Shown: positions 1 to 64,000 of the stretch, piece by piece
Layout of the letters: every line of letters begins with the position of its first letter
Position numbering within the stretch: position 1 is the stretch's first letter
Assembly (NCBI GenBank): GCA_947462335.1
Contig: OX381721.1
Span: 7,440,001 to 7,504,000 of the forward strand
Reading direction: 5' to 3'
Source: Harmothoe impar
Lineage: Eukaryota; Annelida; Polychaeta; Phyllodocida; Polynoidae
Length of the DNA: 64,000 nucleotides
Notes under the pieces: generated by a model
Seen by the model: only the letters and a program-made list of their open reading frames with translations
Told to the model about the DNA's origin: nothing
Databases searched by the model: none
Translations under genes and position numbers: made by a program

Positions 1-526
1 AGGCCACTATTGCTTTTGTCTGAAGTGGTTCCCAGGACTTGCCCTACAGTGACTAGGCCTAGGTACTGAGGTCTAATGCTATTCACATGGCTTCAGGGTA
101 ACACAGACTAAAGCAATCACTTAGGCCCTATCTAGAGACAACCAAAGGAAGCACCGGGGGTTAGACATGGTCGCGCCTATGACCTAACCCCTAGGAGCCC
201 TATACATAGCCTATGACCCAGATGGCACCGACAGAGTAAAGTCCTGCTGCATGTAGCATAAGCAGTAATCACCATGCATGCAGCCACACACTATGAAACA
301 GGGAAATGCACGAACTTTACCTAGCTATAATTCAATAAGTATATGTATTAGACATTGAATTATTTTACCATTATAATATAATTCAATGCTATTTGGTAGT
401 AATGTCTCTATTTTGGGTGTTATGTAGATGTAATCACATTACCATAGCATGCACTAGTCTCAAATTCCACAAGAGATTTGAGTGAATTTATAATTCTAGC
501 CTACTTTTGGATATTTGAAGTCTCTA

Positions 527-942
527 CCCAGGTAACATAAATACATTGGGCCATGATTGGGCCAATATACCACTAAAAATTGGGCCAATAATGGCATTTT
601 GATATTGGCCCACCGCTGGTTTGACCGGTGGCCCAGTAATGGCCCATGCTCGGAGAAAGGGATATTGATTTCATGTTGGCCTAATGTTGGCCCAATATCA
701 CAATGTTTTTACATTATTCCGAGGTTAGAAATTAAACATAGGACCAACCTTGAAATACGTATGTCACGCCAACATATAATTTCCAATATAGGACCACTTC
801 AACAATCACTCATATTGAACAATACTATTTTTATGTGTATAATTGAATGTGCAAGCATACTTCAGACATGACTGACTGTCAAGTATCATCATTTTAGAAA
901 AAGCCATTTCTGTCTTTTTAATCAATCTTGATCTCTATCCCG
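527..942 (+). repeat. Truncated copy of CCCAGGTA / GGCCCAAT repeat
   Basis: This copy is nearly identical to 19920-20331, starting at CCCAGGTAACATAA and ending near GTCTTTTTAATC. It is rich in TTGGGCCAAT-type palindromes. The partner copy continues to a matching inverted terminus about 1 kb away, so this copy lacks its right half. Confidence 0.75.
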
Positions 943-1124
943 CATTTACCCTCGTCTGGCCCCACCAGCAAGCTGTGGTTAATTCTACATACCTTTTCAT
1001 AACCATAGTCTATCTATTACAAAGAGGCCAGCTATGTTACATCTGCCTCAAAGTGTTTCCACACACACCACTAATTGACACGAACAGTTTTACGACGATG
1101 AATTTACCTCCTGCTGATAATAAA

Positions 1125-1390
1125 TGATTCTCTTACTGTGAAATGTATAATGTTCCCTTATGCTTCACCAAACTTATGACATGTATGTCTTTGATGACAA
1201 ACAAAAGAAGAACCATTACTACAAACATGGAGATCTCCTGTCTGCACGATGGGCAGTGTATCTCATTATTATTGGAGGTTCAGTCTAAGACGACGTGCGA
1301 GGTGGGGGCATAAGTCTAAGAACATTAATCTTAGTTCAAACATGAGGATTTCCCATTTACATGGTAGGTAGTGTATTTTATTGTTGAAGT
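1125..1390 (+). repeat. Direct repeat copy 1 (diverged)
   Basis: It shares ACTGTGAAATGTATAAT, GGAGATCTCCTGTCT and GTCTAAGAACAT in the same order with 2020-2245. The two copies are diverged, about 0.9 kb apart and in the same orientation. No coding potential was seen. Confidence 0.6.
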
Positions 1391-2019
1391 TTTATTTCAT
1401 GAATACGAGTTACCAACTTATTATTGGATCTCATGCTACATCAGACAAAGGGTGTTTGTTACTCTGTTAGGTCTATGCAAATAAACATTCCCTCATATTT
1501 TATGGTTTTGAGAACAATAAATTATAACAAAGTAGATTATGGTATATACGTTATGTTGTTTCCTTTGTTTATACTGAAAGTATGAAGGTCAAAGAAATGC
1601 GATTATGATACATCAAGTTGAATGTCTAATTGCTTTAACTTGTTCCAATAGCTCAAGGTACAGTAAACGGACAAATAAAATGATAATGAAAATAAGGAGC
1701 AGCTTGGAAGCCATGCCTTTTAATAGCAAAGATGTTTGTTTCATGCATGATGTGTATGGACAGCTCTATTTGTTCTGGCAGGTGGTATTACCATTGGAGG
1801 GGGATAGTATACTCCTGGGAACCCCAACGCCCACTGAAGGCTTCTCAGACTGTACTGCGTTTAGTACAGCTTTGGACATGCCTATTTCATTCAAAATCTT
1901 TAACAAAATCCGTTTTAGAGCCAAAATCAGCAAAATGGGGCTTCGAGTCAAATTCAGAAACGAGGTTTTTACCCTCTTGCTGATGATAATTGGTCTCTGC
2001 TTAGAACACATCAAATGAA

Positions 2020-2245
2020 GCTTACTGTGAAATGTATAATAAACCCTCATGCTTAATTCATCTTATGACATATATGTAGATGGCAAACCACATTAAACCA
2101 TTAGTACTGACACGGAGATCTCCTGTCTACACGATGGACAGTGTATTATTGGCGATTGTGTCTCATATGACATGCGAGGTGAGAGCATTAGTCTAAGAAC
2201 ATATACATTTTAGTGCAAACATGAAGATTGTTACAGTTTTGGGAA
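2020..2245 (+). repeat. Direct repeat copy 2 (diverged)
   Basis: Partner of 1125-1390. The block order is the same, with small indels between blocks. Confidence 0.6.
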
Positions 2246-3045
2246 TCAACTGCTCTCTTACATTTCCAACTAAACCTGTCGTCACCATCATGTCCTTTTT
2301 ATATACTTTGAATTAATTATTTTTGGATAGCATGCTGTACTAGACAAGCATGCTGTATTAGATAAAGGAGCATGCATGTTTATTACCTGGTGACGTATAT
2401 ATAGGTAATTATCAGACCACTTTTATCATTTAAAAAACAATGAGTATATCATGATGGTGATGCGGGAGAGACCATTGCACAGTATTTAATTACTAAAATG
2501 CAACATTATATACACATGCAAATGGGCAACCTTCATATTAACACCAATGTGCTAGCATAGCATGTCTTCTAGAAGTAAAAAGCTAACACAAGAGTAAACC
2601 ATTGCACACCGCCCACCACGCTAAAGATGGATGGGTTTTTGTTCTACATCGGAGAGGCAGGAGCACAGAAGAGTAGACCCCCACCTCAATTGTCAAGAAA
2701 AGACCACCCCTTGAGACAGTCAATGCTGTAACCTTTTATATTGAGCATGCATTTTGTTGGTAATGTGTGCAGATAATTTGACTTTAAAACTGAGTACATA
2801 ATCGAGTTGTCATGGACACGCTTGATGGACATGAAACATAGATATGTGGCACAATCTGTGTACAGGGACTTTAGTGCAGGGTGCATACAGGTCATTTTCC
2901 CGGTGCCCTTATCAAGTTGTTAGTATTGTATATCTCCACACATTAATACTGGTACGGTACTGACTTACTCTTCTATCAAGACGGACACAATCCAGTCCTA
3001 AAAACTGAGTTTAAAAGGTTTAAAAAATCCAGGAGGAATTCAATG

Positions 3046-3271
3046 TACCGTAAAACCTAGTGTAGAAGCTGCGGCTAGTACGTGAGTCAGATGGCCAGTG
3101 CGGCTTGTAGGATCGGCCCAGAGTCAGGATGTGGCTTATGTGTGAGTTTTAGCTACTATAATACAGCACTGAAGTCGCCATAATCAGATGACCAATGTGG
3201 CTCATAGGATCAGCCTAAAGTCTAGGTGCAGCTTATATGCGAGTTAGGCTTATACGCGAGGTTTTACGGTA
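3046..3271. mobile_element. Short MITE with TACCGTAAAACC ends
   Basis: The termini are TACCGTAAAACCT and its inverse AGGTTTTACGGTA, 226 bp apart. The interior carries GGCTTATA-type motifs. A related element is at 18645-18870 and a fragment is near 45383. It has no ORF. No clear target duplication was found. Confidence 0.65.
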
Positions 3272-3594
3272 GCTGTTACTAGTTGTTCAAATTGAAAAAA
3301 CTAGCTGTTCAAATGGAAAAAGCAGTTGTCCAAAATAACTCCAATATCACCCTGATATGGTAAATACCGGGGGTAAATACCTGCATACAAATCTGGTTTC
3401 TATGCCTTTCTACCATTCCCCAAACTTAGGTCTGTCTTCCCCTGCTCTCCTACCTTTTCTTAAAACCTTGAAACCCTTATTTTGACTCATTTGTGAGGGA
3501 TTAAGAAACACAATTTTTGAGGTGAATATTCATGAGTTCATGAATAACTCCATTTTCAGTTGACAAATGTGTTTTATGCAGCAAACTCTCATTT

Positions 3595-3685
3595 CGGAGT
3601 GACAACAGGGTTATTTTTTGAACAACTAGTTTTTCGATTTGAAAAACTAGTTTCTTGATTTGAAAAACTAGTTTTTCGAAAACTG
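3595..3685. repeat. Tandem TTTGAAAAACTAGTTTTT repeats
   Basis: Three imperfect copies of a unit built on GAAAAACTAGTTTTTCGATTT. Similar words occur at 3280-3330. It is simple sequence with dyad symmetry, and no function is apparent. Confidence 0.55.
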
Positions 3686-4150
3686 AGACTTCGATTTCAG
3701 GGGTGAACATTTGGCTTGCCACAGTATGGCCCATAAGCTGACATGGAAATGCGGTATTAAACTAAGTGAGAACAGTTAAACGCAATGTACCTGTATAAGT
3801 GTTTTTTCCATCATATAATTACACGATATTACTATATAACATGTAAATATCCTAGGACTAAAATGACTAGCATATATTCAAATTCCTAAAAGGTATGTAC
3901 TACTCTGCTATTCTATTAAACACAAAAGAACCTTGGTTCCAAATATCACAAAGTTGTCCAGGAAACTGTGGCGCCGGTAGTGGCACACCAAACTTTAAAC
4001 CTTAATTTTCTCTTAGCCCTGTTCTTCGCTAGGGTCTGCCTTGTGCTCTTTTATAGAGACATCAAAGGTTTCAAAAGTTGCTATGCCAAAGCGGGAACTG
4101 CGCTCTTTTGAGGCAATTAGGCAATTCTTATTTATTTCTTCTAATTTCAG

Positions 4151-7100
4151 TGCTTAGATGTTGACAGATTGTTTATGCCGGGATCTAACCAAGCAGCTGG
4201 TCTCACAGAGGAACAGTTCATCACATCTGCTCCTGTCCTACTCTTCTACATCCATGATGTCTCAAGGTCGTGTGCAGAGGTTGCTCAAGGTCAAACCCTC
4301 CAGGACCTGACAAACTGGTTTGTCAAGGGTGATGCACTCCCTGGCAGTGAGAACAGGACATTCAGGGCATGGGTGCAGGATGTGTTGGACAAAATTGAAA
4401 AGTCTTATGCAGCTGAATCTTCTACAAACAACGAGCAGGTGAATTTAAGAAACTTTATTTCCTCTCTGCTTTTCTCCTTTATTCCTCATCCATCCACCCA
4501 TCCATTATCCTTCTTCCGTTGTTGATGTTAAAACAACATGATAATTGTCCCAAGTTATAACATTATGGTGGCAATAGACCATATCTCTATTTGTGTATCA
4601 TATTAAAATACCCAGGTTGCCATACATGGTTATTGCATTAGGAAAGTATTAACAAATTATAGACATACATGTATCTATAAAATAGTAACATGTAGTATTA
4701 TAATCTTAATATCTTCTAAGACTGTATTGTGTACTTTAGTTTCTGTGATGGTATGTTGCAGTGTTTTGATGCTTATCGACTCCTGACAGCAGTTGGTGTC
4801 ACTACTGAGGCTGTTTCTTCATCCCAGGCCTCCCAGGTGGCAGCACTAACCCTTCTCTACATCTTGCAAGGTCAGTGCCACATCTACATGTGTTACCTTA
4901 CAAAGGAAGAATCATTAATACCTGAAGAAACTTCACAGAAAAATACAGAGGCAGAGTAAGCAGTAGTAATATTGGCCTAAAGCCTCGCGACCGGTCCATG
5001 GATCAAATAATGTGAAAGCTACAGTACCCTTCTAAAAGGGAAATTGTTTCAGGCCCCAAAGGGTGTTAACACTTCAAATGCCATGTAAATTATAATAATT
5101 TAAACTTGATGGAAATGTCATCATGTTCTTGAAGGGAAAACCATAGACACCCATTGCAGTGGCCTGCCCTATAAACAGGAGCTATTCATGGATCTTCTCA
5201 CACAGATCAATGTCAATGGTAATGAGCGGATCACAGTCAAAGGTTAGTGCCACCTTCAATCTTATTTAGGTAGTACATACCTTGTTCTACTGTATATTTG
5301 TTCAATATGTGAGGTCCAGATGCACTAAACTATCAACTACATGACCTACAGATACAACCTTTGTGCACTGATGGGGCAATATATAATTGGAAAAGATAGT
5401 TATTGGAAACCTGTGCATGATACATTGTAAATGCAATTGAATGCTGGATATGCAGCAGGCCAATGATTTAAGCTAGAGGAAAGACTCTTAACAAAAAGTC
5501 TTCCCACTGACAGACTGGCTTATGCCCGGAAAATAAAGACAAGGAGTCAGCGGCTGGCAGCGACCAGAGCCATTATCAATCCTTAGTGCAGACGTGTGAC
5601 AAATGTTGAGATGGGTATCCGATGGACCCTAAAAAAGGCAAACATATACAACATGTACATATTGTGCTTACAAATGAATGACCTTGCATTTTGAACTATC
5701 AATGGCCACCAGCTTCTGTTATCAAGTTTTTCATAATTGTCATGCTATTGCTTATACTAATGTTTCTTTATTCTATAGATATAGAAGCATTGCTCACAAA
5801 GCTGAATATAGGAGAGATGCAGAAGCCTCCTAGTGGGGTGACAGATGAGCACGGGGATGAGGAGGAGCAGCCTTCAGAACGTTACCGACGGGCCACAGGC
5901 ACCCCTACTCCTGTAGACATGGTATTTATCTTTTATAGAATATGGCTGTGACATTGATTTAACCAATTGAAGCTGCATGAACCAACCGCCGTATTTCACG
6001 GCCTGTGACATGATCCTCAAAAATGGCGGTTTGTTTACATTTGAACAGCCAAGAAATAGGCTATTTTAGGCTCCCCCTATCATAATTTTGGTATTTTGAA
6101 TAAAAAAAACCCCATAGAAATAAATGCGAAGGTCCCCTTTTGTTAGTCTGTTGGCTGGGTTATTTAACTTGTTGACCCTCATGAAATACGGCCTTCTGGA
6201 CGGTCCTAAAATGTTCAGTGTGGTATCACAAAACTCAGTGTCTAACTTCACCGTGCTTTATTGCAGGGTCTGTGTGCTTTATCAGTTTATTCCGGTGTCT
6301 GAGTGCTTGATCCAGTGTCTGAGTGCTTTATCACAGTGTCTGAGTGCTTTATCACAGTGTCTGAGTGCTTTATCACAGTGTCTGAGTGCTTTATCACAGT
6401 GTCTGAGTGCTTTATCACAGTGTCTGAGTTCTTTATCACAGTGTCTGAGTGCATTATTACAGTGTCTGAGTGCATTATTACAGTGTCTGAGTGCTTTATT
6501 ACAGTGTCTCAGTGTGACAGACTTGTTGGCCGTGTACAAGGTGAATGCCTCAGGTGGGCTGCACTCTGACATCCTGGAGGACCTGGCCCCTGCCCTCCTC
6601 CAGCAGCAGGTGTCTGGGGCCTGCCTGCCCAATCCAGGTTCCACAGACAAGGTTGCCCAACCCCCTACCACCGGGCAAGGTATGTTCTAGTGTATTACAT
6701 GTCATTCATATGGTAATAAAACAAGGCCCATTTCACATTCAAAAGATGTGTTATAGTGGCCATTTTCTTTATATATGGCATGTACACTTAGGTCCCTTTT
6801 CGCAAATAGTGTCACATATAATGGTCCCTCCTGGTCAGGGAATACAATATGTTCAAAGGGTTAAGCTTAAACCAAAAGAAAGTGACACTTGATGTGATAT
6901 CTTTGATGGTTATAATTATGAGTATAACAATTTGATGAAAACTTCATGTAACTTAAAACCTCGGCTGTAGGTCGAACTCACCTATTTTAAGTCGAATTTA
7001 GAGGGGAAAAATCGACATAATCATAGAAAAATGTTTTGAACTTTCAGAAAACCTCACATCTAAGTCGAATTTGAATTTGAGACTCCCAAAGGGTTAAGCT

Positions 7101-10100
7101 TTTTTTTTCCTTTTCAAATAAAAATCGACTTTCAGGCGAGGGGTAACTATGGTGTTCATTCTCAGTCTTTATAGTTATGCTGCTATCTATGTGTTATATT
7201 CATATCACTTTTTAATTTTTCAGTGTATGGCTATGGCATCATCGCAGTGGTAATCATCACGCTATGCAGCTTCCTAGGGTTGATAGTTTTGCCGTGTGCA
7301 TTAACCAAGGCCTACGACGCGGCCATGAGCATCTTCATAGGGCTGGCAGTAGGCTCCCTGGTCGGGGACTCAGTGTTCCACCTCCTCCCTTCAGTAAGGA
7401 TAACATAATTTTGCTGCTTAAATTGTAATTAATCCCATCCCAGTCGCGTTTTCCTTTGACCAACCCTATACATAGACGAGTATAGTATTGTGCAAACATT
7501 GTTGCTGTGGCTAAGAAGTTTTATTCCACACCCTAGAGGGGTCTGATTAATACTTCAGGTAGGTGACGAATCTGAAAATAATTTAGCTTTGGGGAACCAT
7601 CTAAGTCCCTGGTTATACCCAATGCTTCAATTAAAGTCATATTATCAGAGACATACACACAATTCCCATTGCATGCACTCGATATAAATTATGATGAAAA
7701 GTTGATTTTAAAAAGCTGTAAATGGTCCAGTGTCCTTGCATGGACACTCTTAGTTCCTGTGTGAGCAGCCAGACAGAAGGGGTGATCTATGCACCCCGGG
7801 GTGGAGCATCGTTTCTGTGTGGCTGCTCACATAATTATACACTATATAAATATGTTTCATCCCTAGGCCTATGGACTTCATGGTCACAATGATGTTGTTG
7901 ATAACGCCGACTCTATTCTTAAGTATGCTGTCGCCGTTGAGGACCACCATGTTCATGGAATAGTAATAGCAGCAGGTATAATTTATCGTCATATTATTCC
8001 TCATTCATCAATTATTTAGACTATTTTGTTTAATAACAGAGCAGTTCAAATTTGTTATGCATACATGAATTTTATATGCAAGTTACAGGATTTTTATATT
8101 AACCTTCCTTATTTCCTGACAGCTGTTTATTTCTTCTTCATACTTGAGTCCATCATGGTTATCATTCTGCCGGAGAAATCAGTAAGTTGTCATCTACATT
8201 AAAGATATTCTACATTTCTGACAACTCTGATCTTACAAAAGACTGAAATTTTGTTGTAAAATATACTGGTATTAGAACCCCTAAGTCCTAATTCATTTTG
8301 TATTCAAGTAGCCCCCTGACAAAATGATAACCTCTAGTTTAAAGAAAACGAAATGTTCCTGCAAATTATGTTACTTAATAGATCAACCAAACGGTTAAAG
8401 GTATCATGAAGGGACCCTTACATCAATAAATACCTATGTATAATATATTTGAGTGAAAGAGTTCACTATCCAATAGCAATTCGTTTGTCTAGATTGTTAG
8501 GCGAGTTATAGCAGGAAAAGAGTGAAACATACTCCTCGTTGCTGTTGTGAACCATTGATTCCTTCACATTCACAGTGTATATTATGAATAATTTGCCTTA
8601 TTTCTATTCCAGAGACACCCTCATGATAATAACTACACCCTTGATGCTGTGACTTTAGATAACACCAATGTTATAAAATATGGCGGTAATGACAATGATG
8701 GTTTCACGAGTAGTCAGTCGGCTGAGGTAAGTTAACTTTAGGGTCAACTTGGGGGAGGGGGGGGGGGTATTAACTGAAATGAATCCCACTGACTGGAGCA
8801 AAACCTAATAAACACCAGGGTCAGAGGATTGAGAGGGTGAAGCAGAAATATGATCCATTTCGACATTGAAAACCAACATCATTTTGCTCATCTATATGGG
8901 GGAGGGTAGGTTAAGGAATCTCCTGCTAAAAATGAAAACTTCAGAGCTCATGATATTCTAGGAAAAGTTTCAGTAAATACAAAAGATTAGAGTATTACCT
9001 ATGTTTCTTTCATCTATGTTCACAGAATGTGGCAGCCACAACAGAAGTTGTTGTTAAGGATGAGGAAAAAACTTGTTGGCAGAGTAAGTAATGACAACCC
9101 AGTTAAATGAGTTTAAATGGATTCCACTTGTCTAGTTTAATAACAATGATTGTCTACCTCACATATAACCCCTTAAGGATGACATATTGCAGAATCGGTC
9201 ATCAAAGGTCACCTGCCTTTTTTCTCTCTTGGCAGAAGTAAATAAATATGAAAGTCTGATAACTAAAAATGCATTTCCTGCAAGTAGGCTTTTAACACAA
9301 TTCCACATTTTTAAATGTACATTCTTATAACATAAAATCCCGCCTTTAAGCCAAATGTTTTGGGGACATTTTTTCCTTAAATCGGTATTTGGCGGATTTG
9401 GCTTATCAGCGTGGTGCAATACATTCAAGTATATAAACAGTTGCGGATCCAGGATTTTCCAGAGGCGGGGGGGGGGAAACCTGGCCAACCATGGAGTGAC
9501 TGTTTGTTCCCATGCACAGCGCAAGAAAATCGCAGTAGCCATACTAGGGGGGTCTGGGGGCATGCCCCCGCCCCCAAGAAAATGCTGATGGTCTGTGTCT
9601 ATATGGTATTGTTCCCTTCTCTCTTTTCCCCCCTCTTTTCTCATCTCTTCTTCCCCTCTTTTTAAACTTTTTTTTCTTTGGGGGGGAGGGGGGGGGGGGG
9701 GGGTGGCAAGGCCCGTCGGGCCACCCCCCTCTTCCCCTCTTTTTAAACTTTTAATTTTAATTTTTTTTGGGCGGGGGGGGGGGGGGCAAAAATGTAAATT
9801 TCATTTCTAAACGTCAGTCTTATAGATGAGGTCGACTTCGATGAGGAGTTTTATGGTACAGAGATATAACCCAATCACTTCACATGTTTCAGGACTCCAG
9901 CCTGTGGCCGTGATGATCATCCTGAATGATGGCATCCAGAAGTTTGCAGATGGCCTTGCCATAGGAGCAGCCTTTTCAATCAGTGTCTCCGGAGGCCTGA
10001 CAACTTCCTTTGCAGTCTTCTGCCATGAGCTACCTCATGAAATAGGTATTAATTATGAGATATTTAACCTTAAAGACTCTCTGCTTTCTATCATTTGTGA

Positions 10101-10268
10101 TGGATATCCATGTGTGTATTTCTTATATTCTCAAGCACAGTGTGTTTCAGGTCATGGGACCCACTGTAGCAAATAGGGTGTACCCTATAAATCTATAGTC
10201 TATTTAAAACGAGCGTATTCTGGATGAATTCTGGCAGTTTTAGAGTCGACTCAAAAATAATAATAATA

Positions 10269-10362
<94 letters not shown>

Positions 10363-11313
10363 TTTTTTTGCTGAATTGAAATAGTAATCATATAAATCAT
10401 GAACCAATTTCCTAGTTACTTGAACTAATGTGGGGGCCCTCCTCTATAATGTGTGTGTGCATATTATGCATAGTATTATGGTAAGAAAAAACCCACAGTG
10501 CATAATAATATGTTTCATGTAGACCCTTACCCTTTTTTTGTTTTATTTTACACCCTACAGGCGACTTTGCAGTTCTGTTGCATTCTGGGATGACAATTAA
10601 GATGGTGGTGTTCCTGAACTTTATCTTTGGTGGTACTGCTGTGATTAGCATGTTCATCGGCTCTAGTATAGCTTCTATTAACGAAGAAATACAATCCTGG
10701 ATCCTCCTCTTTGTTACCGGCATGTTCCTTTATGTATCGCTTGTGCAAATGGTAGGTGAAATCGTTGTTGCATTATATTATATTATGTAGATGTTGACAC
10801 TCGTTAGACTAGATACACGCATGAAGTGAATATACATATTATGTCCAAGTAGCTGGATAGGGTAAGCGAAAGGGAGTTGAATATTTTGTGTAATTGCAGG
10901 TAATTGAAGTATTCATCTTTTAGATTTTTGGACTGCTTCAAAAAAATGTAATATCAAATTAATTTGGTTATAAAGGGATAGCAGTCATTTGAGTGTATTG
11001 CTGCCCTAGGCAGCACTGGTGCTGCCCAGTGGCAGCAGCGGCTTTTCAGGGGTATTTTAAAGGGTTAGCCTTTACACTTTACACTACCTTTAAACATTTC
11101 TTTATATACCCTAGATAAATATTTCTAACCTTATTCTTAACAACAGTGATGTTCTGATTACAGGTGCCTCAGTTGGTGTCCCTGCAGGCTAAACACCATT
11201 CCAGGGCTACACGGTTCGAGCTCTTCTTCCTACAGAACGTTGGTTTCCTCCTGGGCATCGTCGTCATGCTTATAATAGGACTGACAGAGGAATCATTTCC
11301 ATCTCTCTTCTAA
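4151..11313 (+). CDS. ZIP-A: LIV-1 type zinc transporter (SLC39A4/12-like), 5'-partial
   Basis: Multi-pass membrane carrier expected to import Zn2+ or a related divalent metal. Thirteen exons, all bounded by AG/GT with the same phases as ZIP-B: 4151-4438, 4762-4870, 5135-5242, 5779-5921, 6505-6679, 7224-7393, 7867-7975, 8123-8181, 8613-8726, 9026-9083, 9893-10045, 10561-10751, 11164-11313. They total 1827 nt (608 codons plus stop). The ectodomain is Cys-containing, with a PAL-type segment (LAPALLQQQ) and a furin-like RYRR site (about residues 203-206 of the partial protein). Eight membrane segments follow. TM2 contains [10 protein letters not shown] and TM5 contains [10 protein letters not shown]. 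Odd: TM4 reads DGIQKFADG where the family has HNFADG, so two metal ligands are replaced. The His-rich stretches of ZIP-B are also reduced. Exon 1 (signal peptide) is absent from the window. AATAAA overlaps the stop at 11313-11318. It may be a transporter with altered specificity or an inactive paralogue. Confidence 0.93.
6296..6504 (+). repeat. Minisatellite of duplicated 3' splice sites in ZIP-A
   Basis: One 20-bp unit (6296-6315) is followed by nine 21-bp units (6316-6504) of TGTCTGAGTGCTTTATCACAG. Each unit ends in a pyrimidine-rich TTTATYACAG and is followed by TGTCT. The true exon starts directly after the last unit with TGTCTCAGTG. A unit is 7 codons (CLSALSQ) with no stop, and the incoming phase is 0. 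Every one of the nine full-unit boundaries could therefore act as an in-frame alternative acceptor. ZIP-B has the same arrangement at 41279-41383. Confidence 0.9.
9440..9800. repeat. G-rich repeat / low-complexity tracts in ZIP-A intron
   Basis: It begins GCGGATCCAGGATTTTCC and contains several runs of 8-17 G and two copies of CTCTTCCCCTCTTTTTAAACTTTT. A partial inverted relative lies at 44055-44105 (GGATCC next to a G run). It is dispersed repeat material and no coding is supported. Confidence 0.55.
10252..10363. repeat. (AAT)n microsatellite
   Basis: About 110 bp of AAT/TAA repeats with one AAAAT interruption, inside the ZIP-A intron between exons encoding TM5 and TM6. Confidence 0.9.
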
Positions 11314-11418
11314 ATAAACAGGTTTTTTATGACAATTATTTTTGGCATTCCCAAACCTGCTATATTTAGTGTTTTAGGTACACTTACGATGATGTGAGTA
11401 AGTTGTATTATCATTCTA

Positions 11419-11657
11419 CACAGAGAAAAAAAGGAGAATCACTGTGACACCCGACTTGATCACTAAGGTATACTCTTCCCAGGACTCTAAAGTGACTCCC
11501 TAACATTAGCAGGACTCTAAAATAACTCTATTATGACTCCTATTCTAAGACTCCCTAATTATTGGGAGTCACTTTAAAGTCGTGGGGACAGTTACCTCAG
11601 TGATCGAGCCCAGACTACCATTTGGGAGTCACTCTGATTCTAGTTCTTTTGTCTGTG
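11419..11657. mobile_element. Short inverted-repeat element just 3' of ZIP-A
   Basis: The ends are CACAGAGAAAAAAGGAGAAT and an imperfect inverse ending CTTTTGTCTGTG, with inner arms containing GATCACTNAGGTA. TA flanks both sides, consistent with a TA target duplication. At 239 bp with no ORF it is MITE-like and could form part of the ZIP-A 3' UTR. Confidence 0.6.
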
Positions 11658-12063
11658 TACTTGCAAGATCTCTCAGCAGATCAGTACAGATAGTACATTC
11701 CCTACCGAAGTGGGGACCTTAATAGCACGGATATGATGGTAACTATATTGGAAGCTTTCCATTATCACTGATCATAACAATGCATGTCATACCGGAGTTG
11801 TAAAATGTGATGAAATCCTGATGGATCCTGATGAGCCTTCATTGAAGTTTGTGATCTGCCAAATGATCTCTCCTCAGTTGGTCACATTTTTTTCCAATTA
11901 GACATCTTCCATTGAATTCTCTAGGGCTGTTTGTAATGAGAATTTAGCCATCAGTTCCTAGTTAAGGCCGAATTAGCCGATTTTGAGGTGATCGGCAGGC
12001 AATCGGTAGGTGGACCCGATGGATAGCACCCCCAAATCGGCTAATGGAAAATAAGGAGATCAA
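11658..12063. other. Intergenic, nothing recognised
   Basis: AT-rich sequence without exon-like segments. Confidence 0.5.
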
Positions 12064-12789
12064 GGCTCAGTCTCATGAGTTTGTAACAGTTGAAACGTCT
12101 TTGACCGGGTGTCATCTTTGACTGGGTGTCGTCTTTGACCGGGTGTCGTCTTTGACCAGGGAGTTATAAGATGGAATAAATGAGGCATATATAGTGAGGA
12201 AATCGGTGAGATACTGCAATTATATGTTAATACACATTCATTGGAAACATTTTATATATTTATATACTGCACTTACTATGCACAGTGCAGTTGTTTAAGC
12301 TCAAAGTTATATATAAAGTGACATCTTTGACCGAGTAGAGTGAAATAATAGTACTATGCTGTACTATGCATAGTATGCTCAGTATATAAATATAACAAAA
12401 TTGACTAATGTTTGCTTTAAACGTGTATCAACATATGGGTGCACTATTTCCCCGCTTTTCTTACTACATCCCAATGGGCACAGAACATTGAATCAATGTT
12501 GATAAATGGTTGTCAATGTTGATTCAATGTTGATGCAATGTTGATTCAACGTTCAGGTAGATAGTGTGCCCACTGGGATAGACCTCATTTCTGCTATTCT
12601 AATGCTGCCTGGTCAAAGACGACACCCGGTCAAAGACGACACCGGGTCAAAGACGACACCCGGTCAAAGACGACACCCGGTCAAAGACGACACCCGGTCA
12701 AAGACGACACCCGGTCAAAGACGACACCCGGTCAAAGACGACACCCGGTCAAAGACGTTTCAACTGTTACAAACTCATGAGACTGAGCC
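12064..12789. mobile_element. GGCTCAG-ended MITE, copy 1, with nested insertion
   Basis: The terminal inverted repeats start GGCTCAGTCTCATGAGTTTG and run into a 17-bp tandem satellite (GTCAAAGACGACACCCG). There are four satellite units in the left arm and nine in the right. The interior matches the copies at 59357-59878 and 62004-62542. The extra length comes from a 112-bp element nested at 12468-12579. It has no ORF with coding features. The flanks TCAA and TCAT match only partly, so the target duplication is unclear. Confidence 0.8.
12468..12579. mobile_element. Nested short element with ATCCCANTGGGCACA ends
   Basis: The termini are ATCCCAATGGGCACA and TGTGCCCACTGGGAT. The interior has tandem TTGATTCAATG motifs. 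It interrupts the word CTTACTATATAAGCCTCATT, which is intact in the other two host MITE copies (near 59760 and 62408), so this insertion is the younger event. Confidence 0.75.
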
Positions 12790-13949
12790 TCATAATCATC
12801 AACTTTAATGATTGGAAGGTGATCTTGATGCCTGCAGAGCCTTTCGAATTACCAGATTGACCAAAAAGAGTGAGAAAGGTTGAACTGACACAAAAGTACT
12901 GTTTTCTTGGTAACTATGGTAATTTGAACAGCTCTGTAGACCTTTATAAAGGCAAAAATGAATGAACGGTAAAAAAAAGGTCTGCACAAAATTAAACGCC
13001 AATATCATTTTCAAATCATTGAATCTGCAAATTATGGTATATTTCTAGTCCATAATGCTGTTCGAAGGAAAGTAGGCTAAAAAAAACAGCTTTTGTTCTA
13101 TTCACATTTGACAGCATTCAAAAACTTTGAATCAATTTAAAAGATCCATTAAACAAGCCCAGATTCAACTAAAAATAGTAAGAACACAGGTATATGGCAA
13201 ATAATGCATGTAAATGTGATCACATGAATTACACTAAACAGGTAGGGGAGAGGAATAGGTTGTTGGTACGCACTAATACTGTGGTACAGTCCAGTCAATT
13301 AGACCATACCAGTATTCTGGTACTGTGCATGCTCCAGGGCTATACCATTTAATTGGTACATATGGTGTGATCATTAGACCATGGCAATTAGCCCATGGCA
13401 AGGTATGCAGTCCCCTCAGTGCCTTATCTGTAATCATACAACAATGGGTTTTATCTATACCAACATTGGGAGCATTGGAAGGGGAGAAAATCCCACATTT
13501 TCTCACAATTTTCCCCATTTCTGACCTTACCATTCCATTAGCAAATAAAACCAAAACGCAGAGTTGTAGGTCAGTATCTAGGCTACCGCTCTGTATATTT
13601 CTTTCTTTCAGCAAATCTGACAGAAAATTCGGAAATGAATTTTGCTGAGTCTCTATTCAAGTATTTTATGAATTTGGCATGTTCAATCAATGGTACCATA
13701 CATGATATGTATCACATTGTTGTTGTTGTTGTTGTAAAATGTATTGGCCAAGTAATGTACCTTACATAACTACTTTTTCATTATATAGCCAGAAGGGACT
13801 CTGTTCTCAGAACAGAGCAGATAGAATATTGTCAATATAGTTTACTCAATGTAATCAGTATAATTAGCTCAGCATTCAGACTTGTACGTTTACATTTTTA
13901 CACTACGGGACTCATTATCAGTCAGTGTCAGTATTGGTCGGGTTCATAT
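12790..13949. other. Intergenic, nothing recognised
   Basis: No exon-like sequence was found. There is a short (GTT)n tract near 13720. Confidence 0.5.
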
Positions 13950-13955
13950 CACTAA

Positions 13956-14412
13956 TTAGTGATGCTTTTTGAGTGACTTCTTGAAAGCCTTATGTGGTAG
14001 ACGTTGCACATGAGCAGCGAGCTCGTCCCACAGTGGGACTCCTCGGTAGAGCAGGCTTCTGTTGAATATCCACTTCTTTGAGCGGGGGACTTTGAGCTTT
14101 AGGGAATCGTTCCTTCGGAGTTCTCTAGTAGGAAAGATCAAGTTGTCAGGGACAAGTGACATGGCCCAGTAATTCGCGATTCCTTGCCGGCAGTAGCTTC
14201 TCGATGTTGTTTCTGGTGTGTAGGTCGTCAATGTTCACCCCACGGGGGTCCCTGATGCGCTCGCATATGTGCAGCACGTCATTTTGTAAAGTCTGGTACT
14301 TGCGAACTGCCCAAGCTGGTCCACCGTCTGTCACAAAGCTGCAGTACTCCATTATGGAGCGTATCATTGAGGTGTAGACTTGCAGTGTAGTCATCAGAGA
14401 AATCTCTGACAT
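13956..14412 (-). pseudogene. 3' end of a non-LTR retrotransposon reverse transcriptase, frameshifted
   Basis: Two overlapping frames encode the typical post-catalytic tail of LINE reverse transcriptase. The upstream frame (14412-14146) contains YTSMIRSIMEYCS and ends LLPARNRELLGH. The downstream frame (14231-13956) contains RSKKWIFNRSLLYRGVPLWD and LPHKAFKKSLKKHH. A frameshift lies between about 14150 and 14230. The palm domain and endonuclease are missing, consistent with a 5'-truncated, dead insertion. I cannot name the clade. Confidence 0.75.
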
Positions 14413-14539
14413 AATTATGTATGATTAAATATGCTGATGTACCTGGCTACTGCGCAGGCAATCATATTAGTACCAATGACGTGTCAAGTACAAGTACAGC
14501 TCATTTAGGACGTACTAGAATAGTTCTCAACCTGCTAAA

Positions 14540-14730
14540 TTGCTATATTAAGAACCATATATCTTATATCAGTGAATGTCATATATATAATACCGGTGAA
14601 TGTCTTATATCAGTGAACGTGTTCTGTCATAAGTCAGTAAATGTCTTACATCTGTTCATCTTATACATCAGTGAATGTCTTATAGTTATCAGTTAAAGTC
14701 GTAAATATATTAGTGAATGTCGTTTACCAT
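14540..14730 (+). repeat. Degenerate minisatellite (ATCAGTGAATGTCTTATA)
   Basis: About eight imperfect units built around CAGTGAATGTCTTATAT. No coding or structural role is evident. Confidence 0.6.
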
Positions 14731-15301
14731 TTAAATCTATCTATAAGCGCAGGTGTGCTTATTTGAGACACTACGGTAACTCTAAACATACCATATCTCA
14801 TTTAATATTGTACGGTGTTAAGTATCCTACATATAATTATGTTTGTGAACTGGAGGACACTACTGGAGGACGGCCAGTCGTTATCTGATGACATTTCATT
14901 GCGTTCTTGGGTTACTGTTGTTAATTTTTGTTGTTGACTTTTTGAGCTGAGATTTTAGTATTTTATTTTGCGAGATATCTTCGGCGAAGGAGTATTTGTA
15001 GAGTTACAATGTAATAAAGTGAACATACATATCACAGCCTTTATGCCTCGTACTTGAATTATGATACTTTCATCAATTATGTTCATGTGTATCCAAATCT
15101 AAACCGTGCAAATATATTTACCCAATACTTGCTATCATCTAGGATTTTAAGATAACTAACGAGGAATACTAATTGTACTCGTAAATACATATAAGGTACA
15201 TGTAACACTCCAGAGTTTTAAAATGGCATAATCACCGAGCGTATCCCACTCACAATTATAGTACTGTTCTAATCTACTATGTGGTTAAGTGCGAATGGTG
15301 A

Positions 15302-15303
<2 letters not shown>

Positions 15304-15366
<63 letters not shown>
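15304..15366. repeat. (TA)n microsatellite
   Basis: About 63 bp of uninterrupted TA repeats. Confidence 0.95.
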
Positions 15367-15369
<3 letters not shown>

Positions 15370-15710
15370 CCTACAATGTCATGTGTATAGTTTCTATTTA
15401 AAGCAGCCCCAGAGGAGCATTAGCCTCCCACACCCTCATGTATACACACAGTTTCTATATGCTCTAATTATAGAGTAAATTTGGTTATCTGCGCCGAAAG
15501 GGTCATCTGAGGAAAAAGTTGACATTAAAATCACAAAAGCGTCAAAGGGAAACACTTGCCGCGCATACGGATCCATAGTGCCGTGTTCTACAGGTGCGCC
15601 ATTGAGACGGGTACACCTGGGTTTACTGGACTACGTTGTTAATGGTCCCTGTTGGTGGGAACTGTACTTTTTTAAGCATCCATTATTTCTAAGCATCAAA
15701 GTTACAGCAA

Positions 15711-15779
15711 GCCCGGTTAGCTCAATTTATAGAGCCTAGTATTCTAGATCTACAGGTGGATAGGTCGAATCCCTGGGTA
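15711..15779 (+). repeat. tRNA-like sequence (SINE head or tRNA pseudogene)
   Basis: It starts GCCCGGTTAGCTCAATTTAT, a good A box with a D stem GCTC/GAGC, and has a B-box-like GGTCGAATCCC. The 5' and 3' ends pair in six of seven positions allowing G-U. The anticodon and T stems pair poorly, so this is unlikely to be a functional tRNA. Similar debris (GATCTGTAGGTGG and GGTTCCCAG) is present near 16720-16755. Confidence 0.4.
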
Positions 15780-16776
15780 TATTTTGTTTTGCATGAACAG
15801 TTGAAAGAAACAATGGGGCAATCTACATTATATATGTATGTCTGACTTAAATGAGTGACATTGTATATTATGTAAAAGGTCTAAAGTGAAAGTAGAAACG
15901 ATATCGGGACACCGTAATTTCAGAGACTATATAATTACATACATAAGGCTTACCGTAAGGGTTATATGATAGGAATGTGATGAATTCCTTGTAGCCATTC
16001 TAGGTTAAATGATAATGATAAGTATGTCTACATTTAATTGACTACTTCTGGTTTGCTAAAGATTCCTAAAATCCATCCTGCTTTCTGTCTGCGATAACCC
16101 TGTTGCAGTCAAAGTTCATGTACTATTCCCTGTCTTAAAGGGAATCGCTGGTTCCTACACAGAAGCCACCTGGCGGCAAAAATCGAAGCTCATAAAAAGT
16201 ATTCTTTAAGCTGTATTCATATTCCTACATAGACCACTTTCCCTAAATCAACTATTTGTATTTGTTATTTGGACAGTATGCCTCCATTGTTCACATATAT
16301 TCACCGCTAGGACACCCATAGGATCCAATAGTTAAGGCAAAAGAAATATTTTTCCAAAATTCATATCTTTCTCATTTTATCCGTGACCCCCTGTTTTATT
16401 GGTCCTAAAACGTTTGTATAGATGTCCATTATACATTCCCAAGGTTTGGTTGCAATATCAATAGAAGAAGGGAATTATCCATGTCAGATAATGTGACAAT
16501 GCTGTTTTCCTATTCATTTCTATGGTTAAGGTACTGCTTTGCGCAAATGGCCGTATCATGGAAGTTATTACCGTAACATGGCAAATTCTTTTGATTTTCT
16601 ATTAGATAACAAATCAAACTATCATAATCCTGAGTTATATGCAAAAGTCAATAGAACATCAGTAAATCTGCGACAAGTAGCGCGTCCCTTTAATGGCACG
16701 CTGATAGAGGATGGCGCTACGGATCTGTAGGTGGCAAGTTTGGTTCCCAGTTAGCATTTGAACAGTATAGCGTTCT

Positions 16777-16980
16777 AACTGGTGCAGACTTGTTCCCGTG
16801 ACCACACTGTTTACATTGACACCAGCAATCTCGTGAGACCTTGGTTCCGCTCTCGTATTGCAGCCTGTTCCCCGGAAGCTATGGTATGTGACTGTCTGGT
16901 CACTGCCTAAGTCTCACGATAAATGGCGAGCACAGAACTAACATGGCCGCCCATACGGGGAAACCCGAGTCATCGCTATA
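16777..16980 (+). repeat. Direct repeat copy 1 of about 200 bp
   Basis: It is about 90% similar by eye to 17218-17420: CAGCAATCTCGTGAGACCTT, CCTGTTCCCCGGAAGCTATG and ACTAACATGGCCGCCCA occur in the same order. No ORF is conserved between the copies. Confidence 0.75.
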
Positions 16981-17217
16981 CGTGTAATGTCAGGCTTCTA
17001 TTGAGCACCTTGGGGTTACCGAGGCGCCCCCATTTCTAGTCAGGCGGCAGAGTGAAGAACCTTAAGTTCTGCTTACACCCAGAAGAGGGGATTACTCTTC
17101 GGGGGTTCAGCCAGTACTGAGTCTATAGGCGTCCACCTACCGTTACCTAATTGAACTTCTAGCCCCCGACCATGGATGCGACCATGCCCTAACCCCTAGG
17201 AGCCCTATAGGGCTGTA

Positions 17218-17420
17218 ACGTGTGTTAACTTGTTCCCGCAACCACTGTGTGTACACTGACACCAGCAATCTCGTGAGACCTTGGTTCTGCTCTCGTAATG
17301 TAGCCTGTTCCCCGGAAGCTATGGTGTGTGAGTGAGTGGTCACTGCTTAAATCTCACGATAGAATGCGAGCACAGAACTAACATGGCCGCCCACACGGAG
17401 AGACCCGAATTATCGCTATA
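17218..17420 (+). repeat. Direct repeat copy 2 of about 200 bp
   Basis: Partner of 16777-16980, offset by about 440 bp. It is preceded by a block (17155-17210) also found near base 160 of the window. Confidence 0.75.
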
Positions 17421-17959
17421 GGGCTGTGGACTCATAACCAGTGGGTCCGCCATTTAAAATTTCGCTGGGTGCGGTTACAATCACTGATAACACACACCCT
17501 GACTGGTACCTTGTTCCAGGGACACACTTGTACCCAGCCTATCAGCTCTTATCAGTGCCGGCCGCCGCAACCAGCTACAGTGCCGCCTAGGCCTTATATT
17601 AAATGATCAAATGAATGTAGGTACACTGTAAATAATGGACATTAGTCAATGTTATTATACGATTGGGGCTCTGATGGTGCTTTTTTTGGATAACAGCGTG
17701 CTGTTATCCAGCGATAACAGCACGATTGAGGTGAATATTTAGAGTTAAAATCCTACGTTTCAAATTTTTTTTTTCTATAAAGGTAGTAGTTGTACTTTGC
17801 TTATCTATTCGTTAAAATAATTCTAGGGATTTTTTTTCACATAAATACTCGGGGCTGTATACCTATATAACACCCTCGGCGCTACGGGCCTCGGGCGTTA
17901 TATAGGTTTACATCCCCTCGTGTGCCTGTTATCCATATATTATTGGTTAAGTAACTTAT

Positions 17960-18182
17960 GTGCCCCTACATGGGTCCTCACAATTTTGACCGTGTCGCCG
18001 TGTCGATTTTTAGCAAAAGGGCAGTGGAATCGTGTCGATTTTTAGGTATATAAGAACTTAGAGAAGAATGTCTATGGGTCGATTTTTATCCCTGATTTTC
18101 CTGTGTCCGTCGATTTTTAAAATGGCCTAAAAGGGCCGTATCGCCGTGTCGGCCGTGTCGATTTTTACCCATGTAGAGGCAC
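17960..18182. mobile_element. GTGCC-ended MITE, copy 1, 6-bp target duplication
   Basis: The termini are GTGCCCCTACATGGGT and ACCCATGTAGAGGCAC. ACTTAT directly abuts both ends. The interior is built from GTGTCGATTTTTA and CCGTGTCGCCGTGTCG words. A second copy of almost the same length is at 53654-53875. It is non-coding. Confidence 0.85.
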
Positions 18183-18644
18183 ACTTATGTTGGTGAAAGT
18201 GACTAACTTATCGCACTAACAATTCACCAACTCTGACTAACTTTTAACTATTCAGTTACCCATAGGAATTTAACACCATGCACATTATGAGACATTTATC
18301 CATATGACAAGATTGTAATTGCACTTATTACCATGTTTAAAGATAACATCTTCTAACATTGAATATAATATGGGGTATAACTTAGTGTAATTACTTAGCT
18401 AGATCTTTTGTAAAGACGGACTAACCTATTCCAATGAGGTTTTCTGCATGGGACACCTTTTCTGTGTTTTCAAAAACATGCACATATCAAAGACGTTTTG
18501 TATGGCTACTTCTACAGGACAGTAATTGTTGTGTAGACAAACTGGCCTCAACGGATGAAGTTGCCATTGCACAAGTAACAATGCTGTGATTGTTGCATAT
18601 GAATCAGGGCCATGTGCTGCTGCCACTAACTGATAATAAATAAC

Positions 18645-18870
18645 TACCGTAAATACCAGTGTATAACCCATGGGTTATAATGAGAACCAAACCTCTAGTG
18701 TTGGTTGTATAATATTCTCAGCCTAGGGGTGGGTAATACAAAGGTTTTTGAAAGTATAATGCAGTACAAAAATCAAAACTTTCAGGCCGCAGGTGCAGGT
18801 TATAGAATTCTCTCAAAGTCGGGGTGTGGGTTGTATGCGAGATACAGGTTATACATGGGAATTTACAGTA
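18645..18870. mobile_element. Short MITE with TACCGTAAAT ends
   Basis: TACCGTAAATACCAGTGTAT and an imperfect inverse ending GGAATTTACAGTA lie about 225 bp apart. It is related to the element at 3046-3271. Non-coding. Confidence 0.6.
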
Positions 18871-19675
18871 ATAATTACTATTAGCAAAAACTTCAGGCAA
18901 CCAAGGGAATGCCAACTTTTAGTTAAGTGTAAGCAGAAAAACGCTAAGAAATGATAGGCACTTTGAGCACATATTTTTTGCTAATGGTTGTACAAAAGTT
19001 AGTAAAACCTACTAGCTTTTGACTAGTAATTGAGATTCATTATTTTCGGTGTACTATATTCTTGAGACTGCTTCAATGAAGTATGCAGGGAAATACCAGG
19101 CGATTTATTTATGAGGGGGGGGGGGTTAAACCCATGCAACCCTTTTACCGGTGTCCTGTGTTATTCGGGGGAATTTTACAGGAATTTGTTTCCAGGATAT
19201 ACATTAGGTACGGAGCACATGCATGAGGTGATTAATTATCAGAGAGAGAGACTAGATGGGGTCCTTTAAGTTCATAACGTCACAGACCGTTGGACCATTG
19301 CTTGCTTTAGCGTTGGCCGAAATCAACAACCCCCTCACAGCTAGTCAGATAGTTTGCCCGCCTTGCCCCTGATAAGTCAGGTGAGAGTCTACACATAATA
19401 ATACTACTAATCCTATGTAGTGTATCTCTTGTTATTGTATGTTTTAGTCGTATTAATGACACATTTTAAATGTTAATATACATGGACATGTATGTTTCCA
19501 TATAGTGTAACCTTAGTCTGATATGATGCTCATAAGGACTGTGTCAATGTGAATATGAGCTTCATGGAAAGCCTCATTAGTCTTAATTACATTTATCTAT
19601 ATACTGTTGTTCTATGGAGGCCATTGCATTACACTATTTACCTGCCCTGTCTTCATGCTAGAAAATGCACCAACC
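18871..19675. other. Intergenic, nothing recognised
   Basis: AT-rich sequence with one G-run near 19117. No exon-like segment was seen. Confidence 0.5.
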
Positions 19676-21687
19676 CTAGTAGCAAACATGGTGGGGCCCA
19701 GGACAGGGCCATTGGGTTCAGATTGGGTTTTGGGCAGGATGAAAGCGGGCTCAGATTGTGTTTTGGACGGGCTGACCACTTTGGGCTCAGATCGGGTTTT
19801 GGATGGGCTGCCCACTTTGGGGTCAGACCGGGCTTTGGACGGGCTTGCCAATTTGGTGCCACAGCACCACCCGATAACAAGATAGGTCCTGCTAAACAAC
19901 CCTATGGCATTATCATACTCCCAGGTAACATAAGTACATTGGGCCATGATTGGGCCAATATACCACTTAAAATTGGGCCAATAATGGCATTTTGATATTG
20001 GCCCACCGCTGGTTTGACCGCTGGCCCAGTAATGGCCCATGCTCTGATAAAGGGATATTGATTTCATGTTGGCCCAATGTTGGGCCAACATCAAAATGTT
20101 TTTACATTATTCCAAGGTTAGAAATTAGACATTGGACCAACCTTGTAATACATATGTCGCCCCAACATATAATTTTCAATATAGGACCACTGCAACAATC
20201 ACTGATATTGAACAATATTACATTTATGTGTATAATTGAATGTGCAAGCATACTTAAGACATGACTCTCAAGAATCATCAGTTTAGAAAAAGCCATTTCT
20301 GTCTTTTTAATCCATCTTGATCTCTATCCCATAATGGTTAGAAATAATACAAACTGTATTACTATCATTTAGGACTTATCTAACTCCATTACCCACACAT
20401 GAGGTGTCTTCAAGTTACTTTTGACAAATTCCCATGGGTGTCATGCAGTAAATGGCACTTTTAGATATCAAATTTCATCCATGAACTTCCTCTGACCTTT
20501 AAACATGTAGAGGACACTGGGGATCACGTTTATAACCCAATATGATGGCAAAGTAGGAGCCATCCTGTAAGAAATTCTTCAGGCAACATTGAATCCCCCT
20601 GGTGTAGATCACAGCCAATATTGGACAAGTGTAGATAGAGTTGATGTTGGTCCAACATCAGAAATAATATGATGGCCCTGAAGTGTCCCAGCACTGGGCC
20701 AACACTGGGTCAATATCAACGATATCAAGCATGGACCAGCTCTGGGCCAGCGGTCAACCCAGCGATGGCCCATTATCAGTATTGCCAGAGGTGGGCCATC
20801 ATTGTAATTTGTATGTTGAACCAATGTATGCATTGCTTACAATGGGCCATGGTTGGTATAACGATTGCGATGGAGTCGATCATTGCCGACATTGGCCCAA
20901 TATACCCTTGCTACCTGGGCTTATCCTATCCAATTATGGAATTACAAAGCAGGCCTATTATCATCAGATTTAAGCCACATGCAGCATAGATAAGTGTCTA
21001 TGGTGTACATTGGCCTTCAAATCCATAGTTCATACGATGGAGCATATGAGTCTTGTGTTAAGTAAATTGTAATGCCACAGAAATAGTTTCTATTCTGGAT
21101 AGCTGCTTAGAGAAGCTCATTTTCAATATTCAAATATATAGTCTATCTTATTTCCAAACTGTGAGAACATCTAATTATTCTTTCAGATTCTACACCACTT
21201 TAACCTTTTCATCTGGCTTTGTTGGAAAACTCTATATATTGTATAGTAGTGACATCTGGTGTCACTGATCAGAACTACTAGACCAGTGGCCCTGTCCAAA
21301 ACCAAGCTCAGCCCACATCGAGCAGTCCACTTTGAAACTAACCTGTGCCCAAATTGGGAATCCCAATCGGGGCTACACTTCAGCCCAGCCATCTGCCCAG
21401 CATGAACCCAAAATGGGCAGCCTACTTTGAAACTAATCTGAGCCCAACTCGGGCATTCCGCTTTGAAACCAATCTGAACCCAAAATGGGCAGCCCACTTT
21501 GAAACCGATCTAAGCCCAAATCGGGCAGCCCACTTTGAAACTGATCTGAGCCCAAATCGGGCAGCCTGGTCAGGGTCACACTTCAGCCCAGCCATCTGGC
21601 CAACATGAAGCCCAGCTCAGTTTTGCCCAATTTCAAACAGCCAATCCGAGCTAAATCCAAATTGGCCCCGTGCAGGCTTGCTACTAG
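19676..21687. mobile_element. Composite inverted-repeat element with minisatellite arms
   Basis: The ends CTAGTAGCAAACATGGTGGG and an inverse ending GGCTTGCTACTAG enclose two facing minisatellite arms. The left arm (19690-19860) has units of the form GGGCTCAGATCGGGTTTTGG. The right arm (21290-21640) has units of the form GAAACTGATCTGAGCCCAAA. The CCCAGGTA repeat lies between the arms. No transposase ORF is present. The long open frames over the arms simply follow the repeat period. Confidence 0.55.
19920..20919. mobile_element. CCCAGGTA / GGCCCAAT inverted-repeat element
   Basis: It begins CCCAGGTAACATAAGTACAT and ends with the inverse-type terminus CTTGCTACCTGGG, about 1 kb apart. Both halves are rich in TTGGGCCAAT palindromes. 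The left 410 bp also occurs at 527-942. Non-coding and probably non-autonomous. Confidence 0.65.
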
Positions 21688-21737
21688 AGAATGTAGCAAT
21701 GGCGGGCGAGGGCTGTATATGCATCATGGCAATTCAA

Positions 21738-21850
21738 AAGGAATATAGCAATATTTGATAAAGGGTTGATAATCTATATTGGCTATTCATACCTAAAGGG
21801 AATATAGCAATATTTGATAAAGGGTTAAAAATCTATATTGGCTCACTACT
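21738..21850 (+). repeat. Tandem duplication of about 60 bp
   Basis: AGGAATATAGCAATATTTGA through CTATATTGGCT occurs twice in tandem. Confidence 0.75.
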
Positions 21851-22235
21851 ACAGTGTTATCTACTGGTTTCCAACGTGACCATTTTGACTAAATGGAGTC
21901 ACAAAGGTATGCAGAGCTTCCCTACTCATACCCTTACATTATTGGCAGTAGTAGAGATAGGAGGCAGAGGCCCAGGCCGTCACAGATGACTGTGCCAATA
22001 TACATATATGCCGATTATCACTTGGCAGCTTGACTTGAAAGGGTACAGCTACCTTTTGAGAAATCAGATTCATAGAGCTCTCCCAGTCAAGGACAAGGCT
22101 GGTCTAAGCGCAAAGAAATGTAGTACAGTATAAACAGAAATACAGCTCAGGTGATAAAACATCATCAGCACTTGAAAATACAGTTCTGCTATACCCCAAA
22201 CACTTGTACAATACCCTTCTGACAGAACTCTGGAG
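21851..22235 (+). promoter_or_regulatory. Region just upstream of ZIP-B
   Basis: No gene was seen. A TATAAA word lies at about 22129, roughly 105 bp before the ATG. It could mark the core promoter but is not supported beyond position. Confidence 0.25.
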
Positions 22236-25200
22236 ATGGAGACGACCCCATCACTACTCTTTCTATGCGTGCTCGCCCTGGGAGCAGTGCCTGGGTCTAA
22301 TGCACATCACACTGAGGGAATGCCAGAACAGACTCCAGATCTGCTCATAATGGACAAGTTGTTGAGACTTTTGGATGTTAAGCAGACAACAAACAGCACT
22401 GCCGCACCTCATCTCAGTCTGCAGCAGACAGATTTCATCATCCAGGAACTCTATGAACGAGTCGGCTGCACATCATCAACCTGCCAGGTAGGTTACTGAC
22501 TTGGTCAAATCTAATTTTCAGAGCCAGATACAATCTCTAAAAGCTGTTACTGATAGTTCTATCCTTGGAAGAACTGTCCTGTTTAGGGGAACTGATCTAG
22601 GTCATAGGTTAAATGCTTTAACTAATAGGTAGGGGAGACCGGGGCACGTTGACCACCCCGGCATGTTGAACCTCCACTTTGCTATTCTTTTGGGAATTTT
22701 CCAGCGGTTTGCTTTGTACATTGCCCCCTAATAATCATCGACATGTCAGAGTAGCAGCATCATGTTCATTTTGGGATGCTGATGAGAAGCCTAGACAATA
22801 TAAAAGATTTATGACCTTGAAAGTAAATATTTGCAATTGTTAAACTTTTGTTCTTGTGTTGTTTCATAATACTGCTGGCCTAAGATCTGTATTGACGTCA
22901 AAGCATACATATGAACTCTTGAATAGAATCTGATTTTACTCCTACGTATGTTATGCTATTTGAATGACACCAATCTTATCTATGATGGCCAGCATGGGGT
23001 ACATTGAACCACAAAGATTGGGGCAGCTTGAACCAAGCTCAAGGTGCCCCAATCTCTTTGACTGAATACTTATACAATATTAGTAAAATATCAAGGTCAG
23101 ATAACGTGGATTCAAAGACAAAGAGATACAATTTGGTAGCAGAATGCATAGTTTGCAAATTGTGATGATAAATTCTCTTGTGGCATATTCACAGTGTCTT
23201 TATTCCCAGATTTATCATTTTTCAGGAGCAGAATAGAAGAATATAAACAAAGATCTATATCTACTTGACAAATAGCAGCAAGCCTCTTAAGATAATTCAT
23301 ATTAACCCAAAGGGAAATTCGGAAGGTTCGAACCCAGTCACTACTTTAGAAACTATGATTGAGTGACCCATGTGCATTTGTATTTTTTTATATTCAATCG
23401 AATGCAAAAGTAAAACTAGCAATTATTTTCAACTAGAATTTTAAGTATATATAGATATAATTATATTGTTGATTATTTCAATATGTCTGGTTCAAGGTGC
23501 CTCAGTGGATAGGTCAATCTACCGCATGCATGGGGCACTTTGAACAACTCAAATATTCAAAATTTCTAAATAAATACAAAACGTGACCATACCCGCCGTA
23601 CCATAGGTTCTCATATATCGCAATGATACAAGGTAACTGCGTGATGCAAAAATCTAAGTGCAGGTGACTTTAATAAGATCAGCAAAGAAATGAATCTGTA
23701 CAGGTGGTTCAACATGCCCCAGTCTCCCTGAATGGTCATTTTCTCTAACCCTTACCGTTTCTCTAACCATAAACCATGATTGTATAACCACTAGTAGAGT
23801 ACATTATGATAACCATGCAGGTGCTATCACAATGAACCTCTGGGCATCTTTTGCTTTGCATGCATCCACACATGCTTGGCATCTGAAGCTAAAAAAATAC
23901 CTTGCCAAATTGTCCAGTAGCTGTCACAGCACAACAATCAGAGAACATATTCAATGTTCAGTGTAAATCTTATATTTCATTAATCTAGAATGCATATGCT
24001 CATTATACGCACGCTGTCAATAGGAGAAAGATATCCTGTTACCTCCTTATTGACAGTTTGAAGAGTCAATGAGAGAATAAAATCCCCCTATTGACAGTTT
24101 GCACTGGTAAAAAGAGATTTATCTTTCTCTTATTGTCCACGAGAATTTGTTTCTCTTATTGACAATTCGAACTGTCAATAAGGAGATTATTTTCTGTTAT
24201 TTGCAATTCGTTATTTACAGGTTCAAACAGGATACTCTGGTCACAAGGTCAGGGACTTAGGACACACTTTTATTGGAAGGGGTAGTGCAAATGCTAATTT
24301 ATATGTAAATGTGTACACCAGCATATTGTAAACAGGTCTTATGATTGGCCCTCTTGAGCAATAAATAATTCATCTTTTTCTATACCACTGTATGAACTTT
24401 GGGTCTATCAGGGGAGGTGTTTTGGAAAGTATATGCATTTTCTTTATAATCTCTGGGGAACACAGGCATATTCAGGCCTACCTCCTCTGTGATCAGGGCC
24501 CTTTCATTTCTTTCAGCCACTGAAGGTACTACATAGCTAGTTTGATTGCAGCTATATGACACATTGATCTATCGTATGCCCTTCTAAAGTTCTATATAGT
24601 TTATTAAAGGGATGGTGCATCTAATAACAGGACACACACCCAATCTGGCTGCTTATTGATCCATACTAACCTATCTGTCCTAGGCTATAAAATCAATTAT
24701 AGCCTGTATATTCTATACACATTGTTCAATGATGTCCCTGTCAAACCATACAGAACAGAGTAGAATATGTGTGGCCAGAACTTATAGTAAATAAGTTTGG
24801 CTCTCCTTGTATGCTTATCATATCAGTTGGCTGAGAATATTATAGCAACCTTAGCACTTACCACCGATCCATCAATAACATACAGTGGCACTGTGTATTG
24901 ATGTAGAAGTAGGGGTGGAAACATTTGTGATATCAAAGCATAAGCGATCCAATAATCATCTACATAGTAAGCACAATATAGAGGTGCAATATCAAGGTGG
25001 CCCAAATTTTGCTTGCGTGGTAACTTGGTATCGAGCAACTATCCTAAATAGGGTATAGGGTATAGCCAACCTATTCCAAGTACAGACCTTACCATAGAGC
25101 CTTCTTAGCTCGTCATTCTTTTCAGTTTTCATTGCAGAGTAAATTAAAATCTTTACTTGCATGTCAGGCTGTGAATCTAGTTACAAGTGTAAACCCTGCT

Positions 25201-28200
25201 TACAAACTGTATACTGTAAACGTATAGGATATTATCGCACATGTATATTTTCGCGAATTGACTAAATGCACTTTCACATGTATTTAAATTCGCGGATTTT
25301 GCAGTATAGTAGCTGCATGACTTTACTGGATGATTATAATTATCACACTCGTTGTGCTGTTTGAATCAAATATCAAGGGATCAAATATCAGATCGATATT
25401 TGACGTCGTCAAGTGATATCTGACGTTGTCAGTCACTTTTACTACGTAGTCAAGGTTGTAAAAACAGCTAGGGCGTCCTGATTGGCTGTTGCAGCATCAA
25501 TGAACTGACGTGTGTGTTGCATCACAAAAACGATCCTCGAGTAAACATTTCAGAAAAGTAGAAATCAAATCTTCATTTTCGGTGAAAATATTCCAATCTA
25601 AGAGTTTAAAACATGACCCCCGAGTTATTTATGTGTAGGCATCGAATTTTAAACTAGTTTTATGCTACAAACTCTCTAATATGTAATAAAGAGAGTATTT
25701 GTTGTCAGTACCGAGAGCGGCGAGAGTACGCTTCCTTGACCATGCACTGTATCTAGTAGGAGGAGTGGCCTCGGAATATATGATGTAATGTTTGGGGTAC
25801 TGAAAGGGGCTCATCAATGGTACATAGCTACGTATGTTTTATGTAGAATATAGGCCCTATTTCTCATTAATTCTCAATTCAAACATTAGAAACCCTTTAT
25901 CATTGATAACTGCCCCTTTTTCTCGTGTGATAAAGATAGAATTTGGTGATTGGCAGGTCCTCTCATCAATATCTCACTTTCTCAGTCCCCCTCTCGAGCC
26001 CCCCTGTAGGGGCCTCTCGAGGGGGACTGAGAAATGTCTCGAGCCCCCCTGTAGGGGCCTCTCGAGGGGGACTGAGAAAGTGAGATATTGACGAGAGGAC
26101 CTGCCAACAACCAAATTCTATCAATAAATTCGCTATGTACATAATTATTTTCACTATTTTAAAATCCGCGGAAATCGCGAAAATATGTACAGCGCAAAAT
26201 AAAGTACGTTTACAGTAGTAAGTGAAGGTATTTTGGTAGGCTGAGGGCCTAAACAACTTCAATGGTGTTGGATGACAAAAAAAAATATCGAAAAACCGTA
26301 TGGCAGGCCCTGCCTCCATCTACATTGATGTTTTATATGCCCTCCCTAGATATTACCATAACATTAACTACTGCCTGAAGAAAAGATTACATACCCAGCA
26401 AATTGGCGTGATATTGAGTGACTGTGAGTGAGTCCCTCACGCATTGAGTTGGTAAAATCCCAAATGAGTGATGTGTTGTCAATATTAACTCAACCTCACT
26501 CACACTCACACATGCGTGATGAAGCAGCCTCACTTGCACTCACGCATGCGTGATGACGCAGCCTCACTCGTACTCACGCATGTGTGATGACGCAGCCTCA
26601 CTCGTACTCACGCATGCGTGATGACGCAGTGTCACCAAGGATCACGCATTAAACCGTTTGCGTCAGGGGATCATATTTCATTTTGATTTTTTTTTTATTG
26701 AATACATCAATTGAACTGTTCATCAATTAATCTGTTCATCCTGTTTCCAGGGTTACTTGTTTGGTAATTTCTCCATTGCTGGCTTGGTTGTCTTCCTCTA
26801 TGCATCTGTTGTAAATGTAGGGTTCCTTCAAATACTTTTGGGAGTACCTGTTGAAATGTAAGCAAATATAAAGACTTAGTTCACCAGAACATATATGCCC
26901 CTTGAAACCAATATATATCTCATGTCTGTTAACCATATGGCTTACCAGCAGCAGATGATATTCAACAGTAGTATATTATATGTTACTCTAAAATTCACAA
27001 TCTAGAAGTACACATTATAATTGAAATACTGTAGGACAACCCACCTTACAACTGTTCTCCTTGACTGTCTCTGCCTGTCTGCTGTGGAAGCTACTACTCT
27101 ACACTGAGAACAAAGGAAATGGCGGGAAATTTGAATTTAACCAATCAGAACCCAGGAAACCTATATAGTGTGTCATTGTGAGTGATGATGCGTGACGCTG
27201 AGTGAGAGCTGACAGGCAGTCACTCATAGTCACGCATCCGTGACAACCTGCCATGTTTGGTCAGATATAGCATGTGCCCCTATTATCACCCCCTGCAACA
27301 TAATGTATTGCCCTCATATTAAGTGTTCTTAACTCTTTCACATGATTGTATGTGACCATGTTGGTCACTGATCACCAGACTTTCAGATTTTTGTTAGACT
27401 TAGGTCAATCAATGTCTTAATACTTTGTAATATGTAGTTGATTGCCATTCAGTGCTATGCCCCATAGACAAATGTAATCCTCAGTTATGCATTGAAAATG
27501 AATTTAAACACCTTGTTGTTGACTATCATTACATTCCCTTATTACATATGTTTACAATCATGTAACCAACCCAGTTGATTTATGGGAGGAAATTAACATT
27601 TGACTGATATACCCCTTTACTATGTACAAGCATCCATACTTCAAATGTGAGCCTCTGCCACAGAGGGCAAGTTGTAAGATGAGTGATCATGCTCCATGCT
27701 GAGTGAGAACTGACAAGCAGTGGCTCATTGTCACGCAGTGCTAACTCACAGTTGTTGTAAGATGAGTGATGATGCTCTATGATGAGTGACAATTGACAGG
27801 CAGTGGCTCATGCTGACTCATTGCGTGATCACGCAAAAGTATGGTCACTCAGCATCACCAAACATGACTCATGGTGACGCCAGTTTGCTGGGTAGTAGTT
27901 AATACACTAAAACCGCAGTTATGGGAATTGAATAAATTATTATTACTCAAACATGAAATTGTATTACAGCAGCACTCGTTCTTGGTCCCTTTCTTGAGGA
28001 AATTAATGTCACCTTGATAATTGTGTTATTTTATAAAATACATAAAGACATTAAACACATATTCTGAGATATTCTTTTTTAACCTTGGATTCAAATAAGC
28101 AACTATATAAAATGCATTTCTGCCAGAAAAATACATTGAATAAAACTTTGGAACGTGTACAATTTTTTCACCAAGGAATATTTTCAGCCCATTTGAATGG

Positions 28201-31200
28201 ATATTTTAGATATTACTTGACATGGACCAAGTAGTGTACGTCTACATACTAAGTATTATAAATACTTAAGTTAATTTCAAACAATTCAGATAATTCTTTT
28301 CCTCATTCTGATATCAGTGTTTAGATGTGAACAGACTGTCCATGATGGGTGCTGCACCATCAGCTGGTCTCACAGAGGAACAGTTCATCACAGCTGCTCC
28401 TGTCCTACTCTTCCACATCCATGATGTCTCAAGGTCATGTGAAGAGGTTGTTCAAGGTCAAACTCCTCAGGACCTCACAAACTGGTTTGTCAAAGGTGAT
28501 GACTTCAATGGCAGCAAGGATAGGAGCTTCAGGGCATTGGTGCAGGAGGTTTTGGACAGAATTAAAAAGTCTTACATCCCTAAATCGTTAAGAGAAGGGG
28601 AGGAATCTGCAGACAATGACCAGGTCAATATCTCATAACTTTCTTGGAATTTGAGTATTTTAGTCCCAAATAGAGAGGATTTGTATACATAATGTTTCTT
28701 AGGCAATGTAAACTTGAATATTAATATGTGCATGCAGATATCATAATTGAACCCCATCCCACCCTATTTACCCTTTCAAATACGTGAATTATGTCAACAG
28801 TAATTGTGCTCAGGGTTTAGGTTGTCATCAAAAACTTTGTGGATGGCAATCTTTCCTGTTACAGCACATAGAAATGCAGAGCACAAATATCTTGTTTCAA
28901 AAGGCTGTATGGAACTGTTTTGCAGTGCTTTGACTCTTACCAACTCCTGACAGCGGTTGGCATCACTACTGAGGCTGCTACTTCAATCCAGGCCTCTCAG
29001 GTGGCAGCACTAACCCTTCTATACATGCTGCAAGGTTAGTGCCACATCTACATGTGTTACCTTACATGGGTCAAGGTCTGGTGAGTGTGCAATTATTGTT
29101 GATACATTCATGGGAAATCGGGGTCTCATGCAAGATGAAAGGCATATCCATGCCATGGCAATTAAGTTTGTATGTATCAAAATTATTGTCATTTTCCCAG
29201 ACCTAAACAGTGACAATGACGAGCAGTGACAATTTTGATGGATTTATCTAAACATGAAAAATTCTTTTGATTGAAATGGTAACTTTGAATAGTGCTCCTG
29301 CTAGCGTTCAAAGTAGCCTCGAATTTTAAGAAAAGAAAAGAAATCAATGGAGTGTCTGAATATTCCATAGAAATTCTTTAAAGAAAAGGATTATTTGTTG
29401 GTGTATTCCTCTTCCAATTAAGCAGGCTTAATGGATTAGTTAAGTGACACTTTACTTTGTACAGTGCAAAGTTGCAGGTAATGGCTAAATTCATTTTAGG
29501 GTGGCAGCCATCTTAGATTCACTGCTGAGCAGTCATATCAGGATATTCTTTTAAAAAGTGACATATTTTCATAAAGGTTATGTAGACAATAAAATGAAAT
29601 ACATAGCCAAGAACAATCATATATAATTATCTCACAAAGAAAAATGTGAACATAATATGATTTTATTTTTGTTGTATTCAAAGTAGCCCAGCTGTTGATT
29701 AGAGATTGGGAGAGAGGGTGAGAAAGTAATTAAGTAATGCTACCCTTTTCTTAAACAAACCTTTATAAAAACAACATTGATCATTCTTGCAGGGAGAAAT
29801 ATCAGTGCCCACTGCAGCAGTCTGCCATATAAAGAGGAGCTACTCACAAACCTGCTCACACAGATCGGTGTCCATGGTAATGAGCTGCTCACAGTCAAAG
29901 GTTAGTGCTGCATTCTGTCTTCTCTAGACATGAACATCTTCTATACTCACTCAATGCTTGATGCTCTTCCCCTTATGAGCAATTAATGGGAGAAGAGTTA
30001 AAGTCATAAATATAATAGATTTTGGTTATATTCACAGTAAGATGAGATATTGAAACTATAATCCCTCATTGGATTTTAGATCACACATTTTCTGAATTGA
30101 GCTGATCTGACCCTGTTTGACAGTAGGGCTATTGGAAACCTCTTTGTGTGATATGCATGGAATACCGGTCTCATGACATAAGCAAATAACATTTTGTGGA
30201 ACTGCAGCACTGGCCTGGTTGTAGAGTGTTCACCTCACTTTGGATTGCAGATTGGTAGTTTAAATACCAGCCAAGGCGAGCGAACAGGTCATTTACAAAG
30301 GTATACCTACTTCCAGTCTGCCTTGCATTCCACAATACGGACCAGTTTGGACCGTACCCTCAAAGCTTGGCACTCATGAACCCTGATATAATCTAAAATA
30401 GCTCTATTGGATATATTGTGCTTTACATAGTTGAATCAAAAAATGATATTGACTACCGGTAATTCTGGATTCTAAATAAAGCACAATATGTTATATGGAC
30501 TTGCGCTGGATTTAACCTGCCTATTTATTATAGTATATATTTGACTCGACACAAAGCCAATGAGAAAAAAAAAATTCCACAATATATAAATGACAATGTA
30601 AGTGAGCAGCGAGCTGTCCCACCTCTCCGGGCGGTAACCAACGTACACAAGCAACATAGCGACAGAACATAGGGGGCGCCCCTTACCGGGTAACATGGAT
30701 TGGCGCGCGCGAACAACCTCGCCAATAGTGGAGACAAGGGACTCGTATCCAACCAATGACTATGAGTAGTATAGTATGTATCGGAACGGGACTATAGTTA
30801 AGTACTGTTTATTACTCAATCGACCTGCAGCCAATCAGAAGCCTCCATTTGACCGGAAGTGACGTCACATGCCCATATAAGGGCATACCGGAAGTGACGT
30901 CACGTGACCTTGACCTAGTTAGAGGTCAAGGTCATGACTCAGCCAATCAGAGGCTTCCATTTTGACCGGAAGTGACGTCACACGCCCATATAAGGGCATA
31001 CCGGAAGTGACGGCATGTGACGTCACACGCCCATATAAGGGCATACCGGAAGTGACGGCATGTGACCTTCACATGTACATATAAGGGCATACCGGAAGTG
31101 ACGTCAAGTGACCTTGACTTAGTTAGAGGCTTCTGATTGGCTGGTACACCGGAAGTGACCCATTTATGCAAATGAGGGGCCTACTTCTGGTCAAATGGAG

Positions 31201-34200
31201 ACCTCTGATTGGTTGGGTCATGAAGAAATGTGTCTCTTAATTTAATTTTGTTTAGGAAGTGATCGATTTTAGGATCACGCGACCCGAAGTGACCTGATGA
31301 GTCACGTGACTAGAAGTGACGACGACACATGCCTTAATTAGACGATTCAGCAGCGACCGGAGGAAGTGTCACTTTAAGAGGACACGCTAGTTAATTGTTA
31401 TATTTGTTTTACTTACTAATAAAAGAAGACGTATGAAAATAAACACAACAATAATTTTATTTTATTTTTTTATTTTCTTTTTTTCAATTCTAATAACACT
31501 CTTTTTTTGAAAAGATGCGCTCAATCAATCAATAACACACTTTTTTTTCATATTTTAAAGGACTCGTTGTCACACCGTTAGAATGCACGCGACGCTTATA
31601 ATACAAGTAGCGCACGTCATCTTTCTCTATGGTGTAAGTGTCCATTTTTGGTTCGTACCACTTTTGAAATTTATATTTACTGCAAGGAGAGTTTTTCGTT
31701 TTCGAAAACATTTAAGAAGACGACTACTTCTGTACACTTTTTTTGAGATTTTCTTTCACCGGTGCCGCTGATTTGATCGTAGCAAATGTAAGTCTTAGGG
31801 TTGACACTTAGGATCCCGTCACCTTCTCACGCCGCTTTCTTTTCTTTCTGAAGTATGTCTCTCTCAGGCGAGGTTTGACTACACACAGGCAAACATCAGA
31901 GGCACACAATAGCGCTAATTCTACCTTCAGACAAAGGTCAGGCACTGCTGGACTATAATAGATGGGTCAAGGGCTATTCTAGTGAGGGTCAGGCTACGCC
32001 GGACATTCAATAAAAAGCTGGAGTTTGGCAAACTTGCTTTTGAAAGTCTGTCCATGCGGGATCCTCATGCCATAGTCTGGCAATGCTGAACTCTTGGGAG
32101 AGTATGCCGGACTCTTGCTGGCCAGACTTTCAAGCAAATTTGCCAAAGTCCAGCTTGTTATTGAATTTCCGGCGTAGCCTGACCCTCAGTAGAATAGGCC
32201 TTGACTCATCTATTATAGGTCAGCAGCGCCTGACCCTTGTATGAGAGTAGTATTGGCGACATTGGCCGACTCTGATATTTACCCGTGTGTACGGCGGGAG
32301 GAGGGGGTTCACAGCCACTGCTTGCGCTTATAGAGCGCTACTAGCGGAGGTCTGGATGAGGAGACTACGGCGTTTGTCTTTTGCTTGTGCAGCTGCTGCT
32401 GCTGCTGCTGACGATGTCACGGATGCCGCTGACAGATACTGCTGCTTGTGCTGCACGAGACTGAGTAGCCGCTATTACTAATGCTACTAATACTAGTATG
32501 AGAAAATACATTTAGTCAATTGATTAAATCAAGGAGGTTTTCTGACTTCAGTGGATCGTTTAGCCATCGGCCACGGGCAAAACTTGAAACCATTTTATAC
32601 ATGGGACAATTGGCAGAGTCGAAACGTGTTGGTACCATAGGGTCGATCATGTTCATCATCAGTTCAGGCAAAGGAAGTGTGTCGACAGCACGCGAAAACT
32701 TCATGTCTGAATGTTTCAACACAAGACTTTTTATCACACTCACACAGCTGCTTTGAAGAGTGAATCCTTGACCAAACTTGTGCTTTTCCAACACAGCTTT
32801 GGCCTCTTTCTGTGCAGTAAGGGATCTCTCTTTCGGGTTCATCTCAGTGCTGTCTAGCATGTCCTCAAAGTCTTTAACATAATGTTCCAACGGACTACAA
32901 ATGATGGACTCCAGATCATCGTCCGCATATGTCGTCTCCTCGCACCATATTGTGTCTTCGCCTGTTTCGAATTCCGTCATTTTCTTGACAATCTCCTCCT
33001 GAGTGCCTTGCATATATCGAAGCTCCTTCAAGGAGTTGATAACTTGTATGGCGAAGACTGACAAACTTGAAGGAATTTCACCACAGTCAGGCCAAGTATA
33101 CGGAGCTAAGAAAAATAGCTCTAACAAAATCTTCTCCCTCTGTCCAAATGAAACTACTGTTCCGATGAAGTTGAAGCATGCTTCTATCCATTGCTCCTTG
33201 GTGACATCCTTCCAATGTTTCTTTACCTCACATGCATCATAGGGCACCGTTTCTCTTCTTGCTTCAAGTGGGAGTTGCTTTTTCTTTCTTGGACTCATTT
33301 CGAGAGGGTTTCGATGCTCTGTAGCGTCAACACTTTCATAAATAAAGAAAATAGCAGAACTAACCATCGTAACGTGCTGAGCGAGCGTAGAGTGGACGAT
33401 GCTACGAAGATGAAGGGCGGGTGGAGAAAGTGTGACTGGTGACAGCGGCGTTTCACTCCTTATGTACCCTGTCCTAGATAAGCCTCTTAAACGGCTGAAA
33501 AGACTCTCTAAGTACAGAGCTTCTACCGCAGGTGGGTTTAGACTTAAGCAGCTTAGTTCACACACATGTCTGTTAGAAAAAGCTACTTGCACACGTGCCT
33601 TCCTTTTTTCACTAGTATTCACCCTCTGCCGACTTATAAGACACCTATACACTCTTTCTCGTGAAATCTATGGAAGATGATGGAAGGACCACTGACTACA
33701 TTTTCTTTGATCAGAGCGTGGAGGACGGCGTCGAACGGAGGGAACGTTGTGAACACGGCTTATAGGTTTTTTGGAAGAGGTCTTGTAAAGTCAAACTGGC
33801 GAGAGAGATGGCGTCTTTCAACATGACAATGCTGCTATGTTGGAAAAAAATAGCGTGATTTTTTCAAAAAAGATTCTATGAAAGATTTGACGTCTTCGTT
33901 GTTGTAGTGGATCAAGTAATCTGTCATAGTTTGCTTCTTCTTGTCATACTAAACTTTCTGACATGTGGCGTAGTCGGATTTCGGCCATTTTGACGCCCGT
34001 CAGTTCGCTGTCAAAAGTCGATCTCGGTGGCAGGGGTTTTTTGTTTACTAGTTTCTTGGTATACGTCATCCATTCGTAAGTAAAGCAACCTTTCTCTTCG
34101 TTTGTAGTGAAAGCTCGCAAATAATTCGCGTAGCTGTAACCAAGTGCTAAAAAAGTTGACTACTACGTCCAAGAAAACTGTGTGTAAACCGTCAACTATT

Positions 34201-35965
34201 GATTGCTTCTCTTTATGACGCTGAATTGTTGGTTTCTTCGGTCTCCGGAGGCAAATAACGAGTGAAGGCGTATTTTTTGATCAGGTTCAAGTCGTAACTC
34301 TCCGAGTTGAAGCGTACGACTGGAGCTTGACGGATGTATCTCAGAAGCCGCTTCTTCAGTTGAACTAACGGTTGTCTGGTGTGAGCTGCAGCGAAGCCGC
34401 CTGGAGAAGGGGTGAATGTCGCTTCCTCTAGCAGGAGAGCTTCACCTATCGCTACATGTAACTTCGCTAAGGTTGGTCGGTAAACTTCTAGCACAGCTTT
34501 CTCGATGACTTTGGCGTTCTCGTTTATGTGATTTTAAACTCGGTCTAACAAGGGGTCGGAATCTGCGTCGGATTCTCTGACGTACGCTGCCCCTCCTACC
34601 CCGGAAAGTCGTATGCGACGCTAGCCGACATCGCTGCATAGAGGGCAAAACTTAGGTATTGTTCTTCATTTTTCTACGGGTCACTCGTGATTGTACGGTC
34701 TTTTAAAAATTTTGAAACACTTTTCGCAAACGTCCTGCGGCATGTTTTTCTTTTTTTTGTTTTTTCACTTATTTACCAAATATTAAAAAAATAAACGTTG
34801 TTTATCACTTCGAATACTAGACGCCTCTTACCACACGATGCTATTAGCATAGTGAAAGACGTCTGTAGTGTAGGATCGATTTCAACAGATGTCCATCTTA
34901 CTGCAGGGATCAGACGAGAGTGGTCAACACTGGAGTGTCACAGCTCACTTTTATTTCTTTGGGTACAGCTGCATACAACCCTTGAACATACATTGCGACG
35001 TCGCCGCGTCCCATGTAGTCTTCCAACACTTTCATCAGAGCCATAGGCTCAGACGTCTCGTTGTACTTCCAAGCTTTCAGCACTTCATAGACAGGGTTCT
35101 TCACAGTCCTGTCAGAAGGCACAGGTTGAGAGATGGAAGCTACTTCATGAGAAGTCAACCCTAAGTAGATCCCTATGGTCTTCCAGCCTCTAGGGCAGAG
35201 CTCAGCTAAAAGAGAGAAATATTTCTGCACTTTCCACTCCATGTCTCCACTCTCTAAGCCATCCCACATGTCATGCTTGTCCATGTACTCACGTGAGAAT
35301 TTGATGAGGTCCATACGGTAAGATTCTTCCAAGGCGGCGGCTAGGTCCTTCCACCTACTAGTACAACTTTTCTGGTACCAAGTAGTGAACATTTCTCTAG
35401 CTTGAGTTATGACACTTGTCTCACAACTGAGATATCCCATATCCTTCAAGTTCACTTCAAGGAATGAACCTAACCGTATGTAATCTGATGTCGGCAACTT
35501 ACTACTTATTTTCAGTAGCATAGCGTCTGACAAGTATCCTAACGGCTCTGCTTTGAAGTATGATGATACAGGTACTACTGCAGCAGAACCAATAACAGGA
35601 GCAGCGTCTGCGCTGGTATCAGACGACTCGTTGTCGGAACAGGGCAACCACATGACTTCGTAAGGTATTGGTGAGGGCAGTCGCCACGGACCGGACGCAC
35701 TACCAGTGGAAATGAGGTCGAAAAACGGACTGTGCGCCCGTGACCCTTCGGGTTCCTCGTACGCCTCGTCGTCAGCGTCGTTCTCTGTTTCACCCTGTTG
35801 CTTTAGGACATGCATGTCTACTACGCGCTGCTGGGGCTGAGTGTCCGAATAGCTGTAAGTCTCAGCGCGAGCAGCGTTGATGGCGTCGGTTGATGAAGCG
35901 GTGGAGAGGTTCTGTGCAACGTGCTGCGTGTCAGTACTAGTAGCGGTAGTCGCAGCAAGAGGTGT

Positions 35966-36027
<62 letters not shown>

Positions 36028-39000
36028 GAGCAAGCGCAGCGCTAGCAGGTGCAGCAGTAGCAGGCGCAGCAGTAGCAGGCACAGCAGCAGCAGGCACAGC
36101 AGCCTCAGCAAACGCAGCAGTAACAAGCACAGCAGTAATAGGCGCGGCAGCAGCAGCAGCAGCAGCAGCAGGCACAGCAGTAACAGGCGCGGCAGCAGCA
36201 GCAGCAGCAGCAGCAGTAGCAGCAGCAGGCGCAGCAGTAGCAGCAGCAGCGTGCTCAGCAGCAACAACCGTCGCGAGTGTAACAACGTCGCTACTACGAC
36301 GACTACTACTACCACTACTACTGCTGTGTGCGCTCGCTACAGCGGGAGGGTGATAAGACCAAGCGGTTGCGGCGGTAGTCTCAATTTCAGTAGCAAGAGG
36401 AGATGCTGACAGTAAACGATCACCGTTCTGCGTATTCTTCTTGTTCTTGAACTCGATTAGATCCTTGGACGACAGTAGTTGTTGTGTTTTGCTCATGGTG
36501 GTGCCTGTAGAGAGCAGCAAAAGACTGAGTGAGTGAACGGATGTTTCCAGGCCCCTTATATACTCCTTCTCGCTTCTAGAGCTAAGCTACTTACAGCTCT
36601 CTTCAGCTGCCGCCGGCTGACCGGTGACTATTCACAAAGAGAAACAAAAAGTCATAAGGCATGACGTTTTCAGCTGGATCCCTTTCCCCCTCCCCTTTGA
36701 GAGATCGACTGACACGAGCTAAGCTACTTACTGCCTTGTTCAGCAATTCAACGTGCGTTAGCTGTATAAAGGATTAAGCAGTTGCTGACATTCTCAAAGA
36801 GAAACAAAAGACATAAGTCATGACGTTTTCAGCTGGATCTCTTTCCCCCCTCCCTCCTTTTTTTTTGAGAGATGGACTGCCATGAGCGGGCGGTGTACCG
36901 ACTGTACTAATTCAACGCGCATTAGCTGTATAAAGGATTAAGCAGTCATGAGCTTAGAGTGTGTATACAAAAAAACTACAGGAGGCGTGTAGTGTGAAGC
37001 AGGACCCCCTAAGACGGGAGTGTCTGTCTGTGAGTACAGTCGTGTGCATGTGGTGAGCGACTTAAGTGTAAAACAAAAAAAAATCACCGCCTCCTGCCGT
37101 GGTGAGTAGACTGGCCGGCGGCGGCCGGCTAGTTCAATAGGGGTGACAGCTGACTAAGGCTGTGCATGAAAATCCGATTTTCACCTGACCTCTGACGTTT
37201 GTTACAATGAATGCCAAAGGGGGAGAGAGTTGTCCTCAGGTAGGGGGTAGGAGGTAAGGCTAATGGATAAGGAAAAAAAACACCATTTTCAGCTGGCCAC
37301 CACAGATGGCGATGACATACCCCTCGTCATCTAAGCTCTTAAGAAGCTCTTACGGAGCGGAGCGGCTGCTGGACAGCTGGGGTGAGTAGACCGGCCGGCG
37401 GCGGCTAGCTAGTTCAATAGGCGTGACAGCTGACTAAGGCTGTGCATGAAAATCCGATTTTCACCTGACCTCTGACGTTTGTTACAATGAATGCTAAAGG
37501 GGGAGAGAGTCGTCCTCAGGTAGGGAGTAGGAGGTAAGGCTAATGGATAAAGAAAAAACACCATTTTCAGCTGGCCACCAAAGATGGTGATGACATCCCC
37601 CTCGTCATCTAAGCTCTTAAGAAGCTCTTACGGAGCGGAGCGGCTGCTGGACAGCTGGGGTGCTGTTGGAAATAGGATTAAACTCCCTCTGTATAAAAGC
37701 TCTGATTTCTGTTGGAAAAAAACCATATCACCTCTGACCACAGTAACGTCTACTACCACCACCACCAGCACCACCGCCGCGGCCACCGCCGCCGCCGCCG
37801 CCAGTCACAGCTGATCGCCTCATTAAAGCATGTGACGTCGTCGCTTCTAGTCACTTGCTTCATCAAGTCGCTTCCAGGCACGTGATCTTAAAGACCCTCA
37901 CTTCTTAAACAAAAAAAAAACGAAGAGACACGCTTCTTCCTCTCGAGAGGAAGAATGACGTATATAAGGAGGCTGACACGTGTATAGGCGCCTTATTAGT
38001 CGGCAAGGGGTAAATACTAGTGAAAAAGGAAGGCAGGTGTGCAGGTAGCTTTCTAACAGACACGTGTGTGCACTAAGCTGCTTAAGTCTAAACCCACCTG
38101 CAGTAGTCAAGTAGCATGTGAAAACTTACTTAACAGATCACTTAATTGAGTAGAGACTCTGTACTGAGAGAGTCTTTTCAGCTGTTTAAGAGGATTATCT
38201 AGGACAGGGTACATAAGGAGTGAAACGTCGCTCTCACCCATCACACTTTCTCGACTCGCCCTTCATCATCGTAGCATCGTCCACTCCACGCTCGCTCAGC
38301 ATGTTATGAGGGTTATTTCTACTTTTACAGCTTCTTTTCTTATCGAAGTGTCGACGCTACAGAGCATCGAAACTCTCCAAATGAGTCCAAGAAAGAAAAA
38401 GCAACTCCCACTAGAAGCAAGAAGAGAAACAGTGCCCTATGATGCATGTGAGGTAAAGAAACATTGGAAGGACGTCACCAAGGAGCAATGGATAGAAGCA
38501 TGCTTCAACTTCATCGGAACGGAAGTAGTTTCATTTGGACAGAGGGAGAAAATTTTGTTGGAGCTATTTTTCTTAGCTCCGTATAGTTGGCGTGACTGTA
38601 GTGGTGAAATTCCTTCAGGTTTTTCAGGGTTCGGCATACAAGTTATCTGGTCTTTGAAGGAGCTTCGATATATGCAACGCACTCACGAGGAGATTGTTCA
38701 GAAAATGACGGAATTCGAAACAGGAGAAGACACAATATGGTGCGAGGAGACGACATATGCGGACGATCATCTGGAGTACATCATTTGTAGCCCGTTGGAA
38801 CATTATGTTAAAGACTTTGAGGACATGCTAGCCAGCACTGCGATGACCCCGAAAGAGAGATCCCTTACTGCACAGAAGGAGGCCAAAGCTGTGTTGGAAA
38901 AGCTCAAGTTTGGTCAAGGATTCACTCTTCAAAGCAGCTGTGTGAGTGTGATAAAAAGTGTTGTGTTGAAACATCCGGACATGAAGTTTTCGCGTGCTGT

Positions 39001-39554
39001 CGACACACTTCCTTTGCCTGAACTGATGATGAACATGATCGACCCCATCGTACCAACATGTTTCGACTCTGCCAATTGCCCCATGTATAAAATGGTTTCA
39101 AGTTTTGCCTGTGGCCGATGGCTAAACGATCCACTGAAGTCAGAAAACCTCCTTGATTTAGTCGACTGACTAAATGTATTTTCTCATACTAGTATTAGTA
39201 GCATTAGTAATAGCGGCTACTCGGTCTCGTGCAGCACAAGCAGCAGCATCTGTCAGCAGCATCCGTGACATCGTCAGCAGCAGCAGCACGATCAGCACAA
39301 GCAGCAGCTGCTGCAGCAGCTGCACAAGCAGCACAAGCAGCAGCATCTGTCAGCAGCATCCGTGACATCGTCAGCAGCAGCAGCTGCACGAGTAGCACAA
39401 GCAGCAGCATCTGTCAACAGCATCCGTGACATCGTCAGCAACTGCAGCAGCTGCACGAGCAGCACAAGCAGCAGCAGCTGTCAGCAGCTGCAGCAGCTGC
39501 ACGAGCAGCACAAGCAGCAGCACCGACAGCAGCAGCAACAGCAAATCAGCAACA

Positions 39555-39597
<43 letters not shown>

Positions 39598-42500
39598 TGT
39601 GGACCGCTAAATTCGAGATGGTGACATACCTGTTTCTTAGAATCGACATTCGACATGAGGTCTAGTGACATTTGACATGAAGCTTGAAAAACATAGTGAC
39701 AGGTGACATGAGCAATTCTTAAAATCGACATGAGATATGAGCATAATTAAGCGACATCGACATGCGCCATGGCTATTTTTTATTTTTTTTGAAGACAACC
39801 GCCATAGCTTCCTTATTCAGACTTCCACTAGTAGTGCTCTATAAGCGCAAGCTTTGCCTTAAGAGAGCTGTGGCTGTGAACCCTCTCCTCTCTCCGTACA
39901 CACAGGTAAATATCAGAGTCAGCCAATGTCACCAATACTACTCTCATACAAGGGTCAGGCGCTGCTGGACTATAATAGATGGGTCAAGGCCTGTTCTACT
40001 GAGGGTCAGGCTAGGCCGGACATTCAATAACGGGCTGGACTTTGGCAAATTTGCTTGAAAGTCTAGCCAGCAAGAGATGCACATCATCATAAACGCAATC
40101 ATGATACCTTTCATTGTAAGTAGACTCGCCTCTCTGCCCTCTCTTTTAGAGAGGGCAGAGAAGCGAGTCTCACTCTTAAAAAACCCTGCCCCTCCCCCCC
40201 TCCCCCCCTCCCCCCCCATGCATCTTAAAGAGTGCCCCCCAGAGTGCCCCTCTCCCCCCCTCCTAGAAAAAAAGAGCCGCATTTTTAAATTATTTTTTAG
40301 CAAGCTTTTTCAGCTTGCTTTTTTTTTCTTTTTTTAAATTTATTTATCCATCAAAATCTCAAGTGACTTATTTTGAAAGCCAACCTAGTAGTCACGTGAC
40401 CCCCTTAAGTAGGTCACTTCCCGTCACGTGACCTATTTGAATTTCCCGCCAACATGGTGGTCACGTGACCCTCTTAAGTAGGTCACTTCCGGTCACGTGA
40501 CCTATTTGAATTTCCCGCCCAAAGGTCACGTGACCGGAAGTAGGTCACTTCCGGTCACGTGACCTATTTGAATTTCCCGCCAAAAGGGAGGCCTCTCATT
40601 GGCTGCTTTTGAATTTCCCGCCAAAAGGGAGGCCTCTGATTGGCTGCAGGTCGATTGAGTAATAAACAGTACTTAACTATAGTCCCGTTCCGATACATAC
40701 AATACTACTACTATGCTGCCTCCTCCTATCATAATCTTATTCTTCTAGACATACAGGAACTACTGAAGAAGCTGAATATAGGAGAGACACGGAAGTCGTC
40801 CAGTGGTACAACAGATGAGCATGGACACGAGAAACATGAGGAACATGGTCATGAGGAACATGGTCATGAGGAAGAACAGCCCCCAGAACGCAAACGGCGT
40901 GCCACAGCCACCACCACCACCAGTCCGATAGAAAAGGTATGTATTTTAAAGTTTTTAGTAGCAATAGCCATATACATGTCAAGGCTTGGACTTTGTATAT
41001 TTAGCGAGTGGACGATATTTTGCAGGGGAGGGGTTGGGGCTATGGTGGAATATCATACAAACCCACAGACACTTTTAGGCCCCTCCCCCTTGCATATGTG
41101 GTGAAATTACAGGCTAACTATCAGAACTCCTGTGTTGGTAGGTAGGTGCTCCAGTCAGTAGCAGATGATAATGTTTAGCACATTATTACAATAGTTTTGG
41201 GTTAACTATTTATAGTGTGCCATTTCACGGATAAAAGACTCTAATCCAGTGTCTAACCTTCAAGCTCTTTTATCACAGTGTCTGAGTGCTTTATTCCAGT
41301 GTCTGAGTGCTTTATCACAGTGTCTGAGTGCTCAATCACAGTGTCTGAGTGCATTATCACAGTGTCTAAGTGCTTTATTTCAGTGTCTGAGTGCGACAGA
41401 CTTGTTGGCCGTGTACAGGGTGAATGCCTCAGGTGGGCTACCCTCTGACATCCTGGAGGACCTGGCCCCTGCCCTCCTCCAGCAGCAGGTGTCTGGGGCC
41501 TGTGTGCCAAATCCAGCTTCCAAAGCCACAGACCAGGCTGACAAACACCCTGCCACCCTACAAGGTATTTTGTGGTTCCCTTCATTTCAAGTTAAGGATA
41601 AAAGGAGTGTTTCTAATTGCATTAGCATAGCATTACTCTTGGATTGTTGCATTGAATGTAAAATGAAAAAGATATTTAAATACAGGTATGGAATGATCTC
41701 CACCTTACAGTCATTACATTGGTTTGACAGTGGGATCTCTCATATCATTATTATATTACTGTGTTTATCTTAGAATTTTCTGTTTATTTTTGTGTCTCTG
41801 GCTATAAGGTAATCTCTGTATTATTTCTATATCTTTACTGTGTTCATTTCCAGTAAAGGACGTCTGTGGGATCTCTGTGTTAAACATTTTTGTGTTTACT
41901 TTCAGTATACAGCTACGGTGTGCTCTCTGTGCTCGTCATATCCCTGTGCAGCTTCTTTGGGGTGGTGCTCGTGCCATGTGCAGGGACTAGGTTCTACAGA
42001 GAGGTTGTGGCTGTATTCATAGGGCTGGCGGTAGGCTCCCTGGTAGGGGATTCAGTGTTCCACCTTCTCCCAGCGGTAAGGCTATAGCATATGCTTTTTC
42101 TGTATCAATGACACAGTGTTTTGCATCATGTAAAGCCCACCTACAACCTCAGCGTAATGTTCCAGTGATGGTTGTCCCTTTGCATGCAACACGTTCCTAC
42201 CACTATGGGAATCATTCAATATCAACCCAGGTAGGCGTATGACATCAGGTTTAATATTGGATAGGCTACACACCTTACAGAATTTTAAGAACTTTCCTAT
42301 GTCACTATTGTCCTCTCTCAATTAGCTGTTCAGCAAGAGTAGATAGTGATTGCAAATTAAGAAGACCATTGGAACTAATGATCTCATTTTGATATTTAAT
42401 GTGTAGTTTCCCTTGCAACTGACTTCTTTCTTTCTCTCTGTATGCCACTGATTATGCATACATGTTTGTTATATCCACAGGCCTTTGGAGTTCATGGACA

Positions 42501-45500
42501 CAGTGGTGGGCATGCACATGGACACGGACATGATAGGCCTGTTTTTGTTCTTGAGGATCACGTCAGCACAGGATTAGGAATTGCAGCATGTAAGAATATA
42601 AACCTAATCATTATTAGCCATATCCTTACTTCAATAATTCCAAAACAAGTTGCTTCATCACGGTCTATGAACTGTTAATTATCTAATGGGGCAGCTTAGG
42701 ATGGACACACCGTCTCCGCATCTCACATAATATTATATAAGTATTGGGCCTTTGGTCATTTTTGAATGTCAGGTCGCCATTTTAACCATTGTCTCTATGA
42801 CTAATCTCTGATAGTCACTACAGACTAAGGCCCGGGGCATTTAGATTGTCAGTGTACAGCATGACGATGGCACAGCAGAACTGAAGCTACAAAGAATTTA
42901 GCAAAATAATAAGGACCTACAATGTGGTGGTCCGTGCTTAAAGTCTAAGCGACTAACCCATCAATTACCATACTGGTTGCTACCAGCCATGAAGACCAAA
43001 CTTCCACAGGGGTTTACTCACAGATCCCTCAGGGCCCTCACAATAAATGACTCAATGTTGACAAAGGATAAGGCAATACACATTGATTCATAGACTTACA
43101 ATGGGTTTCTAAATTTTCCTTTGTTTCAAGTGTTCTTCCTTATCATTGCAGCGATATATTTCTTCTTCATAGTTGAGTCCGTCATGGCTATCCTTCTGCC
43201 AACGCAATCAGTGAGTTGTCAACTTTCTTTAAGACATTCCACATATTCGGAAGAAAACCAGACAGGGACGATTTTAAATTGAACTTGAAGTTTTTGTTGA
43301 CATTTGACAGTGGAGTATTCTGTAAGCAACCTTTTGAGCATCTGATGCACTATAACTTGAAAAAAACCATCAGATTTAAAAAAGGAGAAGTTCAAACCAC
43401 AGTCACAGTCAGGGTTCCATAGATCCCTGTCTTAATTCAGTGATCTGTTTACAACGAGTGCTTTGGATAACTATTGCCATATTGTACTTTATATTTTATT
43501 CCAGGGGGACTCACATGGGCATAGCCACACACTTGATGTTGTGGCAGTAGATAAGAGACAAAATATGCAAAATGGTGGCCATGGCAATGATGGCTTCTCA
43601 AATAGTCCGTCATCAACGGTAAGTACACATTGATTCAATATGTGTATTTTTAAAGTGCATATCTATCATGTCTATCTGTATTGGAATTGGCTGTCAAAAA
43701 TACTGGAGATCTCTCATATCATTATTATATTAACACTTATTAACCAAATTCTCCTTATCATAAGTGGGGCATTGTGCGTAGTATGCAGGGTTAGTATACC
43801 ACTGGTCACTGAGCAGTAGCCCTGCACTGCACTGATGTAACCATGCAGCAGTAACACTGTAATACGTATGTCGAGATTACATGGCACTGTCAGATTTTGA
43901 ATGGCACCTAAATGGTATTTGAATTCAGTAAATCTAAATATCATATTATGAATTAAACTTTAAGGCATCTACTCCCCTGAAATACTGTTTGTTAATTAAC
44001 GGCCAGTTTTTTTCCATCCCCTTTTCCCCCTTTCTTCTCCTCTCTCCGTTTTTCTTGCCGGGGGGGGGGGAGGCCTGGACCCACCACCCCCTGGATCCTC
44101 CAATGGGCTGATTTGCAGCTGCACTTAGTCAGTTCGGCACTGACCATCTTGCAGTGTCTATCACCACCCTTCAGGTGCAGGTACCTCGGGCAGTGACTTG
44201 TAATATTACTGCTGCTGTTTCCTTATCAGTTCTATAATATTATGCACATTTATCTGACAATTCTTGTCATACCATAAACATATATGGGTTCTATGATATT
44301 GTTCTTGGTATATAATATTCTATTCAACTATAGGGCTGTATTCAAATTAAAGAAAGAACTAAATGAACCTGAAAAATATGGCTTCATGTGATCTGACAGT
44401 CATCTTTACAAAGGGCAGCCATCTTGAATTTTTGATGCATTGATTTTGATTTGGATATTAACCTACATATAATAGTTACCAGTTAAGCATCTTTAACAAT
44501 TTCAGTCCTAAATATTTCTACAAAAGTTCTTCAGATCAAGATTTCCTCTTTATTTTAATGACTTTAGGGATCACATTTTAAAATGGCTGAAAAATGGTGA
44601 TAGCATGGAAATTTCCTTTTGCGCAAGAAAAAACATGAAAGTTCTTAGTTTAAACCATCTGTAAACATTCTTTGGCATTTTATCCAGTGATGAAATAAAA
44701 TGCCAATTCGTTCCCTTAACTCACTAGTCTATGGTGATGTAGGGCTCATAATTCGTCATTAAATTCATTTGAAAATAATATTATCATATTCTCTCAACAC
44801 CAAATTGGTCATGATAAACAACTGTCCTGCAAATAGACACTCATTTATGTTGTTATTGTCGTGTGGGTACAATACATTTTGAAGAGCCAACATGTAAATC
44901 CCAATATATTTCTAAAACATCACTATATTCTCTACAGAATGAAGATGCATCGACAGCCGATGTGGATCTCACAGATGTTAAATCTACAAACGGAGGTTGT
45001 TGTGAGTAGGTTAATATACTAACATCAATGGCAACTTTATCAGCTTTTGTTCCTCCAATTTGGTTATCAACCTCCTTATATTGTTTGATATATCTTTTCA
45101 TACACGACAGCACAAATTTCAACTCTAATAAAGTTATAGCCCAAACTATATATACCATGTGAACAGTTTCAGACATAAAACCTGTGGCCCTGATGATCAT
45201 CCTGGGAGATGGCATCCACAACTTTGCTGATGGCCTTGCCATTGGAGCAGCCTTTACAATCAGTCTCTCTGGAGGTGTGACAACTGCATTTGCAATCTTC
45301 TGTCATGAGCTACCTCACGAGCTAGGTAAGTTATTTGCCATAGTAGCCACACCATGTTTCTTTTGTTAACTTCTAGTTTAGCTTATATGCGAGGGGCTAT
45401 CAGCTTATATTATAAGGTTTTTGTGTAATATGTTACACTATATGTAAAAATGCTTTAAATAAATGTCCACTGTAATTTACCATGGAAAGTCTTTTAAAGC

Positions 45501-46329
45501 ACTTTTACATAAGCCAAAATCATGAATAATAATTGTGTGTAGACCCTTTGAATGACACCATCTTATTTGAATCACTGTAGGTGACTTTGCAGTCTTGTTG
45601 AGTTCTGGGATGTCAGTCAAAATGGCAGCATTCTGGAACTTTATGTCTGGCATGACAGCCATGGCCGGTCTGTTTGTTGGCTGTAGTATATCCTTTCTTA
45701 ATGAAGACGTCCAGAAGTGGATCCTGACCATTGCTGTGGGAATGTTCCTCTATGTGTCACTTGTGGAAATGGTAGGTGGAACCATTGTTGCAATTAAATG
45801 CAATTATATAGCATAACATAGTTGAGTCAAGGTCTAGACACTTGCAGCTCAACATGTGACAGTAAGGCTAAGGGTGTACCAACCTGAATCAGGTAGTTTC
45901 GGATAAAATGACCAAGGAGTCCCTCTTATCCTGAGAAATTCAGACCTGAAGAGGGGAAATTCTTGCTTTGGGTTTACCTCATTGACTATGGCAGTGAACC
46001 AAACTGATAAAGAATGACTGTTTTAAATGATTTTCATTTAGCATACATAAATGTAACTGTTTATAATTAGATTAACCCAAAAATATGCATCACTTTTACC
46101 ATCCCTTATTGTACATAATTATATTGGACATTTATCATCATATATGTCTTTTACTCTAATTATCAATCTCCATCTACAGGTACCTGAGATGGTGGACATG
46201 CAGGTTAAGACACCCACACGGCGGGGGCGGTTATGGATCTTCTTCCTGGAGAATTTCGGCTTCCTCCTGGGTTATGCCGTCTTGCTTATTATTGGAATGA
46301 CAGAGGAATCCTTCGAATCCCTCTTCTAA
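22236..46329 (+). CDS. ZIP-B: LIV-1 type zinc transporter (SLC39A4/12-like), complete
   Basis: Plasma-membrane type Zn2+ importer family. Fourteen exons: 22236-22487, 28318-28623, 28926-29034, 29793-29900, 40749-40936, 41384-41564, 41906-42075, 42481-42589, 43152-43210, 43505-43618, 44938-45001, 45173-45325, 45581-45771, 46180-46329. They sum to 2154 nt, exactly 717 codons plus stop, close to human ZIP12 in length. The start gives a signal peptide (residues about 1-24). The ectodomain has Cys-bearing segments, a His/Glu-rich repeat ([11 protein letters not shown], about 290-300), a furin-like RKRR (about 306-309) and a PAL-type segment. TM2 carries [10 protein letters not shown]. The loop [14 protein letters not shown] is typical of metal-sensing His loops. 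TM4 has the canonical HNFADG (about 569-574) and TM5 HELPHE (about 598-603), the binuclear metal site. It lies in tandem with ZIP-A. Intron 4 (29901-40748) contains the Polinton. Confidence 0.95.
22630..23733. mobile_element. Inverted-repeat element with GGGGAGACYGGGGCA ends
   Basis: GGGGAGACCGGGGCACGTTG on the left and GTTCAACATGCCCCAGTCTC on the right form terminal inverted repeats. Internal blocks repeat the same theme (GGTGCCCCAATCTC near 23044). It is about 1.1 kb, lies in intron 1 of ZIP-B and has no transposase. Confidence 0.65.
23734..25934 (+). other. ZIP-B intron 1, central part
   Basis: No exon was recognised. Bases 24010-24190 hold several direct and inverted copies of CTTATTGACAGTTTG, probably a decayed short element. 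Confidence 0.5.
25935..26122. mobile_element. Near-perfect palindromic MITE
   Basis: The arms GATAGAATTTGGTGATTGGC ... and the inverse ending CCAAATTCTATC pair almost throughout. The centre contains two copies of CTCGAGCCCCCCTGTAGGGG. At 188 bp in intron 1 of ZIP-B, it would fold into a long hairpin. The flanks both contain ATAAA. Confidence 0.8.
26394..27892. mobile_element. DNA transposon derivative with CCCAGCAAA ends, TA target site
   Basis: CCCAGCAAATTGGCGTGA and the inverse ending CCAGTTTGCTGGG lie 1.5 kb apart and each is flanked by TA. Sub-terminal arrays on both sides carry GAGTGATGATGCGTGA / TCACGCATGCGTGA motifs, including about four tandem units of roughly 38 bp at 26500-26640. 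No transposase ORF was seen, so it is non-autonomous. Confidence 0.75.
27893..28317 (+). other. ZIP-B intron 1, 3' part
   Basis: AT-rich sequence leading to the exon 2 acceptor (ATATCAG at 28311-28317). Nothing else is seen. Confidence 0.6.
30759..30764. other. Target site duplication, left copy (ACTATG)
   Basis: ACTATG immediately precedes the terminal AGTAGTAT. The same six bases immediately follow the other terminus at 40710-40715. A 6-bp duplication is the known signature of Polinton/Maverick integration. Confidence 0.92.
30765..30848 (+). repeat. Polinton terminal inverted repeat, left
   Basis: It runs from AGTAGTATAGTATGTATCGG to about GCCTCC and matches the inverse of 40626-40709 with about two mismatches. 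It ends in CCAATCAGA, an inverted CCAAT-box-like word. Confidence 0.92.
30849..31330 (+). promoter_or_regulatory. Left sub-terminal array of CRE/ETS/CCAAT/octamer-like sites
   Basis: Repeats of ACCGGAAGTGACGTCAC combine an ETS-like CCGGAAGT with a CRE-like TGACGTCA. CATATAAGGGCATACCGG recurs four times. CCAATCAGA / TCTGATTGG words recur. ATGCAAAT (octamer word) occurs near 31168 and CACGTGAC near 31295-31305. These resemble host transcription-factor sites and enhancers of DNA viruses. Function is inferred from motif density only. Confidence 0.6.
31529..31711 (-). pseudogene. Possible C-terminal remnant of Polinton DNA polymerase
   Basis: A short frame contains [20 protein letters not shown] followed by YYKRRV and TTSP. 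Polinton-type polymerases end in a comparable basic segment with a KR-V and TT-P pattern. The strand matches the N-terminal remnant at 33652-34743, and the intervening polymerase domain has been replaced by the inverted-repeat arm. The match is short, so this stays tentative. Confidence 0.35.
31895..32260. repeat. Local hairpin at outer edge of the left arm
   Basis: Bases 31900-32060 and 32095-32250 are inverted copies of one another (GGTCAGGCACTGCTGGACTA and its inverse type, and CTTTGGCAAATTTGC-type words). A third copy is 39940-40076. The left end therefore carries an extra, inverted copy of the arm terminus. Confidence 0.75.
32112..33654 (-). repeat. Long inverted repeat of Polinton, left arm
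   Basis: It is collinear and inverted relative to 37980-40076. It includes the 260-codon gene, its 5' flank (words such as AGTCGGCAGAGGGTGAATAC in the arm orientation) and its 3' flank (GGCTGTGAACCC, GTCAGGCGCTGCTG). Its inner edge coincides with the break point of the polymerase remnant. Confidence 0.85.
32516..33298 (-). CDS. Polinton cargo protein, 260 codons, left copy, unknown function
   Basis: The start is set at [10 protein letters not shown] because the sister copy agrees from that Met onward and differs in frame upstream. The protein opens with a basic stretch and then appears mostly alpha-helical and acidic. Recognisable words are [46 protein letters not shown] [18 protein letters not shown], and C-terminal [17 protein letters not shown] see no signal peptide, membrane segment or known catalytic motif. 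It matches the right copy over its full length. Differences include two single-codon indels that keep the frame, which suggests protein-level constraint. A TACATAAGG word about 165 bp upstream (near 33460) is kept in both copies and could be the TATA element. Confidence 0.75.
   Translation of the reverse strand: MSPRKKKQLPLEARRETVPYDACEVKKHWKDVTKEQWIEACFNFIGTVVSFGQREKILLELFFLAPYTWPDCGEIPSSLSVFAIQVINSLKELRYMQGTQEEIVKKMTEFETGEDTIWCEETTYADDDLESIICSPLEHYVKDFEDMLDSTEMNPKERSLTAQKEAKAVLEKHKFGQGFTLQSSCVSVIKSLVLKHSDMKFSRAVDTLPLPELMMNMIDPMVPTRFDSANCPMYKMVSSFARGRWLNDPLKSENLLDLIN
33652..34743 (-). pseudogene. Broken N-terminal half of Polinton protein-primed DNA polymerase B
   Basis: The remnant starts with an ATG at 34743 and a Cys-pair region (CEKC, CPLC) like a zinc finger. 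The exonuclease domain follows. The Exo II segment reads [11 protein letters not shown] (near 34290). Then come [11 protein letters not shown] and [10 protein letters not shown], and the Exo III-type YNNEDV (near 33880). Last is [12 protein letters not shown] (near 33660), a family motif that precedes the polymerase palm. The frame is broken by several stops and at least three frameshifts. Coding ends where the inverted-repeat arm begins, and no palm catalytic motifs follow. In an intact element this enzyme copies the genome from a protein primer. Here it is dead. Confidence 0.8.
34910..36496 (-). CDS. Tandem death-domain protein, Polinton cargo, 528 codons
   Basis: Intact single-exon frame with a strong start context (CACCACCATGA). 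It has a TATATAAG element at 36555-36562, about 60 bp upstream of the ATG on the minus strand. Residues about 80-190 are Ala-rich low complexity from (GCA)n DNA. A Ser/acidic linker follows. Two C-terminal death-fold domains lie at about 318-411 and 420-505. Domain 1 shows the DD pattern with [30 protein letters not shown] and DLIKFSREY. Domain 2 shows [24 protein letters not shown] and [10 protein letters not shown]. Death domains act by homotypic binding in apoptosis and NF-kB signalling. A virus-like element carrying two and no enzyme could modulate host death signalling. That role is inference. A captured host gene is the likely source. Confidence 0.85.
36545..36570 (-). promoter_or_regulatory. 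TATA box of the death-domain gene
   Basis: On the minus strand the sequence reads AGTATATAAGGGGCC. It is placed for transcription to start about 30 bp downstream, shortly before the ATG at 36496. Confidence 0.6.
36625..36950 (+). repeat. Tandem repeat of about 160 bp upstream of the death-domain gene
   Basis: Two units share CAAAGAGAAACAAAA, CATGACGTTTTCAGCTGGAT, CTTTCCCCC and AGCTGTATAAAGGATTAAGC. Each ends in the TATA-like TGTATAAAGG. It may be a duplicated promoter or enhancer for one of the flanking genes. Confidence 0.75.
37101..37660 (+). repeat. Two tandem 280-bp units in the Polinton
   Basis: Units 37101-37380 and 37381-37660 are near-identical, from GGTGAGTAGA to GGACAGCTGG. They contain CGATTTTCACCTGACC, an inverted AAGCTCTTAAGAAGCTCTTA and GGAGCGGAGCGG. 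No ORF is conserved. It may be a regulatory or replication-related duplication. Confidence 0.85.
38381..39169 (+). CDS. Polinton cargo protein, 262 codons, right copy, unknown function
   Basis: Sister of the 260-codon gene at 32516-33298, over 85% identical by eye and oppositely oriented. The shared start is MSPRKKK. It has one extra codon after FIGT (GTEVV versus GTVV) and one in the DC-GEIP segment, both preserving frame. No stop or frameshift occurs. A TACATAAGG word upstream (near 38210) matches the left copy. A stronger TATATAAGG lies at about 37961-37969. Both copies remaining open in an element whose polymerase is dead suggests selection, recent duplication or gene conversion. Confidence 0.75.
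   Translation: MSPRKKKQLPLEARRETVPYDACEVKKHWKDVTKEQWIEACFNFIGTEVVSFGQREKILLELFFLAPYSWRDCSGEIPSGFSGFGIQVIWSLKELRYMQRTHEEIVQKMTEFETGEDTIWCEETTYADDHLEYIICSPLEHYVKDFEDMLASTAMTPKERSLTAQKEAKAVLEKLKFGQGFTLQSSCVSVIKSVVLKHPDMKFSRAVDTLPLPELMMNMIDPIVPTCFDSANCPMYKMVSSFACGRWLNDPLKSENLLDLVD
39230..39596 (+). repeat. GCA-rich minisatellite and (CAG)n tract
   Basis: About three units of GCAGCATCYGTSACATCGTCA with flanking AGCAGC runs, ending in (CAG)n at 39558-39596. The shorter counterpart in the left arm is at 32390-32450. Open frames here are by-products of the repeat. Confidence 0.85.
40122..40170. other. Strong 22-bp hairpin
   Basis: GACTCGCCTCTCTGCCCTCTC, then TTTTA, then the inverse arm with one mismatch. 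It lies just outside the right arm, between the long inverted repeat and the C-rich tract at 40190-40262. It could be a transcript end or a replication structure. Role unknown. Confidence 0.7.
40380..40625 (+). promoter_or_regulatory. Right sub-terminal array of E-box and E2F-like sites
   Basis: Palindromic GGTCACGTGACC (E-box core CACGTG) recurs about six times. GAATTTCCCGCC, matching the E2F consensus TTTSSCGC, recurs five times. TAGGTCACTTCCGG (ETS-like) and ATTGGCTG (CCAAT) are interspersed. The array differs from the left end even though the TIRs match. Function is inferred from motif density. Confidence 0.6.
40626..40709 (-). repeat. Polinton terminal inverted repeat, right
   Basis: Inverse of 30765-30848. 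It ends ATACATACAATACTACT. Confidence 0.92.
40710..40715. other. Target site duplication, right copy (ACTATG)
   Basis: Identical to 30759-30764 and directly adjacent to the terminal ATACTACT. Confidence 0.92.
41250..41383 (+). repeat. Minisatellite of duplicated 3' splice sites in ZIP-B
   Basis: Five 21-bp units (41279-41383) of TGTCTGAGTGCTTTATCACAG with minor variants, preceded by one degenerate unit from 41250. The exon starts at 41384 with TGTCTGAGTGCGAC. Units are stop-free and in phase 0, so upstream acceptors would add CLSALSQ-type heptads. Same structure as 6296-6504 in ZIP-A. Confidence 0.9.
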
Positions 46330-47810
46330 TTAGTATATTCCTTTGTCTTACTACAAGACTTTCACTAAACTGCATCATATAGTATCATACTTCTTAGCTA
46401 TATTGTGAACATTTTAATTTGAATCAGCATTTTTATACAAAAAAAAACATAATGATGGGATTCTGGGCCTTAATCCCAATACCAATTGGCCCAATTAAGA
46501 CCCTTAATCCCAATGATTTTATTTTGTTTTTTAACCTTTAAAATGTCCGAAGCCCGATTTGAGCCCAATAAAAAAAAAAGCACCAAAACCCCTCAAATGT
46601 GTCGGATGTAATTAGACTAAGGGCACCCACCTGATATTGCCAGCTTGTCAAATTGGCCACAAATTAGTTTTTGGTGGAAGAAACGATTAATTTGACTAAC
46701 CATAACTTCAACGACAATCATTGAGTCTGTAAAAACGTTCCTAGAAACTATTTTATAGGGTATTCTAAAGCATTGATTCCACCAGGATTGATCATCCTTG
46801 GATTTTGGTTTGGGGATGATCAGGAGCCATCAGATTGTTCAGGACTGCCGATGCAATCTTTTATTTTGTCGGAGCCATTGGGGGCATAACACACGAATAC
46901 AAATCAAATCGTTCAGCAAAAATTGGGGTGCAGTTATCCCCGACTTTCTTATTTGCTCTGGTGAATTAGTCACTTAATGTTGACAATCACATCCTATTTA
47001 TTTACTTAGACTCTCGTTTATTGAAGACACATATATTGTACATTTGTATATCAAAATATCGTCCTTAAAGGGGGACTGTCCCCGGACAGAGGCATCGATC
47101 TTGTGCCCTATGTTATGATTGACAGACACCAGGACCCGCCCGGGGTGGAGGTGGGGGTTGTTCTGTCTGCCTTACAGTTACACGTGTGTGAATAGCTTGG
47201 GTATATTCTAACTATAAACACAACCTATATGTATTGTCCATCTAGGTGGCACTGCTCTGCAGCTATATGATGACACTTTGACCAATTTCTGTCGCTTGAA
47301 GTATTGCCATAGTAACAATAATATCACATGATAATGATTAATATTATGACTGGAATTGCACTTAATTATACATTTATCGATTCTGATAGGATAGATCTAC
47401 ATATAATGCACTGTATAAGATTAAATCCTTCATGTACTCAAATTCATCTCGTTTATTCATCATTCATCTAAAGCATAACAAAGACTTCTGCCTCATTCCG
47501 TGAAACATGTATCATCATGACGCAGCATTGAATTGTCACTAGTAACTCGCTGGGACTGCATTGGCACATCATGCAGAGCCTCTGAGAGTGCATCAACCAT
47601 GAAGGGTCGGCATGGTGCATGAATGCAGCACTGGCTAGTTACTCAAGAACAAAGGCTGCATTTGTGCACCATGGCGACAAAATTAAGGCTTAGTAAATTG
47701 AAGCACTATACTGCTCTTAGGTGTTAAATAACACTCATACAATTACTTTGAGAGTCACACTTTACAGAAAAGATCCCAAAACCACAATTTATCCAGCAGA
47801 TGTACCTGCC
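46330..47810. other. Region between convergent ZIP-B and HEBP-like genes
   Basis: It presumably holds both 3' UTRs. No coding exon was seen. Near 46450-46520 the words CTTAATCCCAAT recur. Confidence 0.5.
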
Positions 47811-49566
47811 CTATGCAAGTGCCAGAAGCCATATCTCATTGCGTCGTTTATTTGGTGCAGTTCCAACGTCGTTATATTCACAGTGCATTTGGTAGGTGGC
47901 ATATGGCTCTGTTGGACCCAGTCTTTTAGTCAACATAATGGTCTCAAAGGCCCAATCCTCCTTAGTAGCCTGTCTGTCAAATTCCCTGTGTGTGTAGGAA
48001 ATTAATACAAAGTGAGCACAGGGTATTATTCTTATTAGACTATATTTATGGAACTTATTATTGTAAAGGTGCGCAAATAAAGATGACTAAATATACATCA
48101 TGATGAAGGATCCTCTAACCATATTCACAATTGGTTGAGAACCTAAACCATTTGAAAAACCTTCAATAATTCATGTAATTATTATTACAAAGAATGCTTG
48201 ATGCATTTTTTGCGGACACCAATAGGGACACATAATTATATTATTTGAAATTATCCTTACTTTTGGTGAAAAAATGTATCTTTAAGCATAGGCATGAAAA
48301 GTATACTACTAATTATAGAGGTCCACTGGAAATTGGACCTTGGATTATAGGTACCAAATACAAGTTAATTTTAGTTTCAAGGTTTATCTTCAAAACCCTT
48401 AGTTTGTTGATTTCTGTAATTTCCCTTACCTGGCATATATCTTCAGTGGAGGCCAACACTCCAGTCTAACTGCTGGGTGACCTGGGCGGGGAGGTGCCCA
48501 GTGGCAAGCATTCTGGTTAGGGAGGGCTTTGGGACCCCGCCCCATGTAGAAGGATACACTGACCACCTCACCCTTAGGACCTACAGCCCACACAATAGGC
48601 CAGGTCTTGTGGAACTTCTCCCCTGTTATTTTTGTCAGGTAGAGAAGATGATTATAATATATTTATTATTTCTATCATACTTCCGGTAATTTTATTAGAT
48701 ACATAAACTTTGAATTATCACATGAAAACAAAAACCCAAAACTGTTTCTAGAAATGAAAAGAAGCCCCCCTTATAAGGGTACTACGACACATTTTTATGT
48801 AAATATTTGTCAGTAGATTTTAGTGCGAAAACATGCCTCCCCAGGAATGCATGAAAGAGGACATGCACGGGCCTTTTCAATATAAAAGGGTCTAAGAAGT
48901 TACTAAGCTAGTAACTTACTAAGAGGGGTACTCCCCCCCCCCTCGTCAATGGGTCCACATTTTCGGCCTGCCATTATAGTCCACCATCCCTCCTGTTAAT
49001 GAAAACTCCCTAATGTGACTATGTTGCTCACAACAACACTCACCCCTAGTATTGTAGCCGGAGACATAGTCCATGAGGCGCCGGAAGCCGATCCTCCTGG
49101 CCTCCTCTAGGCCATGGAGGAGAGTGGTACACCAATACGAGGCTGGGTAGAAACGCAGCTCGTGCGCCTGAAATAGTCATAATGTATTTTATCTACAAAA
49201 TAATACCAGGAGAGGTGAGCCAGACTGAATCTTATGATGTATAAATTATATCCAAGTACCTATAATAGTTAGATTCAACAGTTTATAAGAGCTTCCTGTG
49301 GAAATTATTTTGAAAATAATGATGCGTCAATGCAGCACCGGGGAGTGACTCGCGGGCATCATAATGAACCTCCCGGGGCATCTTGACCCAAAGCAGAGCC
49401 AGCGTGATACCTGAATGAGTAACTCGCATCACGGCGATAAAATACAAAGTATATTATAGATGCTGGTTACCGGCGATTTTTGTAGTATTTTGTAGGTGGG
49501 AAGGATGGGGGCCTCCCCTCTAGGCTGGTTAGTCTTCACCCAGTTTTCAGGGTTCCACAGGCTCAT
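47811..49566 (-). CDS. SOUL/HEBP-like heme-binding protein, 4 exons, 195 codons
   Basis: Minus-strand exons, 5' to 3': 49566-49471, 49167-49044, 48622-48430, 47985-47811. All have AG acceptors and GT donors with matching phases, and sum to 588 nt (195 codons plus stop). That is the usual SOUL/HEBP length (about 190-205). Exon 2 reads HELRFYPASYWCTT, then GFRRLMDYVSGYN, the SOUL opening (YE-R-Y-A-KWVST and GF-KL-YI-G-N). Exon 3 has VVSVSFYMG and VRLECWPPLKIYA, matching the VSFY-P and V-R segments. The last exon ends KRRNEIWLLALA, the typical SOUL C-terminus. The family binds heme or porphyrin. The start ATG directly follows a possible acceptor (CTTCCAG), so a 5' non-coding exon is likely and a longer N-terminus cannot be excluded. 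It is convergent with ZIP-B. Confidence 0.85.
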
Positions 49567-50857
49567 CTGGAAGTGATAGACATAGATGTTGGGGTCTATT
49601 TTGGAACTTCATGAGTTTGGGCTGGGCCAAATAGACTAAAAGCTATAATTTAGTGATGTTAAAGGCCATGGAATATATTTATACATACCATATGCCATGG
49701 GCGCATGGCCAAGGACTGTATGATCGCTGAGCCAAAGCCAAGCCTTATTTATGGGAGGGTTATTAAATTAGATAATGTTCATGGCTGTTATGTGTTCTTT
49801 ACTGTATTATTTGACTAAATAAAAGTATTTCAAAATTTGAATTATATTGAACTATTTACAGTTGTTCTGTGCCTCCTGTATCCCATTACCTTCTAACGTC
49901 ACAACGTGATCGAGTACTCCTCCTAATTATGAACATGAACTACATGTACATGTATAGCCTACTACAAATCAATCATGACAGCTCTGGCTATTACAGTAAA
50001 GCATAAATGCAAGGGTCATGCTGTGAATTGGGATCAAACACTCAGACCGTATACACATGTTTAGTTATGTGCAAGCCAAGAATCCCTGTGAATTGGGACA
50101 TTGTATCAATCACTGTTTGTACTACTATTTCGAAATAAATGGACAGTGGGGTTTGAAATATCCAGATGTCTCCTAGAATACTTGTGATTACAGGCCCAAT
50201 TCGCAGTGGTTTAGTGGTCACAAATAACACAGTGTAATGTGACTTATATGTAGGACAGCTCTCTTTATCTGAATTACTCCGCCTCCTCATTCATACCTTG
50301 GCTCCTCCTTGCACATTCCCAGTCCATGTGCTGAAGACATTACTCAGATTATATCTCCATGGTACATTCCTCCACGACTTCACAATATTATATGTTATTT
50401 CAACTCTATGTTCAAGTATTTGTTATTGATCACCTGCCCACACCTTGCTACCGACCTATATACTTAGACTCACACTTCTTCACTGAGGAGAAGGCCATAC
50501 ATATGACTAAAGCCAGATAATCCTTACTAATCCCTTCATGATTAACCCTTTAAAGACTCACATCCATTTGGTGTAGTGAGCCACTGATGCAGTGCCAGCA
50601 AGTAGGGTAGATTCACCATAAGACGCGCAAACACCTCAAGTCTGACACATATAGCATTAAAATAAAAGGTGATATATTGCGAATTCTATGTACAGTATGT
50701 GAGCATCACAGTAAACATGACGTGTTCTTCTTACCACCGGAGGAATGTAATGACATAACCCTGTATTATCTGGCCATGTCCTGAATTAGGTTGTTATATG
50801 GTGACAAGCTAATGCAGAGTATGTTTTATCATATTGTACCTCATGTCGGACAGACGT
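49567..50857. other. Upstream region of the HEBP-like gene
   Basis: It should contain the promoter and any 5' UTR exon. I could not place either. No other exon was recognised. Confidence 0.4.
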
Positions 50858-51022
50858 CAGGGGCGTGGCAACCGGGGGGGGGGGGTTGCGGGGGGGACAT
50901 GTCCCCCCACTTTTGACCACCCCCAAAAAAGGTCAAACCAAAAAGATTAAGTAAAAAGGGGTCAAAAAGGGTCAGAATACCCCTCAGTCCCCCCTACTTT
51001 GAAACAGCTTGCCACGCCCCTG
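50858..51022. mobile_element. Short MITE with CAGGGGCGTGGCA ends
   Basis: CAGGGGCGTGGCAACC and the inverse GCTTGCCACGCCCCTG bracket 165 bp with G/C runs. CGGACAG occurs near both ends but not exactly adjacent, so the target duplication is unclear. Confidence 0.7.
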
Positions 51023-51046
51023 CCGGACAGGGTAGTGTCATAGGCC

Positions 51047-52245
51047 TAGGGTAGGTTCACCACTTTCAACCGGTCTGATTCATGTTTTTTCATGAGCTAC
51101 CTTTCAGGTCTAACTGCTCCAAGAGTTTTTTGTGCATATCCTTCACAATTGAACCAAACTTTAGGTATTGCTCTGGAGAGTCACTTTCATGATGTTTTAC
51201 AATGCCATATATCAGTTTACAGTATTTAATTCCATGATTTATCAGAGTATTCAGAATTTCCCCTTTTCACCCTAAGTCAGCCAAAATGCACCTTGAGTCA
51301 GCCATATTTGAACCACCAGAAATATGTGGAATAAACCAGTAATTTTCTGGTTTTCATAAATGGATGAATGCATGCATCATGTATCAATATGTTACAACTA
51401 ACAATAGAGAAGAAAATGATTTATTGAATATGGAATAGTCAAGGCAAAGTCAGTACTGTACCTTAGGTGAATACAATTGCATTATGAGCTATCAATAGAA
51501 GTAAATATTACCTGTATGAGCAATGAGGACCAAATATAACATTATAGACATGCAGTATGGAGTTCTATTGAATATATTGGGGGCTCTGCCTTCTCACCCC
51601 CTTTTCCCCCCTCTTTTTGCGTTTCACCCTTGCCCTACACAAGTAGGCCTGCTATCCTTAACCCTGTAGTAGAAGAGGGTATTCTGGAAGGAGGAGGTAT
51701 TCACAAGGGTAGGGGGAATGTTCTTGGACAGAAATTCAAGGTGAGAGAATTCCAGGGGAGATTCCCGAGAAGAAAACCACATGGTTGACTTAAGGTATGA
51801 TGTGGCTGACTTAAGGTGAATTCATGGCTGACTTAAGGTGAAATGGGTATACCTGACGAAATCAGTCCTAAATATAATTTAGGAAATTAATTTTGCTCAA
51901 TAAATACATGATTTGTGTGATTTAGATACATATGCAGCTCACAAAACCAATTGACACTGTGTATGAAAGGGACAAACACTTCAAATCAACTACCAAAGAG
52001 TATGAACAGTGGGGAGATTTTCATTCTCTGTTTGCCAAAACAGGTCAAACAGGAGTACTTCTGACTGCTTTTACAGTATGAAAAAGAGTGATGATGTGGA
52101 TGCAATGTGCAGTATATATTTGGAAAACACTTGAATTCTTAAATCAGTGGGAGTTTATTGTCACCAGATGCATATTGAACTTGTAATTTCATGTCAAAAG
52201 TGGTTGACTCAAGGTATGAGTTTGACTCAGGGTGAACCTACCCTA
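51047..52245. mobile_element. Inverted-repeat element with TAGGGTAGGTTCACC ends
   Basis: TAGGGTAGGTTCACC and the inverse GGTGAACCTACCCTA lie 1.2 kb apart. Sub-terminal words GACTTAAGGTGAA on the right mirror TTCACCCTAAGTCAGCC on the left. A related TAGGGTAGATTCACC at about 50606 may be an older end. No transposase was found. Confidence 0.65.
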
Positions 52246-52248
52246 CTA

Positions 52249-52977
52249 TGATTTTCTATCTATACCCAGGCAACATATCCAGACAATCTGATTTACTTTT
52301 TGGAACAGCTTGATCTTGTCTTCCATCTCTCTAAATTTAATTAGAATGTTCCTGGGGGTAGTAGCTGCTGGTCGCTTTTTCCCAATCCTGAACGCACTTT
52401 CCAAGCAAATTTTAGTACCTGCTGCCACTGCTCCCGTGTCCACCATAAGGTCGTGCAGAATTTTTCTGGGGGTCTCGCCTCCAGCTTCTGGATATCCTTC
52501 AATGATAATGTTCTTTCTTTTTCGCCCTTCGTCTATTTGTCTGAGCCTAACAGAGTCTTTCTCACATTTGTGTTTGAGCCTCATATTTTCGACCATCAGT
52601 TGTTTACGCTCTGATGCGCCTGTCGCAATCTCACCTTCCGCACTGTCAAGTCATTCTGTCAGTGCTTGAATATCATCTGTGATCATGACAGTTGACATAT
52701 GGCTCTCTACCTTCTCAATATGAGAGTTCATAACCCCTGCATTGGTGGTAATAATGGAGTCGAGATTGTCAAATTTCTCTACCATCTTTAGGTTAGACTC
52801 AGTCATTTCTTGCATTGTTTTTAATAGTTGCGCTGACACGTCGTCTCCCATGTTTACGTCTGGCTTACCGGCTGGTATAGGAGTCACTGCGCCACTCTCC
52901 TTTGACAGCGACTGTGTCTTGACACAGGCGCTGCTGCGTGCTGGCGCTGTTCCACCTCTCCGAGAGTTGTTCGACAT
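52249..52977 (-). pseudogene. LINE ORF1 protein (L1-like, coiled coil plus RRM) with one in-frame stop
   Basis: One continuous frame from ATG at 52977 is interrupted by a TGA at 52653-52651. The N-terminal part is low complexity, followed by a coiled-coil-like helix (NLKMVEKFDNLDSI and on). After the stop come RKRKNIIIEGYPE, the start of the RRM, and FRIGKKRPAATTPRNILIKF, the second half typical of L1-type ORF1 RNA-binding proteins. The frame ends soon after, so the C-terminal domain is short and ORF2 is absent. Bases 52978-53280 are probably its 5' UTR. A single stop suggests a fairly recent loss. Confidence 0.75.
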
Positions 52978-53653
52978 TAGACAAGTTGTACAGAAAGGTC
53001 TACCAAATTTACCTTCTATATGTACTCAAACCCTTTATATAGGTTCTTGCTTAATGTCGATACGCTGTGTGATTGGGAAGTCTCTTAATTTGGCGATATA
53101 TTCCTCCTCGGATTACGCTAGCATTCGGTGTCGGCCATGTTGAATCTCTCTTTCCCGTGATGTACGTGAAGACTCACCGATTTTTAAGCCCAGTGCTCTG
53201 TGACGGTGCTTCGATGAGACCCACTTTACACCTTCGCCACTGAGGTTGTGTAGTCTCCTGCATCATTAATCTAGTTAAATAGAAATTATTTGCCATGAGA
53301 CACACAACTATTTTCTCAGAATGTATTAAATATTTCACACAGAAGGCTTGATCAAATTGCTTGTCATGGTATGTGTGCGCGGAATGGACAGTTCTTATGA
53401 GCGGCTAGGCCTATACATTGCCTAAATTACATAATGATACACAAGTGGTAAAACAAAACTTTTTAATCATACAATTACTAATAATTGAATGACACAATGC
53501 TAAAGTTATGTATAACCATCAATCTAATAGCAATTATGTTAGAACTCTAAGTCTATCTTCATACCTATTTAAGGCTTCGGGTTTAGGCTACAGTCATGGA
53601 TGGATGGAGCTCGTGCCAAAACATACTAAAAGCTTAATGAGCATACGATGTGT

Positions 53654-53875
53654 GTGCCTCTACATGGGTCCCCACAATTTTGACCGTGTCGCCGTGTCGA
53701 TTTTTAGCTAAAGGGCTGCGTCACTGTGTCGATTTTTGTACATATACAACAGACTAGGAGGTTATAAAGATGTCTGTGTCGGTCGATTTTAAAAAGGGCC
53801 GTGTCGCCCGTGTCGATTTTTAAAAGGGCCATGTCGCCGTGTCGCCCGTGTCGATTTTTACCCATGTGGAGGCAC
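53654..53875. mobile_element. GTGCC-ended MITE, copy 2, 6-bp target duplication
   Basis: GTGCCTCTACATGGGT and ACCCATGTGGAGGCAC bracket 222 bp. ATGTGT directly abuts both ends. The interior matches copy 1 at 17960-18182 (GTGTCGATTTTTA words). Confidence 0.85.
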
Positions 53876-56489
53876 ATGTGTTCTCCGTTCTTTTCAGATT
53901 GTTATAGGTCCCGTGCACATACTAAAACATCAACTTGATCAAAGCATTTGTTTCCAGTTTTGCGAAACTGATGGGATTTCTAAGAAATTAGGACAATTAT
54001 CTCCCATTTTGTGTGATGGAATGGTTTCCATGGCAACTTGAAAGTGTCTTATGTGCTAATTACCTACCACTAAACAAAATGCGTTATACAAAGCTTCAGA
54101 ACTTCCTTTATGGCTCCTTATTATGGCCAAACATTGTATATCGTTAAAAAGATGATTTTGACATAAATTAATTAATGCACTTTTCTATTAAATGCGTTGC
54201 CACTGGTACCAGCTGACTGCTCTGGGTACAATGGGTACCAGCACAAATAAAACAGCAACAGACAAAGGGTTCATCTCAGCAAAGGGGCACTCATCACAAA
54301 AGTTCATTATATGTATTTGTGCGTACCTTTGATAATAGGTTAGCTTCACTTAGGGACAGATGTGATCACTTTTGTCTCAGTAGATATTTCGCTGATATCA
54401 TTGGCCATATTAGTTTTGTTGAGAGAATTCAGAGGCTTTCATAATTACAATTGAACCCAAACAGTGAAAGGGCAGCGTTTTTACACTATCACAGGGGGCT
54501 TTTAAGGCCCGTATTGTAATTGTGCATAATTGCTATGAATCCATTTGTGAGACTGCATTTCCCATTATTCTCCTGAAACATACAAGCATTATCATTGAAA
54601 AAAAAGACTTAATGATCATTGGTATACTCCCAGCGGCCGGATACAAAAGAATGCAATAATGGGAACACTTCTCTAATATGGGGGTTGGTTTAAATTATTT
54701 CTATTACTGGAAGCCCCTTTTAACTTTTGATAGTCTGTGGGATTATTACCCGTATTCGATAATTTAATGCACATCTCTCTGCACTTATACCTGAGACGAG
54801 AAAAGGGTGTGCGATTTATACCCTCCACAGGGTAAAGAGGTGTATTGAAGGGGTACAACAATAGGATCTTACGGATCTGCTCTGAAAGTGAGTACAATTT
54901 TAAATAAGCACCTATTGCAAGCATTCATTTAGAGAAGTCATGGCATTGATACTATTCTTACTACGTATACTGTTGGATGGTTAGAGGACCCTCGCTGAGT
55001 GTGGGCTGGAATTTGTACAGCCTATAGGTAGGTACTAGGGATGTCCACGCCACCAAGACTATTTTGCATTTAGAAATCTACTGACCGTCCTTCTGCTTGG
55101 AGAGTGAATGTAAAGGCCAGCCTGAACTCCCTGGGTCGCTCCACTTAATCCCTGAAAGGAGCGGCTTCCTTCCTAATTTAATTAAGAAGTATGGAATTCA
55201 CATCATTATTCTGTTCAACCCTGCATATATTTGAAAAAAATGCCATTCATAAGTTGTTCTTGAAGAGTCTATGCTCTCTGTCCATGCTATAGTCTCATTG
55301 ACTCGGTGTTTTTTTTTAATCAAAATATAGTTGTGATAAATGTTTAACCCTGTCCCCAAGATTTTCGTTATAACCAAGTTTTATTGTAACACCCCTTTTC
55401 TGAAACTTCTTTGAGTGTTTAGAGCATCTGTGCCATTCCACATGACTTGTATATGAAGAGGTGACACAAGTACTTACAATGTAATGTCTATTGTAATAAA
55501 GAATGTACAATGGTCATAACATGCACAGCCATAGTTACAATGAAAACATTCTATTCAGTCTCACATAGTTGTTAGTTAACTGTTGTCAACAATAAAAGCA
55601 GTTTGTTTGTTTATATTTGTTTATTTATTCTCTCCAATATGTAGGCTTATAGCCTGTATTATTATAAAGAACAAATAATATGTGGACATCCCTGACCAAC
55701 CTCAGCTAGTTCAGTGAGTCCATCTATACCAGGTGGAACAGGTATATATAATATGCTAGAGATGTTAATTAGCATATGGGTGAATTATTGTCCATGTTAA
55801 TTTTACTTAATAAGCTAGTTTAGTAATTCATCAGTTGATGAGATGGTAAAGATGATGATGATGATAATTTTGCAAGGGCCTTTTCCTCGTGTCTTTTGAA
55901 CTTCTTAGAATGGATTAGACTTTCCACGTGTCCTCCTCTTAGATTCATATAAGCCTATCCAGTGCTGGTTCTACTTTTTGTACACCATGCTTATCACGGT
56001 GCAACACCACAGGATAATGGTGTTATTCACAGAACAAAAAAATACTGCATGGCAAGACCCTGACTAAGTGCCTTTGAACCGGATGGTATTAGAGCAAGTA
56101 AATGGAACTGATATAACATGGGTATCACTACGCAACCAATTCAGCAAACTAGTTTAGAGAATAGGTATATAATTATAGAAGATAGTATAGCTCATAGAAT
56201 AGAGCTCTCGTTAGTCCCTTTTAACTATCACATTTGCATATTTGATTATGACACCTCCATTTCATCATTATAATTATTATTCAGAGGCAAAACTGGTTAT
56301 TTTACTTAGGTGCCTGTGTCTGTGGGGGGGGGGGGGGTATATCAGTGATGGTAGTTTGATGATTGAATATGATCATCTGTTATCTGATATGATTTGTTAC
56401 ATTTGTCAAATTCTTGAGCTAAGAAACTAAAATACTCATTTAAATTCTAATCTGTGTATTTGCATTGTCTATCAGAAATATCAAGAAAA
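53876..56489. other. Intergenic, no gene recognised
   Basis: AT-rich sequence without exon-like stretches. Near 56328 there is a G-run. TTGTCTATCAG at 56466-56476 could be an acceptor for a 5' UTR exon of the downstream carrier gene. Confidence 0.5.
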
Positions 56490-57500
56490 ATGAAGGGTCA
56501 TTTGAAGAAGACACTCCTTGGCTGTGGAATCCTACTGCTCCATGACATCCTTTGGGTTTCATCTGAATCAGCTGTACAGGACCTTGGGAGAAGGGTTCCT
56601 GACTTTCAACTTGGTGTCCTGCGATATATTGGTGCAATGTTATGTGCTGTGCCACCCATGTACTTCAACGAAAGGACTAAACTTGTCTTACCACAGGAAT
56701 CCTATCTGTATGTTCTACTGATGGGGATTTTTACAATGGGCTTCAATTGCCTGCACTTCTTTGCAGTATCAATTGTGCCTCTGAGTCATGTGTCTCTTGA
56801 ATTTGTGTTCATCATGATAATATTAACAATCATATCAAAGGTAGTTTTTCATGAGACCCATAACATAGCAATGTCCATCTCTATCTTTGGTTGTATTCTT
56901 GGGATGTTGTTTTTAATTCAGCCATGGATGGATTTCAGTTATGGATTTACACCTGGATTCATTAGTTCTACAGAAAACCTCAGCACTGAGGAACAGACCC
57001 CTAACACAAATGAACCTGCAACATTGGATCCCATATCATGGCTTCCTTTTGGGTATCTTGCCCTATTTGGTGCTGCCATATTTCAGTCCTTATACATATT
57101 ACTCTCTGGGGTTTACCTCAAAAAGGTAAAACCAGCCTTCCTTACTTGTCTTACCTCAGGTGTGGCTGTCCCAATCTGCTTCATCTGCAGCTTTTACCTA
57201 GAACAACCAGTGTGGATCACTGAGCCATACACCATCTTACTGGTCTCAATACACGTGGTTGGAATGGGGTTTGGTGTGCTTTGTGAAGTGACGGGTTGCC
57301 AAATGATAAGCCCCATACACGCTACTATGATGATGAACTTAGCACCTGTGCTCAGCCTAATCTTTCAGTATACAATTCTGAGTGATAATTTGTATGGGAG
57401 ACGGAATGTACTGGAAGTAGCTGGGTGTATACTAATAGTAGCATCTCTTACTCTGAGTGGGTTTTTCAACAATGAAGAGAAGCATGAAGACTTTGAGTAA
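56490..57500 (+). CDS. SLC35/EamA-like drug-metabolite superfamily transporter, intronless
   Basis: A 336-codon open frame begins at AAAAATGAAGG. About ten hydrophobic segments are arranged as two EamA-type halves: residues about 5-155, then a polar loop of about 30 residues (ENLSTEEQTPNTNEP), then about 185-325. Recognisable features are LGVLRYIGAMLCAVPP in the first half, VPLSHVSLEFVFIMIILTII at the end of the first half, and ISPIHATMMMNLAPVLSLIF in the second, the usual position of the conserved DMT signature. Such carriers move nucleotide sugars or small metabolites across Golgi, ER or plasma membrane. Substrate cannot be told. Lack of introns beside intron-rich genes suggests a retrocopy origin, though intronless members are common in this superfamily. 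Confidence 0.85.
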   Translation: MKGHLKKTLLGCGILLLHDILWVSSESAVQDLGRRVPDFQLGVLRYIGAMLCAVPPMYFNERTKLVLPQESYLYVLLMGIFTMGFNCLHFFAVSIVPLSHVSLEFVFIMIILTIISKVVFHETHNIAMSISIFGCILGMLFLIQPWMDFSYGFTPGFISSTENLSTEEQTPNTNEPATLDPISWLPFGYLALFGAAIFQSLYILLSGVYLKKVKPAFLTCLTSGVAVPICFICSFYLEQPVWITEPYTILLVSIHVVGMGFGVLCEVTGCQMISPIHATMMMNLAPVLSLIFQYTILSDNLYGRRNVLEVAGCILIVASLTLSGFFNNEEKHEDFE

Positions 57501-58083
57501 CTTTGAACATTGAGAAATTATTTTCATATTCTTCTTCTGATGGTCAGATTCAACATGTAGAAACATATGAAAACATACAGTAAATTTAAACATTGAGAAG
57601 TAATTTATATGCTACTGATGGCCAGATTCAGGATCATGTAAACGTTAAAAGTTGTCACTAAATCATAAGTAAATACTGATAAATCTGGGTTATAAGCCAA
57701 ATAGTTTTTGGCGTTTCTTTTGTAGTGAAATTGTGAATGAAAATGTGAACTTGTGCGATTTATTTACCTTATATAGCCTAGCTTTATTTATAAGACATGA
57801 GTGTGACAGGTTTGTGGTGCGGTAATTTCTTGTGCACTCATCAGGGACGTTTGGGCCGGGCGTAGTTCCTTGTTCCTGTCAGACAACCATCATAATGGAG
57901 TATTTTTTTGATTCACAGAAAAATGAAAAAAGCTGCGCAAGTGGCATTGAAAGTATGTCATGATAATATCGTGACCTATAGTTATTACACAATATGAAAA
58001 TTAGCATCACATGACAATACCTGGTCCCTGATTGGCTGCCGTAGGAAATAGTGCTTTCACACCAATAAATTTATACTACTGTA
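57501..58083. other. 3' flank of the carrier gene
   Basis: Two copies of TGATGGYCAGATTCA lie near 57539 and 57619, a small tandem duplication of the 3' UTR. Otherwise nothing was recognised. Confidence 0.45.
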
Positions 58084-58610
58084 ACAGGAAGCGGAAAATA
58101 GTCCAGCCCCGCGGGGAATTGAACCCCTGTCGCTCTGCTCATAGTTTAGAATACTAACCACTATACCACCGGGCTAGCTGTTTCTCCACTGCTCTTCTAT
58201 GGTACTTGAGCCACAGAAGCAGGTAGTGTGCTCTCCAGGCACGCTTTGGCTGCCCTGAGCGATACCTGCCCACTACACTACTCCCCTTCAGTTGTCTGCC
58301 AGGTCCGTTGACAGGCATGTTACGCAGCAATCTGTGAACTAGACTATTCCCATACTTAGGAATAGTTGGTGAAGCCAGTCACCTGCCCCTGAACATGTGT
58401 CTTTGGACGCCCACACAGCAGAATCTGAACACGCTCAAATACACAACCCCAGGTTTGGATCTTCCTGGTCAAACGTGCACCAGTGTAACAGGTATCGTGA
58501 AATGGTCCAAACCCGCTCTGCTATGGTACTTGAGCCACAGAAGTGGGTAGTGAACTCTCCAGGCATTCTTGGGCTGCCCCGAGCGATACCTGCCCACTAC
58601 ACTACTCTAG
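58084..58610 (-). repeat. Duplicated repeat with a tRNA-like segment in one copy only
   Basis: The block TGTAACAGG ... TATGGTACTTGAGCCACAGA ... GAGCGATACCTGCCCACTAC occurs at 58084-58285 and again at 58485-58608. The first copy contains the tRNA-like 58105-58175. The second lacks just that segment. Confidence 0.7.
58105..58175 (-). repeat. tRNA-like sequence (SINE head)
   Basis: Minus strand: A box TGGTATAGTGGTTAGTAT, T loop GGGGTTCAATTCCCC with a perfect 4-bp stem, and acceptor ends AGCCCGG and CGGGGCT pairing in six of seven positions. The 71-nt length is right for a tRNA. The anticodon stem pairs badly, so it is more likely a tRNA-derived SINE or pseudogene than a working tRNA. Confidence 0.5.
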
Positions 58611-59356
58611 CATAATGTAACTCTTTTAAACCTGTATAAACACCACCATCGAGACCCTTTGGAAATTTGAGTTAGAAATTACAAAGGATTACCCACTGTG
58701 TTTATTAATGCAATCTAGTTGTCATACAACATAAATTATATTCCATGTTTCATGTCTCTTTTACCAACATGCTCACTCCTAGAGCTATTATGTTTTTACA
58801 TTATATTGAATTTCACTTGTAACAACTTGTAACAATATGATATTAGATATTCAAGACTGTCAAAGAATCATGTATAGTCAGGGGTGCTGGTGGGTGGCGG
58901 AAAGGCAATGTGCCGAGCTAGCTTTTGGTTGCAAAACCAATTAGATCAAAATAAATCATTAAAAAAAAGTGACACTTGACATTCATGCTGATACTCAATA
59001 TACCTGTGCAAGGCACCCATTTTTACTCATTGCGGTGATCAAAATTTTAACTAGAATCCTGGCTTGATTGACAGGTCTGAACCCGGGTTATTGGATGACA
59101 TGGGGCCATCCCTGTCAATTACCCCAGACTACACTTTCCCAGAAAACATACAGTAGTTGTGAATAGAAGGCATTTGACCATACCTAACCCCAAGTATACA
59201 GATACTGGGGCTTCCATTGGAACTGTTGTCATTTTGCTAGGACCACCATGTTACCTAACAACATTAAAATTAATTCCACACATTCCATCCCTGGCAACCA
59301 CCACAATGCACAGGGCAAAACACTGGACATATGGACATGGGCTTTAAGAAATCTAA
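58611..59356. other. Intergenic, nothing recognised
   Basis: No exon-like or repeat structure was found beyond AT-rich tracts. Confidence 0.45.
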
Positions 59357-59878
59357 GGCTCAGTCTCATGAGTTTGTAACTATTGAAACGTCTTTGACCG
59401 GGTGTAGTCTTTGACCGGGTGTAGTCTTTGACCAGGCAGCATGAGAATAGCAGAAATGAGAATGACATTCATGCTGATACTAATAGCAAGAAAAGTGTGG
59501 AAATAATGCACCCATATATTGATACATGTTTATAGCAAACCTAAGTCAATTTTGTTATATTTATATACTAAGCATACTATGTTAAGTACAGCATAGTATT
59601 ATTATTTCCCTCTGCTCGGTCAAAGACGTCACTTTATATATAACTTTGAGTCTGAACAGCTGCACTGTGCATAGTAAGTGCAGTATATAAATATATGACA
59701 TTTTACTTATGTTTCCAATGAATGTGTATTAACATATTATTGCACTATTTCACCGATTTCCTTACTATATAAGCCTCATTTATTCCATCTTATCACTCCC
59801 TGGTCAAAGACTACACCCGGTCAAAGACTACACCAGGTCAAAGACGTTTCAGCTGTTACAAACTCATGAGACTGAGCC
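59357..59878. mobile_element. GGCTCAG-ended MITE, copy 2
   Basis: It is 522 bp with GGCTCAGTCTCATGAGTTTG at one end and its inverse at the other. The 17-bp GTCTTTGACCGGGTGTA satellite has two to three units per arm. CTAA directly abuts both ends, giving a 4-bp target duplication. Confidence 0.85.
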
Positions 59879-59882
59879 CTAA

Positions 59883-62003
59883 TTTCATACTTTTATGACA
59901 AAATGCACTATTTACACAATTTCTTTTTCACTTATTCCCTGGGCTAAGTAGAGCAATACCATTTATAGAACTTGTAATGTTTCTTTCGGTCATTACCCAA
60001 TACCATTGCCAGTCTATACGTACAGATACATAGGACACATAGGACCACTTTCTGTAAATCACAGGTAAGTTGATGGAGATCTTGCTCATGGCTTCTTTCA
60101 TTTATCATTATTACATGTCAAATTAGAAACAAATGAATAGGAATCATATCTAGATGTCTAACCATGGCTCACCCTGGGATAATCTGTAACTAGATCTCAG
60201 TGTTAATGCTTTTGGTAGCACCATCTGAAAGCGGATTCCATAGTCTATAATTAAGTTAATATATTTCGTCAAGATTTTGTTTATGAGACTCAAATTATAA
60301 GTACAGTGAAACTTCGTTAAAAAGAGCTCTGATATAAGGAGACCTTGCTTATAAGGAGCAGATTTGTGTGGTGCCAATTTCTCCCTAGATACATTTTTAT
60401 AGTAAGAAAACTTAGATCGAGGTGTTTTACTGTTTTAACCTTAACCTCTGATATTATAAGGAGGTAATTCTGGCTCATTTTCTTATTTTGTACATGCAAA
60501 CCTTGCCCAGGGAATTCATCCCTCGTGGCTACAGTCACATCCTGCTAAAAATTTCCAACCACCCCAGCCGATGGTATGGGTGGATGGCACAGGGGTGGAT
60601 TTCTTTTTGCAATCACATAACTTCAGGTAATAACCCTACTATTGGAAAATGGTTTACTTGGATTATAGTAGTAGGTTTACTTGAGGCTTGTCTAGCCCTT
60701 TGGTTATAACTACCTAGGGGCTGTATAACCAGTCGACCCAGCTGGCCTATTTAGCCCAGGTTTGTTTGTTTGTTATTATTTATTTAGACTGTCCAATAAG
60801 TAGGTTTATAGCCTGTATTATGATAAAGAACAGTATGTATATATGTGTAACACAGAGACCAACCCCAACTCTTATGGGAGGGGGTGGTTTCTGGCACACC
60901 TGTATCATGATGGAGGCTGGTACTAATAATATGCTATTGATGTTCATTAGCATAGAGATGAGTATGCTTAGTATGTTAAGTATATCTATTACATGTTAAT
61001 ATATGTTATTAATGAGATGGTAGGGGTGATAATACTAATGATGATTATGCAAGGGCCTTAAGATTTTCTTTCATGAAGGTATATGAAGAAAATAAACCTG
61101 GAATTTAGGTTTATAAAGGGATAACCATGTATAAAAGAAATGGATGCTGTCATAGCGGTACCTATGGAAAGGGGAGACTGCCCTCTTTATGGATCACTGA
61201 TACTTATGGTTGATTTAAAGAGTTATTTATGGGAAATATATAATTGAATATTGAATTTCAAAAGGATGAATTTCACCTTAAGTCGGACACTTATCTTCTT
61301 AACTATTTTAATGAAGAGATGGTAGGAATGTTCATGATAATGTGTAAATGAGGTGTACCACTTGAAATTCTGGGGTTATATGTGCAAAATACCTCTACAT
61401 GGATGTTGGGCATTGCCTATTATGGATCGCAATTTATAAGTTCTAGATGATTATTTTTGAGAGTGATTATACAATAATTCTGTGGCAGGACTTACATAAA
61501 ACAGTATTGTGAATAACATTAACATTATAGATTACTTATTTCATCAGAGTTACCCTCACTGTGTTTGTAATAATTTGTGTATGAATCATTAAATATAGTG
61601 AAGAAGGACAATCTACTATGGCCAAAAGGAAGTGGGCTCCAGGTGGGCAGCCCATCTGGGTTCAATGCATGTGGCAGCCCATCTGTGACCCACCTGGGGC
61701 CCATCTGGCTGTGTTGGCTGTGAGGTAATCCTCAATGGCTCTGTGTGCCATCTAGAGGAATGAGGCAGTAAGACTATGTGATATATGCTTTTTAAGACTA
61801 CATAGTTTGTCAAGGCTCATTCCTGTGAGCTCATTGTTAGCATTTTTCTCTATTTGATAGTATTTTCAAGGAAAATGGCTTCCATAACAACTAAAAGTTG
61901 TCGAGAAAATTCCAATCATATTCTTTCCTAGACTCGGACAATCTGGGAACAAATTTATGTTTAATGGGTTACTCTAACATTCACTTCCCACAAAAATACA
62001 TAA
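59883..62003. other. Intergenic, no gene recognised
   Basis: ACAGTGAAACTTCGTTAAAA at 60302 resembles the end of a short DNA transposon, but its partner end was not found. TAGCCTGTATTATNATAAAGAAC at about 60810 also occurs at about 55650, a small dispersed repeat. Bases 61635-61705 carry three GGCAGCCCATCTG-type words. Confidence 0.4.
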
Positions 62004-62542
62004 GGCTCAGTCCCATGAGTTTGTAACAATTGAAACGTCTTTGACCGGGTGTCGTCTTTGACCAGTGTCATCTTTGACCGGGTGTCATCTTTGACCAGGC
62101 AGCATTAAAATGGCAGAAATAAGGCCTATGTAATAGGAAAAGCGGGGAAATAGTACACCCATATATTGATACACGTTTTTAGAAAACATAAGTGAATTTT
62201 GTTATATTCATATACTGACCATACTATGCATAATAGAACATTATATTATTATTTTCCTCTGCCCGGTAAGAGATGTCACTTTATAAATAACTTTGAGTTT
62301 AAATAGCTGTACTGTGCATAGTAAGTGCCGTATATAAATATATAAAATGTTACTTATGTTTCCAATGAATGTGTATAAACATATTATTGCAGTATTTCAA
62401 CGATTTCCTTACTATATAAGCCTCATTTATTCCATCTTATAACTCCCTGGTCAAAGACGACACCCGGTCAAAGACGACACCTGGTCAAAGACGACACCCG
62501 GTCAAAGACGTTTCAACTGTTACAAACTCATGAGACTGAGAC
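62004..62542. mobile_element. GGCTCAG-ended MITE, copy 3
   Basis: It is 539 bp with the same ends and interior as copies 1 and 2. ATAA directly abuts both ends, again a 4-bp target duplication. Satellite units number three to four per arm. Confidence 0.85.
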
Positions 62543-62905
62543 ATAAGGTCCCGCACTATCAGTGCCATATGATAAATCCAGGGATCCAGTATTAACTGGA
62601 CCCCTCTCCTCACCAAATATTTCTTTTATTCTTTTTTCTTTCTCTTTAAACCAAAAACTTTAACATTTAAAAACTGGTAAGTTCCTCTCCCTGGTTTCAA
62701 AGCCTTCTTAGACCACATCTACACAATAGAGAGTTTAAGATTGGGGAACGTGTACATCTACAGGAATGGGAAGGTCTAGAAGTATAGGTTGCAGTACATG
62801 TACAGGTAAAGTTGTTAAAGGCCCAGTGCCCCTATATATATAGCGCTAAGTACCTGTCCCAACTTCACTCCGACTGCCGCTGGAGGGGTACCGAGACCTG
62901 CGGGT
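62543..62905. other. Intergenic, nothing recognised
   Basis: AT-rich, then a short GC-richer stretch at 62850-62900. No gene was seen. Confidence 0.45.
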
Positions 62906-63772
62906 TTAAGGTAGCTCGATACCATTGAAAACGGGACCACTGCGCATGTTTCCGCGCATCTACCTTAAACATGTCAGAATGACATCATATTTGGTGAGTG
63001 CTTGGTCGTATATCCTCCTGACCCATGTAATCTTTTGGACAATTTTGATCATAATAATAATAATCAAAGTTGTTGTTTTTTGCATTTCTGACATTTTGTT
63101 ATCAACCATATTTACAAACCAAAAAATCATATAATTCGGACTATAAAGGTGAATAGATTGCTTAGATATATCCTGGGCTACATAATGAGACCATTTCATA
63201 ACATGATTATTAGCATTTTACCCATAATGCAATACTTCAAATATCTTATTTAGCACACTTTTGCAGTACTTTTTTACTTCAAAGGCCCAAAACACCAGAA
63301 TAATGTGCAGGACCCTATGTTAAATATAGTCTTACTAGTTTCCAAATGAAATTCATGAAGTTTACGAAAAATGACAACTTTTTTTCTGTTGATTTTAATC
63401 GATTTTGTGTTCAATTAATTACAAATTAATCCATATTTTCAACCAAACATTTTTACCCAGAATGCCACATCACAGAACCTTGAAAGTATTTTTGGAATAA
63501 AGAAAAATATCTGGGCGCTCATTGTGTGATGTTTGATATTTCTGTGGTTGCAGGTTGTGGCAAAATAAAATTACGGAACTTGTGATATTTTTTTCTATTT
63601 TTTAGAGAAAAATCGAAATATGTTAATTTTTCAAAATTCTGTATTTTTAAAAGTAGCGTGGGACCCCCCTATTTTCTCTTCAGATATTTGTTCTGAATGA
63701 TCTAAGGTACCTCTGGAAGAAATTTGGAGGAGTTCTAAACTTTTTGAGTCAATGGTATCGACCTACCTTAAG
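62906..63772. mobile_element. Inverted-repeat element with TTAAGGTAGNTCGATACCATTG ends
   Basis: TTAAGGTAGCTCGATACCAT on the left and the inverse ATGGTATCGACCTACCTTAA on the right lie about 867 bp apart. The interior is AT-rich without a coding frame. It is a non-autonomous DNA element. Confidence 0.7.
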
Positions 63773-64000
63773 GCAATCCCTGTTTGCTATAGACCAGTCA
63801 AGACTGAAATATGTGGGCCTCAATAAGGTGCTAATTACACAGGTATTTACTTTCTGCAAGGCCAATCCACATAAACAACAGCTACTTATATACCTCCCAA
63901 TTCATTGAACAGGTTTGGTTAATCTATAATATGCATGCATTTCTTTGTCATATGAAATTACTTTTCACGTACGTGTAAACAGTCTCCTACACGTCCAAAA
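63773..64000. other. End of window, nothing recognised
   Basis: No feature was seen. Confidence 0.45.

What the first reader, a model, noticed from the sequence alone, without database searches (positions are those of the whole stretch)
30759..40715. Young-looking Polinton derivative carrying signalling cargo but no structural genes
The termini match (about 82 bp, about two mismatches) and the 6-bp target duplication is perfect, so the insertion seems recent. Yet the only Polinton core gene left is a dead polymerase. Three other genes are intact: two copies of an unknown 260-codon protein and a tandem death-domain protein. A mobile element keeping host-interaction cargo while losing capsid, integrase and ATPase would be a trans-mobilised or domesticated satellite of a virus-like element.
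Basis: partly seen in the sequence, partly recalled or inferred. Interest (0 to 1): 0.88.

Follow-up and report, generated by a model that had tools for sequence, protein, structure and literature searches.

The report
Satellite of a split Polinton
The window holds one of thousands of very young, roughly 10-kilobase virus-like mobile units in an animal genome; this one lacks a capsid gene, an integrase and a working polymerase, and it seems to be moved by relatives whose Polinton genes are divided between two separately inserting units.

Summary
In detail: a 9,945-bp Polinton-type unit (30765-40709) with ~86-bp terminal repeats, perfect 6-bp target duplications, two related 260/262-codon genes, a tandem death-domain gene and a broken pPolB. 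All 19 other copies compared (unit A; 0.10-0.67% diverged from the window) carry the same dead polymerase, mostly with open cargo frames, so A spread in trans after losing it. The same terminal repeats bound three other unit types: B (~9.5 kb) with an intact 1379-codon pPolB but no integrase or capsid gene; C (~10.3-10.6 kb) with integrase, ATPase, protease and a putative capsid gene but no polymerase; D (~9.4 kb), without long reading frames. Tested B (10 of 10) and C (8 of 9) copies are discrete units with perfect target duplications. A 34-base terminal sequence occurs 9,113 times (~4,500 units); of 42 neighbouring end pairs sampled, 40 enclose 8.9-10.5 kb and none ~20 kb. Best reading: a split (bipartite) Polinton with size-matched satellites, A being one that carries death-domain cargo. 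Separate packaging as virus segments is inferred. A rare single-unit helper is not excluded.

The parts
30759..30764 (.). left 6-bp target site duplication ACTATG
   Evidence: sequence
30765..30850 (+). left terminal inverted repeat (AGTAGTATAGTATG...)
   Evidence: 97% complementary to 40624-40709; shared with units B, C and D
30848..31240 (.). left terminal arm with tandem repeats rich in ETS-, CRE-, CArG- and E-box-like sites
   Evidence: 30765-31400: 7 ETS, 5 CRE and 3 CArG sites against ~0 expected; site names recalled
31553..31838 (-). remnant of the pPolB C-terminus in two pieces (31553-31648, 31740-31838)
   Evidence: matches to pol residues 1347-1378 and 1274-1306 of unit B
32112..33652 (-). 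left copy of an internal inverted duplication (partner 37980-40076) that carries the 260-codon gene
   Evidence: arms 81-96% complementary in blocks
32516..33298 (-). open 260-codon gene, family without a Pfam match
   Evidence: open in 17 of 19 copies
33655..34743 (-). broken pPolB remnant (N-terminal zinc-finger-like start and exonuclease region), five pieces in three frames
   Evidence: present in 19 of 19 copies, shortened in 4 of them
34910..36496 (-). open 528-codon gene: Ala-rich N-terminus related to B's PC4-like protein, C-terminal tandem death domains
   Evidence: runs to its C-terminus in 17 of 19 copies
37980..40076 (+). right copy of the internal inverted duplication
38381..39169 (+). 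open 262-codon gene, paralogue of the 260-codon gene (91% identical)
40379..40647 (.). right terminal arm with 69- and 41-bp repeats containing GGTCACGTGACC
40624..40709 (-). right terminal inverted repeat
40710..40715 (.). right 6-bp target site duplication ACTATG
   Evidence: sequence

Best explanation
The window element (A) is a non-autonomous satellite of a Polinton family whose core genes are split between two independently integrating units with the same terminal repeats. B carries the protein-primed polymerase (plus a PC4-like protein and a tandem death-domain protein). C carries the integrase, packaging ATPase, adenain-type protease and putative capsid proteins. Shown: the units, their shared termini, their separate target duplications, their youth and abundance, and that A carries a dead polymerase in every copy compared. 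Inferred: B's polymerase starts DNA synthesis at the shared ends of all units, C's integrase inserts the copies with a 6-bp stagger, and C's capsid packages them, which would explain why even the unit without long reading frames keeps ~9.4 kb. A arose from a B-like unit by loss of most of the polymerase, in-frame fusion of the PC4-protein N-terminus to tandem death domains, and gain of an inverted pair of 260/262-codon genes. Its cargo probably blunts host cell-death signalling, while the terminal arms act as enhancers or replication origins; both are inferred.
For: 19 of 19 A copies compared carry the polymerase remnant and differ from the window by 0.10-0.67%. B: intact 1379-aa pPolB in C19:66457542-66467044, ends with GTGGTA on both sides. 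C: C19:66430794-66450718, GACGTC on both sides, interrupted by D (TTTCCG on both sides), with rve integrase, Peptidase_C5, IVa2/A32-like ATPase. C proteins have no match in A or B, and the polymerase none in C. End test: from polymerase positions 10 of 10 units end where predicted, 9,481-9,515 bp, each with a perfect 6-bp duplication; from integrase positions 8 of 9, 10,320-10,582 bp. D: 4 of 6. 9,113 exact terminal 34-mers, control 0; 40 of the 42 neighbouring +/- pairs in the first 100 listed span 8.8-10.7 kb against 0.69 expected for random placement, and none ~20 kb. Of 11 unit midpoints probed, 3 match B, 4 A, 2 C, 1 D and 1 none. A-B kinship.
Against: No unit with all core genes was found, but the sample is 42 end pairs (16 of the 100 ends stayed unpaired) and the gene lists are capped at the best matches. 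The capsid protein is identified only through homologues, one of them named F54H12.2-like; it has no Pfam match, and a profile search of solved structures gave no capsid, only ribonuclease A chains (engineered tandem forms to E 3e-5, others 0.006 or weaker) and a ribosomal protein, which I take as chance. No expression, replication or particle data. Both structure predictions were poor, so the cargo's function is not supported by structure. Synonymous and non-synonymous counts among young copies do not show selection. Five of 18 units tested... see full report: 1 of 9 C copies and 2 of 6 D copies did not show both ends.
Confidence: 0.76

Rival explanations
1. A complete single-unit Polinton with the same termini exists at low copy number, on contigs not held, or only as a free virus, and A, B, C and D are all deletion-derived satellites of it that keep different gene sets.
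For: B and C gene sets are complementary, as two deletion products of one parent would be, and 9.5 + 10.5 kb add up to a usual Polinton length. Lists are best-first and capped; contigs C9, C16 and C17 give no hit in any list I read and are probably not held.
Against: Plain defective satellites are not expected to keep a whole polymerase (34 of 34 scored places without a stop) or integrase (141 of 141), though both lists favour intact copies. 10 of 10 polymerase and 8 of 9 integrase copies lie in ~10-kb units. No ~20-kb pair among 42; the single 15.9-kb pair gave no match to polymerase or C proteins in 9 short probes.
Confidence: 0.19
2. A is a domesticated host gene cassette that keeps Polinton ends by descent.
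For: Cargo frames are open and resemble host-signalling domains.
Against: At least 20 near-identical dispersed copies with their own target duplications; at least 146 places with the 262-codon gene.
Confidence: 0.03
3. The separation of polymerase and integrase is an assembly artefact.
For: Very young repeats are hard to assemble.
Against: Each tested unit has matching 6-bp duplications at its own two ends, different at most sites, which misjoins would not produce.
Confidence: 0.02

Closest known systems
Polintons / Mavericks (class Polintoviricetes)
   Same: pPolB, rve-type integrase with a chromo-like domain, adenain-type protease, packaging ATPase, putative capsid protein, terminal inverted repeats starting AGT, 6-bp duplications.
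   Different: Usually one unit of 15-25 kb (PMC6431247, passages); here the genes lie on two ~10-kb units, with size-matched satellites.
Bidnaviridae (Bombyx mori bidensovirus)
   Same: Two linear genome segments with inverted terminal repeats and a polymerase derived from Polintons (PMC4061559, passages).
   Different: Bidnaviruses are ssDNA, 6.5 and 6 kb, with a parvovirus-like capsid and no integrase reported in the passages seen; here units are integrated, ~10 kb, with Polinton-type morphogenesis genes.
Non-autonomous DNA transposons moved in trans
   Same: A and D share the ends of a coding partner but lack its enzymes.
   Different: A carries three open genes, and all types keep nearly the same length, unlike short MITE-type derivatives (comparison from general knowledge).
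Polinton-like viruses and virophages
   Same: Small dsDNA elements with related morphogenesis genes (PMC11071308, passages).
   Different: PLVs mostly lack pPolB and rve integrase (same passages); here both exist but on different units.

Membership tests
[quoted passage not shown]
   On unit B: 1379-aa frame, PF03175 30 bits over the 25.8 cut-off; broken in the window unit.
Polinton/Maverick | retrovirus-like (rve) integrase | tested here: met
   On unit C: PF00665 51.3 bits over the 32.6 cut-off; absent from A and B.
Polinton/Maverick | adenovirus-like cysteine protease and packaging ATPase | tested here: met
   On unit C: PF00770 21.9 bits over 21.3; Adeno_IVa2 24.3 over 21, Pox_A32 20.6 under 22.8. 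Absent from A and B.
Polinton/Maverick | major and minor capsid proteins | tested here: inconclusive
   434-aa frame on C has 75 homologues, one named F54H12.2-like, a label I recall for Polinton capsid proteins. No Pfam match and no capsid in the PDB. The 235-aa candidate minor protein was not identified.
Polinton/Maverick | terminal inverted repeats and 6-bp target duplications (6 bp recalled) | tested here: met
   Window; A 9 of 10, B 10 of 10, C 8 of 9, D 4 of 6 tested copies.
Polinton/Maverick | core genes together on one unit of about 15-25 kb | tested here: not met
   B 9,481-9,515 bp and C 10,320-10,582 bp; no ~20-kb pair among 42. Hence filed as a variant, not an ordinary member.
Bidnaviridae | two segments with inverted terminal repeats and Polinton-type PolB | tested here: met
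   Two unit types with common ends, polymerase on one.
Bidnaviridae | parvovirus-like capsid and superfamily 3 helicase | tested here: not met
   No such Pfam match in the B and C frames scanned; capsid relatives are of another kind.
Segmented virus | segments packaged in particles | not testable with these tools
   Only uniform unit size points to it.
Trans-mobilised satellite (the window unit) | multiplied after loss of its own enzymes | tested here: met
   Polymerase remnant in 19 of 19 copies, integrase absent, duplications intact.

The most novel reading that the evidence does not exclude
An integrating animal virus of Polinton descent with a truly segmented dsDNA genome: a replication segment (B) and a morphogenesis/integration segment (C) packaged in separate ~10-kb particles, accompanied by at least two satellites (A with death-domain cargo, D without long reading frames) whose length is held near the capsid's capacity.
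Probability: 0.45. Interest if true: 0.94.

Novelty: new variant of a known kind. Interest (0 to 1): 0.87.

Why it matters
If Polintons can split their genome, the usual picture of them as self-contained 15-25-kb units is incomplete, and the origin of segmented DNA viruses such as bidnaviruses gains a plausible living intermediate. The genome holds about 4,500 young units, roughly 44 Mb or 3% of the 1.51 Gb held (arithmetic), so replication, packaging and satellite parasitism of a Polinton could be studied in a living animal. The satellite with death-domain cargo adds a case of a parasite of a parasite carrying likely host-interaction genes.

Tried and rejected
Homologues: the death-domain region found no homologue (736 candidates). 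The 262-codon protein found 7. Three scans of viral contigs (262-codon alignment, capsid candidate, integrase) found no relative. Structure predictions for the 262-codon family (mean pLDDT 41, all helices) and the death-domain region (36) were too weak for a fold search, so none was run. Solved-structure searches gave nothing useful.

Literature: no paper holds both 'polinton' and 'death domain'. Searches for segmented, multipartite or bipartite Polintons listed 15, 15 and 12 of 124, 25 and 441 papers; none of those listed reports a split Polinton as far as title and start of abstract tell. Only open-licence papers are held. I saw passages, not whole texts, of PMC6431247, PMC2836005, PMC4061559 and PMC11071308.

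Not done: the Pfam polymerase census (PF03175), the capsid census, the B-end censuses and the death-domain census did not complete. The empty-site search with joined flanks was prepared but not sent. The host species was not identified. Selection: paralogues dN 0.041, dS 0.109; young copies uninformative.

Dropped rows: L015 was left out because nested units interrupt it; the poly-alanine stretch was left out; blast pieces under 95.5% identity were left out.
Full report
1. Check of the observation. The element runs from 30765 to 40709 with ACTATG on both sides, ~86-bp terminal inverted repeats at 97%, and begins AGTAGTAT. It holds a 260-codon gene (-), a 528-codon gene (-) with two death-domain matches (whole protein 39.9 bits over a 22.6 cut-off; split pieces 20.2 and 27.1 bits) and a 262-codon gene (+). 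The 260- and 262-codon genes sit in an internal inverted duplication (32112-33652 and 37980-40076), dN 0.041 and dS 0.109. The polymerase remnant is broken in three frames. The insertion lies ~33 bp upstream of an inferred splice acceptor (AG at 40747-40748) of a ZIP-type zinc transporter gene.

2. Copies of this unit (A). The genome searched is 1.51 Gb in 736 contigs, with the window at C21:7440001-7504000. The left 482 bp matches 40 of 40 scored places at 99-100%. I fetched 20 copies. One (L015) is interrupted by nested units and was left out of the counts; the other 19 differ from the window by 0.10-0.67%. All 19 carry the polymerase remnant; three share a ~620-bp loss within it and a fourth has its own loss. 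Frames: 260-codon gene open in 17 of 19; death-domain gene running to its C-terminus in 17 of 19; 262-codon gene open in 15 of the 16 copies in which the fetched stretch held the whole gene. Genome-wide, 140 of 146 scored places of the 262-codon protein have no stop (2603 candidates, best first, so biased to intact copies). In 9 of 10 copies with both ends and flanks held, the 6-bp duplications are perfect; L009 is the exception. So A multiplied without a polymerase of its own. Among copies, 16 synonymous, 26 non-synonymous and 3 stop changes outside the poly-alanine stretch do not differ clearly from the neutral mix, about 26-29% synonymous expected.

3. The relatives with the same ends. L015 and its neighbours on C19 hold a nest of units. 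B lies at C19:66457542-66467044 (GTGGTA on both sides). It has a 1379-codon polymerase frame without stops (motif-like DANSLYL, NATYGK and DTDS visible; motif names recalled), a 534-codon protein with a sub-threshold PC4 match (21.9 against 25 bits) and a 249-codon tandem death-domain protein. C lies at C19:66430794-66450718 (GACGTC on both sides), interrupted by D (C19:66434512-66443922, TTTCCG on both sides); without D it would be about 10.5 kb by arithmetic. C carries rve integrase, a chromo-like piece (22.1 against 25.1 bits), Peptidase_C5 protease, an IVa2/A32-like ATPase and a 434-codon putative major capsid protein, plus 379-, 110-, 141- and ~235-codon frames. The capsid candidate has 75 homologues, one named F54H12.2-like; its profile found no capsid in the PDB, only ribonuclease A chains (best E 3e-5 for engineered tandem forms) and a ribosomal protein, taken as chance. 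D has no ATG frame above 104 codons.

4. Are B and C really separate? Eight C proteins gave no match in A or B, and the polymerase gave none in the C pieces. Polymerase: 34 of 34 scored places are ~100% identical and stop-free (7585 candidates). Integrase: 141 of 141 scored places are 96-100% identical and stop-free (7716 candidates). Both lists are capped and favour intact copies. From the C19 layout I predicted where the ends of other copies should lie and fetched only short windows there. For 10 of 10 polymerase copies, terminal repeats lay at both predicted places, 9,481-9,515 bp apart, with perfect 6-bp duplications. For integrase copies this held in 8 of 9, 10,320-10,582 bp; the ninth showed only one end in the window fetched. 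For D, 4 of 6 had both ends (9,401-9,416 bp) with perfect duplications, one had one end and one neither.

5. A less biased look. An exact 34-base terminal sequence occurs 4,539 times forward and 4,574 times reverse, with 0 for the reversed control. Only the first 100 places are listed, all on the first 5.7 Mb of C1. They form 42 +/- neighbour pairs with 16 ends left over; 40 of 42 span 8.8-10.7 kb (8,934-10,537 bp), against a mean of 0.69 (maximum 5) in 2,000 random placements; the other two span 6,961 and 15,926 bp. I probed the midpoints of 11 of the 42 pairs, chosen to cover the length classes: 3 match B, 4 A, 2 C, 1 D and 1 none, with length and type in agreement. In the 15.9-kb interval, 6 of 9 short probes match nothing held, 3 match only repeat-like or terminal parts, and none matches polymerase or C proteins.

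6. Origin of A. A's 528-codon protein shares its N-terminal region with B's PC4-like protein (E 5e-28) and its C-terminal tandem death domains with B's 249-codon protein (25% identity, E 4e-8). A keeps the start, the exonuclease region and the end of the polymerase gene at the places where B has them. So A is a derivative of a B-like unit. The 260/262-codon family has no match in the B, C and D pieces searched and 7 homologues elsewhere at 47-96% identity.

7. Terminal arms. A's left 636 bp holds 7 ETS-, 5 CRE- and 3 CArG-type sites, and the right 350 bp holds 4 copies of GGTCACGTGACC, with about 0 expected in first-order shuffles (palindromes were counted on both strands and are halved here). 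A's interior has none of the ETS, CRE or E-box forms and one CArG form. B's ends are rich in ETS, CRE and E-box forms, while C's have E-box forms but no ETS or CRE. That these act as enhancers or replication origins is inferred.

8. Mechanism. Shown: shared ends, separate duplications, complementary gene sets, youth, number, uniform size. Inferred: the polymerase from B copies every unit from its ends; the integrase from C inserts them; the capsid from C packages them, and its capacity holds all types near 10 kb, including D, which has no long frame to preserve. The death-domain proteins of A and B would interfere with host cell-death or immune signalling. A low-copy single-unit helper remains possible (0.19).

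9. Comparison. The gene set is that of Polintons (PMC11071308 and PMC6431247, passages), but the one-unit feature was tested and not met, so I file it as a new variant. Bidnaviruses are the nearest precedent for two segments with a Polinton-type polymerase (PMC4061559, passages), but they differ in capsid and helicase. My paper searches showed no report of a split Polinton in the listings seen; subscription papers are not held.

Noticed in passing
window 5768-6686 and 40737-41700: Two related exon groups of ZIP-type zinc transporter genes in tandem; the element sits ~33 bp upstream of an inferred splice acceptor of the second.
   Followed up: partly
window 12096-12757, 59390-59845, 62038-62510: Three ~450-660-bp stretches bounded by 17-bp tandem repeats in opposite orientation (GTCTTTGACCGGGTGT.. 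and ..GGTCAAAGACGACACCC), possibly another mobile element.
   Followed up: no
G000:C1:1-5720000: 100 of the 9,113 terminal 34-mers lie in this 5.7 Mb, about 17.7 per Mb against 6.0 for the genome, which may mean enrichment near chromosome ends.
   Followed up: no
G000:C1:1709449-1719169: A 9,721-bp unit whose midpoint matches none of A-D (locus L099): perhaps a fifth type.
   Followed up: no
G000:C1:4267525-4283450: A 15.9-kb interval between terminal repeats; most short probes are unlike A-D (loci L085-L093).
   Followed up: partly
L030 6392-7529: In this C copy the integrase and the chromo-like part are in separate frames, whereas most scored copies have one 399-codon frame.
   Followed up: no
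window 35200-35300: The window copy differs from all 19 other copies at residue 437 of the death-domain protein.
   Followed up: no
contigs C9, C16, C17 of G000: No hit in any list I read; contig sizes suggest these contigs are not held.
   Followed up: no
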